Assembly: GCA_015664885.1 (NCBI GenBank)
Contig: DQPL01000098.1
Coordinates: 1-64,000, forward strand
Length of the DNA: 64,000 nt
Source: Gemmatimonadota bacterium
GTDB lineage: Bacteria; Gemmatimonadota; Gemmatimonadetes; Longimicrobiales; Gaopeijiaceae
Reading direction: 5' to 3'
Positions 1 through 64,000 of this stretch are shown here, one piece after another. Positions within the stretch are counted from its first letter, which is position 1. Each line of letters starts with the position of its first letter. The position numbers were made by a program, and so were the translations under genes. The notes under the pieces were generated by a model. That model saw only the letters and a program-made list of their open reading frames with translations, searched no databases and was not told where the DNA came from.

Positions 1-1
1 C

Positions 2-1030
2 CACCCGCACCCCCACGGAGACGAGCGGACGATCGTCTACTACAACGAGGAGTACCGGCCAAACTTCTTCGCGCACATGGCGCTGCTGAACCTCGTCTCG
101 CTGGTGACGCCGTTTTACGTCGGCTACGAAGGGACGGCTTATCGCGAGCTGTACCCGACGAACGCCGCGGTGCTCGAGCACGTGCACGAGCAGGGCGGGA
201 TCGGTGGCTACGTCCACCCATTCGGGCTGAGCCACCGCGCGCCCGACCCCGCAGGACCGAGCGGAGCACGCGAGCTGCCCGTCGACGCTATCCTCGGTCT
301 GGCGGACTTCGTCGACGTCGCCTGCATCTGGAGCGACGAGCTCGGGACAGCCGAGATCTGGTACCGGCTCCTCAACACCGGCTCGAGGATCCCGGCTACG
401 GCAGGCACCGATGCCATGAGCGACATCTGGAGGCACCCGGCGGTCGGGACGACGCGCTCATACGTCTACACCGGCAGCGAGACGCTCGACTACGACGAGT
501 GGGCCGACGCGATGGCGGCCGGCCGGGCGTTCGTGACCAGCGGACCAATCCTCACTCTCGACGTCGAGGGGCGGGGCATGGGCGAAGAGCTGCCGGTCTC
601 GGGAGGCGAGACGGTCTCCGTCGCCGTCACGGCCCGGTCGCTGTTCGAGATGCACACGCTCGAGATCGTCCAGAACGGGGAGATCACGCACACGTTCGAA
701 GCCACCGGAGACGGCAAGTCGTTTGACGTGGAGGTCGAGGTCCCTATCGACAGCAGCGTGTGGATCGCGGCGCGCACGCTCGGCCCGCCGCAGCACGGCG
801 CCATGGACAGCTATCTGTTCGCGCACACGAACCCAGTGTTCGTGATCGCCGACGGCGAGCCGATCCGCTCGAGCGAGGACGCGGCGTTCTTCGTGGCCTG
901 GATCGAGGAGACGCTGAGCGATCTCCGGAGGATGGATCGCTGGGACGACCCGGCCCACAGGGACGAAGTCCTCGCCACGTTCGAGGAAGCGCTCCGGCTC
1001 TACCAGGATCAGGCCGGGGGGGGTCGATAG
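2..1030 (+). CDS. CehA/McbA-like PHP-type metallohydrolase, 5' end cut by window edge
   Basis: The frame is open from base 2, upstream of the first ATG at 77, so the true start lies outside the window. The visible part carries an HPHPHGDE stretch near the edge, a GGIGGYVHPFG segment and an AGTDAMSDIWRHP segment. These look like metal-binding histidine and aspartate loops of the PHP-like CehA/McbA hydrolases. After about residue 180 comes a beta-rich tail (VEGRGMGEELPVSGGETVSV) typical of the accessory C-terminal domain in secreted members. Known members hydrolyse carbamate or phosphoester-like bonds, but the substrate cannot be read from sequence. It ends with TAG at 1028-1030 and the following 365 bases hold no convincing intact gene. 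The family call is from motif style only. Confidence 0.6.
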   Translation, partial: HPHPHGDERTIVYYNEEYRPNFFAHMALLNLVSLVTPFYVGYEGTAYRELYPTNAAVLEHVHEQGGIGGYVHPFGLSHRAPDPAGPSGARELPVDAILGLADFVDVACIWSDELGTAEIWYRLLNTGSRIPATAGTDAMSDIWRHPAVGTTRSYVYTGSETLDYDEWADAMAAGRAFVTSGPILTLDVEGRGMGEELPVSGGETVSVAVTARSLFEMHTLEIVQNGEITHTFEATGDGKSFDVEVEVPIDSSVWIAARTLGPPQHGAMDSYLFAHTNPVFVIADGEPIRSSEDAAFFVAWIEETLSDLRRMDRWDDPAHRDEVLATFEEALRLYQDQAGGGR

Positions 1031-1084
1031 GCCTACCGCTCCGGAGGAGGCCCGAAGCCGGAGCGCGAAGCGCGTCAATCCAAG

Positions 1085-1360
1085 AAACTCGTATCAGACA
1101 AAGGCTTCCGAATCGGTCATAGAACCAGGCCGCAGCCGCCATGGAGTATCCGGCACTTGCCGCCACAAGGTCATCACTATCCATCGACCACATCTTCGTC
1201 AGTTGATCTTCTGACGCCGCTCGGTACGCAGACCACTCCCGACTCGACTCAACTGTCGGCACGAAGTCTCGGATGCCGAATACGGACACCTCGACATTTA
1301 CGACTCCCTTCAGGACCCCGTGTTGAGCGAGGCGAGCCGCGAACTCGAAGATCTCCGTCG
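1085..1360 (-). pseudogene. Possible gene remnant in the 1031-1395 gap
   Basis: The gap between the PHP hydrolase and the next minus-strand gene has one stretch with protein-like composition on the minus strand. It begins near 1358 with TTEIFEFAARLAQHGVLKG and runs through SVFGIRDFVPTVES and SAGYSMAAAAWFYDRFGS. It has neither a plausible start nor its own stop: upstream the same frame becomes arginine/serine-rich noise, and downstream it runs into the antisense of the PHP gene. The pattern recalls the C-terminal half of AlbA_2-type DNA-binding/ATP-binding proteins, but this is a weak resemblance. It may be a decayed fragment or chance. Nothing else was recognised in 1031-1395. Confidence 0.25.
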
Positions 1361-1395
1361 TGGTACCCGGACGGGGATCGGCGGCATAGCCGGCG

Positions 1396-2430
1396 TCAGG
1401 ACACTGCGGCCCGCACAACGACCGTGACCTCCACGTCCGAGAATAATCCTCCATCGTCCGCCCGACCCCGGAGCACATAAGTCCCCGGCTGAGTAAACGT
1501 GACCTCGCTCACCCACCGTCCGTCCTCCGGAAGCTCAGGGGCCTCCCACACGCGCGCCCACGGTGAGTTGGCGAAGGGCCGCGTGTCTTCCCACGGCTTG
1601 ATCTGGGGAGGGTCGAACTCGACGCCCTCCTCGGGGCCTCGGTAGATGAACCAAGTGAAGTGCAGCCCAGACCTCTTGCTCACCGTTACGGTCGCCGTCG
1701 ACGACCGGAGGGCGCTCGCCAAGAGCTGCCTGGGCGTGGGCCCCGCGTCCTCTTCCTCTTCTTCTTCTGGCGCTGCTGCTTCGTCTTCTTCCTGAGCGTC
1801 CTCTTCGTCGTCTTCGTCGTCCGAACTGCCCCCCCCGGAGAGCACGAGCGACGATCGATTCGGCTGGCCGTCGTCGATGACGATCGCCTCGAGCCTGAGC
1901 GTCTCGCCCGCGCGCACGCTCCGCTCCATCCCCCCTTGCAACTCGACTGCAGGCGGCACGTTCGCCCGGATCTCAGGGTTGCTGCTTCCCGCCCCCAATG
2001 CGCCGGTCTCGGACATGATCACGACGTTGTCGACGAAGAGATCTTTACGGAGTGAGCCATACGCTTTGAACTCATGGCCGTTCGCACGCAGCGTCCACAC
2101 GAGCTCGTCGTCTTCCTCGAAGTCGGACGGAATCCGCACCTTGAAGACGAAGCGGTTGCGTCGCGGAAGGAAGTGCGTGGGCTGGCCCTGGTCCGCGGTA
2201 CCCGGCGAGAACTGGTTGTCGGCTCCGATTGGAACGTCGAGCAGCTGCTCCCAGTTCTGGTTCATGTAGCCGAAGAGCATGTCGATCGAGCCGTCCTCGT
2301 TCTGCTCCCAGCCCTCATAGGCCGGGTAGAGCGGCTGGCCCTTCGTATACGTGTGCCTCTGAGCCTCGGCCCCGTCAGGGATCGAGATCGAGACGGCCGC
2401 GAGCAGCAGGACCGCAAACCGCCCTATCAT
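1396..2430 (-). CDS. Secreted protein of unknown function with acidic linker, partner of the cytochrome/monooxygenase gene
   Basis: The 344-residue product has a Sec signal peptide (MIGRFAVLLLAAVSISI, then AEAQ at about residue 24). No enzyme family is recognised. The N-terminal third (to about residue 130) and the C-terminal third (from about 250) look beta-rich; the C-terminal GTYVLRGRADDGGLFSDVEV pattern resembles an immunoglobulin/PKD-like fold. Between them, at about residues 203-228, lies an almost purely acidic Asp/Glu run. The start codon overlaps the stop of the upstream heme/copper gene by ATGA at 2427-2430, so the two are probably translated together and act in one periplasmic or surface process. 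A calcium- or metal-binding role for the acidic run is possible but unsupported. Confidence 0.6.
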   Translation of the reverse strand: MIGRFAVLLLAAVSISIPDGAEAQRHTYTKGQPLYPAYEGWEQNEDGSIDMLFGYMNQNWEQLLDVPIGADNQFSPGTADQGQPTHFLPRRNRFVFKVRIPSDFEEDDELVWTLRANGHEFKAYGSLRKDLFVDNVVIMSETGALGAGSSNPEIRANVPPAVELQGGMERSVRAGETLRLEAIVIDDGQPNRSSLVLSGGGSSDDEDDEEDAQEEDEAAAPEEEEEEDAGPTPRQLLASALRSSTATVTVSKRSGLHFTWFIYRGPEEGVEFDPPQIKPWEDTRPFANSPWARVWEAPELPEDGRWVSEVTFTQPGTYVLRGRADDGGLFSDVEVTVVVRAAVS

Positions 2431-4274
2431 CCACCCTCCTTGGTCGCCGTTCCAGAAAGGGAGAACCCGGCCAGGTCCACTACTGCGTTCATGGTGTTAG
2501 CCTCGTCCCCTGATGTCAGCGTGATGGTGGCAGGTATGGACGAGCCAAACGCGGTCAGCGTGAATTTCAGAACGAGGCCATCATCGGACCGGCGAATGCT
2601 CGACGCGTCTTCTGGCGGGCTCGTCGGCGGGTTGACCGACGCAGCGAGCATCCCGTCGTCTCCCTCCGAGAACTCGAGGCCGATGTTGAACGTGCCCTGG
2701 GGGCTCTCCAGGGGCAGGGTCCACGTTCCCAGGAACTCCGCAGCGGCGCTCGCCTCGACGTCCGATACCACGATCGGCTCGCCGCCCTCCTCTTCCACGA
2801 TGTCCGGCAGCAACGGGATCTCGGCCATGCAGAGCGGACATCCGATCACGTGATCGTTCACGTCGAGGTCGAGTACTTCGCGTCGCTTCGCCATCTCGGC
2901 TACGAACTCCTCGTCGCTCAGCCTCAATTGGATGCCCAGGTCGATGAACATGTTCGCGACCGAGCGATTGCCCGAGCCCTGCCAGTTCCTGGTATCGGGG
3001 ACGTTGGAGTTGGACTCGGTGTTGTTCATGTAGCCCGTGATGTGCAGTACCGTCCCCTTCGGCAGCAGCGGCTCGTAGTTCTCCGCGAAGGAGTACGTGC
3101 GCACCCAGTTATGGTCGTAGCCCACGCAGCTCAGCGTCTCGATATGTTGTTTCCAGATCGCCTCCAGGCACATGCGGTCGCCCGGCGCGTGCAGGTGCGG
3201 CTCGAACGCGATGATCTTGAGGTTGTCCTCGAGCACGTTGTACGCGTGCAGTTCCTGGCCGTTCTGGTCCGGAGCGATCGAGATATTGAGCCCGTCGCCG
3301 ATGCCCAAGCGCGCGGTCTCGTACTTCGGCACGTAGTCCTCTGGGAAGAACTCGAAGCCGAACTCGAGGTGGGCGCGCGTATCCGTCCCATTGGAGTGGA
3401 GGTGCGCAGACTCGGAGGTGATCTGCGAGCCCGCCTTCAGCAACCGGCCCGCCTCCTCGCTGAAGAAGTCGGGATTGCGGCCCACCTCGTGCACGGGCCA
3501 GCCCGTGGCCTCGAGCAGATGCGCACCGGGCACGCGCGAGATGTAGATCAGATGGTGGAAGACGTACCGGGCACCCACGGTTTCCCTTCCCGAGCCCTCC
3601 GAGGGTAAGTCGTTGACCTCGCGTATCTCCACTGCTTTCACATACCGGTCATGCTCGAGGGGGATGTCGATCGGCTCGATCTCGCCCCACCAATCTGCGA
3701 CTCCACCCTCGACGAAGACCTCATTCGATTTCACGACCAGGTCCGGCTCGATCCGCCAGCCGTCTTCACTCACCGGATCCAGCTCCACCTTCAGGTCCGC
3801 CGGGTCGCCCTCCGGCGCGCCGTTGTTGGCCCAGGCCTGGATCTTCGCGAGCTCCTCGTCCGTCAGCGACGGGTCCTGCTTGTAGTGCTGGATGCCGATG
3901 TCCTTCTCGACATACCACGGCGGCATCGCGCCCATGCGGTCCCGGATCGCCGTCTTGTTGCGGATCCTCGGGGCGTACCGTCTAACTTCCTGATAGTTGG
4001 TGAAAGCCATGGGGCCCGCCCCGCCCGCGCGGTGGCACTGCACGCAGCTCCGTGCCAGAATCGGCGCGATGTCCTTCGTGAACGTCACCGCACTGGGATC
4101 GATGCCGAAGTCGGCGGCCGCGAGGATGTGCGGCTCGTGCAGCTCACCCGGCGTGTGGGACTGCGCCGTCAATCCCGTCGGTGCGCACAGAAGTGCGGTA
4201 GCCGCGACGGCGACGCCAATCGCAGTGATCGCCCCGGGAATGAGTCCGTCGAAAGCTTGGCGATGGATCGTCAT
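2427..4274 (-). CDS. Secreted heme c plus copper type II monooxygenase-like protein
   Basis: The 615-residue product has an N-terminal hydrophobic export segment ending near residue 38. A single-heme cytochrome c domain follows: CVQCH at residues 77-81 and a MPPW segment at 117-120 that could supply the distal Met ligand. The central and later part has HLHSNG near residue 290 and EPHLHAPGD near residue 360. These histidine clusters are typical of the copper-binding PHM/DBH-like monooxygenase fold (ascorbate-dependent monooxygenase family). A final beta-rich domain of about 100 residues begins around 515 (GTWTLPLE). The fusion suggests electrons are delivered to a copper site by the heme domain, outside the cytoplasm. 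Substrate unknown. It is coupled by ATGA to the acidic secreted protein downstream. Confidence 0.7.
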   Translation of the reverse strand: MTIHRQAFDGLIPGAITAIGVAVAATALLCAPTGLTAQSHTPGELHEPHILAAADFGIDPSAVTFTKDIAPILARSCVQCHRAGGAGPMAFTNYQEVRRYAPRIRNKTAIRDRMGAMPPWYVEKDIGIQHYKQDPSLTDEELAKIQAWANNGAPEGDPADLKVELDPVSEDGWRIEPDLVVKSNEVFVEGGVADWWGEIEPIDIPLEHDRYVKAVEIREVNDLPSEGSGRETVGARYVFHHLIYISRVPGAHLLEATGWPVHEVGRNPDFFSEEAGRLLKAGSQITSESAHLHSNGTDTRAHLEFGFEFFPEDYVPKYETARLGIGDGLNISIAPDQNGQELHAYNVLEDNLKIIAFEPHLHAPGDRMCLEAIWKQHIETLSCVGYDHNWVRTYSFAENYEPLLPKGTVLHITGYMNNTESNSNVPDTRNWQGSGNRSVANMFIDLGIQLRLSDEEFVAEMAKRREVLDLDVNDHVIGCPLCMAEIPLLPDIVEEEGGEPIVVSDVEASAAAEFLGTWTLPLESPQGTFNIGLEFSEGDDGMLAASVNPPTSPPEDASSIRRSDDGLVLKFTLTAFGSSIPATITLTSGDEANTMNAVVDLAGFSLSGTATKEGG

Positions 4275-4419
4275 GGGACGATTCCCCCCACTGAAGAGAA
4301 GTCTTGAACCATCAGCGAATGTACCTCAGGGTATGGTTGGCCGCACGCGAGCACGGTGGGAGCTGCCGGTGCAGGCGGGCCGCCAGGCGTCGTGCGACCC
4401 AGACCACGCCCCAAACTGC

Positions 4420-4512
4420 GCCAAGAACTGCGCCGACGCCCACCGACGCTGGCCGACGCAACTGACGCAAGAACCGAGCATTTCCGACGCTGGCCGACGC
4501 CCACCGACGCCA
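4420..4512. repeat. Imperfect CCGACGC-type short tandem repeat patch
   Basis: The plus strand holds at least six copies of CCGACGC spaced by roughly ten bases, with flanking variants CTGACGC and AACTGCGCC. Segments such as CCGACGCTGGCCGACGC appear twice, arranged around a central ACCGAGCATTT. The patch is noncoding in any convincing frame. It directly abuts the broken end of a proline tRNA half (4522-4560). It could be an insertion scar, a slipped-replication product or part of a repetitive intergenic element. Bases 4275-4419 show nothing else recognisable. Confidence 0.6.
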
Positions 4513-4521
4513 AAAAGTGGG

Positions 4522-4560
4522 TCCCAAAGTAGGTGCGCTACCGGACTGCGCCACGCCATG
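4522..4560 (-). pseudogene. 5' half of tRNA-Pro(UGG), truncated after the anticodon loop
   Basis: On the minus strand from 4560 the sequence reads as a tRNA: a 7-base acceptor strand CATGGCG, TG, D stem GCGC, D loop AGTCCGGTA, GCGC, A, anticodon stem CCTAC and loop TTTGGGA. This gives anticodon TGG (proline). The expected stem partner GTAGG and T arm are missing; instead the sequence becomes CCCACTTTTTGG and enters the GACGC repeat patch. The acceptor strand also has no 3' partner in the following 200 bases. A near-consensus TATAAT box lies nine bases upstream. This is either a tRNA gene broken by a rearrangement or a transcribed tRNA-like leader. Confidence 0.7.
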
Positions 4561-4569
4561 TAAACTGTT

Positions 4570-4575
4570 ATTATA
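4570..4575 (-). promoter_or_regulatory. TATAAT -10 box upstream of the tRNA-Pro half
   Basis: The minus strand reads TATAAT at 4575-4570, in an AT-rich island that stands out in this GC-rich window. Only nine bases separate it from the first base of the tRNA half, the right distance for a tRNA promoter. No good -35 hexamer is visible 16-18 bases further upstream. Nothing further was recognised between 4576 and 4775. Confidence 0.5.
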
Positions 4576-4775
4576 CAATATCTTACACCGATTTACTCCA
4601 AATGGGTGAACCCGAACTGTGCCAACTCTAACTTGCCCTGCCTGCCCGAGCGTATGGGTTGTAGCTGGTTGGCTGATGCAGACCCTGGGAAGACGCGCTC
4701 GCGACCGTTGGGCTACGGGCTTGGGACGCCGACCGTGAGAAGACACACTGCCGGGCTTAGCCGAGCCCGCCACCG

Positions 4776-6257
4776 TTAACGCCCAGCACCAGCCAACGAC
4801 TTCCGACCGGGCGCTCGCACCTCGGCCCCTTCGCGCCCGGTCAAGCGGTCGCCGAGCGTGGCGCGCGCGACTTCGGCGATCTCATCGAGCCTTCGCACCA
4901 CGTCGGGGTGGAGGTCGGACACATCGGTCGTCTCGCCGATATCGTTCTCGAGATCGTAGAGCGCGGTCGGCACGGTCGGTTGGGCGTAGGGTCCAGGAAG
5001 GCCGTCCATGCCTGGTTCGACACCGACGTAGGAGCGGGTGCGGTGCTCGAAGACGCGCTTCCACTTTCCCTCCCGGACGCCGCGCAGCTCGGCAGCGTAG
5101 TAGAACCAGAAGACGTTCCTGGGATTCGCGTCCGGCTGCCCCTCAAGCAGGGCAAGGATATTCACGCCGTCGATCGGTTGCGGTGGTAATGCCGCGCCGG
5201 TGATGGCCGCCAGGGTGGGCAGGACGTCTAGCGTGGACGCCATGCGCTCGCACACCGCTGCGGGCGGGATACGGCCCGGCCACCGCATGATCGCCGGCAC
5301 GCGAGGGCCACCCTCGAAGGCCGTTCCTTTGCCCTCGCGAAGGGGGCCGGTGGAACCGGCGTGGTTCCCGAAGTTGAGCCAGGGACCGTTGTCACTGGTG
5401 AAGATCACGAGAGTGTCCTCGGCCAGACCGTTCCTGTCCAGCGCCGCGAGGACCTGTCCCACCGACCAGTCGATCTCCTCGATGACGTCCCCGTACATGC
5501 CCTGCTCACTGTGCCCCCGGTACTTCTCCGAGACCCCGAGCGGCACGTGCGGCATCGAGTGGGCCAAGTAGAGGAAGAACGGGGACTCTGCGTTCCGATC
5601 GATGAAGTCGAGCGCGCGCTCGGTGTACCTCGTGGTGAGTTGGTCCTGATCCGCGAGCTCGTCGACGATCTCGAGCACCTCATTTCCCTCGATGAGCGGG
5701 AGCGGTGGCCACCGGAGCTTGTTGCCGCTGGTTGCGGGCGTTCCGTCGTAGTCGACGGGCCACATGTCGTTCGAATACGGCAGGCCCAGGTACTGGTCGA
5801 AGCCCTGCTGCAGCGGCAGAAACTGTGGGGCGTCCCCGAGATGCCATTTCCCGAACGCCCCGGTCGCGTATCCGACGCCACGCAACAGGTCTGCGATTGT
5901 GATTTCCTCGGGGTTGAGCCCGACCTGCGCTCCGGGGGTGAGCGCGCCCCTGATCGAGACCCGAGGGGCATAACAGCCGGTGAGCAGCGAGGCTCGCGAA
6001 GCGGAGCACACGGCCTCGGACGCATAGAAGTCCGTGAAGCGCATGCCTTGGGCGGCCAAGCCATCAAGGTGGGGCGTGGTGAAGCCCTCGGCGCCGTACA
6101 CGCCCACGTCGGCGTAGCCCTGATCGTCCGTGAAGATCAGTACGACGTTCGGGGAGCGCCTGGCCACCCCCTCGCACGCCGCGAGCCAACCGGGGGTGCC
6201 GAGGCAGAGACCAGCGAGCCCTGTTCGCTGCAGAAACTCTCGTCGCGTAGGTGTCAC
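4776..6257 (-). CDS. Tat-exported arylsulfatase lipoprotein (cysteine-type, formylglycine-dependent)
   Basis: This is an arylsulfatase A-type sulfatase of about 493 residues. The core motif CSASR near residue 84 is the Cys-type C-x-A/P-S-R site whose cysteine is oxidised to formylglycine. The early VVLIFTDDQGY segment supplies the calcium-binding Asp pair, and TSDNGPW and GKWHLGD are further family signatures. The start is placed at GTG 6257 because TPTRREFLQ there begins a twin-arginine signal peptide ending in a lipobox LAAC. A longer frame from ATG 6323 lacks such logic and would leave only 17 bases to the divergent gene. The maturase lies immediately divergent at 6341, so a shared promoter region and matched function are likely. 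Sulfated substrate unknown; sulfated glycans are typical. Confidence 0.9.
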   Translation of the reverse strand: MTPTRREFLQRTGLAGLCLGTPGWLAACEGVARRSPNVVLIFTDDQGYADVGVYGAEGFTTPHLDGLAAQGMRFTDFYASEAVCSASRASLLTGCYAPRVSIRGALTPGAQVGLNPEEITIADLLRGVGYATGAFGKWHLGDAPQFLPLQQGFDQYLGLPYSNDMWPVDYDGTPATSGNKLRWPPLPLIEGNEVLEIVDELADQDQLTTRYTERALDFIDRNAESPFFLYLAHSMPHVPLGVSEKYRGHSEQGMYGDVIEEIDWSVGQVLAALDRNGLAEDTLVIFTSDNGPWLNFGNHAGSTGPLREGKGTAFEGGPRVPAIMRWPGRIPPAAVCERMASTLDVLPTLAAITGAALPPQPIDGVNILALLEGQPDANPRNVFWFYYAAELRGVREGKWKRVFEHRTRSYVGVEPGMDGLPGPYAQPTVPTALYDLENDIGETTDVSDLHPDVVRRLDEIAEVARATLGDRLTGREGAEVRAPGRKSLAGAGR

Positions 6258-6340
6258 GTCTGTGCCTCGGAAGCTGGTGCAGCAGCGATCCGCATCAGCC
6301 GAGATTCGACCGGAACCGCACATCCAAGTATAACTAGCGG

Positions 6341-7540
6341 GTGATTCAGCCCTACCATGTAATGCTCAAGCCTCGGGGCGCGATTTGCGACCTCGACTGT
6401 AGCTACTGCTACTACCTGGATAAGGAGGAGCTCTATCCAGGCTCGGACTTCCGCATGTCCGAGCAAGTGCTGGAGGCGTTCACCCGTCAGTACATCGAGA
6501 GCCAACTCAGCTCCGAAATCGTGTTCGGCTGGCAGGGGGGCGAGCCCACGCTCATGGGCATCGACTTCTACAGGCGTGCGGTCGAGCTCCAGCACCAGTA
6601 CGCGAAGCCCGGCACTCGCGTCCTCAATACGCTGCAGACGAACGGCGTCAGCCTGGACGACGCGTGGTGCGAGTTCTTCGTGGAGAACGGCTTTCTGATC
6701 GGGATCAGCATCGATGGGCCCCGAGCTCTGCACGACGCCTACCGCGTAGACAAGGGCGGAAAGCCCACGCATACACGCGTGATGGCCGGGCTGGATCTAC
6801 TTCGCAGACACGGGGTCGAGCACAACGTCCTGACCACCGTACACGCGGCGAATATGGCGCATCCCCTGGAGGTGTACCGGTTCTTGAGGGACGAGGTCGA
6901 GACGAGCTACATGCAGTTCATCCCGATCGTGGAGCGGCATAGTCCAAGCCGCTCTGTGACCGGCCTCGGGTACGGCGAATTTCTGATCGCGATCTTCGAC
7001 GAATGGGTGCGCCGGGACGTCGGCTCCGTGTTCGTTCAGATCTTCGACGTGGCGCTCGCCGCCTGGGTCGGACAACAACCGGGGCTGTGCATCTTCGAGG
7101 AGACGTGCGGACGCGCACTCGCGTTGGAGCACACGGGGGACCTCTTCTCTTGCGATCACTTCGTCGACCCCGAATTCCTGGTGGGCAACGTGCTTCGCAC
7201 CGAGCTCCCGGTGCTCGTCGAGGGCGAACAGCAGCGCGGCTTCGGGCAGGATAAAAAGACCTCGCTTCCACAGTACTGCCTGGACTGCGAGGTGCGCTTC
7301 GTGTGTAACGGAGGGTGCCCGAAGAATCGATTCACGATCGCGCCCGACGGTGAGCCGGGACTAAACGTACTTTGCGAGGGCTACCGGCCGTTCTTCAACC
7401 ACATCGACCCAGCCATGCGGTATATGAAGAAAGCCTTGCAGCACCAGGAGCCGCCCGCCGGTATAATGGATCGGCTGGAGAACGGGACGATCGAAGCATT
7501 GAGCGCTGCCTACGGAAGCACCCTGGAGACGAGCGAATGA
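6341..7540 (+). CDS. Anaerobic sulfatase-maturating enzyme (radical SAM/SPASM)
   Basis: The 399-residue protein starts at GTG 6341. C16, C20 and C23 form the radical SAM CxxxCxxC cluster site (CDLDCSYCY). The C-terminal half has SPASM cysteines for auxiliary iron-sulfur clusters, including FEETCGRALA, FSCDHF and YCLDCEVRFVCNGGCPKNRF. It should oxidise the active-site cysteine of a sulfatase to formylglycine in the cytoplasm without oxygen. The neighbours fit: a Cys-type sulfatase is divergently transcribed, and a broken second sulfatase follows, overlapping this stop by ATGA (7537-7540). The length is normal for anSME. Confidence 0.92.
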   Translation: MIQPYHVMLKPRGAICDLDCSYCYYLDKEELYPGSDFRMSEQVLEAFTRQYIESQLSSEIVFGWQGGEPTLMGIDFYRRAVELQHQYAKPGTRVLNTLQTNGVSLDDAWCEFFVENGFLIGISIDGPRALHDAYRVDKGGKPTHTRVMAGLDLLRRHGVEHNVLTTVHAANMAHPLEVYRFLRDEVETSYMQFIPIVERHSPSRSVTGLGYGEFLIAIFDEWVRRDVGSVFVQIFDVALAAWVGQQPGLCIFEETCGRALALEHTGDLFSCDHFVDPEFLVGNVLRTELPVLVEGEQQRGFGQDKKTSLPQYCLDCEVRFVCNGGCPKNRFTIAPDGEPGLNVLCEGYRPFFNHIDPAMRYMKKALQHQEPPAGIMDRLENGTIEALSAAYGSTLETSE

Positions 7541-7840
7541 CAGAACCCTCCGATCGCCCCCGCGCCGCGCCCGATCACGCGCCGCTCGGCACTCGGACGT
7601 GCGGCCCGCCTGGGAGCCGGCGCGTACGCGCTCGGTTCACTCCCCCTGCTCGCCCGCTGCGCGCCAGCCATGGGTCGAGAGCGCCCGAACATCGTCTTCA
7701 TCTTCTCCGACGATCACGCCACGCAGGCCATCTCGGCCTACGGATCACGCATCAACCAGACACCAAGCATCGACAGGATCGCCAACGAAGGCGCGGTTTT
7801 TCTGAACAGCTTCCCCACGAACTCGATCTGCGCGCCGCGG
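7537..7840 (+). pseudogene. Broken second sulfatase: frameshift near the start and truncation at the active-site motif
   Basis: The ATG at 7537 overlaps the maturase stop. After about seven codons the frame must shift by one base, within a run of five C at 7557-7561, to reach a good Tat-lipoprotein signal ([15 protein letters not shown], then LARC). That frame continues into [18 protein letters not shown], a classical sulfatase N-terminus. It keeps homology through [11 protein letters not shown] (ending at 7837), exactly where C-x-P-S-R should occur. It then changes to RTNPARTAG and runs into the antisense of the next gene. The catalytic Ser-Arg and the remaining ~350 residues are gone. No in-frame ATG or GTG serves the signal peptide without the frameshift. 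Confidence 0.8.
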
Positions 7841-7903
7841 ACCAATCCTGCCAGGACCGCCGGAGATCTGCCCGACTGTAGGGCGAGCCCCCGCGGCAGC
7901 TCT

Positions 7904-9313
7904 CTAGCTCACGATCCTCCTATTCTGCAGCACCTTCTGCATGTACTTCTGGAAGAAGAACTTCTGGATGTCCATCATGTCGATCTCGCGGCCCTGGATG
8001 TAGGTCTGCTCGATATCGCTGGTCATATCGAGCGGGGTTCCCGTGGTGATGAGGAGCGTCGCCTGCTTGCCGGGCTCCAGTGAACCGACCATGTCGCTGA
8101 TCCCCATGAACTCGGCGGCGTTGATCGTCACGGCCTTGAGCGCTTCTTCTTCGGGTAGCCCAAAGGCCACGGCGACGCCCGCTTCCCATGGCAGTCGGTT
8201 CGTGTAGAGCGTCCCCGAGCCGCCGGAAATGGCGAACTTCACACCCGCTTCGTGGAGGCGGGCCGGCATGGAGTATGCTCCGTCGTATCCCTCGTATTGA
8301 CGGCCTGGCGCCGCCATGGTCGAGGTGATGATCAAGGGGATATCGTTGGCCACCAACCGGTCTGCCACGTGAATCGCATCCCTCCCCCCACGGATTACGA
8401 GGCGCAGTCCCTCTTCTTGTGCCCAGGTGATGGCGTCGTTGATCTGGGCCGCGCCGTCTGCTGAAACAACCACAGGAATCTCCGCGTTGATCGCGGGAAT
8501 CATGGCGATGTAGCGCGAGTCGGTCCGGGTTTGTTCACCAGCGGCGGCTGCGTCGCGATATGCGCGCGCTTCGGCGAAGAAATTCTTGAGCTTCTCCACC
8601 TGCTCGGCATAGGTGGGCGGCGGGCCCTGCGGCGGGCCCCCGCGCCCTTGTCCGAAGCCGCGGCCCCTGCCCCGCCGGGGGTTGGGATTCGGCCAGTTCA
8701 CGTTCAAGGCCGCCGCCGACTTCATCGACATTTCTTCCCAATCCCACCCCTCGAGGCTCATTGCCGAGGACATGCCGGAGATGAGGCCGCCCCCCGGTGT
8801 GGTGAGGGTCACGAGCACGCCGGCGGATCGGGAGGTGCCGATGTGGCGGCTCTCCGCATTGACTGCGATCTCGGCTCGAATGTTGGGGTTGAAGTCGCCC
8901 AACTCGTTGACGTCACTCGAGACGTCCACGGCGCCGATCTCGCTGATCCCGACTGTGCTGTAGGCGTCGATGAGGCCGGGGTAGATGTGTTTGCCGGAGA
9001 CGTCCACCACGCGGGCCCCCGCGGGAATCTCCACGTCGGTGCCGACGGCGATGATCACCCCGTTCTCGAACAAGATGGTGCCGTTTTCGATCACACCGTT
9101 GGTCACGGTGTGGATGGTGGCCCCTCGTAGCGCCACCGGTTCGGACTGGGGCGGGACGGTCATGCGCACTTGTGCGCTCACCGAAGTCGGCGACAACAGA
9201 GGGGCGGCCGCAGCTGCGATCGCTACGGCTAGCGTAAGGGCGGACACACCGCCGGCCCGGGACAGATAGCCCGTCATAACTCCTCGCTTCGTCATGGTCG
9301 TGGTCGTAGTCAT
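7904..9313 (-). CDS. Secreted amidohydrolase-family protein lacking the usual metal ligands
   Basis: The product is about 469 residues. ATG 9313 is used; a TTG two codons earlier overlaps the upstream stop. A threonine-rich start ([11 protein letters not shown]) leads into a signal peptide ending at SVSAQ. The fold signature is clear: an N-terminal beta-sandwich ([21 protein letters not shown]), [16 protein letters not shown] where the HxH metal pair normally sits, and the C-terminal [14 protein letters not shown] and [10 protein letters not shown] motifs. The HxH is replaced by AYS, and the later Asp loop reads ISGGSGT. It may therefore be a non-catalytic partner of the tandem amidohydrolase just upstream, with which it is translationally linked. 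A Gly/Arg/Pro-rich insertion sits near residue 215. Confidence 0.75.
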
Positions 9314-9315
9314 GG

Positions 9316-12300
9316 TCAATTCCTCCCGGGCCGGCGGCGCCTGCCCCTGTCCTCGTCCTCGTCGTCGTTCTCCCCGACGGAGAGGATGGCTTGTATTAGC
9401 TGGGTGCGCTCCCGATCGATCTGCACGCGCATGGCTGCATCCTCCTCGAGGGAGAAGTAACGTCGGCCGTCCACCCAGGTCTGCTCGGCCCGAGTGAACT
9501 GAGACAGCGGGTTGCCGCTCCAGATCACGAAGTCGCCGTCCTTGCCTGCCTCGAGCGAGCCCACGCGGGCGTCGATGGCTACGGCCTTCGCGGACCCGTT
9601 GGTCACCGTCGAAAGCGCCTGCTCCGGCGTGAGGCCGGTGCGCAGCAGTTTGCCCGCCTCCCAGTTCATGCGGCTGGCGATCTCGTTGTTGTCAGAGTGG
9701 AGCGACGTCACCACGCCCGCTTCGATCAGAATGCGAGCGTTGTACACCGTGGCGTCGTACGCCTCGAGCTTGAACGCGCCCCAGTCACTCCACACGACTG
9801 CGGCCACGCCAGAGGCGGCCAGCTCGGGCGCGATCTTGTAGGCCTCGACCCCGTGCTGCAGGGTCTGCACCCGGAAGCCGAACTCCTCTGCCAGGCGGAC
9901 AAGGGCCAGGAACTCGTCGGCGCGGTAGCCGTGAGACGAGATCAGCAACTCCTGGTTCAGGATGTCGAGGATCGCCTCCATGCGCAGGTCGCGGCGGGGG
10001 GGGATGCCCTCGCCGTTGGCCTCCCAGCGCTGCCACTCCCGCTCGTAATCGCGGGCTGCCAAGAAGTGGTCGCGGATGATCTCCTGCGTCCCCATACGGG
10101 TGTCCGGGTACCGTCCCTGACGCCGCTTGGGGTTCTCCCCCAACGCGAACTTCACCGTCCGGGGCGCGCCTTCGAGCTTGAGGTCCTCGGGCAGGGAGCC
10201 CCAACGCATCTTCACGAAGACGTTTTCTCCTCCGATGGGGTTTGCCGAGCCGTGCTTGATGTGAGCGGTCGTGAGCCCGCCGGCGAGTTGGCGGTACATC
10301 CAGATGTTGTTGTGCGTGACGACATCGCCCATCTGCACTTCGGGAACGATGGCAAAGCCACTTTCGTTGACCGAACTGACCCCGGAATGGATGTGGGGGT
10401 CGATGAGCCCAGGTGTCACGTGCTTGCCGGTAGCGTCGATCTCTATCGCCCCTCTGGGCGCGTCGAGATCAGGACCCACCGCCACGATCGTTCCGGCCTG
10501 GATCAAGAGATCGGCATTCTCCATCAGCCCCAAAGGCCCCTGGCTCCATACGGTGGCGTTACGCACCACCACGGCAGCGGGCTGCTCGGGGATGGCGCTC
10601 ACCCCGTACTCCATCATGGGTCGAATGAACGGGAGGTCGATCTCGGGGACGTTCATAGCTACCGTGCCCCGAGTGGCTCCCTCGAACGCTTCTGTGCGGG
10701 ACCCGCGGAACGACGGGTTCGCGCCGTTGGGGAGGGACGTCCACCCGTAGAACTCCTCACCCCGTACCGAACCTGCCAGGAGGGCGACTCCTTCGTATCC
10801 CAGGTCCTCACCATCGAAGCGCACCTCGATACGGCCGGTCTCGGCCACGACCTCGGCCGAGGCCAGGTCGATGCTGGCGCCATCCGGCCCCGCGACATCG
10901 ATGGACCCGCGCAGGCGGTTCAGCGGCCCCTCGAGACGGAGTTCCGCCTCGAAGCCCCACTCGTCGTCGGACGTGATGAGCCAGGTTCCTCGAGGGTCGA
11001 TCTCGGGCGGGCGCGTGACCTCGTAGGCCCGCCCATGCACCCAGACGTCACGGACGGTGGCCTCTTCGGTGAAGAGGTCGCCTTCGCTCACGACGAGGTT
11101 GGCTACCCTGCCCTCCTCAATCGTGCCGTGGGTGTTCTCGAGGCCCAACAATGCTGCTGGCGTAGTGGTAAGCGCCGCCAGGGCGTCTGATGTGGACAGC
11201 CCCCGCGCCACCGCGATGCGCAGGTTGGGCAGGAACTCATTCAGCGACGAAAGCCCGCTGGAAGTGATCGCGAAGCGGATGCCGGCATCCGCTAGCTGCG
11301 CGGGGCTCGTGGGCGCCAGATACCAATCGCGCAGGTCGGCCAAACTGGCGTTCAGCGCCGACTCCGGGTCATCGACGTCGGGGGCGTCGGAGAAGCTCAG
11401 GGGTATGATGAGCGGGTCGGTGCGTCCCCGGAGCACATCGATAATGCGGTACTCTTCACCGCTTCCCCGGTACCATGCGTCCACGCCGTACTCCGCGGCA
11501 AGCTTGTAGGCCCGCAAGTACTCCTCCTCGCTGCCGGTCTCGAAGACGATCGGTTGATTGCCCTGCACCGCGTCCGCGAGGGCCGCCAACGCCTCGCTGG
11601 TCTCGGGCGGCAGGAATGCGCGGCCACTGTCCTCGTAGGCGCCCCACGCCCTCATGTACCAGTCGGTATCCATGAAGGTCTGCTTGATGAGAGCAATGGT
11701 CCCCATGGACGAGTTGGGGTAGGCCCCACCCAAACTGAAGGAGCGCTGGAATCCCACAGCCTGGACCAGGTCGGAGCGGAGCACTCGGTCCCGGACCCCG
11801 GCGTCGCCCAGGTTCACGACCGAAGCTGTGCCTCGGAAGATGCCCTCCGTGGGCACGACCAGCGCCGTTCCAAATCCTTGAGAGCGGAGCGCCGCCCGGC
11901 GCTCGGGGTCGTCCTGGAGGTTCCTCGTAGTGCTGAACCAAGCCCGAACCTGTGGATTCCAGTGGGTCGGCCCCACGTCGCCGCCTTCGGGGACTGCGTC
12001 CATGCCCAGGTCCGCATGTGCATCGATGAACCCCGGATAGATCGTGTGGCCTGTCAGGTCCCAGACGCGTGCCCCAGCCGGGGCCTCCGTGTTGCGACCA
12101 ACGCTCTGGATGAGCCCGTTCCGGATTACAACAGTGGCGTCGTCCAAAACCTGCCCCGGAGCCGTCACAACCCGGGCACCCACTAGGGCGTGGAAGCCGG
12201 TGCCATTGTCCCGGATGCCCGTGACGGGCTGGGTCCGGGTCGCCTGTTGAGCTGCGACTCCGCTAGTAAGCAGGAGGCTGAGCCCCAGGAAGGAGAGGAT

Positions 12301-12321
12301 TGCTCTCACGACGTCCCCCAT
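9316..12321 (-). CDS. Secreted tandem amidohydrolase fusion (two domains)
   Basis: The product is about 1000 residues. A start near ATG 12321 gives a good signal peptide (VRAILSFLGLSLLLTSG, cleavage after VAAQ); no clear ribosome site decides between this and nearby GTG/ATG codons. Two amidohydrolase domains follow one another. The first has PGFIDAHADLGMD, with an altered metal pair. The second, beginning around residue 590, has an intact GLIDPHIHSG pair plus SSHGYRADE, LQHGVEAY and LHSDNNE, consistent with an active binuclear metal site in the imidazolonepropionase-like branch. A beta-rich insert of about 150 residues separates them. It probably acts outside the cytoplasm on a peptide- or amide-like substrate. 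The single-domain paralogue at 7904-9313 follows with overlapping ends. Confidence 0.8.
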   Translation of the reverse strand: MGDVVRAILSFLGLSLLLTSGVAAQQATRTQPVTGIRDNGTGFHALVGARVVTAPGQVLDDATVVIRNGLIQSVGRNTEAPAGARVWDLTGHTIYPGFIDAHADLGMDAVPEGGDVGPTHWNPQVRAWFSTTRNLQDDPERRAALRSQGFGTALVVPTEGIFRGTASVVNLGDAGVRDRVLRSDLVQAVGFQRSFSLGGAYPNSSMGTIALIKQTFMDTDWYMRAWGAYEDSGRAFLPPETSEALAALADAVQGNQPIVFETGSEEEYLRAYKLAAEYGVDAWYRGSGEEYRIIDVLRGRTDPLIIPLSFSDAPDVDDPESALNASLADLRDWYLAPTSPAQLADAGIRFAITSSGLSSLNEFLPNLRIAVARGLSTSDALAALTTTPAALLGLENTHGTIEEGRVANLVVSEGDLFTEEATVRDVWVHGRAYEVTRPPEIDPRGTWLITSDDEWGFEAELRLEGPLNRLRGSIDVAGPDGASIDLASAEVVAETGRIEVRFDGEDLGYEGVALLAGSVRGEEFYGWTSLPNGANPSFRGSRTEAFEGATRGTVAMNVPEIDLPFIRPMMEYGVSAIPEQPAAVVVRNATVWSQGPLGLMENADLLIQAGTIVAVGPDLDAPRGAIEIDATGKHVTPGLIDPHIHSGVSSVNESGFAIVPEVQMGDVVTHNNIWMYRQLAGGLTTAHIKHGSANPIGGENVFVKMRWGSLPEDLKLEGAPRTVKFALGENPKRRQGRYPDTRMGTQEIIRDHFLAARDYEREWQRWEANGEGIPPRRDLRMEAILDILNQELLISSHGYRADEFLALVRLAEEFGFRVQTLQHGVEAYKIAPELAASGVAAVVWSDWGAFKLEAYDATVYNARILIEAGVVTSLHSDNNEIASRMNWEAGKLLRTGLTPEQALSTVTNGSAKAVAIDARVGSLEAGKDGDFVIWSGNPLSQFTRAEQTWVDGRRYFSLEEDAAMRVQIDRERTQLIQAILSVGENDDEDEDRGRRRRPGRN

Positions 12322-12425
12322 AAGGAAATAAGATGAACCACCGCGCATCTCCCGCCGGCAGGGACCCGCGGGGGACGGAAAGTACGAAAAGTAATCTTGA
12401 GGGCTACGCTCCCGGCGCCGTGCGG

Positions 12426-12575
12426 TCAAATGGTCCGGCTCGCCCAGATCTCGATCTCAGCCGCCAGCCGTCGCAACGTGCCCAGAGTCGTCGCGGCTTC
12501 GCTCGCACCGAGTTCACGCTCAATGCGGTAGCGTCCCTCTAGGGCAGCGTTCAGGCGGGTGGTGGCTTCACTCAT
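12426..12575 (-). pseudogene. Stub of a Ser/Thr protein kinase N-terminus (49 residues)
   Basis: A short minus-strand frame runs from ATG 12575 to TGA 12426. Its first half reads MSEATTRLNAALEG and then RYRIERELGA, the hallmark opening of bacterial Hanks-type kinases just before the glycine-rich loop. The expected GGMATVYLA is replaced by SEAATTLGTLRRLAAEIEIW and the frame stops, so the ATP-binding loop and everything after are missing. It is either a kinase gene lost by deletion or a tiny independent gene. It lies between the amidohydrolase pair and rlpA; nothing else was seen in 12430-12642. Confidence 0.55.
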
Positions 12576-12642
12576 GTGCTCAAGATGCGGCGCGGAGCAG
12601 CGAACCGCGAGCAGGCGGGCTCTCGGCCCGCCCCTCCCCTCC

Positions 12643-13215
12643 CTAGTTGGCCCTTCGCCTCTGATACGGCTCCAACGCCCTCACGCGCACCGCCGCAGTC
12701 CCGGTCCCCACCATGCCCAGCTTGACCGCCGCGGTATAGCTCACGTCGATGATACGCCGGTCCGGGTCGTGGAACGGGCCGCGGTCGGTCACTCTAAGCA
12801 CGACGCTGCGACCGTTCGCGAGATTGGTCACCTCGACGTAGCTCGGAAGCGGCAATGTGCGGTGCGCGGCGGTCATCCCGTACATGTCGTAGGTCTCGCC
12901 GCTACTCGTCCGCCGCCCGTGGAACGGTTCACCGTACCAGGAGGCGACGCCGCGCTCGTCGTACCCCTCTGAGGTATCGAGCACAGTGTAGACGCCGCCC
13001 GACTGTTCGTACTGGGCCATATTGCCGGTACGGCTGGGGGGTTCCGCCCGTGGGATTGCGTCCGGAATTGCGTCTACGGCGGCAACGTCCTCGGCGGTTA
13101 CGCCCCCGCCTGGGGGCGGCACGCTGGGGCCAGGCGCCCTGCCACCACCGATCATGGTGCACGAGGTCGCGGCCCACACGGTGGCCGCGAGCGCTAATCG
13201 CTGAGTCCTGTCCAT
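12643..13215 (-). CDS. rlpA: RlpA-like septal ring lipoprotein (double-psi beta-barrel)
   Basis: The 190-residue lipoprotein has the lipobox ATSC near residue 19. The C-terminal half is a canonical RlpA domain: GVASWYGEPFHGRRTSSGE, AHRTLPLPS, VTNLANGRSV, VTDRGPF and RIIDVS. RlpA proteins are lytic transglycosylases or peptidoglycan-binding proteins acting at the division septum or in denuded glycan remodelling. There is no SPOR domain, so it is a short form. The start overlaps the end of the CYTH gene by 22 bases, placing it last in the long LPS/glycan gene train. Confidence 0.9.
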   Translation of the reverse strand: MDRTQRLALAATVWAATSCTMIGGGRAPGPSVPPPGGGVTAEDVAAVDAIPDAIPRAEPPSRTGNMAQYEQSGGVYTVLDTSEGYDERGVASWYGEPFHGRRTSSGETYDMYGMTAAHRTLPLPSYVEVTNLANGRSVVLRVTDRGPFHDPDRRIIDVSYTAAVKLGMVGTGTAAVRVRALEPYQRRRAN

Positions 13216-13712
13216 TCTTTCACTGCCTTGTAGGCCTTCTTGACAAGCTTACGCTGCGTCTTAGGTGTCAGGCGCGCTAAGCGACCACTGACAAAGTGGT
13301 TATCATCCGTTACTTCACGTACAATCTGGACACCGTGTGGCGCTTCCGGCAGCGGATCGCTCTCATCCCCGAGCTCGATTTCCATGAGCGCCAAACCGTC
13401 CAGGGCGCCCAGAAATCGATCGAGCTCCCAGGGGCCGATCTTCCAGCGAATCTTCTCGACGATGCGGTCCTCGGCGGCCTCCATGAGCCGAACGGCCATC
13501 TCTTCGGGCACGACCGTCTCCACCTCTTCGCGACGGATGCCAGAGCCGATCTTGCATGTGAGCACGGCGCCCCTGGGCTCACCGGTGCGGATGCGCACCG
13601 AGGGCTCTCCGTTGCGGATGTAGCCTTGGCGGTAATGGTGCCCGTCGCCGAGCGTGTACCAGAGCGTATCCACGACACGAACCAGGAATCGCCGCTCGAT
13701 CTCCCAGGCCAA
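13194..13712 (-). CDS. CYTH-domain protein (triphosphate tunnel metalloenzyme-like)
   Basis: The 172-residue protein begins MAWEIERRFLV, the CYTH ExExK signature with arginine in the lysine place. Alternating charged strands follow, as expected for the tunnel fold: RQGYIRNGEPSVRIR, LTCKIGSGIRREE, IRWKIG and LMEIELG. Relatives hydrolyse inorganic triphosphate or nucleoside triphosphates, or make cAMP; single-domain bacterial forms near this size are usually triphosphatases. The C-terminus is lysine-rich (KTQRKLVKKAYKAVKEW). It sits four bases after a methyltransferase and overlaps rlpA. Confidence 0.85.
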   Translation of the reverse strand: MAWEIERRFLVRVVDTLWYTLGDGHHYRQGYIRNGEPSVRIRTGEPRGAVLTCKIGSGIRREEVETVVPEEMAVRLMEAAEDRIVEKIRWKIGPWELDRFLGALDGLALMEIELGDESDPLPEAPHGVQIVREVTDDNHFVSGRLARLTPKTQRKLVKKAYKAVKEWTGLSD

Positions 13713-13716
13713 CCCC

Positions 13717-14427
13717 CTACCCTCCCGGTTTCCGGCCGAGAACCGCGATGCGTCGCCTCAGAAACGGGACGAACCCCTGAAGCAGGCGTTCCGCGACGTT
13801 GAGGCCCGGCAGATGGGATTCTGCGTAGTAGGCGCGCTCAATCTCGAAGCCCTGGTTCACGAGCAAGGCTCTCATGCGTTCCATCGACTTGTAGTCCACA
13901 TGGCTCACGTCCCTCTTGAGGACAATATCTCTGTTCTTGAGCGCTTCCAGAAAGTGCCCACGGTGCGGAGTCCAGGTGCTGAAGCGACCGCCAGGCCTGA
14001 GCAGTCGGTAGGCCTCCTTCGCTACGCGCTCGGAGTCGTCAGGATACAGGTGCTCGAAGAAGTCCGCAGCGATAACCACGTCGTAGGCGGCGCCCTCGAG
14101 GCCGGTGTCGCCCCCGTCGGCGCACACGAAACGCAGGCGGTCGCGGGGATCGGCCTCCAGCCGCCGCTTACAGATCTCGATGCTCTTCTCGCTGAAGTCG
14201 ATACCGATGATCTCTTCTACGCGGTCCGCGAGCTCAAAGCCGAACGTTCCCCATCCGCAGCCCAGATCGACCACCCGATCGCTCGGCTTGGGCTCGTGGA
14301 TCGAGAGGACTTTGTTTATGCGGTACCGCTGGAAGCGACTCTCGGTATCGATGAGGTGAACCGTACCCTCTTCGAAGTAGTCGCTGGAGTCGTAGAACTC
14401 CTTCCCGATGCGGGGCTCGCTCGTCAC
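13717..14427 (-). CDS. Class I SAM-dependent methyltransferase
   Basis: The product is about 236 residues from GTG 14427, chosen because it forms a GTGA overlap with the upstream glycosyltransferase stop. A longer frame to 14568 would overlap that gene by 145 bases with arginine-rich sequence. The motif VVDLGCGWGTFG at residues 52-63 is the SAM-binding loop, GIDFSEKSIE is motif II, and ADFFEHLYPDD follows. The architecture resembles cyclopropane-fatty-acid synthase/UbiE-type enzymes. Given the surrounding glycosyltransferases it may methylate a lipid-linked glycan or a lipid, but the substrate is unknown. Confidence 0.8.
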   Translation of the reverse strand: MTSEPRIGKEFYDSSDYFEEGTVHLIDTESRFQRYRINKVLSIHEPKPSDRVVDLGCGWGTFGFELADRVEEIIGIDFSEKSIEICKRRLEADPRDRLRFVCADGGDTGLEGAAYDVVIAADFFEHLYPDDSERVAKEAYRLLRPGGRFSTWTPHRGHFLEALKNRDIVLKRDVSHVDYKSMERMRALLVNQGFEIERAYYAESHLPGLNVAERLLQGFVPFLRRRIAVLGRKPGG

Positions 14428-15149
14428 AGGCGTCGGAACACCTGCTGGAACTTGAGCCACCAGACGCGCCACACGGCTTCGCGCACGATGCGTTTCGACA
14501 TCTTGGATTCGCCGCTGTCCCGTTCCGTGAAGAGGATCGGGACTTCCGTAAACGTGAATCCCTTGCACCAGGCCCGGAATTTCAGCTCGATCTGGAATGC
14601 ATATCCGTTCGAGCGCACGCGATCGAGCTGAACCGACTTGAGCACTCTGCGGTGCCAGCAGTTGAAGCCTCCGGTCGCGTCGCGGACCGGCATTCTGGTG
14701 ATGGTGCGTGCGTAGACCGACCCGAAGTAACTCACCAAGAGACGGCTCATGGGCCAGTTGGAGACGGTGACCCTACCGCCCACGTACCGCGAACCGATCA
14801 CGAAGTCGTGGTGCTCAGCCGCCGCGATCAGCGAAGGCAGTGCGTCGGAAGGATGCGATATGTCGGCGTCCATCTCGAAGATCAGTTCGTAGTCTCTCTC
14901 CAGCGCCCAGGCGAAGCCCGCGAGGTAGGCCTTGCCCAAGCCGTCTTTGGAGGTGCGGTGTAGCACATGCACACGCGGCTCCTGGCTGGCCATCTCGTCA
15001 GCGAGATCACCGGTGCCGTCCGGAGAGGCGTCATCGACGACGAGCACATCGATGCGCTCGTCTTGCGCGAGAATCGTGGGCGCCTTGCGCAGGAGGTTGT
15101 CCTTCTCGTTATACGTCGGCACGATGACTAGGAAGCGCCCCTCACTCAT
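14424..15149 (-). CDS. Polyprenol-phosphate mannose synthase-like GT2 glycosyltransferase
   Basis: The 241-residue soluble GT2 opens with LVIVPTYNEKDNL, has the nucleotide-binding VVDDASPDGT and the acceptor motif EMDADISHP, then GSRYVGG and GGFNCWHRRVL. This pattern matches dolichol/polyprenol-phosphate mannosyltransferases, which transfer a hexose from a GDP- or UDP-sugar to a lipid phosphate carrier at the membrane. The product would feed membrane GT-C enzymes such as the YfhO-like protein encoded two genes upstream. It overlaps both neighbours by a few bases. Confidence 0.88.
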   Translation of the reverse strand: MSEGRFLVIVPTYNEKDNLLRKAPTILAQDERIDVLVVDDASPDGTGDLADEMASQEPRVHVLHRTSKDGLGKAYLAGFAWALERDYELIFEMDADISHPSDALPSLIAAAEHHDFVIGSRYVGGRVTVSNWPMSRLLVSYFGSVYARTITRMPVRDATGGFNCWHRRVLKSVQLDRVRSNGYAFQIELKFRAWCKGFTFTEVPILFTERDSGESKMSKRIVREAVWRVWWLKFQQVFRRL

Positions 15150-16110
15150 GGCTTGCGACCTCCCCTGCTCCGCCGGCTGCGACGTGGCGCACCCAGAACA
15201 GCGCGGCGGGAACGAGCTCTACCACTGTGGTCCAGATGCGTGCGATCACGGCGAGTGCGCCGGCCACGCCGACACCTAGATGCGGAGTCAAGAATACGAT
15301 CAACATTCCCTCTCGGATGCCGACACCCGCAGGGGCCGGGATGAACAGGTATCCGGCGACATAAGCTGCCGCGAAGGCTGAGGCCACGGGCACGATCTCG
15401 GCGGACACACCGAAGCTGATCACAAGGACCCAAAACGACAACGCGAGCACGACCCAGTTGAGCGTGTAGAGTGCGAGCCACTGCAGGCCGTGAACCGAGG
15501 CCAACTGCGGAGGCGCCTCCGTGCGCACGATGCGGAACCACAGCCGTGCTCCGGCGCGAAAACTGGGAGGGATGGCGATGAGCAACACGGCCAGCGCCAC
15601 CAGAGCGGCCGCGACCATCCCCCAGGGCCCCACCGACTCCTCCGGTGCCGTAAGCAACGCACCTAGTCCGATCGACGTGGCGGCGAGTATCGAAAGGCCC
15701 TGACCGAGCACGGCGGCCCCGGTCGCGGTGATGGGTCGCACACCCCGCGAGCTCGCGAGCGCGGCGAGTCCCGCGATCTGCCACACTTTGCCGGGCAAGT
15801 AGCGCCCGAGGTTGGCGATCATGAACAGCGGGACGGCTTGCTTCACTGGAATGTGGGCGCCACCGAGATCCCTGACGACCCGCGCCCAAAGCGCCGCGTT
15901 CATGAACATCGCGCTGAGCAGCATCGCGGCCGAGGCTGCCAACAGCACCAAGTTGGGCTGCCACTCGGCCAGGTCGAGTCGCTGGAATTCGGTCCAGTCC
16001 AGGCCCACGCGGCCAACGACATACCACGTCACCAGTGCGGTAAGGGCAAGCTGCCCCATTCGGATCAGCCAGGTCTTCAGTGAGCCTCCACGGTGCGGCG
16101 GCCGCGCCAC
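15142..16110 (-). CDS. UPF0104/LPG-synthase-type integral membrane protein
   Basis: The 322-residue protein has about eight hydrophobic helices and no soluble domain. It resembles the lysylphosphatidylglycerol synthase transmembrane (flippase-like) family: LVTWYVVGRVGLDW, an MFMNAALWARVV segment, FMIANLGRYLPGKVWQI (the family's NLGR-LPGK-like signature) and VPAALFW. In other systems such proteins act as lipid or lipid-linked sugar flippases without the synthase domain. It lies between a dolichol-phosphate-mannose-like synthase and a YfhO-like protein. The start overlaps the YfhO-like gene end; ATG 16110 is used, though a CTG overlapping that gene's stop is possible. Confidence 0.8.
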   Translation of the reverse strand: MARPPHRGGSLKTWLIRMGQLALTALVTWYVVGRVGLDWTEFQRLDLAEWQPNLVLLAASAAMLLSAMFMNAALWARVVRDLGGAHIPVKQAVPLFMIANLGRYLPGKVWQIAGLAALASSRGVRPITATGAAVLGQGLSILAATSIGLGALLTAPEESVGPWGMVAAALVALAVLLIAIPPSFRAGARLWFRIVRTEAPPQLASVHGLQWLALYTLNWVVLALSFWVLVISFGVSAEIVPVASAFAAAYVAGYLFIPAPAGVGIREGMLIVFLTPHLGVGVAGALAVIARIWTTVVELVPAALFWVRHVAAGGAGEVASHE

Positions 16111-18635
16111 AAATCGAAGCCTGCGGCAGCGACGACCGCCATGAAGAGCACCAAGCTGATCCAGATGCTCGTACGCACCAGCGCCGACTCGTACACCATC
16201 TCGACAGTGTGCTGCCCCGTGGGGATCGGTACGGCACGAAGGCTATGGTAAGCGCGCAAAACGGGCTGCTCGGCGCCGTTGACTGTGGCCTTCCATGCTG
16301 GGAACCAGTTGTCGGAGACCACGAGTAGCGCGGGCTGTTCGGTGGTGACTGAGAAGCGCAATCGGTTCGGGGTTCGCTCCAGCCAGGTCACGTTGCCCTC
16401 CACCGCCCCCCCCTGCAGTGCCAACGCGGGAGCCTCGGTCAGCACCACTTCCGTCTCCGGGTCGAAGTCGGGTGAGAGCATGTAAGGGACCGCCTCTTCG
16501 TCCGACTTGATCACAGCGCCGCCCACCAGGCGCGCACGCGGGAGCGCGGGCTCGAGAAAGACGGTTTCGTACGCACGACCGTCGTTGAGCTGAGTGCGCG
16601 AGAAGACAGGTCCCTCGATCGACTGCCCGACTTCGTAGTCGGGCCACAGCCAATACTTCACGTTGAGTAGCCGGCGGATGTTGCCGTTGAAGAGGTTCTC
16701 CGGTACCCCCGACCCGACCATCCCGATCAACTCACGGTAGCGCAGAAGGTCGTTGGGGTGATGCCCGGCGACGAGCTCGATGCCGTGCATTGCCGGCGTC
16801 ACGTCCTGCCCCGACTGACGAAACGAGAAGAGCCGATAGGGCTCATCGCGTCCGTCTTCCTGATTCAGGATCGCCTGAATGTTGGTATCCGGAGTCGACC
16901 ATGTCTCGAAGTCGTAAGGCTGGATGAAGGTATTCGATATGCGCAGTTCATCCGCCACGACGAGCAGCACAAGCCCCGCGAGAAGGGCCTTCGGGGCCAG
17001 GTAGGCGGCACGGACGGCCCAGGTCAGGCCGGCGAACGCCAGGGCCAGGACGAGCGCGATCAATGCGCCTCGCCCGATGAAGGGTAGCAGTTCGCTCTCC
17101 ATGAGCTGGAGGCGGCCCGCGTCGACGCCTGCGTACACGGTCGAGCTCCAGACGGACGTCAGAAGCCCGGATGCCGCAAGCATGGCCAAGACCCCCAGCG
17201 CGGCTGATGCGCCCCAGAGCACGCGCATGACGCTTCGCCAGCCGTCGTCGTCGTCTTCACGGACGGCGGTGAAGATGCGGTCAGCACCCAGGCCGGCCAG
17301 GGTCGCCACCGCAAAGCCGAATAGGAACATCACCTGCGCTGGAGCCCTGAACAGACTGATACCAGGCACGACCTCGTATAGGACTCGCCAAATCGGCGTG
17401 TGGGCCCCGAGCGCGAATAGGAATGCCAGCGCCCCCAGCCCGGTGAAAAACCAACGAAGCCTCGAACGGGCGCCACCGGCGAACGAGACGGCCGCGAGGA
17501 GCAGCAGCACGAGACCGGCATACTCGTGGTTGTTCTTGAACGCGTTCCGGCCCCAGTAGGTGTTCTGGGCCCAGTCTGCTGTGCCCCGCGCGTTGTTACC
17601 CGCGAACTCGGGGATGACCATTGCCATGGCTTCCTCGGGGTGCATGGCCCACGAGCCCGACCAGGCGACGCTCACTTCACCTTCGGCTGCTCGGGACGTC
17701 TGTACACGACGTGAGTCCTTGGTCGCGTAGTCGAACGCCGGGAAGAACTGGAAGCCCGCAACCCCTGCTCCCACGAGCGAAGCCAACAAGAAAAGCGCGA
17801 AACGCATGCCTGCCTTTCGTGGTCTCGAAGCGTTCGGGCCAGTGCTGACGCCGTCGGCGGCATCAGCGACGTGCTCCCTGGCGATCTGTGCCGTCCGGAA
17901 GAAGGCGTATAGTCCGACAGCCGCGAAGAGGAAGTACGCCATCTGGAAATGCGTCGTCGTGATCACGAGTCCGATGACGAGAGCGATCGAGCTGAAGACC
18001 GCCACACGGGGAGCGACGAAGTGGCGCTCGACGGCCCAGAAGAGAAGCGGCGTGAGGGCGATGACGAACATCCTGCCGTCGTGCCCCGGGGTCACCAGGC
18101 TCACGAAGAACGGCGCGAGCATGTAGCCGACACCCGCGATGAGCGCGGCCGGTCGAGACGCACCGATCGAGCGTATCCATCCGAACATGAAAAAGCCGGC
18201 CGCCGCCACATGGATGACCAGCTTCCAGCCGAGCGCGCGAAACGGCTCCATGACCAAGAGCAGGAAGAGCGACGGCGGATAGAACGAGTCGCCTGCGGAG
18301 AGAGCCTCCAGGAACGGCGTGCCGCCCAAGATGTCGGGCGCCCAGCGAGGGAAGGCGCCAAACGTGTGCACCGACTCCGCGTAGAGCGCTCGGGCTACGT
18401 AGCCGAGTCCCAGGGTGTCGCTGCCGAACAGCATCTCATTGCCAAAGACGAAGGTTCGAAAGAGAAGCAATGTGAGCCCGATGAAGAGCGCAGGCGGGAA
18501 CCACGTTGGCACGGTAGGCGGTTCGGTCGATGCAGCGGCTCGGCTAGCGCCCGCGCTGGCGTCTCGTCCCGGCGACCCTTCCGAATCGCCTCGCGGCCTC
18601 TTCGCGTCTCGGTCCTTCCGTCGCTTCTTCGCCAT
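16077..18635 (-). CDS. YfhO-family membrane protein, probable GT-C glycosyltransferase
   Basis: The 852-residue protein has a charged 40-residue cytoplasmic N-terminus, then about a dozen membrane helices. The first periplasmic loop (LFGSDTLGLGY, GGTPF, AGDSFYPPSL) matches YfhO proteins, whose loop acidic residues parallel the GT-C catalytic site. A periplasmic beta-rich domain of about 200 residues follows around 580-810 (PYRLFSF, NVKYWLW, ERTPNRLRFS, LLVVSDNWFPAWKATVNG). A final helix closes the protein. It likely transfers a sugar from a polyprenyl-phosphate donor in the outer leaflet, matching the lipid-phosphate glycosyltransferase nearby. Target unknown. Confidence 0.85.
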   Translation of the reverse strand: MAKKRRKDRDAKRPRGDSEGSPGRDASAGASRAAASTEPPTVPTWFPPALFIGLTLLLFRTFVFGNEMLFGSDTLGLGYVARALYAESVHTFGAFPRWAPDILGGTPFLEALSAGDSFYPPSLFLLLVMEPFRALGWKLVIHVAAAGFFMFGWIRSIGASRPAALIAGVGYMLAPFFVSLVTPGHDGRMFVIALTPLLFWAVERHFVAPRVAVFSSIALVIGLVITTTHFQMAYFLFAAVGLYAFFRTAQIAREHVADAADGVSTGPNASRPRKAGMRFALFLLASLVGAGVAGFQFFPAFDYATKDSRRVQTSRAAEGEVSVAWSGSWAMHPEEAMAMVIPEFAGNNARGTADWAQNTYWGRNAFKNNHEYAGLVLLLLAAVSFAGGARSRLRWFFTGLGALAFLFALGAHTPIWRVLYEVVPGISLFRAPAQVMFLFGFAVATLAGLGADRIFTAVREDDDDGWRSVMRVLWGASAALGVLAMLAASGLLTSVWSSTVYAGVDAGRLQLMESELLPFIGRGALIALVLALAFAGLTWAVRAAYLAPKALLAGLVLLVVADELRISNTFIQPYDFETWSTPDTNIQAILNQEDGRDEPYRLFSFRQSGQDVTPAMHGIELVAGHHPNDLLRYRELIGMVGSGVPENLFNGNIRRLLNVKYWLWPDYEVGQSIEGPVFSRTQLNDGRAYETVFLEPALPRARLVGGAVIKSDEEAVPYMLSPDFDPETEVVLTEAPALALQGGAVEGNVTWLERTPNRLRFSVTTEQPALLVVSDNWFPAWKATVNGAEQPVLRAYHSLRAVPIPTGQHTVEMVYESALVRTSIWISLVLFMAVVAAAGFDLWRGRRTVEAH

Positions 18636-18644
18636 CTCCCCCCG

Positions 18645-19763
18645 CTACGCAGCGTGGCGGCGCGCCACGAGCTCCTCGTAGATCTCCAGATGCCGGTCAG
18701 CGAGGCGGGCGTTGCTCCACTTGTCCAAGACTCGCCTTCGCGCTTCGGCGCCCAAGACCCGCAGCTGACCGCCGCCGAGCAGCTCGATCACCTTCGCCGC
18801 CAGGGACGATGGATCTGCGGGCTCGAACAGACCACCCACCGCGTCACTGACGATCTCGGGCAGTCCACCGACTCGTGAGGCCGCTACCGGCAATTCGCAC
18901 GACATCGCCTCCAACGCCGCGATCGAGGTCGCTTCCATCAGCGATGGGAAGATCGCCAGGTCGCCGGACGAGAGCAGGCCGGGCATTTCCTGATTGGCGC
19001 GCGCGCCCAGGAAGGTCAGGCGGTCGGCGACCCCGAGTTCTGCCGCCAGGGCGGCGAGCTTCTGCCGTTCCGGGCCATCTCCTACGAGCACCGCCTCTGC
19101 GTCGATTTCGCGTGTGATGAGGGGCATCGCACGCACGAAGTATTCGACGCCGTTCTTGTGGAAGAGCCTACGCGGCACGATCAGACGCACGCGCCCTTCG
19201 GCAGGCGCGGGCAGAGACGGCTCCACACGCTGAAAGAACGAAGTCTCCACTCCGTTGGTGAGTGACTCGACTCGCACGTCGGGAGCGATGCCTTCGCCCA
19301 CCGAAGCGATCTCCACACTAGCGGCGAGGTTGTGGTCCGCGGCCTCCAGAAAACGCTTGAAGATGGGACGCCAGAATGGCGACTCAGCTCGCTTGAGGAA
19401 GTGACTCGTATGGTAGGTCGTGACGATCGGCGCCTTGCCCACTCGCTGCGCGACCATGCACGGAAGAACCGATGCGATGTCCTGTGCGTGAAGGACGTCG
19501 GCGGAGCGAGCGAGGGCACCGAACCGGGGCATCGAGAAGAAGGCATGGGCGGCCCAACCCGGTGCGTTGCGCGCGGGCATCCAGGTGCGCCAGACACGGA
19601 CGCCGCCCATGATCTCATGATCCGGTAGTCCAGGTTGAGAGCGAGACGTCACCATGTCCACCTGGTGACCGCGTTCGGCGAGTGCCCGGCACAGGTAGTA
19701 GACATGGCTCTCGAGGCCACCGACTTCGGGAGGAAAGTATACGCAGTGCATGAGGATGTTCAC
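18645..19763 (-). CDS. GT4 family glycosyltransferase
   Basis: The 372-residue protein shows a two-Rossmann GT-B layout. It opens with MHCVYFPPEVGGLESHVYYL, the glycine-rich acceptor loop. The donor domain has VPRRLFHKNGVEYFVRAM, VGDGPERQKL and FPSLMEATSIAALEAMSC with the E-x7-E motif. It is a retaining GT4 enzyme that adds a hexose from a nucleotide sugar to a growing glycan on the cytoplasmic face. It overlaps the stop of the 2-epimerase gene by ATGA (19760-19763), which implies work on the same surface glycan. Confidence 0.88.
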   Translation of the reverse strand: MNILMHCVYFPPEVGGLESHVYYLCRALAERGHQVDMVTSRSQPGLPDHEIMGGVRVWRTWMPARNAPGWAAHAFFSMPRFGALARSADVLHAQDIASVLPCMVAQRVGKAPIVTTYHTSHFLKRAESPFWRPIFKRFLEAADHNLAASVEIASVGEGIAPDVRVESLTNGVETSFFQRVEPSLPAPAEGRVRLIVPRRLFHKNGVEYFVRAMPLITREIDAEAVLVGDGPERQKLAALAAELGVADRLTFLGARANQEMPGLLSSGDLAIFPSLMEATSIAALEAMSCELPVAASRVGGLPEIVSDAVGGLFEPADPSSLAAKVIELLGGGQLRVLGAEARRRVLDKWSNARLADRHLEIYEELVARRHAA

Positions 19764-20920
19764 GCGCTCCAGTCCTCCAAGGAGCGCGCACGCCCGAGCA
19801 GGTCGGAGACCACGATGTCCGCGATGCGAGCGCCGGCTCGGCCGTCCCCATAAGGGTTGATGGCGGGTGTGTCAGCGGCCGACCGAGCAAGGGCGGCGCG
19901 ACTGCGCTCCAGTATCAGGTCGCGGTCCGTGCCCACCAGTTCCGCCACACCTGCCTCGATACCCTCCGGACGCTCGGTCACCTCACGCAATACCAGAACG
20001 GGCACGCCGAAGGCCGGAGCCTCCTCTTGAATGCCGCCGGAGTCGGTCAGCACGAGCGCGGCCGACGAGAGCGCCGCGACCAGGTCGAGATAGCCCACGG
20101 GCTCGATGAGGTGGATGCGCTCATGGTCCGAGAGCAGTTCGCGCGCGGGTTCTACGACGTTTGGGTTCGGATGCACCGGATACACGATCTCGATGTCGCC
20201 GATCTCATCCGCGAGCGCGCGCACCGCCCCGAACACGTCACGGATGGGCGCGCCGAACGATTCACGCCGGTGAGCGGTTAACAGTACCAACCTACGCTCA
20301 CCCTGAATAGCAGCGCGCAGGACCTCGTTCTCGATCGGTCTCTCTTGCGCGGCCACGCTGTGCAGCGCATCGACAACCGTGTTTCCAGTGACGTAGACCT
20401 GCTCTGCCGGCACGCCTTCGGCGAGTAGAGCGGCCTGGGCGTGCGCAGTCGGCGCGAAGTAGTAGTCGGAGACCACATCCGTCAGACGCCGGAAGATTTC
20501 CTCCGGGAACGGAGCCCATTTGTCCTTGGTGCGTAGGCCGGCCTCGACGTGCCCGACCTTGACCCGCTCGAAGAATCCCACGAGCGACCCCGTGAAGACC
20601 GTGGCGGTATCGCCCTGCACCAGCAACGCATCGGGCCTGAACTCCTGTACGACGCCACGCAGACCCTTGAGCGCGCCCTGAACCACGTCGTAGAGGGTTT
20701 GGCCCTCTTTCATGATGCCCAAGTCGTAGTCGGGGTTCAGTCGGAACGCCTCAAGGACCTGATCGACGAGCTGCGTGTGTTGGCCGGTAAGCACGACGCG
20801 CGTTTCGACGTCGGCGGCGTAGTTGCGCAGCGCCTCGACGACCGGGGCCATCTTTATCGCTTCGGGTCGAGTCCCCACGACGACGAGGACTCGACGGGAC
20901 ACCCCGACCTGATCATTCAA
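19760..20920 (-). CDS. wecB: UDP-N-acetylglucosamine 2-epimerase (non-hydrolysing)
   Basis: The protein interconverts UDP-GlcNAc and UDP-ManNAc for surface glycan synthesis. VVVGTRPEAIKMAPVVEAL is the WecB opening, and GDTATVFTGSL, HVEAGLRT, PFPEEIFRRL, TAHRRESFG, VHPNPNV and TDSGGIQEEAPAFGVPVLV follow in family order. The start is set at TTG 20920, whose last bases overlap the upstream stop. GTG 20902 would give a shorter N-terminus just before the first strand and is equally reasonable. A longer ATG frame to 21025 overlaps the upstream gene with arginine-rich noise. The length of about 385 residues is normal. Confidence 0.92.
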   Translation of the reverse strand: MNDQVGVSRRVLVVVGTRPEAIKMAPVVEALRNYAADVETRVVLTGQHTQLVDQVLEAFRLNPDYDLGIMKEGQTLYDVVQGALKGLRGVVQEFRPDALLVQGDTATVFTGSLVGFFERVKVGHVEAGLRTKDKWAPFPEEIFRRLTDVVSDYYFAPTAHAQAALLAEGVPAEQVYVTGNTVVDALHSVAAQERPIENEVLRAAIQGERRLVLLTAHRRESFGAPIRDVFGAVRALADEIGDIEIVYPVHPNPNVVEPARELLSDHERIHLIEPVGYLDLVAALSSAALVLTDSGGIQEEAPAFGVPVLVLREVTERPEGIEAGVAELVGTDRDLILERSRAALARSAADTPAINPYGDGRAGARIADIVVSDLLGRARSLEDWSA

Positions 20921-21867
20921 TTCGGTCGTCCCTGCTTCTTCAGCGCGTCGAGCTCGTCCCGCACCTGTGCGATCTGCTCCGAGACGAGCCCGAAGCCTAC
21001 CAGTAGGAAGCCGAGCGTCTCGCACAGCATCACCAGATACAGAAGCGGCCGGTACCCCATGGGCGGGATGTACGGCTCGAAGCCCAACATGGGGTGCACG
21101 AAGCGGAGGTAGCTCGTCACTCCCGCGACGAGAATTCCCAGTCCCGCCAGCAGCATGCCGCTTGCGCCAAACAGCAGCAGTGGCTTGCGCGAGAACATCA
21201 ACAGGAATCCCACGGAAACAAGGTCGAGCAGCCCGACGATGATTCGAAACGGGCCGGTGAACTTGGATTCTCCTGCCCGCCTGGGGTGCAGCTCAATATC
21301 GATCTCGCTCACGGTTGCACCACGAGCGTGCGCCAGCACCACGAAGAATCGGTGCCAGTCATGGCGTAGCGTGAGTCCGTCGAGCACGTCTCGGTGGAAC
21401 GCCTTCATGGAATTGAGATCAGAAACCGGTACTGAGAAGACTCTCCGGGAGAGCCGGTTGTAGATCGAGGAGACCGCTCTCTTCTTGTATGCACCCATCT
21501 TGCGTCCGGTCACGATATCGAAGCCTTCCGCGAGTTGCTTGAGGAAGCGCGGGATCTCGTCCGGAGAGTGTTGCAGGTCCGCGTCGAAAAGCACGAGATA
21601 GCTCTTGTCGGTCGAAGCCGCCCCGGTGACCACCGCCTCGGTCTTTCCTTGGTTCGTCTTGTGTCGCACGACCTTGAACGCTTGCCACCCGTCGGCCTCC
21701 TCGCGCGCGAGCGACGCGGTGTCATCCGTGGACCCGTCGTCGACCAATACGACCTCACCGTCCAGCCCGTGGCGTTCGAATGCCTGCCTAAGCTCTCGTA
21801 CAAGATCTTTGATGACGGGTGCTTCGTTGTATGCAGGGACGATGACGGCGAAGTCGCTCTTCGTCAT
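20917..21867 (-). CDS. GT2 glycosyltransferase with C-terminal membrane helices
   Basis: The 316-residue protein starts FAVIVPAYNEAPVIKDL, has VLVDDGSTDDTASL and the metal motif LFDADLQHSPDEI, and ends with at least two long hydrophobic segments from about residue 230 (FRIIVGLLDLVSVGFLLMFS, then LFGASGMLLAGLGILVAGV). This matches the GtrB/ArnC-type polyprenyl-phosphate glycosyltransferases. It overlaps rpoN by ATGA (21864-21867) and the 2-epimerase by a few bases. It would make a lipid-phosphate sugar donor at the inner membrane. Confidence 0.87.
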   Translation of the reverse strand: MTKSDFAVIVPAYNEAPVIKDLVRELRQAFERHGLDGEVVLVDDGSTDDTASLAREEADGWQAFKVVRHKTNQGKTEAVVTGAASTDKSYLVLFDADLQHSPDEIPRFLKQLAEGFDIVTGRKMGAYKKRAVSSIYNRLSRRVFSVPVSDLNSMKAFHRDVLDGLTLRHDWHRFFVVLAHARGATVSEIDIELHPRRAGESKFTGPFRIIVGLLDLVSVGFLLMFSRKPLLLFGASGMLLAGLGILVAGVTSYLRFVHPMLGFEPYIPPMGYRPLLYLVMLCETLGFLLVGFGLVSEQIAQVRDELDALKKQGRPN

Positions 21868-23369
21868 ACGCGCTTGCGCATCCGGGCAGGCAGGACCCCG
21901 AGTTGGTCCCGGTACTTGGCCACTGTGCGGCGAGCGATCTTCACGCCGTCGATCATGAGCAACTTCACGATCGCCTGATCGGTGAGCGGCTTGGCGGTGT
22001 CTTCGTCTGCGACGAGGCTCTTGATCTTGTCCTTCACGCCGCGCGCCGAGATGTCCTCGCCACTCGTCGTGGAGAGGCCACTCGAGAAGAAGTACTTGAG
22101 TGAATACACGCCGCGCGGCGTCTGCACGTACTTCTTGTTGGTCACCCGAGAAACAGTCGACTCGTGCATCTCGATGTAGTCGGCGACTTCGCGCAGCGTG
22201 AGGGGCTTGAGGTGTTGCACGCCTCGTTCGAAGAAGTCGCGCTGACGGTCTACGATAAAGTTCATGACCTTGAGCATGGTCTGACGGCGCTGCTCGATGG
22301 CCTGAATCATCCAGTGGGCCGAATTCAATCTGCTGGAGATGAACTCCTTGTTCTCGCCCGTGAACTGCTTCTTGTCCTGGGCGATTTCGCGGTAGCTCTG
22401 CGCAATGCGCAGCCTGGGCAAGCTCGTGTCGTTGGCGAAGACCATGTACTCACCATCGATCTCCTCGACAATGAGGTCCGGCACGACATACTGCTCCTGC
22501 TCCGGCGAGTACTTGAGCCCTGGCTTGGGATCGAGATGGCTGATGGCGTCCGCGGCGTCCTGCACCTCGATCGGCTGCACACCCAGCACCTTGGCGAGCT
22601 CTGTCCAACGATGGTTGAAGAGAGCGTCGAAGTGGTCGCGCACGATCACGTAGGTGAGCTCGTCCTGCTCGTCCCTCATCCCGAGCTGGATGAGGATCGA
22701 TTCACGAACGTCGCGAGCCGCGATGCCCGGCGGGTCGAACGCCTGGATGACCTTGAGCATCGCTTCGGCTTCTTTGAGCACGTAGGGCCGGAAGAGCGTC
22801 GCGATTTCCTCAAGCTCCGCGGCGCGCTCGGCCTGGTCATCAATCGACTCCGCGGTCGCGATCGCGGTGGGCCGCACCTCGGCTAGCCAACCGTTCACTC
22901 CCGTCACCGCTTCATCGAGCCCACACGCGAGCATGCCGTCGTCGTTGATGTTGCCGACGATCTCCTCGCCCATGCGGACTTCTCGTTCCGACAGCGAAAG
23001 CAGGTGCAACTGGTCTTGCAGATGATCGTGCAAGTCCCGCGTATCGACCGGCGTACGCTCGAAGTGTTCGGTCTGCTCGTACTGCGCGCGTCGACCCCCG
23101 ACTTCGAAACCGTCGAGCAGAATTTTCTCCCAGTCGATGCCGTCGTCGCCCAGGAGTTCGTCGTCGGCGTCGTCCTTGAGTTCGACTTCCTGCTCGACGT
23201 CCGCGTCGCCCATCTCCAGCAGAGGGTTCTCCGAGACCTCCTGCTTCAGGTATTGCTCCAGGTCCAGCATGGGCATGTAGACCAACTCCATCGCCTGATA
23301 TAGGCGTGGGTTGATGCGCATCTCCTGTCGGAGTTGCGCGCTCTGATGAAGCTTGAGGAACTGGCTCAT
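21864..23369 (-). CDS. rpoN: RNA polymerase sigma-54 factor
   Basis: The 501-residue protein has all three sigma-54 regions. Region I is glutamine/leucine-rich (LKLHQSAQLRQEMRINPRLY). An acidic linker around residues 60-90 is region II. The core-binding and DNA-binding part has LTLREVADYIEMHESTVSRV and the RpoN box ARRTVAKYR near residues 478-486. It directs RNA polymerase to -24/-12 promoters with enhancer-binding ATPases, none of which are encoded in this window. As in many bacteria it directly follows lptB (19 bases between them). A PtsN-like EIIA, often its neighbour elsewhere, lies 26 kb away here. Confidence 0.97.
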   Translation of the reverse strand: MSQFLKLHQSAQLRQEMRINPRLYQAMELVYMPMLDLEQYLKQEVSENPLLEMGDADVEQEVELKDDADDELLGDDGIDWEKILLDGFEVGGRRAQYEQTEHFERTPVDTRDLHDHLQDQLHLLSLSEREVRMGEEIVGNINDDGMLACGLDEAVTGVNGWLAEVRPTAIATAESIDDQAERAAELEEIATLFRPYVLKEAEAMLKVIQAFDPPGIAARDVRESILIQLGMRDEQDELTYVIVRDHFDALFNHRWTELAKVLGVQPIEVQDAADAISHLDPKPGLKYSPEQEQYVVPDLIVEEIDGEYMVFANDTSLPRLRIAQSYREIAQDKKQFTGENKEFISSRLNSAHWMIQAIEQRRQTMLKVMNFIVDRQRDFFERGVQHLKPLTLREVADYIEMHESTVSRVTNKKYVQTPRGVYSLKYFFSSGLSTTSGEDISARGVKDKIKSLVADEDTAKPLTDQAIVKLLMIDGVKIARRTVAKYRDQLGVLPARMRKRV

Positions 23370-23388
23370 CGATGACTCAGACCCCTAC

Positions 23389-24174
23389 TTAAACCCCGGC
23401 TGGCTCCGGATACCGGGCCCGCATGCGTGCCGTCAGCGTGGGGCCAAGGTAAATCTCGGCAACTTCATCGTTCCACACCAACTCTGAGACGGTCCCACTC
23501 ACTCGGATGCGTCCTTCATACATGATGTATGCCCGGTCCACGATCTCAAGCGTTTGCTCGACGTTGTGGTCCGAGATGATGACGCCGATGTCGCGGTCCT
23601 TTAGCCCCCGCACAATCTGTTGGATGTCGTTGACCGCGATCGGATCGATGCCTGCGAACGGCTCGTCGAGAAGCATGAACTTGGGCCGCTGAACGAGGGC
23701 ACGTGTGATCTCGAGCCTACGGCGCTCGCCGCCGGAGAGTGAGTACGCCTTGTGCTTTCGGAGCTGCTCGAGGCCCAGCTCGCCAAGCAGTTGATCGAGG
23801 CGCTCGCGCTGCGCCGCCTTGGGCAGCTTTAGCGTCTCCAGGATCGCGAGCACATTCTCTTCGACCGTGAGGCGTCGGAAGACCGACGGCTCTTGGGCCA
23901 AGTAGCCGATGCCGCGTCGGGCGCGGCGGTACATCGGCGTGTTTGTGAGGTCGTCTCCGTCCAGGTGAACCGTGCCGGAATGAGGGGGGATCAGCCCGAC
24001 CATCATGTAGAAGGTCGTGGTCTTTCCTGCCCCGTTCGGTCCCAACAGGCCAACGATCTCTCCTTGGCGTACGGTCAGATCGACCTCATTCACGACCTTG
24101 CGCCGCCGGTAAATCTTGGTGAGGCCCTCTCCGGAGAGACGGCTTTCCGTGCCCGGGTTCTCGGCGTCCGTCAC
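23389..24174 (-). CDS. lptB: LPS export ABC transporter ATPase LptB
   Basis: The 261-residue ATPase has Walker A GPNGAGKTT, signature LSGGERRR, Walker B FMLLDEPFAG and the switch region IISDHNVEQTL. The composition and the downstream rpoN are characteristic of LptB rather than branched-chain amino-acid transport ATPases. LptB powers extraction of LPS from the inner membrane through LptFG toward the LptC-LptA bridge; lptF and lptG are not in the window. A short N-terminal extension precedes the first strand. The start overlaps the lptA-like gene by ATGA. Confidence 0.95.
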   Translation of the reverse strand: MTDAENPGTESRLSGEGLTKIYRRRKVVNEVDLTVRQGEIVGLLGPNGAGKTTTFYMMVGLIPPHSGTVHLDGDDLTNTPMYRRARRGIGYLAQEPSVFRRLTVEENVLAILETLKLPKAAQRERLDQLLGELGLEQLRKHKAYSLSGGERRRLEITRALVQRPKFMLLDEPFAGIDPIAVNDIQQIVRGLKDRDIGVIISDHNVEQTLEIVDRAYIMYEGRIRVSGTVSELVWNDEVAEIYLGPTLTARMRARYPEPAGV

Positions 24175-26000
24175 GAGCCACTCCCTGGATGATGAGTTGC
24201 GGCCGATTCCCTGACGTGGGGGCGGCCATCAGATGAACGTGTAGGCGAGTCCGGCGCGCGCGAAGGATCCGGTGGCTGGGTACCCGGGGGCGAGCCACCC
24301 ACCGTGGTGGTGTCGCTGGCGGTGGCCGTGTCTCCGACGGTTGCTGTGTCGATTGGCTCGGCCTCGGCGGCGAGGCTGTCCTCGACTCTCGGCACCGGCT
24401 CGAGATGCATGCCTCGCGTTTGGCCCGTCACCTCCATGTAGTCCACCTCGCCGTCTGCCATGATGATCGCGATCTCGTCGCCGAGCACATAGTGCACGGC
24501 GGGGGCGTCGACACCCGCAACCCCGGTTGTGTCCGCCGGCGGCAGCCGGTACAGACTGCGCGCGTCGCCGCGCGCGACGATCTTGTCGATCCGGTACGCT
24601 GACTGCGCCGTGTCCGCAGCCAGCGGTTCGCCCTCGGCGGCATCCACGACAGACTCGACGCGATCGAGCGTGTCCACAGGCACGAACGTTACGATGACCG
24701 TATCGCCCTCCAGCCAGTCGGTACGCGCGACCTCCGGCAACAGGTCCACGTTCAAGGAGTCGCGAGCGCGCGAGACGCTACGCGCCGTACCTCCAGCGAA
24801 GATCCTTTGCAGAGCCTCGCCGGGTGCGATCACCTCGATCGAGTCCGCTGTGAGCTCGAAGTCATCGGCTTCGGCGAGGGGCCGAGCAGCTGAGGTGTCG
24901 GCCGCCACGGCCTCAGGGGCCGCTGGAGCCATCACGGCGATGAGACGCTGCAGCAGATCATCGATCAAGTAGATGCGGATCTCGGGCGACGTGAGCACCA
25001 GCTCTTCACCGGTCAGCACCGCGTCGTGAACGGCCTGCACCTGGTCGATATCGTCACCGTCCATCCCGAGCGTGATCGTCCCCCCGACCAGATCGTAGGT
25101 GGGTCCATCGACCCGAGCCGATCCTTGAAGCAGGATTCGGCCAGCCACCTGATCGTATTCGACGCTATCCGCGAAGGCATTGAGTGAGTCCCGCTCGATC
25201 TCGACGTTGCCGGTCGCACGGAAATAGCCGTCACCCTGGATGAAGATTCGGTCGCCGTCGACGATGTAGGGCGAGCCCGGCTCCACTTCGTCGAGCTCGT
25301 CTGGTGCGGTCGCGATCGGTTCAGTTTCGGCCGGATTGGGAAGGTCCGGTGCGACGGGATCGAGCACGACCGGCGCCTCGGCCAGGGCAGCCGCACCGGT
25401 CGAGTCGGCCCCGATCGTCGTAGAGTCGGCCCCGATCGTCGTGGAGTCGGCTGCGGTAGAATCTGCCGGCGTCGCCTCGACCACTTCCGGCCTGCGCGCT
25501 GCCGGCTTCATTTGCAGGACCGCGTGAGGCCGAAGGCCATCCTCCGCGGTGGTCACGGTCATTTGCTGCTCGTCACGGAAGTCCGTGACTCGCAGATAGA
25601 CCAAATTCCCGTTCTGGATTGTGAAGCCCTGGACGGTGTCCTGGACGAAGACGTGACCGTGGGCCTGCAGTCGACCCTGCTGGGGGAAGTACCGGGCTTC
25701 GTCTGCGTTTAATTCCCCGTTGGCGTCCATGAAGCGCACTGCCCCCATCAAGTGTTGGAGACCCTGGGCGGAGTACTCCACTGCAGAATCGGCCCAGATC
25801 TCGACATCGTCCCGGCACAGCATATGGGGGCTACCGACGTAGGTAATCGTGGCACCGCCCGTGAGCGTGGTGAACTGCATGTCGCGCGTCGGGGCCACGA
25901 ACTCGCAGTCCTCCTGCGCTGCCACACCCAGGGGGACCAGCGTGCAGGCCACCAAGACCAGCCCGGCGGGCCTCCAGCGATCGGGAGCAAGGAAGGACAT
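24171..26000 (-). CDS. Oversized LptA/OstA-like periplasmic LPS transport protein
   Basis: The 609-residue protein is about three times the length of E. coli LptA. A signal peptide ends near VAAQ (residue 28). OstA-like beta-jellyroll repeats are visible at about 45-150 (GGATITYVGSPHMLCRDDVEIWADSAVEY in pieces) and again around 245-330 (RIFIQGDGYFRATGNVEIER and DGPTYDLVGG). Later strands around 380-540 include VDYMEVTGQTRGM. Between them lie low-complexity Ala/Asp/Ser/Thr/Pro linkers, including tandem STTIGAD units, and the C-terminus is a disordered Thr/Pro/Ser tail. Position between lptC and lptB supports an LPS bridge role. A second OstA-like function within one chain is possible. Confidence 0.75.
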   Translation of the reverse strand: MSFLAPDRWRPAGLVLVACTLVPLGVAAQEDCEFVAPTRDMQFTTLTGGATITYVGSPHMLCRDDVEIWADSAVEYSAQGLQHLMGAVRFMDANGELNADEARYFPQQGRLQAHGHVFVQDTVQGFTIQNGNLVYLRVTDFRDEQQMTVTTAEDGLRPHAVLQMKPAARRPEVVEATPADSTAADSTTIGADSTTIGADSTGAAALAEAPVVLDPVAPDLPNPAETEPIATAPDELDEVEPGSPYIVDGDRIFIQGDGYFRATGNVEIERDSLNAFADSVEYDQVAGRILLQGSARVDGPTYDLVGGTITLGMDGDDIDQVQAVHDAVLTGEELVLTSPEIRIYLIDDLLQRLIAVMAPAAPEAVAADTSAARPLAEADDFELTADSIEVIAPGEALQRIFAGGTARSVSRARDSLNVDLLPEVARTDWLEGDTVIVTFVPVDTLDRVESVVDAAEGEPLAADTAQSAYRIDKIVARGDARSLYRLPPADTTGVAGVDAPAVHYVLGDEIAIIMADGEVDYMEVTGQTRGMHLEPVPRVEDSLAAEAEPIDTATVGDTATASDTTTVGGSPPGTQPPDPSRAPDSPTRSSDGRPHVRESAATHHPGSGS

Positions 26001-26012
26001 TGGCGCCGGAAC

Positions 26013-26570
26013 CTACCGGGCGATCGCTCCGCGGATGTTCGTGATGCGCACGTTTGTGAAATCCATGTCGGAGCGGAACGACGACCCCCGTGTTACGCGC
26101 CCATTGGCGAGCGTCTGAACCGTCGCCGAATCACTCCAGATTTCGTCCTCGACGGGATCGTAGATGATCTCGGCGCTCTCGATACGCCGCCCGTCGGCGT
26201 GCACGATGAGTACTACGTCACCCTGGGCCCACATTCGGTCAGTGTTGCGGTCCCATTCTCCGGCGGTTCCGGTGACCGTCGCCTTCGCCGCTCCGGCCTC
26301 GTCGTAGAAGACGATGCGCATCTGGCGCAGCTTCGCCTTCGCGGAGTCCGCGTACATGAAGGCCGTGTCGGCCTCGACCTTGCCTTCGCGGATTCCGTTT
26401 GAAGTCATGAAGCTGGTCATTCCGAACACGATGTTGTCCGCTCCCATCTCGAGGAGCTCATGGGACGCAACCGCGCTGCTCGTAGGCGCCTCGCATGCGG
26501 CCAGACCAGCCAGCAGCACGAGTACCGCGAACCGTGTCAACGGTTCGAGTGCCAACCGCGCTCGATCCAT
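26013..26570 (-). CDS. lptC: LptC-like lipoprotein of the LPS transport bridge
   Basis: The 185-residue product has a lipobox LAAC near residue 26, then a single OstA/LptC-type beta domain: NIVFGMTSFMTSNGIREGKVEADTA in pieces, MRIVFYDEAGAAKATVTG, WAQGDVVLIVHADGRRIESAEI and the closing RGSSFRSDMDFTNVRI. E. coli LptC is anchored by a helix; a lipidated version is an alternative seen in other phyla. It should link the inner-membrane LptBFG complex to LptA. The start overlaps the kdsD stop as TAATG. Confidence 0.85.
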   Translation of the reverse strand: MDRARLALEPLTRFAVLVLLAGLAACEAPTSSAVASHELLEMGADNIVFGMTSFMTSNGIREGKVEADTAFMYADSAKAKLRQMRIVFYDEAGAAKATVTGTAGEWDRNTDRMWAQGDVVLIVHADGRRIESAEIIYDPVEDEIWSDSATVQTLANGRVTRGSSFRSDMDFTNVRITNIRGAIAR

Positions 26571-27541
26571 TACACCACTCCTGCGCGCATGAGATCGTGC
26601 AGATGCACGATTCCGACGAGCCGCCCGTCATCGTCCTCAACCGGCAATGCCATGATGCCGTGCGCCTCCATGCGGTGGGCGGCGGCAGACCCCAACTCCT
26701 CGGGCCGTGCGGTTTTCGCTTCTCGAGTCATGATTTCTCCGATCGGATGCTCTAGGAAGTCCGGGTCACGTTCCATGAGCCTTGTGAGATCTCCCGCCGT
26801 GAGCACGCCGATGATGCGGCGGTCCCCGTCCACGACCGGCACGGTGCCACGCATTTCGGCCAACGGCGCTATGGAGTCCTTCATCGTCTCGGACTCGCCC
26901 AGCGAGGGGTATTCGTCTGCTATCATGACATCTGCTACACGGACGGAGAGCTTGGTTCCCAGTGTTCCACCCGGATGCAACGCGGCGAAGTCGTCCTCCT
27001 GGAAGCCCTTGAGTTGTAAGACGACCATCGCCAACGCGTCGCCCAACGCGAGCGTCGCGGTCGTGGAGGAAGTGGGTGCCAGATCCATAGGGCATGCCTC
27101 CTCGGCTACCGAGCAGTCGAGTACGACGGTTGCGTCGCTGGCGAGCGTGGATTCGGGCCGGCCAGTGATGGCGATGACGGAAACGCCGAGACGGGCCAGG
27201 TACCCGGTCAGCCTCTCGAGCTCCGAGCCCTCACCGGACTTGGAAATCAAAATCGCGACGTCGTCGCGGCCCACGATGCCCAGGTCTCCGTGCAGCGCTT
27301 CGACCGCGTGCAGGAACGTTGCCGAGGTTCCGGTCGAGGTAAGAGTCGCGGCGATCTTGCGCCCAATGTGCCCACTTTTGCCGACTCCACACACCACGAT
27401 CCGACCCATAGCGTCGGCGACGATCCGGCACGCACGAACAAATTCCTCATCGATGCGATGCTCGAGCGCCGCAACCGATGCGGCCTCGATGCGGAGGACA
27501 CGACGCCCCTCCGTGATCAGCGCCTCGGACGAGGGCGTCAC
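26570..27541 (-). CDS. kdsD: Arabinose-5-phosphate isomerase (KpsF/GutQ type)
   Basis: The 323-residue protein has an N-terminal SIS sugar-isomerase domain (VVCGVGKSGHIGRKIAATL, HGDLGIVGRDDVAILISKSG) and two C-terminal CBS domains from about residue 200 (VADVMI, VPVVDGDRRIIGVLTAGDL, IMTREAKT, MALPVEDDDGRLVGIVHLHD). It converts ribulose 5-phosphate to arabinose 5-phosphate, the first committed step of Kdo synthesis. Kdo-8-P phosphatase and Kdo-8-P synthase lie immediately upstream with overlapping ends, giving the pathway in one unit. Confidence 0.95.
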   Translation of the reverse strand: MTPSSEALITEGRRVLRIEAASVAALEHRIDEEFVRACRIVADAMGRIVVCGVGKSGHIGRKIAATLTSTGTSATFLHAVEALHGDLGIVGRDDVAILISKSGEGSELERLTGYLARLGVSVIAITGRPESTLASDATVVLDCSVAEEACPMDLAPTSSTTATLALGDALAMVVLQLKGFQEDDFAALHPGGTLGTKLSVRVADVMIADEYPSLGESETMKDSIAPLAEMRGTVPVVDGDRRIIGVLTAGDLTRLMERDPDFLEHPIGEIMTREAKTARPEELGSAAAHRMEAHGIMALPVEDDDGRLVGIVHLHDLMRAGVV

Positions 27542-28104
27542 TTGCTGCGCTCGTCGACGTAGCGCTCCACGACGTCGTCCAGTTCGCCGCGCGCCGCGAG
27601 CAACGCGTCGCAGAATTCCCGAGCGGCGCCGTGCCCCCCGGGCCTGCGCGACTGCCAGTCACAAATGTCCACCACATGGGAGGTGGCGTTGGCGACGGCG
27701 GCCTTGAGGCCAACGCGTCTCAACACGGCGAGATCCGGGATGTCGTCCGCGAGCATCGCGACTTCGGACCACTGCAACGCCTTTCGGCGCAGCAACTCCT
27801 CCACGATGCCGAGCTTGTGGGCGTGTGGGTCCTGGTGGCACTCCAACACCTCGAGCTCCCGGGCTCGCAGCACGGTCGCCTCCGAAACTCTGCCTGAAAC
27901 GATGGCGACCTCGAGGCCGGAACACATGAGCATCTTCAGGCCGACACCGTCTTGGATGTCGAAGCGCTTCAACTCGGTGGTTTCTCCGCTTGCGGTGGCC
28001 CCGATATAGACCCCCGCATCGGTGAGCACGCCGTCCACGTCGAAGATGACGAGCTTGACTCGACGGGCCAGGTCCGCGTCGATGGGCTGGGCCTCAGTGC
28101 TCAT
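27538..28104 (-). CDS. kdsC: 3-deoxy-D-manno-octulosonate 8-phosphate phosphatase
   Basis: The 188-residue HAD-family protein has the nucleophile motif VIFDVDGVLTDAGVYIG, GLEVAIVSGR and MLADDIPDLAVLRRVG. The lack of a cap domain and the size match KdsC, which removes phosphate from Kdo-8-P to give free Kdo. ATGA overlaps link it to both kdsA and kdsD. The C-terminal REFCDALLAARGELDDVVERY tail covers the active site of neighbouring subunits in known tetramers. Confidence 0.94.
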   Translation of the reverse strand: MSTEAQPIDADLARRVKLVIFDVDGVLTDAGVYIGATASGETTELKRFDIQDGVGLKMLMCSGLEVAIVSGRVSEATVLRARELEVLECHQDPHAHKLGIVEELLRRKALQWSEVAMLADDIPDLAVLRRVGLKAAVANATSHVVDICDWQSRRPGGHGAAREFCDALLAARGELDDVVERYVDERSK

Positions 28105-28913
28105 GGCGCGTCCCCAGTGCCCAGGCCGCCATCAGCGAGCGCGGCCCGAATCGCGACCACGTGTTGCAGCAACCCGCGCAGTTCGTCGAGCGCCACCATG
28201 TTGGACCCGTCCGAAGGTGCGTCGGCAGGGTTCGGGTGGGTCTCGAGGAACAGACCGTCACAACCGGCCGCCACCGCTGCCTTCACGAGCACCAGGATGT
28301 GTTGCGGGTCTCCACCGCTCGATCCGTCCGCCTGGCCTGGCCGCTGCACCGAGTGCGTCCCGTCGAAGATCACTGATGCGCCTGTTGCGGCGCGGGTGGC
28401 CGCGAACGAACGCATGTCGACGACCAGGTTGCCGTAGCCGAAAAACGTGCCTCTCTCGGTGACCGCCACATCCGCCGCCCCAGCTCTGCGCAATTTGTCG
28501 ACCGCGCCCGCCATGTCGTCCGGGGACATCCACTGGCCCTTTTTCACGTTCACCGGCTTGCCCGTGCCACCGGCGGCAAGCAACAGGTCGGTCTGACGAC
28601 ACAGGAAGGCGGGAATCTGCAGTACGTCGACCACCGCCGCAGCGCGCTCGGCGTGCTGCGGTTCATGCACGTCCGTGAGCAGCGCGAGGCCCGTCTCCTG
28701 CTTCACCGTGCCCAGCCGCTGCAGGCCCTCCGTGATGCCGGGACCCCGCGCGGAATCCATTTGGGACCGATTGGCCTTGTCGAAGGAAGCCTTGAAGATG
28801 ACCGGCAAAGCAAAGGCCTCACCCAGTCCTTTGACGGCCCGCGCTATCTCGAGGTTCAGGTCGTCGGTCTCGAGAAGACAAGGGCCCGTGATGAGCGTGA
28901 ACCGGTCGAACAT
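28101..28913 (-). CDS. kdsA: 2-dehydro-3-deoxyphosphooctonate aldolase (Kdo-8-P synthase)
   Basis: The 270-residue TIM-barrel enzyme condenses phosphoenolpyruvate with arabinose 5-phosphate. Family segments are LITGPCLLETDDLN, VIFKASFDKANRSQ, LLTDVHEPQHA, IPAFLCRQTDLLLAAG, VNVKKGQWMSPDD, FDGTHSVQRPG and FLETHPNPADAPSDGSNM. The ATG at 28913 lies 11 bases after the pyrG stop. Its substrate is made by the kdsD product and its own product is dephosphorylated by KdsC, both encoded immediately downstream. Confidence 0.97.
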   Translation of the reverse strand: MFDRFTLITGPCLLETDDLNLEIARAVKGLGEAFALPVIFKASFDKANRSQMDSARGPGITEGLQRLGTVKQETGLALLTDVHEPQHAERAAAVVDVLQIPAFLCRQTDLLLAAGGTGKPVNVKKGQWMSPDDMAGAVDKLRRAGAADVAVTERGTFFGYGNLVVDMRSFAATRAATGASVIFDGTHSVQRPGQADGSSGGDPQHILVLVKAAVAAGCDGLFLETHPNPADAPSDGSNMVALDELRGLLQHVVAIRAALADGGLGTGDAP

Positions 28914-28924
28914 TTCACCGCCCT

Positions 28925-31368
<2,444 letters not shown>

Positions 31369-31495
31369 GGGGCTTTTCCGGGGCCCGAAGGGCGCGTTGA
31401 GGATGCAAACTTCACGCCAGGAAAGCTACCTACGGCTGGGGGGGAGGGTCAACCTAGTACCCCAACCCGGGCTGCCCCGCTTGTTCGTGGGCTCC

Positions 31496-32074
31496 CTAGA
31501 TCCCCAAGAAGTTCTTCAGCAGCCGTTCCCCATGCTCACTGAACCACGACTCGGGGTGGAACTGGACGCCCCAAAGCGGCAGATCCCGGTGGCACATGGC
31601 CTGGACCTCGCCCTCGGCGGCTGGGTCGGTGCTCCACGCCATGGGGATCAACGCGTCGGGCAGCACTGACGAATCAGTCACCAGCGAATGATATCGCGCC
31701 ACCTCGAACGGGGTTGGGATCCCTTCGAAGAGTGCTCCACCCTCGTGTCGCACTGGGCCCGTTTTGCCGTGCATGATGCGATGCGCCCTGACGGTGGCGC
31801 CGCCGAAGGCTTCACCCAGCGCCTGGTGTCCCAAGCAGACCCCCAGCATCGGGATGCCCTGCCCTCCCAAGGTCCGGAAGACTTCGACGCTGACGCCGGC
31901 CTCGGCCGGTGTGCAGGGTCCGGGCGATACCACGACTCTGTCCGGCTGCATGGCCGCCAGCTCATCGACTCTTTTTTCGTCGTTGCGCACGACCAACGGG
32001 TCCGCGCCCAGATATCCGAGTAACTGGACGAGGTTGAACGTGAAGGAATCGTAGTTGTCGATGACGAGTAGCAT
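31496..32074 (-). CDS. Glutamine amidotransferase of anthranilate/aminodeoxychorismate synthase
   Basis: The 192-residue class I amidotransferase has NYDSFTFNLVQLLGYLGA, VVSPGPCTPAEAGVS, the catalytic cysteine in GVCLGHQALGEAFGG, the KTGP motif and the catalytic histidine-glutamate in WGVQFHPES. It supplies ammonia from glutamine to a chorismate-using partner, either for tryptophan (TrpG) or folate (PabA). No synthase subunit is nearby, so the two roles cannot be separated; many bacteria use one subunit for both. It is transcribed divergently from the gene at 32194. Confidence 0.92.
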   Translation of the reverse strand: MLLVIDNYDSFTFNLVQLLGYLGADPLVVRNDEKRVDELAAMQPDRVVVSPGPCTPAEAGVSVEVFRTLGGQGIPMLGVCLGHQALGEAFGGATVRAHRIMHGKTGPVRHEGGALFEGIPTPFEVARYHSLVTDSSVLPDALIPMAWSTDPAAEGEVQAMCHRDLPLWGVQFHPESWFSEHGERLLKNFLGI

Positions 32075-32193
32075 CGCGAGAATCTAGTCTGGAACCCGGG
32101 GGCGAAAAGCCCCGTTGGCGTGATGAAGGCACAGACCTGACGCGTATCCTGCGTGTAGGGCCCAGTGACTTCTGTCTTGTAGTCCGGGGAAGC

Positions 32194-33222
32194 GTGTACA
32201 CGCGCTTCCTGGTTTGCGCCACACCGTTCGAGCCCAACGACGAGTTGGAGTACTCGCCCATGGGGCGACACGTGGCGTACGACCCAGGGTGCGGGCGACT
32301 GTGGCTGATCTGCTCTACCTGCAAGCACTGGTCGTTGACGCCCATGGAGGACCGTTGGGAAGCGCTCGAAGAACTGGAGAAGCTGACCACGGACAGGGCG
32401 CGTTTGCTCTCGCAGACCGACAACATCGCGTTGCTCAGAGTGGGGCCCCTCGAAGTCGTGCGCGTCGGAAAGGCTCAGCTCACCGAAGAGGCGTGGTGGC
32501 GCTACGGGCGGGAGCTGGCGTCGCGGCTGCAGAGCTACAAGAAACTCTCACTTGCGGGCACCGCAGCCGCGGGCGCGGTCGTGCTCGGTGGGTGGGCGAC
32601 CGGTGGCATGACGCTGCTCGGCATGTGGTCCATCATGGGCCACGCGCCCGACTCCATTACCGACGCCGCGCGCTGGCTCCGGTTCGGGGGCTCGGCCTGG
32701 CGGGGTGATCAGGAATGCGCGGGCTGCGGCTATACGTTCACCAAGGTGCCGTACCGTGACCGCGGAAGCCTCGGAATTTTTCCCGGGGCTGAAGCCGGGC
32801 AGATCAAGCTGGTTCAGCGGTGCCCCGTGTGCGGCGAGTACAGGAACGGTGGCCTGCGCCTTCAGGGCAGAGACGCGGACCGTACGCTGCGTCGTGTGCT
32901 CGCCTACCACCATTTCGCAGGCGCATCCGAGCGTCGGGTGGTTTCCGTCGCCAAGCTCATCCAGGAAGCGGGTTCTCCGCAGGACCTGACCCGCATCGTT
33001 GTGAAAGACGGCCGCAGGATCGGCGATCTTCAGCGCACAGGAGCGATCGCGCTCAAGATCGCGGCAAACGAGTCGGCCGAGCAGAAGCTGCTGGAGCTCG
33101 AACTGGCCCAACTCGAGACCCATTGGAGGGAAGAAGAGGAGATGGCGGCGATCGTAGACGGCGAGCTGACGCCCCTGGCCCTCCTCGAAAACCTGCGTCG
33201 GAAGGTCACGGGACGCGGGTAG
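32194..33222 (+). CDS. Unknown zinc-ribbon protein with a central hydrophobic segment
   Basis: I do not recognise a named family. The 342-residue product (GTG start at 32194) has an N-terminal CGRLWLICSTCKHW cysteine pair followed by a charged helix (EDRWEALEELEKL). A hydrophobic segment lies near 128-150 (LSLAGTAAAGAVVLGGWATG). Two CxxC knuckles near 174 and 212 (CAGCGYTF and CPVCGEY) could bind zinc. The C-terminal third is helical and charged (EQKLLELELAQLETHWREEEEM). It is flanked by unrelated genes and converges with the beta-propeller gene. A membrane-associated metal or nucleic-acid binding role is possible but not shown. Confidence 0.6.
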   Translation: MYTRFLVCATPFEPNDELEYSPMGRHVAYDPGCGRLWLICSTCKHWSLTPMEDRWEALEELEKLTTDRARLLSQTDNIALLRVGPLEVVRVGKAQLTEEAWWRYGRELASRLQSYKKLSLAGTAAAGAVVLGGWATGGMTLLGMWSIMGHAPDSITDAARWLRFGGSAWRGDQECAGCGYTFTKVPYRDRGSLGIFPGAEAGQIKLVQRCPVCGEYRNGGLRLQGRDADRTLRRVLAYHHFAGASERRVVSVAKLIQEAGSPQDLTRIVVKDGRRIGDLQRTGAIALKIAANESAEQKLLELELAQLETHWREEEEMAAIVDGELTPLALLENLRRKVTGRG

Positions 33223-33237
33223 CGCTGATCCCTAGCC

Positions 33238-34440
33238 TCAGCTAGCGGGCTCCATCTTCCAGAAGATGATTCCGCCGGCCTGCTGGCCGACCTCTGCGGA
33301 TCCCACCATCTCGAAGCTCCCTAGGTCGTACACGTCGACCTTGCCCGGCTCTGCGCCCTTGCCCTCCACGCTCACGAACGCGTAGCGAGAGTCGGGCGTG
33401 ATCGCCACGCCGTGAGTAACTGTCGTAGAAGAGGGCACCACCGCGAGGCTCTCCCCAGTCGCTGCGTCGAAGAACTGAACTTGGCCAGCGCTCTTCAAGG
33501 AGGCGACGAGTACTCGCCCGTCCGGCGTGATTCCAAGATTGTAGGGCCCTGGTCCTGTAGGAAACTTCCGCTCGAGCGTCCAGCTCTCGCGATCGAGCAC
33601 GAGGATCTCATTGCTCCTGTTGCACGCGACGAACACAGACTTCCCGTCCGGGGTCGGTTGCGCCCAGGTAGGAGAGCATGTCTGCGGCGCGCGGGGTACA
33701 CCCGAGTTGCCGCTGCCCTGCCCTGCCCGAGTGATCCCGCGCGCGCCCGTGACCACCTCACCTACCTCGTAGCCGATCAACGCCATCTCGTTGCCCGTCG
33801 CCACCGAGAACCGTCGAGAGACCTCGAACGTGCGGGTGTCGATCTCTACTACTTGGTCGTCCATCATGCAGTTCGAGTAGAGAAAGAGCCCATCGGGTGC
33901 CATGCGTAGCCCGTGTGGCATCGTGCACGTCGCGATCTGATCCACCTCCACCAAATCGGGCGTGTACACGACGGAGACCGTGGACGGGACCGGCTCACCG
34001 TGCAGGTTGAAATTGACGATGAACGCGTACAGTCCATCTGGTGTCAGGTCGAGCGTAGACGGAAAGTTGCCGAGCAGGATCGGCCTTGCCACCAGGGTGT
34101 CGGGGCCCGCGTCGAACTTCCAGAGCTTGCCGTCGGGTATGCCGTGCGCGGTCGTCATGTACAGATACTGACCATCCGGAGACACGTTGAGCCCGTGCGG
34201 CCCCTCGGTCTCGATGGCCATCTCCCCGACCGGCGTGGTCTGGTCCACGCTGACCCCGTCCGGTCCCAGACGAATGCGATGGATCAGATCCGCGGATTCC
34301 GCGCCTACATAGACGTAGTAGACGGCGTCGGAGCCCACGCTCATGGGCGCGGACCCTTGCGGAGAGCCCCCATACGATCCGCCACAGGACGCCAGGATCG
34401 AGGCGGTCACGAATGCTACGGTTGTTCGAATTGTCATCAA
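33238..34440 (-). CDS. Beta-propeller (YVTN-like) lipoprotein
   Basis: The 400-residue product has an N-terminal signal with lipobox LASC near residue 19. It then has six or seven repeats of a beta-propeller blade: YVYVGAESADLIHRI, HGLNVSPDGQYLYMTT, LDLTPDGLYAFIVN, HGLRMAPDGLFLYSNC, AQPTPDGKSVFVAC, NLGITPDGRVLVAS and HGVAITPDSRYAFVSV. Such YVTN/lactonase-like propellers often mediate binding or are accessory to dehydrogenases; no catalytic signature stands out. It is probably anchored at a membrane on the periplasmic or outer face. It converges tail to tail with the zinc-ribbon gene. Confidence 0.82.
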   Translation of the reverse strand: MMTIRTTVAFVTASILASCGGSYGGSPQGSAPMSVGSDAVYYVYVGAESADLIHRIRLGPDGVSVDQTTPVGEMAIETEGPHGLNVSPDGQYLYMTTAHGIPDGKLWKFDAGPDTLVARPILLGNFPSTLDLTPDGLYAFIVNFNLHGEPVPSTVSVVYTPDLVEVDQIATCTMPHGLRMAPDGLFLYSNCMMDDQVVEIDTRTFEVSRRFSVATGNEMALIGYEVGEVVTGARGITRAGQGSGNSGVPRAPQTCSPTWAQPTPDGKSVFVACNRSNEILVLDRESWTLERKFPTGPGPYNLGITPDGRVLVASLKSAGQVQFFDAATGESLAVVPSSTTVTHGVAITPDSRYAFVSVEGKGAEPGKVDVYDLGSFEMVGSAEVGQQAGGIIFWKMEPAS

Positions 34441-34510
34441 TCGCCAAGCTAGCGGGTCGAAGGGATAATAGGCCGAACTGGTAGGTCCTTTTCAAGGGAG
34501 CAACACCGCG

Positions 34511-36538
34511 ATGAGACGTATTCGTGACTTCCTGCTATGCGTGGCGCTCGTCATGAGCGCAGCACCGCTGGCGGCGCAGGCCGACCTCAACGCCGGATTG
34601 CGCGTCGCTCGCATCACCACCGAGCCGGCGGAGATCGCCTTCGAAGCCGGGTCCGCTGCTTCCGTCGCCATCGTCGCGCTCGATGCCGACGGGAATGTGG
34701 TAGATGCGTCGTTGCGTATTCGCGGCAGTCGCGGCCTGAGTCACAGCGACGGAATCCTGAGTGCCGCCACGGGCGGCGACTATCGGTTGATCATCTCCGT
34801 AGTATTGCCCGCCGATGCCACGGCTGCGCCCGCGAGTCTTTCGGTTCCGGTGCATGTGTCCTGGCCGGCGGTAGCAACGGTGGAGGTCGGCACTGCCAGC
34901 GACAAGCGCCTCTACGCGGGCACGACGATCCGTTTTGAGGCGGCAGCCTTCCTCTCCAGCGGCAACTCGCGCCCGGAAGCGCACTTCGATTGGAGCTCTT
35001 CGGACGAGTCCGTAGCGACCGTCGATCTCTGGGCTGCCGTAACCGCACACGCGGCCGGTTCGGTGACGATCAGCGCCGAGTTCGAAGGCGTACTTGGCAC
35101 GGTCGAGATCGATGTCCGGGACCTGACTGCATCGAGACTGGAGATCCGGGGTGGCTCGGATCAGATCAGGCAGGGTGACGTGCTGACGTTGGAAGCCGTG
35201 GCCATGGACGGTGGCGAGGCGATCCGTGACATCCCCGTGACCTGGTCGGTGTTCTTCGAGCCAGACGACACCATCAATGCACCGGGAGCGGCCGGGATCG
35301 TCGAGGACGGAAAGTTCGTGGGGGAGGTGCCGGGTCAGTACACCGTGCTCGCGACGGCGGGTGACCTGGTCGCTCGCCGGAAATTCGACGTGCGGGCGCG
35401 GGGAGTCGTCCAGGACATCGAACTGGTCGGGCGCGGCAGCGTCAGCGACCAGCGCACGTCCGATCTCTGGATCTACGAAGGGATGGACGGTCGAGATTAC
35501 GCGCTCACCGGCACATGGAGCGCAAGCGGCTGGGCCTTCTTTTGGGACGTGACCAACCCTGGCGCGATCGTGAAGATGGACTCGATCCAGGTGGACGCGC
35601 GCACGGTCAACGACGTGAAGGTTGCCCCTAATGCCCGCTATGCGGCGCTCTCCAGGGAAGGCACTTCGACGCGTCGTAACGGCCCTGTGCTCGTGGATCT
35701 GTCGGACCCCAAAAATCCGGTCATCGCGAGCTACATCGATGATCCGCACATCACGGGTGGCGTGCACAACATGTTTGCCACGAACGACTATTTGTTCGCG
35801 CTGGCGAACGGCGACAAGTACGTGATCTTCGACGTCACCGACCTATCCAACCCCAAGTTCGTCAGTGAGTACAACCACCCGAACAGTCGTGTGCACGACG
35901 TGTGGGTACACGACGGCATCGCGTACTCCTCGGAGTGGGGCACAGGCGTGGTGGTCGTCGACGTCGGCAACGGCAAGTGGGGTGGCTCGATCGAGAATCC
36001 GACGTTCGTGACGAACGTGCCCTACCCCGTCGGCCGGACTCACGCCGCGTTCCCATACTATTCGGCATCAGCCGACAAGTTCTACCTGTTCCTGGGCGAT
36101 GAGATCATGGGCCGCGGCGACCAGGCGTGGCGCGGCACGGGTCTCAATCGTGTGCCTCCCCAGGGGGGCACGCCTGTCGCGTTCAGCGGCTACATCCACG
36201 TCATCGACTTCACCGATCCGATGAACCCCAAGGACGTCGCGCGCTACGAAGTCAGCGAGTTCGGCACCCACAACAGTTGGGTTGAGGACGACATCCTCTA
36301 CCAGGCCTACTACGACGGCGGCGTGCGCATGGTCGACGTGTCCGGTGAGCTCATGGGCAACCTCGCGACGCAGGGCCGCGAGATCGCGGTGTTCAAGCCG
36401 TTCGACCCCAACGGCTGGGCCGCAAATGTCAGCGTGGTCTGGGGCGCGCAGCAACATAAAGGCAACGTGTTTTTCACGGACCTCGCCTCGGGGCTCTGGT
36501 CGGTGAAGTTGCTGCCGACTCAGCGACCGATCAGCTAG
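34511..36538 (+). CDS. Secreted LVIVD-repeat protein with bacterial Ig-like domains
   Basis: The 675-residue protein has a signal peptide ending AAPLAAQ (about residue 23). The first 300 residues contain Ig-like (BIG_2-type) domains: WSSSDESVATVDLWAAVTAH and VTWSVFFEPDD. The remaining 350 residues are LVIVD-type propeller repeats: VLVDLSDPKNPVIASYIDDP, YVIFDVTDLSNPKFVSEYN, VVVVDVGNGKWGGS and VIDFTDPMNPKDVARYEV. LVIVD proteins are typically surface adhesive or sensory propellers. The ATG has an AAGGGAG ribosome site about ten bases upstream. Its stop overlaps the stop region of the opposite-strand isochorismatase gene by eight bases. Confidence 0.85.
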   Translation: MRRIRDFLLCVALVMSAAPLAAQADLNAGLRVARITTEPAEIAFEAGSAASVAIVALDADGNVVDASLRIRGSRGLSHSDGILSAATGGDYRLIISVVLPADATAAPASLSVPVHVSWPAVATVEVGTASDKRLYAGTTIRFEAAAFLSSGNSRPEAHFDWSSSDESVATVDLWAAVTAHAAGSVTISAEFEGVLGTVEIDVRDLTASRLEIRGGSDQIRQGDVLTLEAVAMDGGEAIRDIPVTWSVFFEPDDTINAPGAAGIVEDGKFVGEVPGQYTVLATAGDLVARRKFDVRARGVVQDIELVGRGSVSDQRTSDLWIYEGMDGRDYALTGTWSASGWAFFWDVTNPGAIVKMDSIQVDARTVNDVKVAPNARYAALSREGTSTRRNGPVLVDLSDPKNPVIASYIDDPHITGGVHNMFATNDYLFALANGDKYVIFDVTDLSNPKFVSEYNHPNSRVHDVWVHDGIAYSSEWGTGVVVVDVGNGKWGGSIENPTFVTNVPYPVGRTHAAFPYYSASADKFYLFLGDEIMGRGDQAWRGTGLNRVPPQGGTPVAFSGYIHVIDFTDPMNPKDVARYEVSEFGTHNSWVEDDILYQAYYDGGVRMVDVSGELMGNLATQGREIAVFKPFDPNGWAANVSVVWGAQQHKGNVFFTDLASGLWSVKLLPTQRPIS

Positions 36539-37238
36539 GCTCTCGTAGTTCCGCCAAGGTGGCGACCCGGCCCTTCTGCGCCCAACGGGCCAGGGTCGCC
36601 ACTTCGGGCTCGAGCCCCAAGCCCCAGGTGGCGTCGGAGATCGCGGTGACCGCGTAGCCTCGAGCTTGCATCCCGTCGACGGCCTGGGTCACGCACACGT
36701 CGCGGGCGACTCCGATGACGACGAATGCAAGCGACCCTCCCAGAGCGTCTTGCAGCGCGCCGAGGAAGCTTTCGGTGGCGGCGTTTCCGGTGAAGACGTC
36801 GAAACGCGTCTTCTGAATCAGCACTGGCCGACGTTGGGCCACGGCTTCCGCCGCCACCACGCTTGCCGCGTTGGGGCTTGCGTCGTAAGCGAGCACTACG
36901 GGATGAGTTGGGCGAATCTCAGGGATGATCGCTGCACCTTTCCGTTCCGACGCATCCTCTGAGCGGCCCATACAGTGCGGCGGGTAGGTACCTGCAAGCG
37001 GATCCGGGCTTACCAAATCGATCTCTTCGTCTTCGGGACCATGCCAGTCGGCGGTGTAGACGAGCAGGTCGCACTTCTCACGCATCCAGGCTGCGGCCTC
37101 ACGCAGCGTATCCACGATCAAGGTCGCACCCGGGTCCGTAGCGTCGCCAAGATCCTTCACATACAAGCGTCCCTGCGGGTCCATGAAGTCGACCTGGGCA
37201 TCGACGATCCACCCGATGAGGGCGGGGCCTTCATTCAC
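36531..37238 (-). CDS. Nicotinamidase-like isochorismatase-family hydrolase
   Basis: The 235-residue enzyme carries the cysteine hydrolase triad of the family: D13 (IVDAQVDFMD), K143 (LIQKTRFDVF) and C182 (GVARDVCVTQAVDG). The D64-x-H66 metal pair is in TADWHGP. The start overlaps the nicotinate phosphoribosyltransferase stop by ATGA, and the pair makes chemical sense: nicotinamide to nicotinate, then to nicotinate mononucleotide, in NAD salvage. PncA is the likely role; other isochorismatase-like amidases are less likely in this context. Confidence 0.87.
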   Translation of the reverse strand: MNEGPALIGWIVDAQVDFMDPQGRLYVKDLGDATDPGATLIVDTLREAAAWMREKCDLLVYTADWHGPEDEEIDLVSPDPLAGTYPPHCMGRSEDASERKGAAIIPEIRPTHPVVLAYDASPNAASVVAAEAVAQRRPVLIQKTRFDVFTGNAATESFLGALQDALGGSLAFVVIGVARDVCVTQAVDGMQARGYAVTAISDATWGLGLEPEVATLARWAQKGRVATLAELREPS

Positions 37239-38341
37239 GTAACGCGCTCCAGCCGATCGTTCTCGCGGTACCAGCGGCCCACTTTCGCGAGCGGCTTGCC
37301 TTCAAGGCGGACCACGTCGGCGGTGTAATCGTACGATCCCCGAACCAGAGCCGACCCCACGCCGTAACTGTCGACCGGAACGCCCTCGGCCTCGAAGTAG
37401 CGGATTTTCTCGACTGAAAAGCCTCCCGACACCACGATCTTGACGTGCTGGAAGCCTTCGGCGTCGAGCGCATCGCGTACGCGCTCGACGAGGTGGGGGT
37501 TCACGCCCCTGGGGTCGAAGTCACCCATTTCGTCATTGAGCGAGTGATCCACCAGATCGGCGGACGTGTCGAGGCGGACGCCCCAGAGCTTGTGACCCAT
37601 TGCGCGCGCGACCGCGAGCGACGCCCCCACCGAGTCGTTGTCGAAGTCGACGAGCGCGATGACGCGCACGTCGTCCCGCGTCGCGTCGGCGAACGCTTGC
37701 GTGGCGGCGACCGAGTCCCCGCCGAATGCCGCGATCAACGCGTGCGGTACGGTTCCGATCCCTTCAGAGCCCCACCATGACGCCTGCGCGTCGGTCGAGA
37801 CCCCAATCGCGCCCGCCACGTGTGCGGCCCATCCGTCCCCCGTCTGCACCATCCAGTGGTCGTGACGCGCGGGGAAGAACATGACCGGCCGTGGCCAGGC
37901 GGCCTCGACCACCGCTCGGGTATTGGTCGCGATTCGTGTGCGGCGCGCGAGCACACCGACGTACAGAGTCTCCAGGTGCGAGAAGGCAGCATACGGTCCT
38001 TCGATGCGCATTACGGTATCCCACGGATCGGCGCGGTCGCCGTCGTGCAGGGCCAGGACGTCGAGATCGGAGAACGAGTAGCCTTCGCTCAAGCAGAGCT
38101 TCAGAATCCCGATCGCCTCGTCGGTGCCGGCGACGAAGGCCTCCTTCTTCTGAAAGACCTGCATCGTGACCACCGGATTCATGCCGTGGTGCAGCAGCAC
38201 CTCGCGAGCGCGCACGAAATACTTATCCGAGTAGTACCCACTGCGCATCTTCTCGACCGGGAACTGGAAGATCTCGGGCGCTAGGCGCTCAGAACTGCGA
38301 ATGGGTGGCGGTGGCCCGTTTCGCCGCTCCGGATCGATCAT
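37235..38341 (-). CDS. pncB: Nicotinate phosphoribosyltransferase
   Basis: The 368-residue enzyme makes nicotinate mononucleotide from nicotinate and PRPP. Key segments include MRSGYYSDKYFVRAREVL, FSHLETLYVGVLARRTRIATNT, the catalytic-histidine-like FPARHDHW, VDFDNDSVGASLAVA, GVRLDTSADL and IVVSGGFSVEKI. It is a shorter form than E. coli PncB, as in many bacteria. It is coupled by ATGA to the downstream nicotinamidase-like gene. Only about 28 bases separate its start from the end of the small Cys-rich gene upstream. Confidence 0.93.
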   Translation of the reverse strand: MIDPERRNGPPPPIRSSERLAPEIFQFPVEKMRSGYYSDKYFVRAREVLLHHGMNPVVTMQVFQKKEAFVAGTDEAIGILKLCLSEGYSFSDLDVLALHDGDRADPWDTVMRIEGPYAAFSHLETLYVGVLARRTRIATNTRAVVEAAWPRPVMFFPARHDHWMVQTGDGWAAHVAGAIGVSTDAQASWWGSEGIGTVPHALIAAFGGDSVAATQAFADATRDDVRVIALVDFDNDSVGASLAVARAMGHKLWGVRLDTSADLVDHSLNDEMGDFDPRGVNPHLVERVRDALDAEGFQHVKIVVSGGFSVEKIRYFEAEGVPVDSYGVGSALVRGSYDYTADVVRLEGKPLAKVGRWYRENDRLERVT

Positions 38342-38369
38342 GGGGATTTCGACGCCGCAGGAAGTTCCG

Positions 38370-38561
38370 TTAGACGGCGCAGGTCATGTCCTGCGCGCAG
38401 CACATCGGCGACTTGATCATGCCGTCGCCGTTGGGGCACTTGGATACCTGAACGGTGCTGCCGTCATCCTTCGTGAGGGTGTCGTTTACGAGAGCCGCGC
38501 CGCACTTGGCACAGGTCATGTTTACGCTCATTCCGCACTGATCACAGGTGTAGCTCGCCAT
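38370..38561 (-). CDS. Small cysteine-rich zinc-ribbon-like protein
   Basis: The 63-residue protein has eight cysteines: C6xxC9, C17xxC20, C42, C54, C55 and C61. The first four form a TCDQC and TCAKC zinc-knuckle pair; the tail ends PMCCAQDMTCAV. A GGAGAG ribosome site lies seven bases before the ATG, which supports a genuine gene. No partner or function is recognised. It reads into pncA/pncB on the same strand. A metal-storage or redox-sensing role would be guesswork. Confidence 0.7.
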   Translation of the reverse strand: MASYTCDQCGMSVNMTCAKCGAALVNDTLTKDDGSTVQVSKCPNGDGMIKSPMCCAQDMTCAV

Positions 38562-38668
38562 TCGGGACTCTCCAGTTTTTGGAAGCGACTGTGCCGTCTA
38601 GACCGAACACGCGGCCACAGTAACGCACTTGCTCGCTGCGGTCACCTGCAACGATACTCCTCGCCATC

Positions 38669-39910
38669 ATGCCCACGCTCTTGCTTATCCTCGGGCTAAG
38701 CCTCGGGATCTCTTTCCTCTGCTCCATCTTGGAAGCGGTCTTCCTCTCTATCACGCATTCTTACATTGCGGTGCTCAAGGAGCGAGGGGAGTGGGCCGGT
38801 GTGTGGCTCGAGAGCGTACAGGACAACGTCGACGAGCCGATCGCGGCGATCCTCACGCTGAACACGCTCTCGCACACCGCGGGCGCGACCCTCGCGGGCG
38901 CGACCGCCCAGGATCTGTTCGGTAAGCCCTGGGTCACTGCGTTCACCGTCGGACTCACGTTGGCGATCCTCATCTTCTCTGAGATCGTGCCCAAGACGCT
39001 GGGTGCGACGCACTGGAAGCGACTCGCGAAGCCCTCCGCGCACGTCCTTCGCGCCATGGTGGTCGCCATGAAGCCGATTCTCATTCCCCTGGGCTGGGTG
39101 TCCGGCTGGATTACCCCGGATAAGGATCAACCCACCGTCAGCCGGGAGGAATTGGAAGTCCTCGCCGACATTGGGCGACGCGAGGGCACGCTCGACGAGG
39201 ACGAGTGGAAGGTAGTGAGCAGCGTCATCCGGCTCGACGAAGTGTCGGTCGGCGAGGTCATGACGCCGCGCACAGACATGAGCGCGGTGCCGGTCGAGTG
39301 CTCTGTCGCCGACGCTCAACAGGCCATGCTCGACACCGGACACCTTCGGCTGCCGGTGTACAAGGAGAGCCTCGACCAGATCGTCGGCGTTCTCGTGGCG
39401 CGAGATCTGTGGCGTGCCAACCAGTCCGGAGTGAAGTCCGTCGTGGATGTCATGCGCAGCGTTCCGTTCGCTCCGGCGTCCAAGCCTGTCGAAGACCTGA
39501 TCCCCGAGATGCGAGCTCAACGCGTCAAGTTGGCGATCGTGGTGGATGAGTTCGGGGGCACCGCGGGCCTCGTCACCCTCGAGGATCTCATCGAGGAGAT
39601 CATCGGCGAGATCCAGGACGAGCATGAGAGCGACGAGCCGATCGCGTTCCAGGCCATGGCGGACGGCCAGCAACGCGTCTGGGGAGGCGCGTCACTTAGA
39701 GACGCGAGCCAGCAGCTCGCCTTCGAGCCCACCGAGGACGAAGAGGAGCGCTTCGAGACGATCGGTGGCTTCGTCTTCGGCCGCTTGAATCGAATTCCCG
39801 TGCTCGACGATCAGGTCGATATCGAGAGCGGCAGCTTGCGAGTCATCAAGATGAAAGGGCGCCGCGTCGAGTACCTGCTCTTCGTTCCTCGTTCGGACGA
39901 GGCGGACTAG
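38669..39910 (+). CDS. CNNM/CorC-type membrane protein with CBS pair
   Basis: The 413-residue protein has an N-terminal DUF21 membrane domain with about three to four helices (LLLILGLSLGISFLCSILEA, TLAILIFSEIVPKTLGA). A CBS pair follows at about 195-320 (VGEVMTPRTDM, LRLPVYKESLDQIVGVLVARDL, KLAIVVDEFGGTAGLVTLEDLI). A C-terminal CorC_HlyC domain (VDIESGSLRVIKMKGRRVEYLLFV) closes the protein. The family includes Mg2+ efflux or transport proteins such as MpfA/CorC; the older hemolysin name is misleading. It stands alone and converges with lspA. Confidence 0.92.
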   Translation: MPTLLLILGLSLGISFLCSILEAVFLSITHSYIAVLKERGEWAGVWLESVQDNVDEPIAAILTLNTLSHTAGATLAGATAQDLFGKPWVTAFTVGLTLAILIFSEIVPKTLGATHWKRLAKPSAHVLRAMVVAMKPILIPLGWVSGWITPDKDQPTVSREELEVLADIGRREGTLDEDEWKVVSSVIRLDEVSVGEVMTPRTDMSAVPVECSVADAQQAMLDTGHLRLPVYKESLDQIVGVLVARDLWRANQSGVKSVVDVMRSVPFAPASKPVEDLIPEMRAQRVKLAIVVDEFGGTAGLVTLEDLIEEIIGEIQDEHESDEPIAFQAMADGQQRVWGGASLRDASQQLAFEPTEDEEERFETIGGFVFGRLNRIPVLDDQVDIESGSLRVIKMKGRRVEYLLFVPRSDEAD

Positions 39911-39922
39911 CACGGAACCGGC

Positions 39923-39936
39923 GGCGGGCGCCCGCC
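39923..39936. terminator. GC palindrome between convergent CNNM and lspA genes
   Basis: A perfect 14-base palindrome GGCGGGCGCCCGCC sits in the 30-base space between two convergent stop codons. It could form a short hairpin acting in both directions, but there is no T run on either strand and the loop would have to consume part of the stem. A bidirectional terminator role is plausible only from position. Confidence 0.3.
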
Positions 39937-39940
39937 CCCT

Positions 39941-40510
39941 TCAAGCGCTCGGTTCTTCCGCGAGTGGCTCGTTGGGAGGGGCGGTAGGAGGCGCGGTAGG
40001 CGCTCCGGCAGCGGCCGACGCCGCTTCGAGCCTGCGTTCCATCTGCTCCTCGAACCAGAAGGAGATCGCGAGCAGCACTGCGCCGCACGTGATGGCCATG
40101 TCGGCCACGTTGAAGATCGGAAAGTCCCAGAAGCCGAGGTCTATCGGCCCGATGAAGTCGACCACGCCAAGGTCCCAGCGCACGCGATCCCACAGATTCC
40201 CGATCGCTCCGGAGACCACGAGGGAGATCGAAGCAATGCGCAGGAAATCGCGGTCGGCCGCCTGCTTGAAGAGCACGCCGAGCAGCACCAGCGCGATGAT
40301 GGTGACAGGCACGAAGAACCATCTCGAGTCTTCGCCCAGACGAACCCCGAAGGCCGCGCCTTTGTTGTAGGCCAGCGTGAGCGGCACCAGACCGCCGAAG
40401 ATCTCGCTACTGCGTGCGCCCAGCGCGTCCAACGCCCAGCGCTTGCTCATGAAGTCGAACACCATGATCAACGGGAACGTCAGACCGAAGATGGCGACCT
40501 TCGAACGCAC
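39941..40510 (-). CDS. lspA: Lipoprotein signal peptidase II
   Basis: The 189-residue membrane protease has four helices. The conserved catalytic aspartates are in GNLWDRVRWD and FNVADMAI, and YNKGAAFG is another LspA signature. It cleaves signal peptides of lipidated prolipoproteins, several of which are encoded in this window (LptC-like, RlpA, propeller and CXXCH lipoproteins). The C-terminus has an Ala/Pro/Glu-rich extension of about 30 residues not needed for catalysis. Confidence 0.93.
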   Translation of the reverse strand: MRSKVAIFGLTFPLIMVFDFMSKRWALDALGARSSEIFGGLVPLTLAYNKGAAFGVRLGEDSRWFFVPVTIIALVLLGVLFKQAADRDFLRIASISLVVSGAIGNLWDRVRWDLGVVDFIGPIDLGFWDFPIFNVADMAITCGAVLLAISFWFEEQMERRLEAASAAAGAPTAPPTAPPNEPLAEEPSA

Positions 40511-40610
40511 GCGGACGGAACTCCAGACTCGGGTTGAATACGGCTGAGGCAGTCAGTGTACAGAAGCGGCGGTGGTTCGTTCCCGGTGACCGGAGTGCCG
40601 CTTACCTACT

Positions 40611-41876
40611 TCATCGGGTCCAAATGAGTACGACCCCGCACGGATCTCGGGCATACTGCGCGGGTGTGTTCAACCCGTTGTACACCTCCATGGCCTCGAC
40701 CCATTCGACTCGTATGTCGTCCATGTCCCACTCTTGCATCAACATTCCGTCCAGGTACACAAGCAGTTCACAATTGCCGCCGGTAATACTGGTGCTTCGC
40801 CGGCTCACGGGTCGTGCATCGCCCGATTCATAGCTCACGATCACGCCTGGAACGTTTCTGAAGACGTGCGAAACTAGCAGCGGGTCGATCTCGGAGAGTT
40901 GGTCGCGCGTGAATTGGGCACCCGATGCACCGATTTTCCGATCGTAGAACCCGTTTCGTTCCAGATACGTGGAGCGTACGGTTACCTCAATGGCCTCGAG
41001 CTCGATCGGCTGCGTCGACATCTCGGCCGCGATTTCCACGCTCTCCCCGGGCTGTACGATCAGTGTGGCCGTGCGGGGCGCATAGCCCAGGTGCACGAAT
41101 CGCAGTTCCACCAGCCCGGGCACGACACCGGTTAGAGTGAAACGGCCTTGTCCGTCGCTGAGCGTGCCGACTTGAGGTGGACGAAGTAGCGTAATCTCTA
41201 CGTCCGAGAGCCCGCGATTCACCCCTTCCTCCATGACGCGACCCGTGATCCGACCCAGTGCGTTCGGGTCGTTCAACAGGGATCGGTACAGGAGAATCAC
41301 GAAGGGGCCACTTCCGGGGACCTCCAACGCTCCCTCGAGGACCGTATAGCCGAGCCGCTCTACCCTAAGGGCGTGGATGCCGGGCAAAAGATCGGTCAGC
41401 TGAAGTCGTCCCAACTCGTCGGACACGGCTCGGACTCCGAGCTCTGGCAATTCAACGATTGCCTGGCTGAGCGGCCTTTCGGTCTCCGCGTCACCGACGC
41501 GGCCGGACCTGGCGAAGCGCTCTGAGTCCGCCCGGAGGCTGCACGCCAACCGTTCGCCTCCCTCGCAGGCGACCTGGTAGAGGCCGGCCGCGCGGGCAAC
41601 ACTCAGAGTGACGCCAGCGCCGACTGCATACATGAGGCCGAGGTTGGTGCAGCCCACCAGTTCGCCACCCTCGCAGGCCATTTCGTAGAGACTGGCGGCA
41701 CGAGAGAGGTCCCGTGGCACACCGTCTCCGGTCTCGTACATGAGCCCGAAGACATTGCAGGCGATCAAGTCGCCGGCTTCGCATGCCTCCACATACAGCC
41801 GTTCCGTGGTCTGCGAGGCGCCCGCACGGGGCAGCAGACCAATGAGTGCGACCAAGAGAATGGATCGTGAGTTCAT
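40611..41876 (-). CDS. Secreted Sel1/Hcp-like repeats fused to carboxypeptidase-like and TonB plug-like domains
   Basis: The 421-residue protein has a signal peptide ending GASQ (about residue 22). Residues 25-115 are three Sel1-like repeats, each with a Cys pair eight residues apart (CEAGDLIAC, CEGGELVGC, CEGGERLAC), as in the disulfide-stapled Helicobacter Hcp proteins. Two carboxypeptidase-regulatory-like beta domains follow (AVSDELGRLQLTDLLPGIHA and TLSDGQGRFTLTGVVPGLVE). The last 110 residues resemble a TonB-receptor plug (QFTRDQLSEIDPLLVSHVFR, LLVYLDGMLM, DDIRVEWVEAMEVYNG). No beta-barrel follows. The plug-like end suggests outer-membrane or periplasmic recognition; function unknown. 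It stands alone on this strand. Confidence 0.75.
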   Translation of the reverse strand: MNSRSILLVALIGLLPRAGASQTTERLYVEACEAGDLIACNVFGLMYETGDGVPRDLSRAASLYEMACEGGELVGCTNLGLMYAVGAGVTLSVARAAGLYQVACEGGERLACSLRADSERFARSGRVGDAETERPLSQAIVELPELGVRAVSDELGRLQLTDLLPGIHALRVERLGYTVLEGALEVPGSGPFVILLYRSLLNDPNALGRITGRVMEEGVNRGLSDVEITLLRPPQVGTLSDGQGRFTLTGVVPGLVELRFVHLGYAPRTATLIVQPGESVEIAAEMSTQPIELEAIEVTVRSTYLERNGFYDRKIGASGAQFTRDQLSEIDPLLVSHVFRNVPGVIVSYESGDARPVSRRSTSITGGNCELLVYLDGMLMQEWDMDDIRVEWVEAMEVYNGLNTPAQYARDPCGVVLIWTR

Positions 41877-42104
41877 GCTGTCATCCAGGATTTCAACTGG
41901 CCGACAATTTGGGGGGCGTGACCGAAGTGCGCGACCCCGGTACCTGCACGGAGGCCTAGACGCAGGATCCGTGTGCCACGGCCCCGCCCCCTTTCACCGC
42001 GCTCGCGTTCATCCAGGCCCCGTCCTACGTTGCCTGCCTTGGCTCGGAAGTGTCTGGCGGTAGCGCCAAAAACGCGCGTCTGGGCACGGAAAAAGGAGAG
42101 AACG

Positions 42105-42860
42105 ATGAGGAACACGGACGTCCGGGTGTCTTCTCGGCGACTCATTTGCCTGGGCGTGGTGGCCGCCCTGCTGGCGGTAGCGATCGAAGGGACATCCGTT
42201 CCAGTCACGGCCCAGACGGTCGGCACTGCGCCGCCCGACCTCGTGGGGATCTGGGACGGTGGGCCGCGCTCGCGTCGCATCAACGGACCGAACATGCCTT
42301 GGACGCCGGACAATTTCCCCGTACTCAACGAGCGTGCGATCGCGTTTCAGCAGGTCTTCGACGAAGCGATCGCACCAAAGTACGACTGCGTTCCGGCGGC
42401 GTCGCCGGCGTTGCAATACGACCCCTATTTCATGGAGGTCGTGCAGTGGCCCGATCGAGTCATGTTCCGGTACGAGAAAGACGACCAGCTGCGCATCGTT
42501 TGGTTGGACGGTCGCGAGCCTCCCCTGAACGACTTCAGCGTCCAGGGGTTCTCGGTCGGTCGATATGAAGGCGACGCGCTCATCGTCGAGACCACGCACT
42601 TCGTGTTCGACATCACAGGATTCGACGACTACAACGGCATCCCGTCGTCTCAGCTCAAGTCGGTGACCGAGCGGTATTGGCGTGACGGTGATGAGCTGCG
42701 CTTGACGCTGACCCTCGAGGACCCGTTGTTCCTCAGAGAGCCGGCCTCGTACACGACGCGCTGGCTTCCGGCGCCCGAGGACTACCGGCTTGCACCGTAC
42801 GCATGTGACGCGGAAGAGGCACGTCGCGCGGTGAAATTCATGATTCCCAAGTACCGATGA
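42105..42860 (+). CDS. Secreted protein of unknown function, partner of DUF6152-type gene
   Basis: The product is about 251 residues from ATG 42105, chosen because a GGAGAG ribosome site sits just upstream and a signal peptide follows (LICLGVVAALLAVAIEG, cleavage near VTAQ). The mature part is beta-rich: PPDLVGIWDGG, VQWPDRVMFRYEKDD, VWLDGREPP, FSVGRYEGDALIVETTHF and RWLPAPEDYRLAPYACD. Similar proteins are found beside DUF6152 genes, and the stop overlaps the next frame. The repeated strand pattern suggests a lipocalin- or barrel-like fold, but no ligand can be named. Confidence 0.7.
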   Translation: MRNTDVRVSSRRLICLGVVAALLAVAIEGTSVPVTAQTVGTAPPDLVGIWDGGPRSRRINGPNMPWTPDNFPVLNERAIAFQQVFDEAIAPKYDCVPAASPALQYDPYFMEVVQWPDRVMFRYEKDDQLRIVWLDGREPPLNDFSVQGFSVGRYEGDALIVETTHFVFDITGFDDYNGIPSSQLKSVTERYWRDGDELRLTLTLEDPLFLREPASYTTRWLPAPEDYRLAPYACDAEEARRAVKFMIPKYR

Positions 42861-42889
42861 AGAGTACGCAACGCCAAGGAGGCGAACCG

Positions 42890-43279
42890 GTGAAACGAAT
42901 GCTCTGGATCTCGTCGTTCCTCGCCGTCGTGGTTGGAGGAGTGGCGGTCACGATGCTTCCGGCTGGCGCGCACCATAGCAGCGCGCCGTTCTATGATCCC
43001 GAGAAGAGCGTGGAGGCAATGGGTGTCGTCGAGAGGTTCGTATTCCGCAACCCGCATTCGTTCCTCTTCATCAACGGTGAAGATGAGGATGGCGAGCTGA
43101 TTGAGTGGGAGGTTGAAATGGGCGCCGCGGTGAGCATGCGCCGCCGTGGTTGGAGCCCCGAGACCATCGGCGCCGGTGACTCGATTCGGGCCGTCGGTCA
43201 GCCATCGCGCGCACCCGGCACGTTCGGCGTCTGCTGCGCGGAGCTGACCCGGCCGGACGGCAGTTCCATACGACGGTAG
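42890..43279 (+). CDS. DUF6152-like small secreted protein
   Basis: The product is about 129 residues from GTG 42890, chosen because AAGGAGG lies seven bases upstream and it yields a clean signal peptide (MLWISSFLAVVVGGVAVTML). An upstream ATG at 42857 overlaps the previous gene but lacks this site. The mature protein starts AHHSSAPFYDPE, then VEAMGVVERFVFRNPHSFLF and EWEVEMGAAVSMRRRGW, which matches the DUF6152 pattern of an N-terminal histidine pair and a beta-barrel OB-like core. Histidine-mediated metal binding is possible. Coupled to the secreted protein upstream. Confidence 0.78.
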   Translation: MKRMLWISSFLAVVVGGVAVTMLPAGAHHSSAPFYDPEKSVEAMGVVERFVFRNPHSFLFINGEDEDGELIEWEVEMGAAVSMRRRGWSPETIGAGDSIRAVGQPSRAPGTFGVCCAELTRPDGSSIRR

Positions 43280-43314
43280 CCGAGCGTACCACGCGCGATC
43301 CCGCGTTTCGCCAG

Positions 43315-43905
43315 CTAGCGCGTGCTGCCGGAGAGCGGGCGAGGCGGGTACCAATAGCGCACGTGGCAGACCTCACACGCCGCGTCGAGCACATCGCTGG
43401 CGACGAGCAACGCATCGATATCCTGGCTGTCGATCGCCTCCAGCACGCCGACGCCCCCTTCATGCAGCACCGCCACGAACGCCGTCCAACTTGCTCGGTC
43501 CGCCTCGAGCAGCGCTTCGATCTCTTCGGGCTCCAGGTCGACGCCCGGCAGCTCCGAGCGCGACCCCTCTGCCGCGACCCGTCGGCCTTCCATCAACAGT
43601 AGGTCGGTGGCTTCGATGAGCGTCACCGCGTGCCGCCGCAGCACCATCCAGTCTTCGTCCGTTTCCGGTTCGGTGGTGAAGACGCCGTCGGCCGTGACCT
43701 CCGTCACGATCGCATCCCAAACGGCGTCCGCAGAGGGGTCGATCATGTAGCGCATGATCTCCTCCATCGAAGCGGTGAGCCGAAAGGCTGGAAGTGCTTG
43801 TACCGCTTCTTCACCTGCCGGCGCGTCTGAGCCACACGAAGCCATTGCCGCGGCCAGACACGTCAGCACCGAGCCGAGAATCGAGACCCTGGAACGCGAT
43901 CTCAC
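43315..43905 (-). CDS. Probable c-type cytochrome lipoprotein (cytochrome c'-like, C-terminal CXXCH)
   Basis: The product is about 196 residues from GTG 43905, used because it directly precedes a lipoprotein signal ending MASC. A longer frame from ATG 43998 adds histidine/arginine-rich sequence without coding character. Helical segments (MEEIMRYMIDPSADAVWDAI, MVLRRHAVTLIEATDLLLM, ASWTAFVAVLHEG) are followed by a single heme motif CEVCH near the C-terminus. That is the four-helix cytochrome c' arrangement. It would carry electrons or bind gases in the periplasm. It converges with the DUF6152 gene. Confidence 0.75.
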   Translation of the reverse strand: MRSRSRVSILGSVLTCLAAAMASCGSDAPAGEEAVQALPAFRLTASMEEIMRYMIDPSADAVWDAIVTEVTADGVFTTEPETDEDWMVLRRHAVTLIEATDLLLMEGRRVAAEGSRSELPGVDLEPEEIEALLEADRASWTAFVAVLHEGGVGVLEAIDSQDIDALLVASDVLDAACEVCHVRYWYPPRPLSGSTR

Positions 43906-44116
43906 GAAGCGGGCCACGCCCGGACGCGTACTTGGTTCATCATGCGGGATCGTTCCAAGTCGAGGGTGGCGCGAGTGGTGAGTTGGAGTGCGCGACAAGA
44001 ATGGTATCCGGAAGCATAATGCACGACCTTCATTACACCCGCGCGGCGGCTGACCCGCAAGTCGAAGGCCGCTGTGGCTGCCAACGCGTAACGAACAAGA
44101 AAGGCTCAGGTCCGAA

Positions 44117-44971
44117 ATGGTGCAGCGCGACCCCGAGGTTCTCAGCGAGGGAGAGGCAGCGCATTTGTGGGAGCGTGCCGCTCACCTGCAGGCCGAGGCC
44201 GCCAGGGGAGTCGAGGTACCGGAGGTACAGGGCGCTGCCATGTCTGCCTCGGGCTATGCGCTCACGCACGTGCGTTCCGCGGCTCTGGAAGCCGGCATTG
44301 CCAATGAATTCGTGGAAGCGGCTCTGGCCGACCTGCGAGCGGAGCGCGCACTTCCCGCTGCGAGTGGTAGTAACGTCGCGCGCAAGTTTCTAGGCCATCC
44401 GCCCGACACGCTCACCGCCCGCCGAGTCCTGGAGGCAACACCACGCGAGGTGCTGTCGGCAATGGAGGTTGTATTTCCGGACGAGCCGTTTCGCCTAACC
44501 ACGACCGACCAGAAAGGCGACCCGCTCAATCGAGGCGTACTGGTCTTCGACATCCAAGGACTCACAGCCCCCTTCCCCGAGGGGCTCGCACTGGAAGCCA
44601 AGTGGGGCGGTTTTCGGCAGGTATTCGTCTCCCTGCGCCCGGTCGAAGGGGCGACGCCGTCGTGTGAGATGACGGCGCACAGCCAGGTAACGAGCCACAA
44701 CCTCGGGCTTGTTCAGGGGCTGATCGCCGGGGTGGTCGCCGGAGGAGCGGGCATGGGTGTGGGAGTAGCGCTCGGGGGATTCGCGCTGTTCGTGCTGGGA
44801 GTGGCGGTCCCGGGCGCGCCCCTCCTCGGCGCCGGTTTCTTGCTCGGGGGTGGCCTCGGCATGAAGGGATACCGGGCCGTCTATGCCTACTGCATGCGCA
44901 GGGGGCAGAAGGCTCTCGAAGGAATAATCGGTGCCGTGGCAGTCCGCTCCCGGGGCGTTTGGGGCGGCTAG
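44117..44971 (+). CDS. Unknown protein with N-terminal helical motif and C-terminal membrane segments
   Basis: The 284-residue product has an N-terminal helical unit (LSEGEAAHLWERAAHLQAEA), then an Ala-rich region, a beta-like middle (RLTTTDQKGDPLNRGVLVFD) and a Gly-rich hydrophobic tail with two probable helices (LVQGLIAGVVAGGAGMGVGV and ALFVLGVAVPGAPLLGAG). There is no signal peptide, so the N-terminus is likely cytoplasmic. I do not recognise the family. It precedes the S9 peptidase on the same strand but is separated by 217 bases, so it need not be in the same unit. Confidence 0.55.
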   Translation: MVQRDPEVLSEGEAAHLWERAAHLQAEAARGVEVPEVQGAAMSASGYALTHVRSAALEAGIANEFVEAALADLRAERALPAASGSNVARKFLGHPPDTLTARRVLEATPREVLSAMEVVFPDEPFRLTTTDQKGDPLNRGVLVFDIQGLTAPFPEGLALEAKWGGFRQVFVSLRPVEGATPSCEMTAHSQVTSHNLGLVQGLIAGVVAGGAGMGVGVALGGFALFVLGVAVPGAPLLGAGFLLGGGLGMKGYRAVYAYCMRRGQKALEGIIGAVAVRSRGVWGG

Positions 44972-45188
44972 CCCCCCCCCTGCCCTTGCTCTTCTTCTTC
45001 CTGGGCTTCTTCGGTTTGGGCTCGGGTAGCTCTCGGGCGGTGATCCTCACGAGCTCACTCAGCCATTGGGGATCTTCGATCCGATCCCGAATCAGCAGGC
45101 TCAACTTTGCCCCGGGAGGAGTTGCGCCGTTGTCGGTACGCAGCGGAATTTATCCTGAACCATCCAATGGCCAACCCGAGAGTTGAAC

Positions 45189-48068
45189 ATGAAATCTTGT
45201 CGCCCTTCGTTTGTCGCAGCCTTCGTCACGGTCGCGCTGGCCCTTTCCGTGCTGGCGCTCCCGCTGGCAGCTCAGAGCGGTTCCGAGAGGCCAGAACTCG
45301 ACCCGACCGATCTCAACCACTGGAAGACTGTGCGGTCCGGCCAACTCACGCCGGACGGGCGCTGGTACGCCTACCAGGCCACCCCGACCGAAGGGGATGC
45401 CGAGGTGGTCGTGCGGCCGACGGATGGCGGGGAGGAGCACCGCTTCCCCATCGGGGAGCCGTCGGGCGGCGGTGGCGCACTCTCGTTTTCAACCGCCGGA
45501 CCCCTGCAACTGTCGGCGGATGGAAACTGGCTGGCCTTCTCGACATTTCCCACCAAGGAGGAAGCGGACGAAGCGAAGAAGGCGGACGAAACGCTACACA
45601 ACGCCGTCACGATCGTGAATCTCAATACGTGGCAGGAAGCTAAATACGAGGGAGTCAGCCGTTTCGAGTTCGCGGGTGACAACCCACGCTGGCTGGTGAT
45701 GCGCCGAGTGGCCCCGGAGAAGGCGCCCAAGGACACTGGCTCAGGCCTGCTGCTTCTGGATCTCCAAACCGGCGTCTCCTCTCCCATCGGGGGTGTGAGC
45801 GCCTACGACCTCAACGACAGCGGCGAATTGTTGGCGTATAGTACGCAGTCACCGGACCGGGTGGTGAACGGAGTCACGGTCTTGAACCTTCGTACGAACG
45901 CGGCCCAACGCATCGACAGCGAACGCGCCCTGTACTCCGATCTGTCGTGGGCAGATGAGGACGGTGAGCGACCGGCTCTTTCTGTTATGCGAGGCCACAT
46001 CAGTGAGGAGGACGACACCACCTACGTGGCCGTCGGCTTCACGGGGTTTGGGGGTTCTGTGACGACTACCGTGGTGGACGGCACCGAGTTGGCTGGGTTC
46101 CCCGAGGCGATGCGGATCACCCCGGAGCGGTCGCCCCGTTGGTCAGATGACCGCTCGGCGCTCTTCTTCGGAATCGCCGAGCACGACGAAGACCCCGATG
46201 AGGGCGACCGTCCTGACGTAAAGCCAGCCGCCGGTACCCCTGGCGCAATGCAGAGCCCGGCGCCGGACCTGGATGAGGACGACCTTCCCAGCCTGGTCCT
46301 TTGGCACGGTAACGATCCTCGGCTGCAGTCGCGTCAGCAGGTGCAGGAACGCGCGGACGAGCGTTTCAACTTCCTCGCTGCCTACCATGTGGCCGAGGGC
46401 CAGTTCGTACAGCTGGCCACCGAGGCCATGCGCACCGTAACCCTGGCCGCAAACCAGCGTTACGCGGTCGGGTATGACGACCTGTCATATCAGCTGCGGG
46501 ACGGGATCGACGGGGGCCGTCGTCAAGACGTGTACGCGGTCGACGTGAAGACCGGTACAGCGCAGAAGATCCTTCCGGCGTTCACCTGGCGGGTGTCTCT
46601 ATCGCCGGACGGGGGCAAGGCGCTGTACTACGATGACGGCCACTACCATGTGTACGACTTCGAGAACAACTCCCACACCAATATTTCCGCCTCGGTTCCG
46701 GTGAGCTTCATCAACGTTGCGGATGATCACAACGTCGAGGATCCGCCAATAGGCCCGGTCGGTTGGGCCTCGGACTCCGAGAGTGTTCTTCTCACCGACG
46801 CGTGGGATATCTGGAGAGTCGATGCAGACGGGGGCAACTACAGCAACCTTACCAAGACCGGCCGCGAGGAGGGTATTCGCTACCGCAGGCCGCTGCGCTA
46901 CGATCCCGAACAGGACGGCATCGATCTGTCGGAGCCCCTCTACGTGGAGATGTATGGCGAGTGGACGAAGAAGACCGGTCTCGCCAAGCTCACTTCGAAC
47001 GGGCGTAACATCGAAACTCTGCTCTGGGACGACGTTCGGCACAGTGTTCGCAGGGCCGAGAATGCCGAAACCTTCGTGTACACCAGGGAGACCTTCACAG
47101 AATTTCCGGATGTGTGGGCGGCGAAGGATTCTTTCGACGAGCCCGTTCGCCTGACGGACGCCAACCCGCAACAGGCCGACTATGCATGGTCTGCTGGGAC
47201 GCGCTTGCTGAACTTCGTGACGGACAAGGGTGACTCCCTGCAGGCCGCACTCTACCTGCCCGCTGGCTACATGGAAGGGGAGAAGTACCCCACTGTTGTG
47301 TACATCTACGAGAAGCTCTCGCAGAACATCAACCGGTACGTCGTTCCGAACGAAACGCGTGCGCTCAATGTCAGCGTGTATACGAGCCGGGGGTACGCCG
47401 TCCTGACCCCCGACATCGTATACAAGATCAACGACCCGGGCATGTCAGCCGTTTGGTCAGTCGTCCCGGCGGTACAGGCAGCGATAGCAACCGGCATCGT
47501 CGACGCCGACCGGGTCGGGCTGCACGGCCATTCCTGGGGTGGGTACCAGACCGCCCATCTGATCACGCAGACAGACATCTTTGCTAGCGCGATAGCGGGG
47601 GCAGCGCTCACCGACATGGTGAGTATGTACAACTCGGTCTACTGGAACTCGGGGAACTCGAACGCGGGGATCTTTGAGTCCAGCCAAGGACGGTTCAGGG
47701 GCAGCTACCTCGACAACCACGAGGCCTACCTCCGAAACTCTCCGGCCTTCCACGTGAAGAACGTCACGACACCCCTGGTTCTGCTGCACAATGAGAAGGA
47801 TGGGGCGGTGGACTTCAACCAAGGCATCACCTTCTACAATTCGCTACGAGAGCAGGAGAAGGACGTAGTGTTGCTCCAGTACGTGGGTGAGAATCACGGA
47901 CTCAGAAACCCCGTCAATCAGCGCGACTACACGGTGCGCATGATGGAGTTCTTCGACTATTACCTCCGCGATTTCCCTGCGCCGGACTGGTGGGTGAACG
48001 GCGTGCCGCGGCTGGAAATGGAAGAACACTTAAAGACTCGGCAGAAGAAGCCGCAGATTATCTCGTAG
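45189..48068 (+). CDS. Secreted prolyl oligopeptidase-family (S9) serine peptidase
   Basis: The product is about 959 residues from ATG 45189; a TTG two codons earlier is possible. A signal peptide ends near ALPLAAQ. Beta-propeller repeats fill the first 650 residues (LTPDGRWYAYQA, LSADGNWLAFST, VSLSPDGGKALYYD). The alpha/beta hydrolase domain has nucleophile S782 in GHSWGGY, the aspartate in NEKDGAVDF and the histidine in GENHGLR. It is a large member of S9, likely degrading proline-containing or other peptides in the periplasm. Glu/Asp-rich insertions occur around residue 350. No recognisable Rho-independent terminator with a T run follows. Confidence 0.93.
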   Translation: MKSCRPSFVAAFVTVALALSVLALPLAAQSGSERPELDPTDLNHWKTVRSGQLTPDGRWYAYQATPTEGDAEVVVRPTDGGEEHRFPIGEPSGGGGALSFSTAGPLQLSADGNWLAFSTFPTKEEADEAKKADETLHNAVTIVNLNTWQEAKYEGVSRFEFAGDNPRWLVMRRVAPEKAPKDTGSGLLLLDLQTGVSSPIGGVSAYDLNDSGELLAYSTQSPDRVVNGVTVLNLRTNAAQRIDSERALYSDLSWADEDGERPALSVMRGHISEEDDTTYVAVGFTGFGGSVTTTVVDGTELAGFPEAMRITPERSPRWSDDRSALFFGIAEHDEDPDEGDRPDVKPAAGTPGAMQSPAPDLDEDDLPSLVLWHGNDPRLQSRQQVQERADERFNFLAAYHVAEGQFVQLATEAMRTVTLAANQRYAVGYDDLSYQLRDGIDGGRRQDVYAVDVKTGTAQKILPAFTWRVSLSPDGGKALYYDDGHYHVYDFENNSHTNISASVPVSFINVADDHNVEDPPIGPVGWASDSESVLLTDAWDIWRVDADGGNYSNLTKTGREEGIRYRRPLRYDPEQDGIDLSEPLYVEMYGEWTKKTGLAKLTSNGRNIETLLWDDVRHSVRRAENAETFVYTRETFTEFPDVWAAKDSFDEPVRLTDANPQQADYAWSAGTRLLNFVTDKGDSLQAALYLPAGYMEGEKYPTVVYIYEKLSQNINRYVVPNETRALNVSVYTSRGYAVLTPDIVYKINDPGMSAVWSVVPAVQAAIATGIVDADRVGLHGHSWGGYQTAHLITQTDIFASAIAGAALTDMVSMYNSVYWNSGNSNAGIFESSQGRFRGSYLDNHEAYLRNSPAFHVKNVTTPLVLLHNEKDGAVDFNQGITFYNSLREQEKDVVLLQYVGENHGLRNPVNQRDYTVRMMEFFDYYLRDFPAPDWWVNGVPRLEMEEHLKTRQKKPQIIS

Positions 48069-48072
48069 CGGA

Positions 48073-48211
48073 TTCGCGAATCCCGGCGGGAGTGACGGCG
48101 CCCCTTCGGGCCGCCGTCGGCTCCTCGGTCGGACGGGCAGGTCTTCAGTAGACCCTCCTGCTCGTCGGCTCAAACCCGCGTTGCGGTCTTCGCTTCGCGA
48201 ATCCCGGCGGG
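48073..48211 (+). repeat. Direct repeat pair TTCGCGAATCCCGGCGGG flanking a hairpin
   Basis: The 18-base sequence TTCGCGAATCCCGGCGGG occurs at 48073-48090 and again at 48194-48211, 121 bases apart. Between them is a GC-rich imperfect hairpin at 48094-48118. Nothing resembling a gene lies in this stretch. The repeats may be the edges of a small mobile or duplicated piece, or simply share a 3'-end role for the S9 peptidase and the tmRNA region. Confidence 0.6.
48094..48118 (+). terminator. UUCG-loop hairpin after the S9 peptidase gene
   Basis: GACGGCGCCCC, TTCG and GGCCGCCGTC form an imperfect stem with a UUCG loop about 25 bases after the S9 stop. No T run follows, so it would work as a weak or mRNA-stabilising structure rather than a canonical intrinsic terminator. 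Confidence 0.4.
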
Positions 48212-48244
48212 TTCGCCTCCCGCCGCATGACCGAGAAGCAGTGA

Positions 48245-48290
48245 CAAAAAGAAGGGCCCTGACAACCGATGTGGTCGTCAGAGCCCTTCA
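48245..48290 (-). terminator. Intrinsic terminator of tmRNA
   Basis: On the minus strand GAAGGGCTCTGAC and GTCAGGGCCCTTC form a 13-base stem (one G-U type pair allowed) with a short loop, followed by TTTTT. It starts a few bases after the tmRNA 3' end and is a textbook Rho-independent terminator for ssrA. Confidence 0.9.
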
Positions 48291-48293
48291 TAG

Positions 48294-48647
48294 TGGAGGC
48301 GGCGGGAGTCGAACCCGCGTCCGCACTTGGGTCCAGCGGAATCTCTACGTGCGTAGATCACTGGGTTATCTCACCTCGGGCGGTCAGTGATCAACCGACC
48401 CCGCGGCCAGCCGCCTAAAAATCTCGTCCCCTGGCCCGGCGGCGAAACCGGGGGACCAGCTCGACTTATCGTCGCCTCAAAGACCGCCTCGAGCGGGCGA
48501 CCAGGGAGACGGGCACGTAAGAAAGCTTACGCAGCCAGCGCCAGGTTGTTGTTGGCAGCTAAAAAGTTTCCCGAAGATTAGCGAGGATCAGGACCTCGGC
48601 ACGCTACTCCACGTTCACCAAACACGTCGAAACCGGGACGCCCCCGA
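48294..48647 (-). ncRNA. ssrA: Transfer-messenger RNA
   Basis: The minus strand shows a complete tmRNA of about 354 bases. The 5' acceptor strand GGGGGCG at 48647-48641 pairs with CGCCTCC at the 3' end, and the T arm reads GGGTTCGACTCCC. The resume/tag frame at 48559-48527 encodes AANNNLALAA and TAA (resume alanine GCT or GCC). The encoded 3' end is A followed by CTA, so CCA is not encoded and must be added. It rescues stalled ribosomes with SmpB and tags the peptide for proteolysis. A strong terminator follows. Confidence 0.97.
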
Positions 48648-48711
48648 TGATGCGGATGGCTCTGTCAAACATCCTTACTGGTGAAAGCTATGCGAAATAC
48701 GGGGTTTGGGT

Positions 48712-49710
48712 CTATACCAGAGCTTCGGCTCTATGCCCCGCGAGGTAACCCTCGAGCAGCACCTCGACATCCTCGAGCTTGTTCGCTTGGAAGAGCTCGG
48801 TGCGCAGCAGCCTACCGTCGGGCAGCCCCTTTGTATACCAGCCGAGGTGCTTTCGGAAGTCGATGATGGCGCGTTCGGGGTTCCGCTCGAAGGCGATCGC
48901 GTTCTTGGCGTGCTCCAGACAGATCTCGAAGCGCTCCTCAACACTCGGATCGCTCGGTACGGGGTCTCCGTCCAGCGCGGCGCGAGCTTGTGAGAAGAGC
49001 CAGGGATCTCCGTGCGACCCCCGGGCGATCATGATGCCGGCGCATCCGGTTTCGTCGCGCATGCGTCGTGCGTCGTCACCCGTTCGGATGTCTCCGTTCC
49101 CGATCACGGGAATCTCTAGTGCCTCGGTGACGGCTCGAATCTCATCCCAGCGCGCCTCGCCGCTATACATGTCGGCTCGCGTCCGCGGGTGAATGCACAA
49201 CGCCCGAGCCCCAGCGTCCTGACAGCGCAGGCCAATGGTCACGGGGTCGCGCGTGCGCTCGTCGAATCCGCTGCGGATCTTTACCGTCGTGGGCAGCGAA
49301 GTGGCGTCGTCGACGGCCCGCACCAGGGTCTCGAGCAGATCGAGGTCCTTGAGGCACCCCGAGCCACCGTTGCGCTTCACGACCTTTTTCACCGGGCATC
49401 CGAAGTTGATGTCGATGAAGTCAGGGCTGTAGGTGTCGGCAACGAACGCGGCCGCATCACGCATCATGGCGGGATCGGCGCCGAAGATCTGGATGCCGAT
49501 GGGGCGCTCTTCCTCATCGAAGCGTAAATAGTCGCGCGACCTGGGGGACTGCATGACGATGCCTGCTGCGCTTACGAACTCGCTGACCACTACATCAGCC
49601 CCGTATCGACGGCAGAGCCGGCGAAACGGCGACTCGCTCACGCCGGCCTGGGGCGCCAGGTATAGCGGCGTGTGGCTTCCGCTCAGTAGGGCGATGACGT
49701 CGGTGCTCAT
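48712..49710 (-). CDS. dusB: tRNA-dihydrouridine synthase (DusB type)
   Basis: The 332-residue flavoenzyme reduces uridine to dihydrouridine in tRNA D loops. It has YLAPQAGVSESPFRRL, PIGIQIFGADP, the conserved INFGCPVKKVVKRNGGSG with C105, PTTVKIRSGFDE, ALCIHPRTR, PVIGNGDI and GIMIARGSHGDPWLF, in family order. The stop lies only 64 bases from the tmRNA 5' end on the same strand, so read-through into ssrA is possible. It is divergent from the PtsN-like gene. Confidence 0.95.
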   Translation of the reverse strand: MSTDVIALLSGSHTPLYLAPQAGVSESPFRRLCRRYGADVVVSEFVSAAGIVMQSPRSRDYLRFDEEERPIGIQIFGADPAMMRDAAAFVADTYSPDFIDINFGCPVKKVVKRNGGSGCLKDLDLLETLVRAVDDATSLPTTVKIRSGFDERTRDPVTIGLRCQDAGARALCIHPRTRADMYSGEARWDEIRAVTEALEIPVIGNGDIRTGDDARRMRDETGCAGIMIARGSHGDPWLFSQARAALDGDPVPSDPSVEERFEICLEHAKNAIAFERNPERAIIDFRKHLGWYTKGLPDGRLLRTELFQANKLEDVEVLLEGYLAGHRAEALV

Positions 49711-49842
49711 GTTGCGAAGCTACCCCTAGCGGCGGCCGCGGTGAAGTCGTGTGGCGCTCGGGGCTGACGCACCTACCGCATGCGGTTATTGTCTCGCTGC
49801 CTGGTAGGATGCGACGCCGAATCGAGAGTTTGGAGGCGATGG

Positions 49843-50295
49843 ATGCGGTTGAAGGACCTGTTTACGTCGGATGTGGTGAAGCTCGACTTGGAGTCCCAGA
49901 ACAAGGACGATTTGCTCAAGGAGCTGGTCGGCCTGCTGGCGCTCGACGACAAGTCTGCGGCGATCCTGTTCAAGACGCTGAAACGGCGCGAGAACCTCGG
50001 TTCCACGGGCATCGGCAAGGGCATCGCCATCCCCCATTGTCGCACACTCGTGGTCAATCGCCTGCGCCTGGCGTATGGACGGAAGCCGGGGGGCCTCAAC
50101 TTCAATGCGATCGATGGCGAGCCGGTCTACAACTTCTTCCTGATCATCGCGCCACCGCTCGAGGTGTCGAACCAATACCTGCCGGTGCTGGGGAAGATCG
50201 CGCAGTTCGCCAAGGACGCAGCCGTGCCTGGCGACCTCCTGGAGCTCAGTGAACCCGAAGAGTTTCTTGCTCTCCTCGCCGAGAAGGCATCCTAG
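49843..50295 (+). CDS. ptsN: PtsN-like EIIA phosphotransferase (nitrogen/fructose type)
   Basis: The product is about 150 residues from ATG 49843, chosen for its GGAGG site about seven bases upstream. The EIIA phosphorylation site is H65 in IAIPHCRT, preceded by LGSTGIGKGIAIPH, a PTS EIIA type 2 signature. C-terminal LLIIAPP-like and YLPVLGKIAQF segments fit PtsN. It would receive phosphate from HPr and regulate processes such as potassium transport or sigma-54 functions. It is transcribed alone, far from rpoN, while HPr and enzyme I are in the train at 56-59 kb. Confidence 0.9.
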   Translation: MRLKDLFTSDVVKLDLESQNKDDLLKELVGLLALDDKSAAILFKTLKRRENLGSTGIGKGIAIPHCRTLVVNRLRLAYGRKPGGLNFNAIDGEPVYNFFLIIAPPLEVSNQYLPVLGKIAQFAKDAAVPGDLLELSEPEEFLALLAEKAS

Positions 50296-50309
50296 CCGGC
50301 CGCAAGAAT

Positions 50310-50342
50310 GAAAAAAGGCCCGTCCCATGGGGGACGCGCCGT
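50310..50342 (-). terminator. Intrinsic terminator of the FlgD-like domain gene
   Basis: On the minus strand GGCGCGTCCC, a short CCAT loop and GGGACGGGCC form a ten-base stem with one mismatch, followed by TTTTTT. It begins about 25 bases after the stop codon at 50368. On the opposite strand it lies after the PtsN-like gene and may also help to end that transcript. Confidence 0.8.
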
Positions 50343-50367
50343 CACATTCGGAGTCAGCCGGTCGTTA

Positions 50368-50814
50368 CTACTTCATCACAGTAATCCCCGCCAGCTTGCT
50401 CCTACCGTTCACCGTGAGAAGCACGAAGTAGCTGCCGGAGGCGACCTGGCGGCCCATTTGATCGGTACCGTCCCAGAAGGCTTCGTACGTGCCGGGCTGA
50501 AGGTACTCTAGCCCGATGAGCTCGACGCCTTCACCTGAGGAGTGCCCGAGCGCGACCGGGGAGGCTTGGAACTGCTCGAGTAGGTTGAAGATGCGGATGG
50601 ATACAACGGCAGGACGCCCATCCACGAACAATCCCTCGTGTAGAACGAAGGGGATCGTCGTTTCCGGGTTGAACGGATTTGGGTAGTTGTCCCGCAGTTC
50701 GAAGCCGCTCTCCTGCTGTGACGACGCGGGACGCCCGGTGTCCTGGGCGGATACGGCCTCAGCCGCGACGAACAACAACAGGAAGACGGGCAAGACGCCG
50801 ATCATGCGCCTCAT
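50368..50814 (-). CDS. Small secreted FlgD-like/T9SS sorting-type domain protein
   Basis: The 148-residue product has a signal peptide ending SAQ (about residue 24). Nearly all the mature part is one domain: LRDNYPNPFNPETTIPF, VVSIRIFNLLEQ, YLQPGTYEAFWDGTDQMGRQ and VASGSYFVLLTVNG. This is the FlgD Ig-like fold that usually forms the C-terminal tail of large secreted proteins in Bacteroidota-related and candidate phyla. Here it stands alone with no cargo. It could be a minimal cell-surface or sorting module. It has its own terminator. Confidence 0.8.
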   Translation of the reverse strand: MRRMIGVLPVFLLLFVAAEAVSAQDTGRPASSQQESGFELRDNYPNPFNPETTIPFVLHEGLFVDGRPAVVSIRIFNLLEQFQASPVALGHSSGEGVELIGLEYLQPGTYEAFWDGTDQMGRQVASGSYFVLLTVNGRSKLAGITVMK

Positions 50815-51036
50815 TGATTCCTCCGCACACTAGATGTGCTGTAGCCTAGGGGCAATCGCGCTCCATGCGTGGTTATCGAGCGGCGCACACGCGCCACTGT
50901 CATCATACTCTCTCAAGCTCCCGAAGGTCAAGCGAAACCGCCCGTTATTCCTAAAGAAACCTGAGCAAACGTACGTTCTTGATACCGCACTGGGCCGATT
51001 TAGTTGCCGGTGGACTGTATGCGCCGAGAAACGGCT

Positions 51037-52932
51037 CTACTGGGGCACGCTTCGCCCTTCGTCGCTCCTCATCGTGATGCCCAATCCATCCAGGTGATTC
51101 AGCAACGGAATGAGGTGCTTTCGGGTGACGGGCAGCGGCTCCCGGAACGCCGAGGGTCCAAGTCCTGATTGCCCGCCAAGCATCTCGCGCACCGCGGCGA
51201 TCCCCTTCTCGAGTTCGGCGGTGCTCACGTAGTATCCGTCCGCCACGGGGCTGACGACTCCCTGTCCTTCGAGAAACTTCAAGAGTGACCAGAGGTCGCC
51301 TCGGCCCTTGAGCGACGCGGGAAACTCGTCCACGAAGGGCGGAGCGAGGCCCGCCTCCGCGAGCAGCGCTCGCAGGTCGTTCGCGGCGGCCTTCTGGTCT
51401 TGCGTCAGGGCCACCACGTGTCTAGGTAGGCGAACACCGCCATCGGCCATTTCCAACACCGTTTGCTCACAGAGTCTGGCGATGGTGGCGTCGGCCAGGC
51501 CTTTGGCTGCCCAGGCGGGTAGAGCCGTCCGCACTGCGGCGAGCGAGATGGCCGGCCGCAGCGGATCCTGGGCGTGCGCCGCTGTGACTGCGGCGACGAT
51601 TCGCTTCTCGGCCTGGCTGGTGATTTGTGCGGAGAAGAGGCGCCCAGCCGTTCGCGGATCACGCTGGGTCTCGAGCGCTTGCAGTGTGGGGCCGAGCTCG
51701 TCGAGGGAGAGGCCCGTCGAGACCGGGAATGTCGCTACCTCCGCGCCGTGCCACCCGGCCAGTTCCAGAATCGCACGAACACGCGCCCCCGCGTCGCCCT
51801 CCAGCAGGCTCTCGAGCCCTGCCCGTACCGAGTCGTCGATGCGGGTTCGCTTCGGCGGCGTTGCCTCTGCGATCAGCCCACCTCCGATGGTCGCGACCGG
51901 GGAGTAGGCTCTGATTACCAGCCGGTCGTGTGCCCGGGCGACCACCGGTTCCTCGAGTCTCAATTGCACCCACCCTGCTCCGCCGGCCCGGATCGTCTCG
52001 GACTCGAGCAGCGCGCAGCGCGCCATGACCTCTGCCGTGCCCACATGGACGCGGACTCGCTGGTTGTGTTCGAGTTTCCATGCCGTGTCAGGAAGCATGC
52101 GGACACGGGCGGTGAGCATCCAGGTGGGTGACCACGCCGGGTCGGACACGAGCGTCGCACCTCGCCCCACTGCAGTGCGGTCTGCCCCTTCGCCGGTCAA
52201 CGATATCGCGGTCCGGTCCCCGGCCGTCGCCTGCTCGACTTCCCGACCGTGCACTTGCACGCCCCGGACTCGTGCGTCGAGGTCATCGGGGAGGATGCGG
52301 ACACGGTCGCCCTTGGCCAGGGTGCCGCTCCAGAGCGTTCCGGTGGCTACGGTGCCGGTGCCCTGGATGGTGAAGACGCGATCGAGCGGCAGTCGCACGA
52401 GGTCTCCGCCCGAGGACTTCTGCACTGCCTCCGCAGCGAGCGCCAGGGCCTCCTTGAGTTCGTCCATTCCCAGCTCAGAAGTAGCCGACGTGGGCACCGA
52501 AACGGCCCCACGATAGGGGGTCGGCTCGAGCAGATCCTCGACGTCGGAGCGAACCAACTCGAGCCACTCCTCGTCGACCAGGTCGCGCTTGGTGAGTGCC
52601 ACGACGAGTTGGCGCACGCCCAACAGTTCCACGATCGCGACGTGCTCCCTGGTCTGCGGCATGACTCCTTCATCGGACGCCACCACGAGCAAAACGAGGT
52701 CCATGCCCGCAGCTCCCGCGACCATGGCCCGTACGAAGGCTTCATGGCCGGGTACGTCGACCACGCCCAGGCGCGCTTCGGGCAGAACCAACTCGGCGAA
52801 GCCGAGCTCGATCGTGATTCCGCGGGCCTTTTCTTCCTTGAGCCGGTCGGTATCGACGCCGGTAAGCGCGCGCACGAGCGCGGTCTTGCCGTGGTCGATG
52901 TGCCCTGCCGTCCCAAGGATCAGTCGATTCAC
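51037..52932 (-). CDS. selB: Selenocysteine-specific elongation factor SelB
   Basis: The 631-residue GTPase opens LILGTAGHIDHGKTALVRAL, then DVPGHEAFVRAMVAGA, ALTKRDL and G-domain loops with the SelB pattern KARGITIELGFAEL. Winged-helix repeats fill the C-terminal 250 residues (TAELEKGIAAVREML, LPVTRKHLIPLLNHLDGLG). It delivers Sec-tRNA to UGA at a SECIS hairpin. No selA, selD, tRNA-Sec or clear selenoprotein is in the window. It overlaps recO (52929-52932 ATGA) at the end of the PTS train. Confidence 0.95.
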   Translation of the reverse strand: MNRLILGTAGHIDHGKTALVRALTGVDTDRLKEEKARGITIELGFAELVLPEARLGVVDVPGHEAFVRAMVAGAAGMDLVLLVVASDEGVMPQTREHVAIVELLGVRQLVVALTKRDLVDEEWLELVRSDVEDLLEPTPYRGAVSVPTSATSELGMDELKEALALAAEAVQKSSGGDLVRLPLDRVFTIQGTGTVATGTLWSGTLAKGDRVRILPDDLDARVRGVQVHGREVEQATAGDRTAISLTGEGADRTAVGRGATLVSDPAWSPTWMLTARVRMLPDTAWKLEHNQRVRVHVGTAEVMARCALLESETIRAGGAGWVQLRLEEPVVARAHDRLVIRAYSPVATIGGGLIAEATPPKRTRIDDSVRAGLESLLEGDAGARVRAILELAGWHGAEVATFPVSTGLSLDELGPTLQALETQRDPRTAGRLFSAQITSQAEKRIVAAVTAAHAQDPLRPAISLAAVRTALPAWAAKGLADATIARLCEQTVLEMADGGVRLPRHVVALTQDQKAAANDLRALLAEAGLAPPFVDEFPASLKGRGDLWSLLKFLEGQGVVSPVADGYYVSTAELEKGIAAVREMLGGQSGLGPSAFREPLPVTRKHLIPLLNHLDGLGITMRSDEGRSVPQ

Positions 52933-53690
52933 GCTCCGATCCCCTCATCTGGAGGCAAAAGGCCTCCCAGGAAATGCAGGGACTTGAGTGGTTTGGACAC
53001 GACGTGATAGGCCACGAAGTCGGAAAGCACCCCGAGGTGCCGACGGGCATAGGTGAACTCCGCGTCGAGTTCGCAGGCGAGCAGGTTCGCGATCTGCGCG
53101 CGAGCGATGGGTCCGAGGCGCGGGCCGCCGGCGTCCTCCGCGCATCGCGCGCAGCGAACCCCGCCGGACGCGAAGTCGAAACGGCCCACGCTGTCGTCGG
53201 CGAGCGGTTCCCCACAACACACACATGGGTCCAACTGGGGCGCGAATCCGAAGGCCTTGGTGATCCGCCAAACAGCCGAGAGCGCCGCTGCGGGCACCTG
53301 GGCGGTCTCGACCGATTGCAGAGTGTCGAGTACTTGTTCGAGCGCCCGCAGCAAGTCGGGGTTTTGTTCCTGGTCGGCGTGGGCGAGCACCAGCTCAGCG
53401 GTCGCGGAAGCACCGGCAAAGCGCATTACGTCGAGCCCTAGCCCGTCCCTGAAGTGTGTGCAATCGAAGTCCTTCATCGTGTGCAGGTCACGGTGCGGCT
53501 TTATATAGGCCGTGAGGGTTCCAGTCGCGAAGGTGGCCAGTGTAGTGGCGCCCTTTCCGCTGCGTTTGCGGACCCCACGAGCCATCACGCTCAACAGTCC
53601 ATGGGTCTCGGTATAGAAGCGGAGGATGCGGCTTGAGTCACCGTAGTCGTGGGACCGGAGCAGCACCGCGGGAGTGCTGACCGGCGCCAC
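52929..53690 (-). CDS. recO: DNA repair protein RecO
   Basis: The 253-residue protein has an N-terminal OB-fold (AVLLRSHDYGDSSRILRFYT, GLLSVMARGVRKRSG), a helical core and a zinc-binding part with CVCCG and CARC around residues 150-185. RecO loads RecA onto SSB-coated DNA with RecR in gap repair. The GTG start shares its first base with the upstream TAG. The ATGA overlap with selB indicates coupled translation. Confidence 0.93.
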   Translation of the reverse strand: MAPVSTPAVLLRSHDYGDSSRILRFYTETHGLLSVMARGVRKRSGKGATTLATFATGTLTAYIKPHRDLHTMKDFDCTHFRDGLGLDVMRFAGASATAELVLAHADQEQNPDLLRALEQVLDTLQSVETAQVPAAALSAVWRITKAFGFAPQLDPCVCCGEPLADDSVGRFDFASGGVRCARCAEDAGGPRLGPIARAQIANLLACELDAEFTYARRHLGVLSDFVAYHVVSKPLKSLHFLGGLLPPDEGIGA

Positions 53691-54850
53691 TACGGTGCCG
53701 CGCGAATGCGGCTGAGCAGCCCTTCGCGGCGGCGTTCATACGTGGTACGGGCGGAAGCGCTCGGATTCCCTTGGGCCTCGAAGTCATCGTCGAGGCGCGC
53801 GACTTGGAGTAGTAGGCCGTGCCGGCTCGAGGCCGGTGCCCCGCTCGGTTCGCGCGAAAAAGACAGGCCACTCGCCCGCAGCGCGAAGAGTCCCATGCCA
53901 GCGAGTAGAGTCCCCACCACCACGGCTACCCACTCCACCGGTGGCTCGAACGGGGCGTCGATCGAGACCAGACGGATCGAAGCCAGGTCGACCGACTGCC
54001 CACTGTAGCGGCGGTATGTCGAGCCCACTTCCAGCTCCACTCTTGCGAGGAAGCTCAAGCCCTCCACCTCCATGAGGGGGGCGGGCTCTCTGATGAGCAC
54101 TTCGAATTGATCGACGATACCGGGCGTCGGTATCGACGTGAACATGTCGTCGAGCATGTAGCGGACCACGAACATTCGTGGGCCGGGAGACATGGGGGCA
54201 CGCAGCACGAGGTCTCCGTTTTCCAGGTCGATGACCTCGGGCGTCATGTCACCTTCACCGACCGCGAACTCCGTCGCTCCGACGGCGAGGGGGTACCGCC
54301 AGACGGCGCCCGTTTCTCGAGTCACGACCGTGCGGGTGCCCATGTTGGCCAACTGAAAGACATCGGTTACGCGCCAACGGTTCTCGACTGCTTCGAGGAA
54401 CACGGTCCTGATCTCGATTTGCAGGTCGACGCCCTGCTCCGGAGCCAGAAGCGTGTCATACGTTTGAATGGAATAAACGGAGTCGAGCTGACTTGCGGTG
54501 GTTACGAGGCTGCCGAAGTAGCTCACGCCTTCGTGTCGTATCGAGGCGAAGAAAACACCTCCACGCGCGCGATCGGGCACGTTGGGCAGTCGCAGCGAGA
54601 ACGAACCGTCCGCTGCCACAGTGATGGAGTCCACCTCGCCTTGCGTCGTAGTGGTGAGGTGGTGCAGTACGACCGTGCCGCTCGTGAGCGCGGTATCGCC
54701 TAGAAGCGCTGTGCCATGCAGGATCAGGTTGGCTTCGACCTGAGCAGAGACACGTGCCGGCCCCGCGGCGGCAGATAGGGCGACGACGGAAGCGACGAAT
54801 GCGGCACGGACCCGCGTCGCGCGCCCGCCCTCAGGGCTTAAAGCGCCCAA
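53690..54850 (-). CDS. Exported membrane-anchored protein of unknown function
   Basis: The start is uncertain: TTG 54850 gives a normal signal peptide region, while the longest frame reaches 54913 and overlaps the upstream gene by 83 bases. A signal segment (AAFVASVVALSAAAG) is followed by a beta-sandwich domain resembling carboxypeptidase-regulatory or Ig folds (LILHGTALLGDTALTSGTVV, GSFSLRLPNVPDRARGGVFF). A transmembrane helix near the C-terminus (VEWVAVVVGTLLAGMGLFAL) and a charged cytoplasmic tail (LDDDFEAQ, TYERRREGLLSR) follow. I cannot name the family. It overlaps recO and lies downstream of the BFN gene in the PTS-metK-recO train. Confidence 0.55.
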   Translation of the reverse strand: MGALSPEGGRATRVRAAFVASVVALSAAAGPARVSAQVEANLILHGTALLGDTALTSGTVVLHHLTTTTQGEVDSITVAADGSFSLRLPNVPDRARGGVFFASIRHEGVSYFGSLVTTASQLDSVYSIQTYDTLLAPEQGVDLQIEIRTVFLEAVENRWRVTDVFQLANMGTRTVVTRETGAVWRYPLAVGATEFAVGEGDMTPEVIDLENGDLVLRAPMSPGPRMFVVRYMLDDMFTSIPTPGIVDQFEVLIREPAPLMEVEGLSFLARVELEVGSTYRRYSGQSVDLASIRLVSIDAPFEPPVEWVAVVVGTLLAGMGLFALRASGLSFSREPSGAPASSRHGLLLQVARLDDDFEAQGNPSASARTTYERRREGLLSRIRAAP

Positions 54851-55379
54851 AGTCCTCGGGGTTGAGCCTGCGAAGGCGCTCCTCGAGATCTTCCGCGCTC
54901 GTGATCTGGACATCGAAAGTGGCCTCCCCGAACGTCGTTTCCGCGGCGTCCTTGGCTGGGGAGAAGTCGAGGTCTTGAGAAAATTCGAGGGTGGCGGCGT
55001 CGAGCAGCCTTTCCTCGACGAAGATGTCTGCGGAAGCGCGAAGCGCGAGCGCGATCGAGTCCGACGGGCGCGCGTCCAGACCGATGATTTCGCCGTTGCG
55101 CTGGAGGAGCAGTTCAGCGTAGTAAGTGCGCTGCTCCACCTTCGTGATCACCACCCTCTGAAGATTGCCGCCTAGGCCTTGAAGAACCGAACACAGCAGG
55201 TCATGCGTCAGCGGTCGCGCGACTGACAACGACTCCAGGTGATAGGCGATCGCGAGTGCCTCCGCCTCCCCGATGTAGATACGAAGGAGCCGGTCGCCGT
55301 CGGTCTCCTTGAGGACGACCAACCCAATCTTGTTGTCAGAGTCCAGCCGCAATTCACATACTCTGACTTCTACGAGCAC
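54831..55379 (-). CDS. Bifunctional nuclease (BFN/DUF151) domain protein
   Basis: The product is about 182 residues from GTG 55379, chosen because CGGAGG sits about seven bases upstream; a longer frame to 55439 lacks a site. The core reads VRVCELRLDSDNKIGLVVLKE, DRLLRIYIGEAEALAIAYHL, RPLTHDLLCSVLQGLG and ELLLQRNGEIIGLDARPSDSIALALR, a clear BFN domain. Members have been linked to nuclease activity in plants and thermophiles, but the bacterial role is unsettled. A C-terminal acidic extension follows. It overlaps the exported unknown protein. Confidence 0.88.
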   Translation of the reverse strand: MLVEVRVCELRLDSDNKIGLVVLKETDGDRLLRIYIGEAEALAIAYHLESLSVARPLTHDLLCSVLQGLGGNLQRVVITKVEQRTYYAELLLQRNGEIIGLDARPSDSIALALRASADIFVEERLLDAATLEFSQDLDFSPAKDAAETTFGEATFDVQITSAEDLEERLRRLNPEDFGRFKP

Positions 55380-55510
55380 CGGAAGATCCTCCGAAGAGAG
55401 GAAACCAGCAGGGCGTACGAGCCCGGTGACTTTCACCAATACTCCAAAGCTCGACTGGGGTTCTACTCGGGCGGTCCGGTGGTCGGGAAGAAACGCGCGA
55501 GGCGGAAGCG

Positions 55511-56689
55511 TCAGGCTCCGAGCGCCGTCCTGAGGTCGTCGACGCAGTCGTCAATCTCCCACGGAAAGAACTGCACCTCTGGGCCACCCGCGTCCGGTAC
55601 TCCGATCTCGGGGGCGCGGCCGAAATGCCCGTACGCGGCAGTGGCCGTGAAGATCGGCGATCTCAGCCCCAGTCGGTCGATGATCGCTGCGGGTTTGAAG
55701 TCGAAGACTTCAGAGATGGCGCGGGCCAACTCGGCCTCGGACGCGTCGCTGGTGCCGAACGTGTGCACCCGGATCGACACGGGATCGGCGACGCCAATGG
55801 CATACGCGAGCTGTATCTCGCAGCGCCGAGCCAGTTTCGCGGCCACGACGTTCTTGGCCGCCCATCGGGAGGCATAGGCCGCGGAGCGGTCGACCTTGGT
55901 GGCGTCCTTGCCGGAGAATGCACCGCCGCCGTGCCGTCCGACGCCGCCGTACGTATCGACTATGATTTTCCGGCCCGTGAGGCCCGCGTCTCCGTGCGGT
56001 CCACCGATCACAAAACGGCCGGTCGGGTTGATGTGCATAATGCAGTCGTCGTCGAGCATCTCGTCCGGCAGGACCGGCCTCACCACCTTGCTGATGATCT
56101 GCTCAACGAGGTCGGCCTGGACCACGGACTCGTCGTGCTGCGCGCTCACGACCACGGTGTGAATGCGGACGGGCTTGTCGCCCTCATACTCGACCGTGAC
56201 CTGCGACTTGCCGTCCGGTCGGAGCCAGGGCAGCTCCCCGTTGCGCCGCATTCGCGCCAACTGCCGCGTGATCGCGTGCGCGTACTGAAGGGTCGCCGGC
56301 ATCAACTGAGGCGTCTCGTCACACGCGAACCCGAACATCATTCCCTGGTCGCCCGCGCCGCCCGTATCTACGCCCATGGCGATATCCGGGGACTGCCGGT
56401 CGAGGTTGGTGAGCACCGCGCAAGTATTGGAGTCGATGCCGAAGTTCGAGTTCGTATAACCGATTCTGTGCAGCGTGCCGCGCACGACGTCGGGCACGTG
56501 CACGTAGCAGTCGGTGGTGACCTCGCCGGCCACCATCGCGAGTCCGGTAGTCACGAGGGTTTCGCACGCCACCCGCGACCTCGGGTCTTGAACCAGGAGA
56601 TGGTCGAGTACGGCGTCGGAGATCTGGTCTGCGATCTTGTCCGGGTGGCCTTCGGTAACCGACTCGGATGTGAAGAGCGTGCGGCTCAA
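55511..56689 (-). CDS. metK: S-adenosylmethionine synthetase
   Basis: The 392-residue enzyme makes S-adenosylmethionine from methionine and ATP. Signatures are [52 protein letters not shown] and [19 protein letters not shown]. The length and order of motifs are normal. It lies downstream of ptsI by about 60 bases on the same strand. Bases 55440-55510 after its stop contain no clear terminator. Confidence 0.98.
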
Positions 56690-56748
56690 GGTAGGCGCCT
56701 CGTTGGGGTCGCTCGCGGGCCCACGAGCGGGGCCAATAGGCTAGGCAA

Positions 56749-58527
56749 TCACTCTGGGAGCGACAAGCTCCAACGACCTTGGAAGACCTTGAGGTCGACG
56801 GAGTCTCCGATGCCCTCGACGAGGCAGCGTGTCACGTCCGCGCTGGTGGGCGCCGCCAGCGCCTTGCGGGCGGCCGCGCGGGCGTCCTCCATGCGCACGT
56901 CGCGAATGACCTTCTTGATTTCCGGCAGCGACGGCCAAGCGACGGATAGCGCGGTGATGTCGAGGCCGAGCAGCAGGAACGCCGCGAGTGGATTCGATGC
57001 CATCTCACCGCACACGCTGACCTCGATGCCCGCCGCACGTCCGACGCTAGCGACCTGGTGTAGCTGCCGCACGATCGCCGGATGGAACGGGTTGTACAGT
57101 TTCGCGAGTCGGGTATTGGTGCGGTCGACCGCGAGTGTGTACTGGATGAGGTCGTTGGTGCCGATCGAGAAGAAGTCCGCGTGACGAGCGAGTTCCGAGG
57201 CTTCCAGCGCGGCTGCGGGCGTCTCGATCATCACCCCGAGTTTGTACCCGGCATTGAAGGGGATCCCATCAGCTTCGAGCCGAGATTCCTCTTCGCGAAG
57301 CAGCGAGCGCACCTGACGTATCTCGTCTACGTCGTTCACCAGGGGCAGCATCATGCGCACGTCCCCGTACGCAGTCGCTCTCAGCAGCGCCCGGAGTTGG
57401 GTGCGAAACAGTTCGGGTTCGTCGAGGCAGACGCGGATCGCGCGCCATCCCAAGAACGGGTTCTCTTCCCGTGGCATGTGCAGGAACATGGGGAACTTGT
57501 CCCCGCCGAGGTCGAACGTACGGATGTATACGGCGCCTTCGGGAAAGGCCTCCGCAGTCGCCTTGTAGGCTTCGAACTGCTCTTCCTCACCGGGCATGGT
57601 ATTGCGTCCCAGGACGAGGAACTCGGTACGGAACAGCCCTACTCCGTTGGCTCCGTGCAGCCGCGCCTGCTCGGCTTCGACCGGCAGGTCGAGATTGGCA
57701 CGCAGCTCGACGAACTGACCGTCTTTGGTCACTGACTCCTGCTTGGCGATGACCGCGATCTCGCCCTCCCACGCCTCGATGCGTCGCTGCCGTCTTTGGA
57801 ATCGCTCGCGGTCGTGTTCGTCCGGATCGAGGATGACGCGCCCGATCCGACCGTCCACGATCGCCTGCTGACCCTCGACGGCTCTCTTGGACACATCGCC
57901 CAGTCCCACGACCGCCGGGATTTCCAAAGAGCGCGCGAGGATCACCCAGTGCGCCGTGCGCGTACCCAGGTCGGTTGCGATGCCCAGAACGGGTGCTGCG
58001 TCGAGATGCACGGTCAGGCTGGGCGTGAGGTTCGGGGCGACGATAATCACGGACTCCTCGAGCCCTTCGAGGTCCATGGGGTCGTTGGCGCCCAGGAGGC
58101 GGTTGAGCACCCGGATCATGAGATCCTCGAGGTCGTTCAAGCGGTCGAGCACCATGGGATGTGAAGCGCGACTCCACATCGCCTGCAGCTCCAGCATACG
58201 CCACTCGAAGGCCCTCTGCGCGTTCAGCCGATTCTCCCGGATGTAGCGCACCGTGCCGTTCACGACCTCGGCGTCGTCGAGCATCAGGATCTGTGGATCG
58301 AAGATTCGAGCCTCGACCGAGCCGAGTCGTGCCTCCGTGATCTCCTTGGTCTCGAACAACCTGTCTTTCGCCCACTTCCGGGCCTCGTGGAACCGCTCGA
58401 TTTCTGACGTCGCGTCTGCCTCCGCGACAGTCTCGTGGGGCACGACGGGCACCCCCCAGTCGAGCACGAAGACACGACCGGAGCCTATCCCCTCAGACGC
58501 CGGGGAGCCGTCGAGGATAATGGACAC
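56749..58527 (-). CDS. ptsI: PTS enzyme I (phosphoenolpyruvate-protein phosphotransferase)
   Basis: The 592-residue protein moves phosphate from phosphoenolpyruvate to HPr. The N-terminal HPr-binding domain is followed by the phosphohistidine domain with H193 in GTRTAHWVILARS; the usual TSH context reads TAH here. The C-terminal PEP-binding barrel has VGLFRTEFLVLGR, IRTFDLGGDKF, FLGWRAIRVCL, GVMIETPAA, FFSIGTNDLIQYTLAVDR and the active cysteine in VCGEMASNP. The GTG start 58527 shares a base with the HPr stop, so they are co-translated. It serves the mannose-type subunits upstream and possibly the separate PtsN. Confidence 0.96.
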   Translation of the reverse strand: MSIILDGSPASEGIGSGRVFVLDWGVPVVPHETVAEADATSEIERFHEARKWAKDRLFETKEITEARLGSVEARIFDPQILMLDDAEVVNGTVRYIRENRLNAQRAFEWRMLELQAMWSRASHPMVLDRLNDLEDLMIRVLNRLLGANDPMDLEGLEESVIIVAPNLTPSLTVHLDAAPVLGIATDLGTRTAHWVILARSLEIPAVVGLGDVSKRAVEGQQAIVDGRIGRVILDPDEHDRERFQRRQRRIEAWEGEIAVIAKQESVTKDGQFVELRANLDLPVEAEQARLHGANGVGLFRTEFLVLGRNTMPGEEEQFEAYKATAEAFPEGAVYIRTFDLGGDKFPMFLHMPREENPFLGWRAIRVCLDEPELFRTQLRALLRATAYGDVRMMLPLVNDVDEIRQVRSLLREEESRLEADGIPFNAGYKLGVMIETPAAALEASELARHADFFSIGTNDLIQYTLAVDRTNTRLAKLYNPFHPAIVRQLHQVASVGRAAGIEVSVCGEMASNPLAAFLLLGLDITALSVAWPSLPEIKKVIRDVRMEDARAAARKALAAPTSADVTRCLVEGIGDSVDLKVFQGRWSLSLPE

Positions 58528-58805
58528 TAGTTCTCCTCGAAGCCGCGTCCGACTAGCTCGGCGAGCGCGGCGACTGCGTCCCCGGCATCGTCCCCGTGTG
58601 CGGCGACCCGCAAGGTAGAGCCCTGTTCTGCAGCCAGCATGAGCACGCCCATGATGCTCTTGCCGTTCACCTCCAGGCCGTCTTTTTCAATAGTGATGCG
58701 CGAGGCGAAGCTGCCCGCGAGCTTGACGAACTCGGCCGCAGGGCGTGCGTGCATTCCGGCGCGGTTCACGATCTCGACCGCTCTCTCGGCATTTGGGGTC
58801 TCCAT
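58527..58805 (-). CDS. ptsH: HPr phosphocarrier
   Basis: The product is 92 residues from ATG 58805, which overlaps the EIID stop (TGATG). H19 in NRAGMHARPA is the site phosphorylated by enzyme I; S50 in GKSIMGVLML is the regulatory serine targeted by HPr kinase, whose gene is in the same train. A longer upstream frame adds arginine/histidine-rich antisense noise and is rejected. Both sites present means both transport and regulatory phosphorylation are possible. Confidence 0.95.
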   Translation of the reverse strand: METPNAERAVEIVNRAGMHARPAAEFVKLAGSFASRITIEKDGLEVNGKSIMGVLMLAAEQGSTLRVAAHGDDAGDAVAALAELVGRGFEEN

Positions 58806-59554
58806 CAAAGCAGAACTCCCCACCAAGCTATCAGGGCGATGGCGGTGACGGTGGCGACGGCTGCCGGCCTCCAGGCGCGATGGCCGATCTTGAGTCCGGC
58901 CGCGAAGCAAACGACGGCGGGGACGATCCAGAGCGGACCGGCATCGCTCAGCCCCTCCCGGCCGGCCAACACCACTCCCGCGAGTACACCGACGAGCAGC
59001 GCAGCGATCGACTTGATGCGCTCGCCCAGTTGTGCCAATCGCGCTTCACTCAGCGTGAGCGCCACGTCACGCCCGTCGCGCAGCCCGATGCGGAAGCCCC
59101 AGATGCGCAGTGCCAGGTGGCCTGCGTTGTAGACGACGAGAAAGAGCCCCACGACCAGCCAGACCGGTAGCCCGAGCCACCATAACGTCAGGGCCGCCAT
59201 GGACACCGTAGGCAACCATGCCGCCCAAACGAGCGAATCGCCCAATCCGCCGAGTGGCCCGCGAACCGCGGTCTTGAAGCGGCGCACAGTCTGTTCGTCG
59301 GTGCCGTCCGCCTCCAGACGGAGCGCCGCACCCAGCGCGACGTTCGCCAGATATGGATGTGCGTTGAAGTGATCCAGGTGACGGCGTACGGAGGCGTCCA
59401 GACCCTCGGGATCGCCTTCGAAGATGCGCCTCAGGCCAGGCAGCATGGCCCAGGCGAAACCCGTTCCCAGCATGGTGTGGTAATTCCACGAACCCTGGAC
59501 CAGGAACGAGCGCAGGAAGGTGGAGGTGACGGCACGACGTGAAAGCGCGCTCAT
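58805..59554 (-). CDS. PTS mannose-type EIID subunit
   Basis: The product is about 249 residues from ATG 59554, overlapping the EIIC stop by ATGA. It shows the ManZ-type opening (RRAVTSTFLRSFLVQGSWNY, MLGTGFAWAMLPGLRR), an FKTAVRGPLGGLGDSLVWAAWLP segment matching EIID, and C-terminal membrane helices (LWWLGLPVWLVVGLFLVVYN, LLVGVLAGVVLAG). With EIIC it forms the sugar-translocating membrane pair of the mannose family. It precedes ptsH in the train. Specificity is unknown. Confidence 0.9.
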   Translation of the reverse strand: MSALSRRAVTSTFLRSFLVQGSWNYHTMLGTGFAWAMLPGLRRIFEGDPEGLDASVRRHLDHFNAHPYLANVALGAALRLEADGTDEQTVRRFKTAVRGPLGGLGDSLVWAAWLPTVSMAALTLWWLGLPVWLVVGLFLVVYNAGHLALRIWGFRIGLRDGRDVALTLSEARLAQLGERIKSIAALLVGVLAGVVLAGREGLSDAGPLWIVPAVVCFAAGLKIGHRAWRPAAVATVTAIALIAWWGVLL

Positions 59555-60210
59555 AGGAAGCGTACCCCCACGATGCCCAGCGCGAAGCCTGCCGCGAAGA
59601 GCACGCGCCTGTGCCGAAAGCCGCCCAGGTCGTGCAGCAGAATTCCCACCGACACCGCGCCCCCCACGAGTATCAGAGCGAGGGACTCGCGCTGCCCGAG
59701 CGGCCAGGAGGCGCCCACGCGCGCCACCAGCATGCGCCCGATGGCCACGCCAGTCCCCGTAATCAGAGCCCCACGCAGGAAGTCGAGCCCGACGGCGCCG
59801 AGGTGAGCAGTGGCGACTCGTGCGGAATCCGCGCGAGAGTCGGCGGGCTCCGGCACGATGAACCCGTTGGCTTTGCGCAGCGCCGTGATCGAGAAGCCGC
59901 CGACCTGTCCCCATAAGAGACCGACCGCGATCGCGATGGGGAGCGCGCCTGCCGTGTCGGACGCCACCGCGGTAGCCACGGCGACGACCGTAGCGGTCGT
60001 GCCCTCCGGGAACCGCGCGCCGCCGCTGGGAAAAGAGACGAGCAAGTACAGCTCCAGCAACGTCCCGATCAACAGGCCGAGCGCGGGGTCTCCGAGCATC
60101 CAACCCGTGAGCGCGCCAGCGACGACAGGCCTGGACAGCATGAATTGTCCGACCGATGTCCCGTCCAGCGCTAAGACTCCGCCCAATAGGGCGACCAGAG
60201 CTAGTTCCAT
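59551..60210 (-). CDS. PTS mannose-type EIIC subunit
   Basis: The 219-residue membrane protein has about six helices: LALVALLGGVLALDGTSVGQF, VAGALTGWMLGDPALGLLIG, LLELYLLVSFPSGGARFPEG and LPIAIAVGLLWGQVGGFS, then the C-terminal LALILVGGAVSVGILLHDLG. The FPSGG and DPALGLLIG patterns match ManY-type EIIC. It is somewhat shorter than the E. coli protein (about 266). It adjoins the EIIB stop exactly and overlaps EIID. Confidence 0.88.
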   Translation of the reverse strand: MELALVALLGGVLALDGTSVGQFMLSRPVVAGALTGWMLGDPALGLLIGTLLELYLLVSFPSGGARFPEGTTATVVAVATAVASDTAGALPIAIAVGLLWGQVGGFSITALRKANGFIVPEPADSRADSARVATAHLGAVGLDFLRGALITGTGVAIGRMLVARVGASWPLGQRESLALILVGGAVSVGILLHDLGGFRHRRVLFAAGFALGIVGVRFL

Positions 60211-60690
60211 TCAGCCTTCCAAGAGTGTTTCCAACGGGACCCGGTGTGCGTCGGGCAGATCGTGGGCGCTTACCTCTACACCCTCCGCCGCGAGCTTCAC
60301 GAGGTGATCTTCGTCCTCGGCAGTCAAGTGCAGATAGGTGAGCAACTCACGGCGGCCAGGGCCGTGGTGGAGGCCGCCTAAGTTCACCCGGTCCCCCGCC
60401 AGCATGCCACCCGCGCCGAGACGCCCCATGGTGGTGACGTCCCGCGTGAGTAGGATGGTCCGCAGAGGGTCGTCGCGCCACTCGGACAGGCGGCCACGCG
60501 CGTCCTCCGTAGTCGCGAAAACGACATCGGCGGTACCGGCGCCCAGGCGATACAGGTCCTGCTCCCAGGCGCTGTCCGCGAGGTCGTCGTCGACGACCGC
60601 GTAGCGGTCGGGGCGCAGCTGATGGCCCCAGCCAATTACGACCTGACCGTGGATCAGGCGCTCGTCGATTCTGAACAGAACGATGGACAC
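60211..60690 (-). CDS. PTS mannose-type EIIB subunit
   Basis: The 159-residue protein has the mannose-family EIIB active site H14 in FRIDERLIHGQVVIGWG. YAVVDDDLADSAWEQDLYRL and VNLGGLHHGPGRRELLTYLHL follow, as in the family. It takes phosphate from EIIA and passes it to the sugar during uptake through EIIC/EIID. It sits between the separate EIIA gene and EIIC, 20 bases from EIIA. Confidence 0.92.
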   Translation of the reverse strand: MSIVLFRIDERLIHGQVVIGWGHQLRPDRYAVVDDDLADSAWEQDLYRLGAGTADVVFATTEDARGRLSEWRDDPLRTILLTRDVTTMGRLGAGGMLAGDRVNLGGLHHGPGRRELLTYLHLTAEDEDHLVKLAAEGVEVSAHDLPDAHRVPLETLLEG

Positions 60691-60709
60691 CGTCAGCGGC
60701 CTTTTGCCT

Positions 60710-61105
60710 TCATTCGGTCGCTGGCATCGATGCTATCGAGGCGCGGCCGCTCTCGAGCAGGCGCGGAACCAGCTCTTCGAACGGCAACTCGCGATTGAAC
60801 ACGAAGTCGAGCAACATGGGCAGGTTGACTCCGGAAACGACGACCCTGCGTACGGAGTCCCGGCAGCACGCCAGTGCCGCCATACCGCAGCTACCCGACT
60901 GCAGGTCGACGAAGACGACGGATCGGGAGTCAGCCACCATGCCCTCGAGTTCGCTCTTCAGCTGATCGGGGGTTTTCCCGTCATTCGAAAGAGGAGCCAG
61001 GCATTCAGCGAGTCCGCCGGTGATACGCTGTGTCGCTTGCACCAGCCCCTCGGCCATGGCTGCGTGTCCAACCACGACTCCGAGCGCGGACTCCGCCTCA
61101 TTCAT
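60710..61105 (-). CDS. PTS mannose-type EIIA subunit
   Basis: The 131-residue protein has active H14 in GVVVGHAAMAEGLVQA, the mannose-type EIIA site, and VVFVDLQSGSCGMAAL and VVVSGVNLPMLLDFVF as family segments. It receives phosphate from HPr and passes it to EIIB. Stand-alone EIIA-Man proteins can be regulatory, but all transport partners are present here. The start overlaps the hprK end by eight bases. Confidence 0.93.
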   Translation of the reverse strand: MNEAESALGVVVGHAAMAEGLVQATQRITGGLAECLAPLSNDGKTPDQLKSELEGMVADSRSVVFVDLQSGSCGMAALACCRDSVRRVVVSGVNLPMLLDFVFNRELPFEELVPRLLESGRASIASMPATE

Positions 61106-62042
61106 AGTCCTGCTCCAGGTACTGCTTGAGCTTCTCGTCGAAGATTTGGGCCGAGTTTACTCCAGCGAAGCGCAGCAAATGGTTCATGGCCACTACCTCG
61201 GAGATCACCGTGATGTTTTTCCCAGGGTTGAGCGGCACAGTGACCTTCGGAACCTGCACCCCGAGAATGTCCTCGTACTCTTCTTCGAGCCCGGTGCGGG
61301 AGTATTCCCGGCGCTTGTCCCACATATCCAGGGAGACGATGACCTCGATCCTCTTCTGCTGACGGATCGCGCGCACGCCGAAGAGTGCCGACACGTCGAT
61401 CATGCCGATGCCCCGGATCTCCATATGGTGCCTCTGGAGCTCGTGCCCACGGCCGATGAGCACGTCGTTGCCCTCCTTTGAAGCGAGCACGAGGTCATCG
61501 GCGACGAGACGGTGCCCCCGCTCCACGAGGTCGAGCACGCACTCGCTCTTTCCCACACCGCTGTCGCCAACGAATAGCAATCCGACTCCATACACGTCGG
61601 CGAGCGAGCCGTGCAAGGTGGTCGTGGGCGCCATCGTGAGCTCGAGAAACGGCTTGATGCGCCGATAGAACTCCTTGGTCGACACGCTGCAACGCAGGAC
61701 CGGGACTCCCGCCGAAGCGGCCTCATCGAGGAAGTACTGCGCGACCTGCTGACCCTTCGTGACGAACACGGCCGGCACGTCGAAGGTGAAGAGCGAAGCC
61801 AAGCGACTCCGAGCGTCGGGCTCCGGCAAGGCCGCGAGGTAGGTCATTTCCGTCTCGCCGAAGACCCACATGCGGCCTCGTGGCATACGTATGATGTGGC
61901 CAGCAAGCGCCAGGCCCGGCGATGTGATATCGGGATCCGACGCGGGACGCTCGAGCGACGTGGTTTCGGTGAGGACCTCGAGTCCCAGGGTCTTCTGCTT
62001 GGCTTCCAGGATGTCCCGGACCGGAATGCTTTTCGGAGTCAG
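61098..62042 (-). CDS. hprK: HPr kinase/phosphorylase, probable non-ATG start
   Basis: The enzyme phosphorylates the regulatory serine of HPr. Walker A GDSGVGKSE, the preceding HGSLADVYGVG and the signature EIRGIGMIDVSALFGVRAIR are intact. The first in-frame ATG (61886) would drop the N-terminal domain. Upstream of it the same frame keeps coding as family sequence (TPKSIPVRDILEAKQKTLG, then ITSPGLALAGHIIR), without any ATG, GTG or TTG before the hpf stop at 62088-62090. A CTG at 62042 with GAGGT four bases upstream gives 314 residues, the normal family length (about 310). ATT 62084 is another candidate. Overlaps EIIA-Man. Confidence 0.88.
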   Translation of the reverse strand: MTPKSIPVRDILEAKQKTLGLEVLTETTSLERPASDPDITSPGLALAGHIIRMPRGRMWVFGETEMTYLAALPEPDARSRLASLFTFDVPAVFVTKGQQVAQYFLDEAASAGVPVLRCSVSTKEFYRRIKPFLELTMAPTTTLHGSLADVYGVGLLFVGDSGVGKSECVLDLVERGHRLVADDLVLASKEGNDVLIGRGHELQRHHMEIRGIGMIDVSALFGVRAIRQQKRIEVIVSLDMWDKRREYSRTGLEEEYEDILGVQVPKVTVPLNPGKNITVISEVVAMNHLLRFAGVNSAQIFDEKLKQYLEQDYE

Positions 62043-62087
62043 TGGGACCTCACTTCGCGTGCACGCGCCTGACGTGAGGCGAATGCA

Positions 62088-62423
62088 TCAAGACGGCTCG
62101 GCCTCAGATGTGTCCTCGGGAAGCGGAGGGGCCCAGTGGTCGCGATGCTGCTGGCGCTCTCGCTTCAACATGCGTGTGACACGATCGATTGCCTTATCGA
62201 GCGCGGACCGGAACTCGCGTTCTTCGGCGTGTGCCACGACTGGCTCTGCTCCGTCTATGTGGAGGACCACCTCGGCCTTCCTGGTGTGCTTTTCTTCAGT
62301 GTAGGTCACTTCGGCCGAGGCGACCCGCGGGTCGTAACGGATCAGTTTTTGGATCTGTTGCTCGGTGCGGGTGAGCAGCTCGTCCGGGACGTTGCAGTGC
62401 CTGGCAGTGATCTGAACTCTCAA
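62088..62423 (-). CDS. hpf: Ribosome hibernation promoting factor (short form)
   Basis: The 111-residue protein shows the HPF/RaiA pattern: VQITARHCNVPDELLTRTEQ, LIRYDPRVASAEVTYTEEKH, RKAEVVLHIDGAEPVVAHAE and FRSALDKAIDRVTRMLKRER. It binds the 30S subunit in stationary phase. The lack of a C-terminal dimerisation domain makes it the short type. Its TGA stop lies in the same frame as the downstream hprK reading frame, so the two would fuse if the stop were read through. hpf beside hprK and PTS genes is a common arrangement. Confidence 0.93.
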   Translation of the reverse strand: MRVQITARHCNVPDELLTRTEQQIQKLIRYDPRVASAEVTYTEEKHTRKAEVVLHIDGAEPVVAHAEEREFRSALDKAIDRVTRMLKRERQQHRDHWAPPLPEDTSEAEPS

Positions 62424-62468
62424 GAGAACCTCCCGAAAAGATCGTTAGCAGACCGCCTCCCAAAAAAA

Positions 62469-63608
62469 CTAGCCGAGCGCGGATCCGGCCACCACCCGAC
62501 TCAAAAAGGCCTCCATCTGGTCCGCTGATGCGTCCCACGAGTACTGCTCCGCGAAGCTCCGCGCCATTCGACCCATCGCCTGGCGCCGCTCGTCATCCTC
62601 CAGAAGCGATGCGATCGAGTTGGCGAGCGTGCGCACGTCGCCGTGGGGCACGAGTAGGCCGGTCTCTCCGTCCACGACGCTTTCCCGCAGACCGGGAGCG
62701 TCGCTCGCGATGCTGGGCGTCCCGCAAGCACTCGCCTCCATGATCGAGATGCCCCATCCCTCGTTGGGCGACGTCAGCGCGTGCAGCCAGGACGTTCGGA
62801 ACAGGTCCAGTTTCTCCTCTTCCTTAACGAACCCGTGAAAGCTCACGCGGTCCGCCACACCGAGCTCGTGGGCGACCTTCTCGAGGCGCGCACGATCGTC
62901 GCCGCTGCCTCCAATCCTCAGGGTTACGTCGGACCCATCGGAGGCGAGCAGAGCCACCGCGCGTAGGAGAAGATCGACCCTCTTGTACTTCTTCAATCGT
63001 CCCAAGAAGAGCAGCGAGGGCTCGGGCGTGCGCAGGCCTTCAGGGTGGGGGGTGTAGCGTTCGAGATCGATGCCGTTGGGAATGACTTCTATTCGGCTGG
63101 CATCGAGACCGCGGCGCCCGAGGTCTTCCCTAGTGCTTGCCGAGACGGCGATCGTAGGTGCACTGCGGAAGACGAACGGGATCGGCCGCTCGAGCAACCA
63201 CGTCGCGGCCGCCAGCGGGAACGAGGCCTCTTGGAACGCCGTAGCGCCGAAGAGATGGTGCACGAGCGCCACAACGGGTGCGTGTGTCCAGTAGCGCGTG
63301 AATAGTGGGACCTTGTTCAGGTCCTCGACGACGACGTCGAAGGGTCTGTCCCTCAGCCGACGCCCGAAATAACGAGGCGCCGCAAGCGAAAAGGTGTAGC
63401 GTGCGCCGGTGCGGTGGACGTCGATGCCGTCGAGCTCGGCGCGGGGATCGCAGCCTCTCCAACCGGAGGCGAGGAGGGTGATCTCATGGCCGCGTTCCGC
63501 AAGGCGCCCGAAGGTCTCGTGCAGGTGCGCCTCCGCTCCCCCGGCCTGCGGATTTTCACGGTCGAGCCAATTCACAACCAGGACGCGCATCGGCGCGACG
63601 TCACTCAC
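62469..63608 (-). CDS. GT4 family glycosyltransferase
   Basis: The 379-residue GT-B enzyme has a glycine-rich acceptor loop (LVVNWLDRENPQAGGAEAHL), IEVIPNGIDLERY, LLFLGRLKKYKRVDLLLRAV and the E-x7-E motif in SPNEGWGISIMEASACGTP. It transfers a sugar from a nucleotide donor to an unknown acceptor on the cytoplasmic side. It overlaps nusB by ATGA (63605-63608) and is 45 bases from hpf. Its presence in the nusB-hpf-PTS train rather than in the glycan cluster is unusual but not unique. Confidence 0.88.
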   Translation of the reverse strand: MSDVAPMRVLVVNWLDRENPQAGGAEAHLHETFGRLAERGHEITLLASGWRGCDPRAELDGIDVHRTGARYTFSLAAPRYFGRRLRDRPFDVVVEDLNKVPLFTRYWTHAPVVALVHHLFGATAFQEASFPLAAATWLLERPIPFVFRSAPTIAVSASTREDLGRRGLDASRIEVIPNGIDLERYTPHPEGLRTPEPSLLFLGRLKKYKRVDLLLRAVALLASDGSDVTLRIGGSGDDRARLEKVAHELGVADRVSFHGFVKEEEKLDLFRTSWLHALTSPNEGWGISIMEASACGTPSIASDAPGLRESVVDGETGLLVPHGDVRTLANSIASLLEDDERRQAMGRMARSFAEQYSWDASADQMEAFLSRVVAGSALG

Positions 63609-64000
63609 GACGGAACGCCTTCGTGCCCCTTGAAGAGTGCATCGAGAACGCCATTCACGAAGCGCGGCGAGTCCTCGCCGCCGTATGCCTCAGCGAGTCG
63701 AATCGCTTCCTGGATCGAGACCTTCGGGGGCACCTCCTCGATGTACAGAATCTCGACGGCCCCTATGCGAAGGATGGCACGGTCGATCTTTCCGACTCGC
63801 TCGAGCCTCCAATTGTCCAGCGCGCTGGACACCCTGGCATCCACCTCCCCGAGATGTTCTTCCAGCAGCCTGAGCACCGAGCGGATATACGGAAGCCTAC
63901 GGGGAGAGACCCTCCTGGTCGCCACGGTATCCACCAACGCGTCCCTGAGGCTGCCATCGAAGCTCGCGCTCTCCCACCGATAGTGGATCTGAAGCAACCA
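63605..64000 (-). CDS. nusB: Transcription antitermination factor NusB, 5' end beyond window
   Basis: The visible C-terminal 131 residues match NusB: KIDRAILRIGAVEILYIEEV, PPKVSIQEAIRLAEAYGG and EDSPRFVNGVLDALFKG. The frame is still open at the window edge with LLQIHYRWES, which is inside the usual N-terminal helix, so the start lies outside. NusB works with NusE in rRNA antitermination. It opens the visible part of the second long train. Confidence 0.93.
   Translation of the reverse strand, partial: WLLQIHYRWESASFDGSLRDALVDTVATRRVSPRRLPYIRSVLRLLEEHLGEVDARVSSALDNWRLERVGKIDRAILRIGAVEILYIEEVPPKVSIQEAIRLAEAYGGEDSPRFVNGVLDALFKGHEGVPS

Follow-up and report, generated by a model that had tools for sequence, protein, structure and literature searches.

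A 5′ half of a tRNA-Pro(UGG) gene lies on the minus strand of the window, the 64,000-nucleotide stretch of Gemmatimonadota DNA analysed here, where it is joined to a patch of GCGTCGG repeats. We conclude that this half is very probably an attL-type scar, namely the 5′ end of a tRNA-Pro(UGG) gene that was displaced by site-specific integration at the anticodon loop. Beside the half itself, our analysis found an intact partner gene, the same junction in relatives, a half-then-intact order on four of five contigs, one filled/empty pair of sites, a clade of integrases on the 5′ side of the gene, and a common arm motif.

In the mechanism that we propose, a tyrosine integrase would recombine the anticodon loop TTTGGGA, situated between the palindromic stem strands CCTGC and GCAGG, with the attP of the element, in which an arm motif, an upstream region, a tRNA 5′ half, the loop and the GCGTCGG patch would follow one another. 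The old 5′ half would end up joined to the element's patch, forming an attL that corresponds to the junction in the window, and the element's upstream region and 5′ half would join the host's 3′ half at the far end, where an intact tRNA would reform. Integration on the 5′ side thus requires that the element carry its own tRNA front end. Repeated integration, each time into the newly reformed gene, would build tandem rows of half-plus-patch units.

The half tRNA-Pro(UGG) gene and its repeat patch

Read on the minus strand, the locus consists of TATAAT (4575-4570), nine bases, 39 bases of tRNA-Pro(UGG) (4560-4522) and the GCGTCGG patch, which runs to about 4412. This confirms what the first-pass annotation described, apart from small corrections to its acceptor and promoter; the parts are listed here with the two candidate arm sites:

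4616..4625, minus strand: TTGGCACAGT, candidate arm-type site for an integrase, 68 nt upstream of the 36-nt half
4570..4575, minus strand: TATAAT, −10-like hexamer in the stranded upstream region of the tRNA, with no good −35
4522..4560, minus strand: 5′ half of tRNA-Pro(UGG), from acceptor start to anticodon loop end, 36/39 identical to the intact copy
4522..4528, minus strand: TTTGGGA, anticodon loop, putative 7-nt crossover region, end of tRNA similarity
4412..4521, minus strand: GCGTCGG repeat patch (Y), putative integrase arm region of the inserted element, ~110 nt
4415..4424, minus strand: TTGGCGCAGT, by sequence a one-mismatch copy of the arm motif, closing the patch

What had been called a promoter amounts to a −10 hexamer only, since no full sigma-70-type −35/−10 pair occurs in 4380-4800. 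As a tRNA end fragment requires, the half has a near-identical intact counterpart in its own genome (36 of 39 bases), at G000:C71:526-600 on the minus strand; the first-pass annotation had proposed looking for such a gene. The longest matching run, 4557-4522, is identical to this gene at 35 of 36 positions (E = 1.7e-10, own-genome search), and the half has a local score of 34 within the window, with 15 for the runner-up place. The half is real, not a random wreck. Its D arm and anticodon loop match the intact gene exactly, in line with the earlier description, which had also called the acceptor correct; there, bases 2 and 3 are A and T as opposed to G and G in the intact gene, and the anticodon stem carries one change, G31A. 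With three substitutions in 39 bases the scar is decayed, and it is for this reason probably inert now.

The tRNA match ends at the end of the anticodon loop, and the repeat patch follows directly, just as the first reading had it. An intact 3′ half nearby, which that reading would have counted against a broken gene, was found by none of four approaches. ARAGORN reported no tRNA in the whole window, only a tmRNA gene (tag ANNNLALAA; 48291-48645, minus strand). Rfam gave no match at the half/patch locus; a sub-threshold match to UCA1, a human lncRNA family, had E = 0.87 and was taken as chance. The T-arm pattern, with one mismatch allowed, had no match in the window, and the best score for a 3′ half in the adjoining 220 nt was 8, against a shuffle mean of 8.4. 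By its sequence, the intact tRNA holds a ~7-nt overlap between inverted core arms, CCTGC-TTTGGGA-GCAGG, which appears to have the layout of a tyrosine recombinase attachment site, and the exact crossover would fall within TTTGGGA.

The patch contains direct repeats of 17-18 nt at 4432-4510. An alignment of 11 chosen long units yields a common consensus of repeated GCGTCGG and a closing GACGCAGTTTTTGGCACAGTTT, and the patch can be aligned over ~110 nt across genera. It is shorter in some of the compared units, and in G019 no more than its start resembles the patches of other units. We take the patch to be a likely integrase arm region, in which the repeats would serve as integrase binding sites. 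Pieces of patch also occur with no recognisable half, at G000:C31, C74 and C126, G014:C18 (two pieces), G039:C101 and G006:C51; all of these were left out of the 25 units compared below.

The first-pass annotation had offered, as one of its two readings, a tRNA-like transcript with a new role. A transcribed tRNA-half RNA acting, for example, in regulation or defence could account for the retained −10 hexamer and D arm, and in 18 of 25 units the first called frame after the half shares its strand, a weak bias given a heuristic frame caller and related units, with read-through into cargo conceivable. Folding, however, speaks against this reading: half plus patch folds no better than shuffles (z = 0.27 for the window and −0.81 for L133; two units, RNA-energy folds). 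No full promoter was found, and both the acceptor and the anticodon stem of the window copy are mutated. The proposal of a new role is unsupported, and we consider it very improbable.

Recurrence in relatives and position relative to intact genes

The first-pass annotation had suggested comparing this locus in relatives, with absence there as a sign of a chance match; the half and patch are present there. A search of 98 related genomes with the intergenic stretch returned intact tRNA-Pro genes as well as half/patch joins like that of the window. Across the family, a search with a G046 unit gave matches in 22 of 121 genomes (E ≤ 1e-4), although in about half of these 22 the match covers only the last 22 nt of the half, as any intact tRNA-Pro would give. 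A genome-contig scan with the half-plus-patch pattern returned at least two matches, both in Gemmatimonadota MAGs. The pattern was present at 18 of 170 loci, many of them overlapping, and in 3 of 395 genomes of the phylum, one being the window's own; viral contigs gave no match.

We compared 25 units from nine genomes. Among these, the same junction occurs in eight other genomes, weakly in G019 and G113, and in most of the units tRNA similarity ends at the end of the anticodon loop or 1-2 nt later. An ordinary pseudogene, that is, a second tRNA-Pro(UGG) gene whose 3′ half was deleted and beside which repeats grew by slippage, would be compatible with the three substitutions in the half and with the failure to find a 3′ half nearby. 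Such a history is disfavoured by the recurrence at one breakpoint, and it does not sit well with a patch that is alignable across genera; we therefore give it hardly any credence.

Seven of the units are incomplete: in five of 25 the left part of the half is missing, and in another two the start is degraded. The five left-truncated units (L032 5811 −, L033 5634 +, L134 8964 −, L136 4656 − and L139 6442 −) retain no more than roughly the final 15-22 nt of the half, next to unrelated DNA on the left, and the L139 unit has changes within its remaining tRNA-half bases as well. All seven may be insertions at secondary, non-tRNA sites, or they may have decayed. The five left-truncated units would also suit a dispersed repeat, as would the patch pieces with no half: half and patch would form a small non-autonomous unit moved by transposition, containing tRNA sequence by chance, and rows of units would stem from repeated transposition or duplication. 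We regard a dispersed repeat as improbable, since it does not predict that similarity ends at the anticodon loop, nor three further observations described below, namely the same-strand order of half and intact gene, the G019/G040 pair, and the 5′-side integrase clade with the same arm motif.

If integration took place at the anticodon loop, the displaced half should lie upstream of the restored gene. On four of the five contigs that hold both, the half indeed lies upstream of an intact tRNA-Pro(UGG) on the same strand:

G001:C15: half at 27152, intact gene at 56168, 29 kb apart, half upstream, same strand
G030:C1: half upstream of intact gene, same strand, 2.2 kb
G019:C59: half upstream of intact gene, same strand, 2.7 kb
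G123:C203: half upstream of intact gene, same strand, 2.1 kb

The exception is G117:C29, where a stretch of N separates the intact gene from a half located 445 bp downstream, and the same 29 nt precede both (L140 1177 − and 732 −). This reversed order could be a scaffold error or a real exception. Together with the recurrence of half and patch in relatives and the intact copy in the genome, the order on these contigs supports the other reading of the first-pass annotation, a tRNA gene broken by insertion. In the window genome, the half is on C8 and the intact gene on C71, separate contigs that are joined in no assembly, so that the join between them is a matter of inference. The contig G074:C51 ends exactly at the loop, as expected for a duplicated 5′ half in a short-read assembly.

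One pair of genomes presents a filled and an empty site. In G019, 55 bp separate the half from the end of a small gene (Pfam GBBH-like_N) ahead of it, and an intact tRNA comes 2.7 kb further on; the G040 homologue of this gene lies 69 bp before an intact tRNA-Pro. Homologues lie 116-201 bp before intact tRNA-Pro in G021 and G016 and, in G010, 104 bp before a tRNA-Pro that breaks off with the contig 9 nt after the loop. The marker gene is present in 12 of 17 genomes searched. Among these 12, tRNA sequence comes right after it only in G019 (half) and G040 (intact), and no tRNA-like sequence was found within 600 nt after it in the other ten; other relatives have different genes before tRNA-Pro. 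For these reasons G019/G040 is the sole clean filled/empty pair.

The half in the window is surrounded by the following genes, and this region was compared with G001:

77..1030, plus strand: C-terminal part of a larger protein, with a longer frame in G001
1396..2430, minus strand: 344-aa protein, no Pfam match, putative cargo
2427..4274, minus strand: 615-aa protein, weak cytochrome c (CBB3) match below the Pfam cut-off, putative cargo
4776..6323, minus strand: sulfatase, the gene immediately upstream of the half
7904..12429, minus strand: two adjacent genes

Half and patch are 78% identical over 196 bp between the window and G001:C15. The genes directly after the patch differ: the 615-aa frame, which is the first gene past the patch and on the half's strand, and the 344-aa protein occupy this place in the window, as against an unrelated 691-aa frame in G001. 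Farther downstream, window positions 1-1032 match G001:C15:30546-29515 with 97.0% identity over 1032 bp, a segment likewise situated downstream of the corresponding half; this block is 2.4 kb from the half in G001 and 3.5 kb from it in the window. The DNA of the gene pair at 7904-12429 is 89% identical to a G001 pair whose end is 286 bp away from the intact tRNA-Pro(UGG), on its upstream side. Blocks are thus common to the two genomes and reordered, because this pair lies upstream of the half in the window and before the intact tRNA in G001. Between the window genome, where it is found on contig C118, and G001, the chromosomal flank carrying the upstream marker gene is 86% identical, as compared with 97% for the block downstream of the half, which suggests a recent transfer of that block. 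In addition, a 5.3-kb stretch that ends in tRNA-Pro(UGG) is 98.3% identical between G001 and G042, which belong to different genera (L038 versus L031); it may reflect transfer or bin contamination.

The 5′-side integrase clade and the putative arm motif

In G042:C99 and G006:C43, an intact tRNA-Pro(UGG) has a divergent PF00589 integrase immediately upstream, and there is a third in G074:C28. We searched 196 relatives with int41; 25 had a match at E ≤ 1e-20, giving 42 match rows, and 30 loci were examined. A tRNA lies within 700 bp at 20 of these 30 loci. Three of the 20 are on the 5′ side, all of them at tRNA-Pro(UGG), and these are the three closest in sequence to int41; the other 17 are on the 3′ side of other tRNAs. 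The three 5′-side integrases form one clade with support of 100/100 in a tree of 25 of the 30 rows, the five omitted rows being shorter than 300 aa and including L083, which comes nearest to the clade from outside it (56.5%, 3′ side of tRNA-Ile). One integrase family that is mostly 3′-sided (17 of 20 tRNA-linked loci) and has a single 5′-sided clade makes the change of polarity testable by comparison. A broken fourth member may be represented by a 99-aa frame with int41 similarity 5′ of tRNA-Pro in G056:C7. No integrase-bearing element with its own half-plus-patch end was found. On viral contigs, 14 pattern stretches of the int41-type integrase were seen, none confirmed by integrase alignment. 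The window's own genome holds a broken int41 relative at L075 (G000:C77), with a stop in the matched stretch; this locus has no tRNA and no arm motif.

The 10-nt sequence TTGGCACAGT is present in the three 5′-side loci, 67-88 nt before the tRNA match, and absent from the other 27 of 30. As the pattern TTGG[CT]A[CG]AGT, the motif occurs at −67 to −70 before tRNA-Pro in L031, L038, L041, L043 and both L133 sites, at −88 in L118, at −69 before both G123:C203 sites, and at −68 in the window. The window is thus linked to the 5′-side integrase clade by a motif common to both, not by a common contig, and this clade is, on the evidence of the motif, the likely one to act on these sites. Because the motif lies 68 nt upstream of it, the half in the window was itself probably element-borne and later split by another insertion. 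The intact gene at G000:C71 has an upstream region with no arm motif.

Other elements may use the same gene. In L035 and L048, another repeated motif, GTGCCCTA..CGTGCCCTAATG, stands before intact tRNA-Pro and could perhaps represent the arms of another 5′-side integrase. L035 also has a second copy of the last bases of tRNA-Pro downstream of the gene (7725 − and downstream), and in L048, L049 and L121 mutually related opposite-strand frames of 284-391 aa have their ends 117-173 bp past the first base of the tRNA match; the gene thus seems to be used from its 3′ side as well.

Tandem rows, putative cargo and comparison with known systems

Two contigs hold several units in a row. On G123:C56, six units in one direction occupy 14 kb (L135 positions 1193, 5986, 10040, 11005, 11988 and 15308) at a spacing of 0.97-4.8 kb; one of them has degraded first bases and one has a patch lacking the arm motif. 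G046:C2 carries a row of three. The DNA between units contains one to a few genes, which encode a YaeQ protein and a beta-lactamase-fold protein in G046, and an AbiEii-like nucleotidyltransferase, protein kinases, a DUF5916 protein and a P-type ATPase in G123. At G123:C157, a unit whose half is short has genes for toxin-like BrnT and DUF5615 proteins upstream of it.

In the rows examined, neither an int41-type frame (tblastn) nor a PF00589 match was found between units. On the window's contig there is likewise no PF00589 match, and hence no integrase inside an island there. One PF00589 match lies on G019:C59, some 2 kb past the tRNA-Pro on its 3′ side. A second integrase clade was sought in the genomes with rows (G123, G140, G117 and G113) and rejected: of their 16 PF00589 matches, none falls inside a row and none has int41 similarity or an arm motif in the locus. 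The integrase-less units could either have been moved in trans or be decayed islands.

Mobilization in trans would allow a broader reading, in which the 5′-side tRNA-Pro(UGG) integrase moves cassettes that carry one or a few genes and no integrase, and these are stacked behind one tRNA gene, each insertion leaving a live tRNA promoter and 5′ half to drive the cargo. Such a tRNA-anchored cassette system is possible, and we hold it to be rather doubtful. If it existed, an essential tRNA gene would be both landing site and expression platform for cassettes. The rows at one tRNA gene, with no integrase found between their units, suggest a gene-capture locus of a kind that would be missed by searches that expect one integrase per island, and half-tRNA stubs make it easy to look for such loci in fragmented metagenome assemblies. 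As far as our searches go, the combination of 5′ halves, an arm patch and integrase-less rows at tRNA-Pro(UGG) is new; a search of the open-licence literature found nothing on rows of 5′-half tRNA-Pro in Gemmatimonadota.

Integron arrays are rows of short units, each with one to a few genes and a repeated site; their attC sites fold as single strands, and they rely on an IntI-type integrase and an attI site. The rows described here are similar in their short units, their repeated sites of ~110-170 nt and an AbiEii-like gene between units. They differ in that the site contains a tRNA half, no integrase platform was seen, and no attC-like fold was found in the two units folded (z = 0.27 and −0.81, RNA-energy folds).

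The first-pass annotation had noted that elements usually preserve the 3′ part of a tRNA gene. This is right as a rule: the Islander report counts 3760 of 3919 islands with a 3′ tDNA fragment and 159 with a 5′ fragment (PMC4383910). Islands with a 5′ fragment are, by these counts, known but rare, and the window locus looks like one of the exceptions. The 5′-fragment islands described there have the displaced 5′ fragment upstream of the restored tRNA in the same orientation, an order seen here on four of five contigs of relatives, and they share the anticodon loop as attachment site with the mechanism proposed here (PMC4383910). The locus in the window works like such an island and falls outside the strict Islander definition, because no integrase gene was found on its contig. 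Islander lists 125 tandems of two or more islands and 4 of three or more, with an integrase required in each member, whereas the present rows have up to six units and no integrase was found between them (PMC4383910).

Use of a tRNA 5′ half is also reported for archaeal integrases of the pTN3 type, whose attB is the 5′ half of a tRNA gene and whose recombinant tRNA is expressed from the integrase promoter, that is, from an element-borne one (PMC8371274). The same source states that such use is seldom met in bacteria. The pTN3 integrases belong to an archaeal plasmid/virus system, and the passages on them describe no tandem short cassettes (PMC8371274). Alteromonas fGI1 resembles the present loci in that a conserved tRNA is the landing site for serial gene cassettes (PMC4119200), and Methylophilaceae fGI-2 in that recurring tRNA fragments mark the island (PMC10872708). 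The fragments named in the passages on these additive flexible genomic islands are, however, the last bases of the tRNA, at its 3′ end, whereas here the 5′ half is duplicated (PMC4119200, PMC10872708). Tycheposons, named in PMC10872708, are similar as tRNA-linked cargo islands with a tyrosine recombinase. Finally, two genes after the integrase in L043, a frame at 11177-12658 on the plus strand has weak matches to the terminase large subunit, and the tRNA-Pro element at that locus may be a prophage or a phage satellite.
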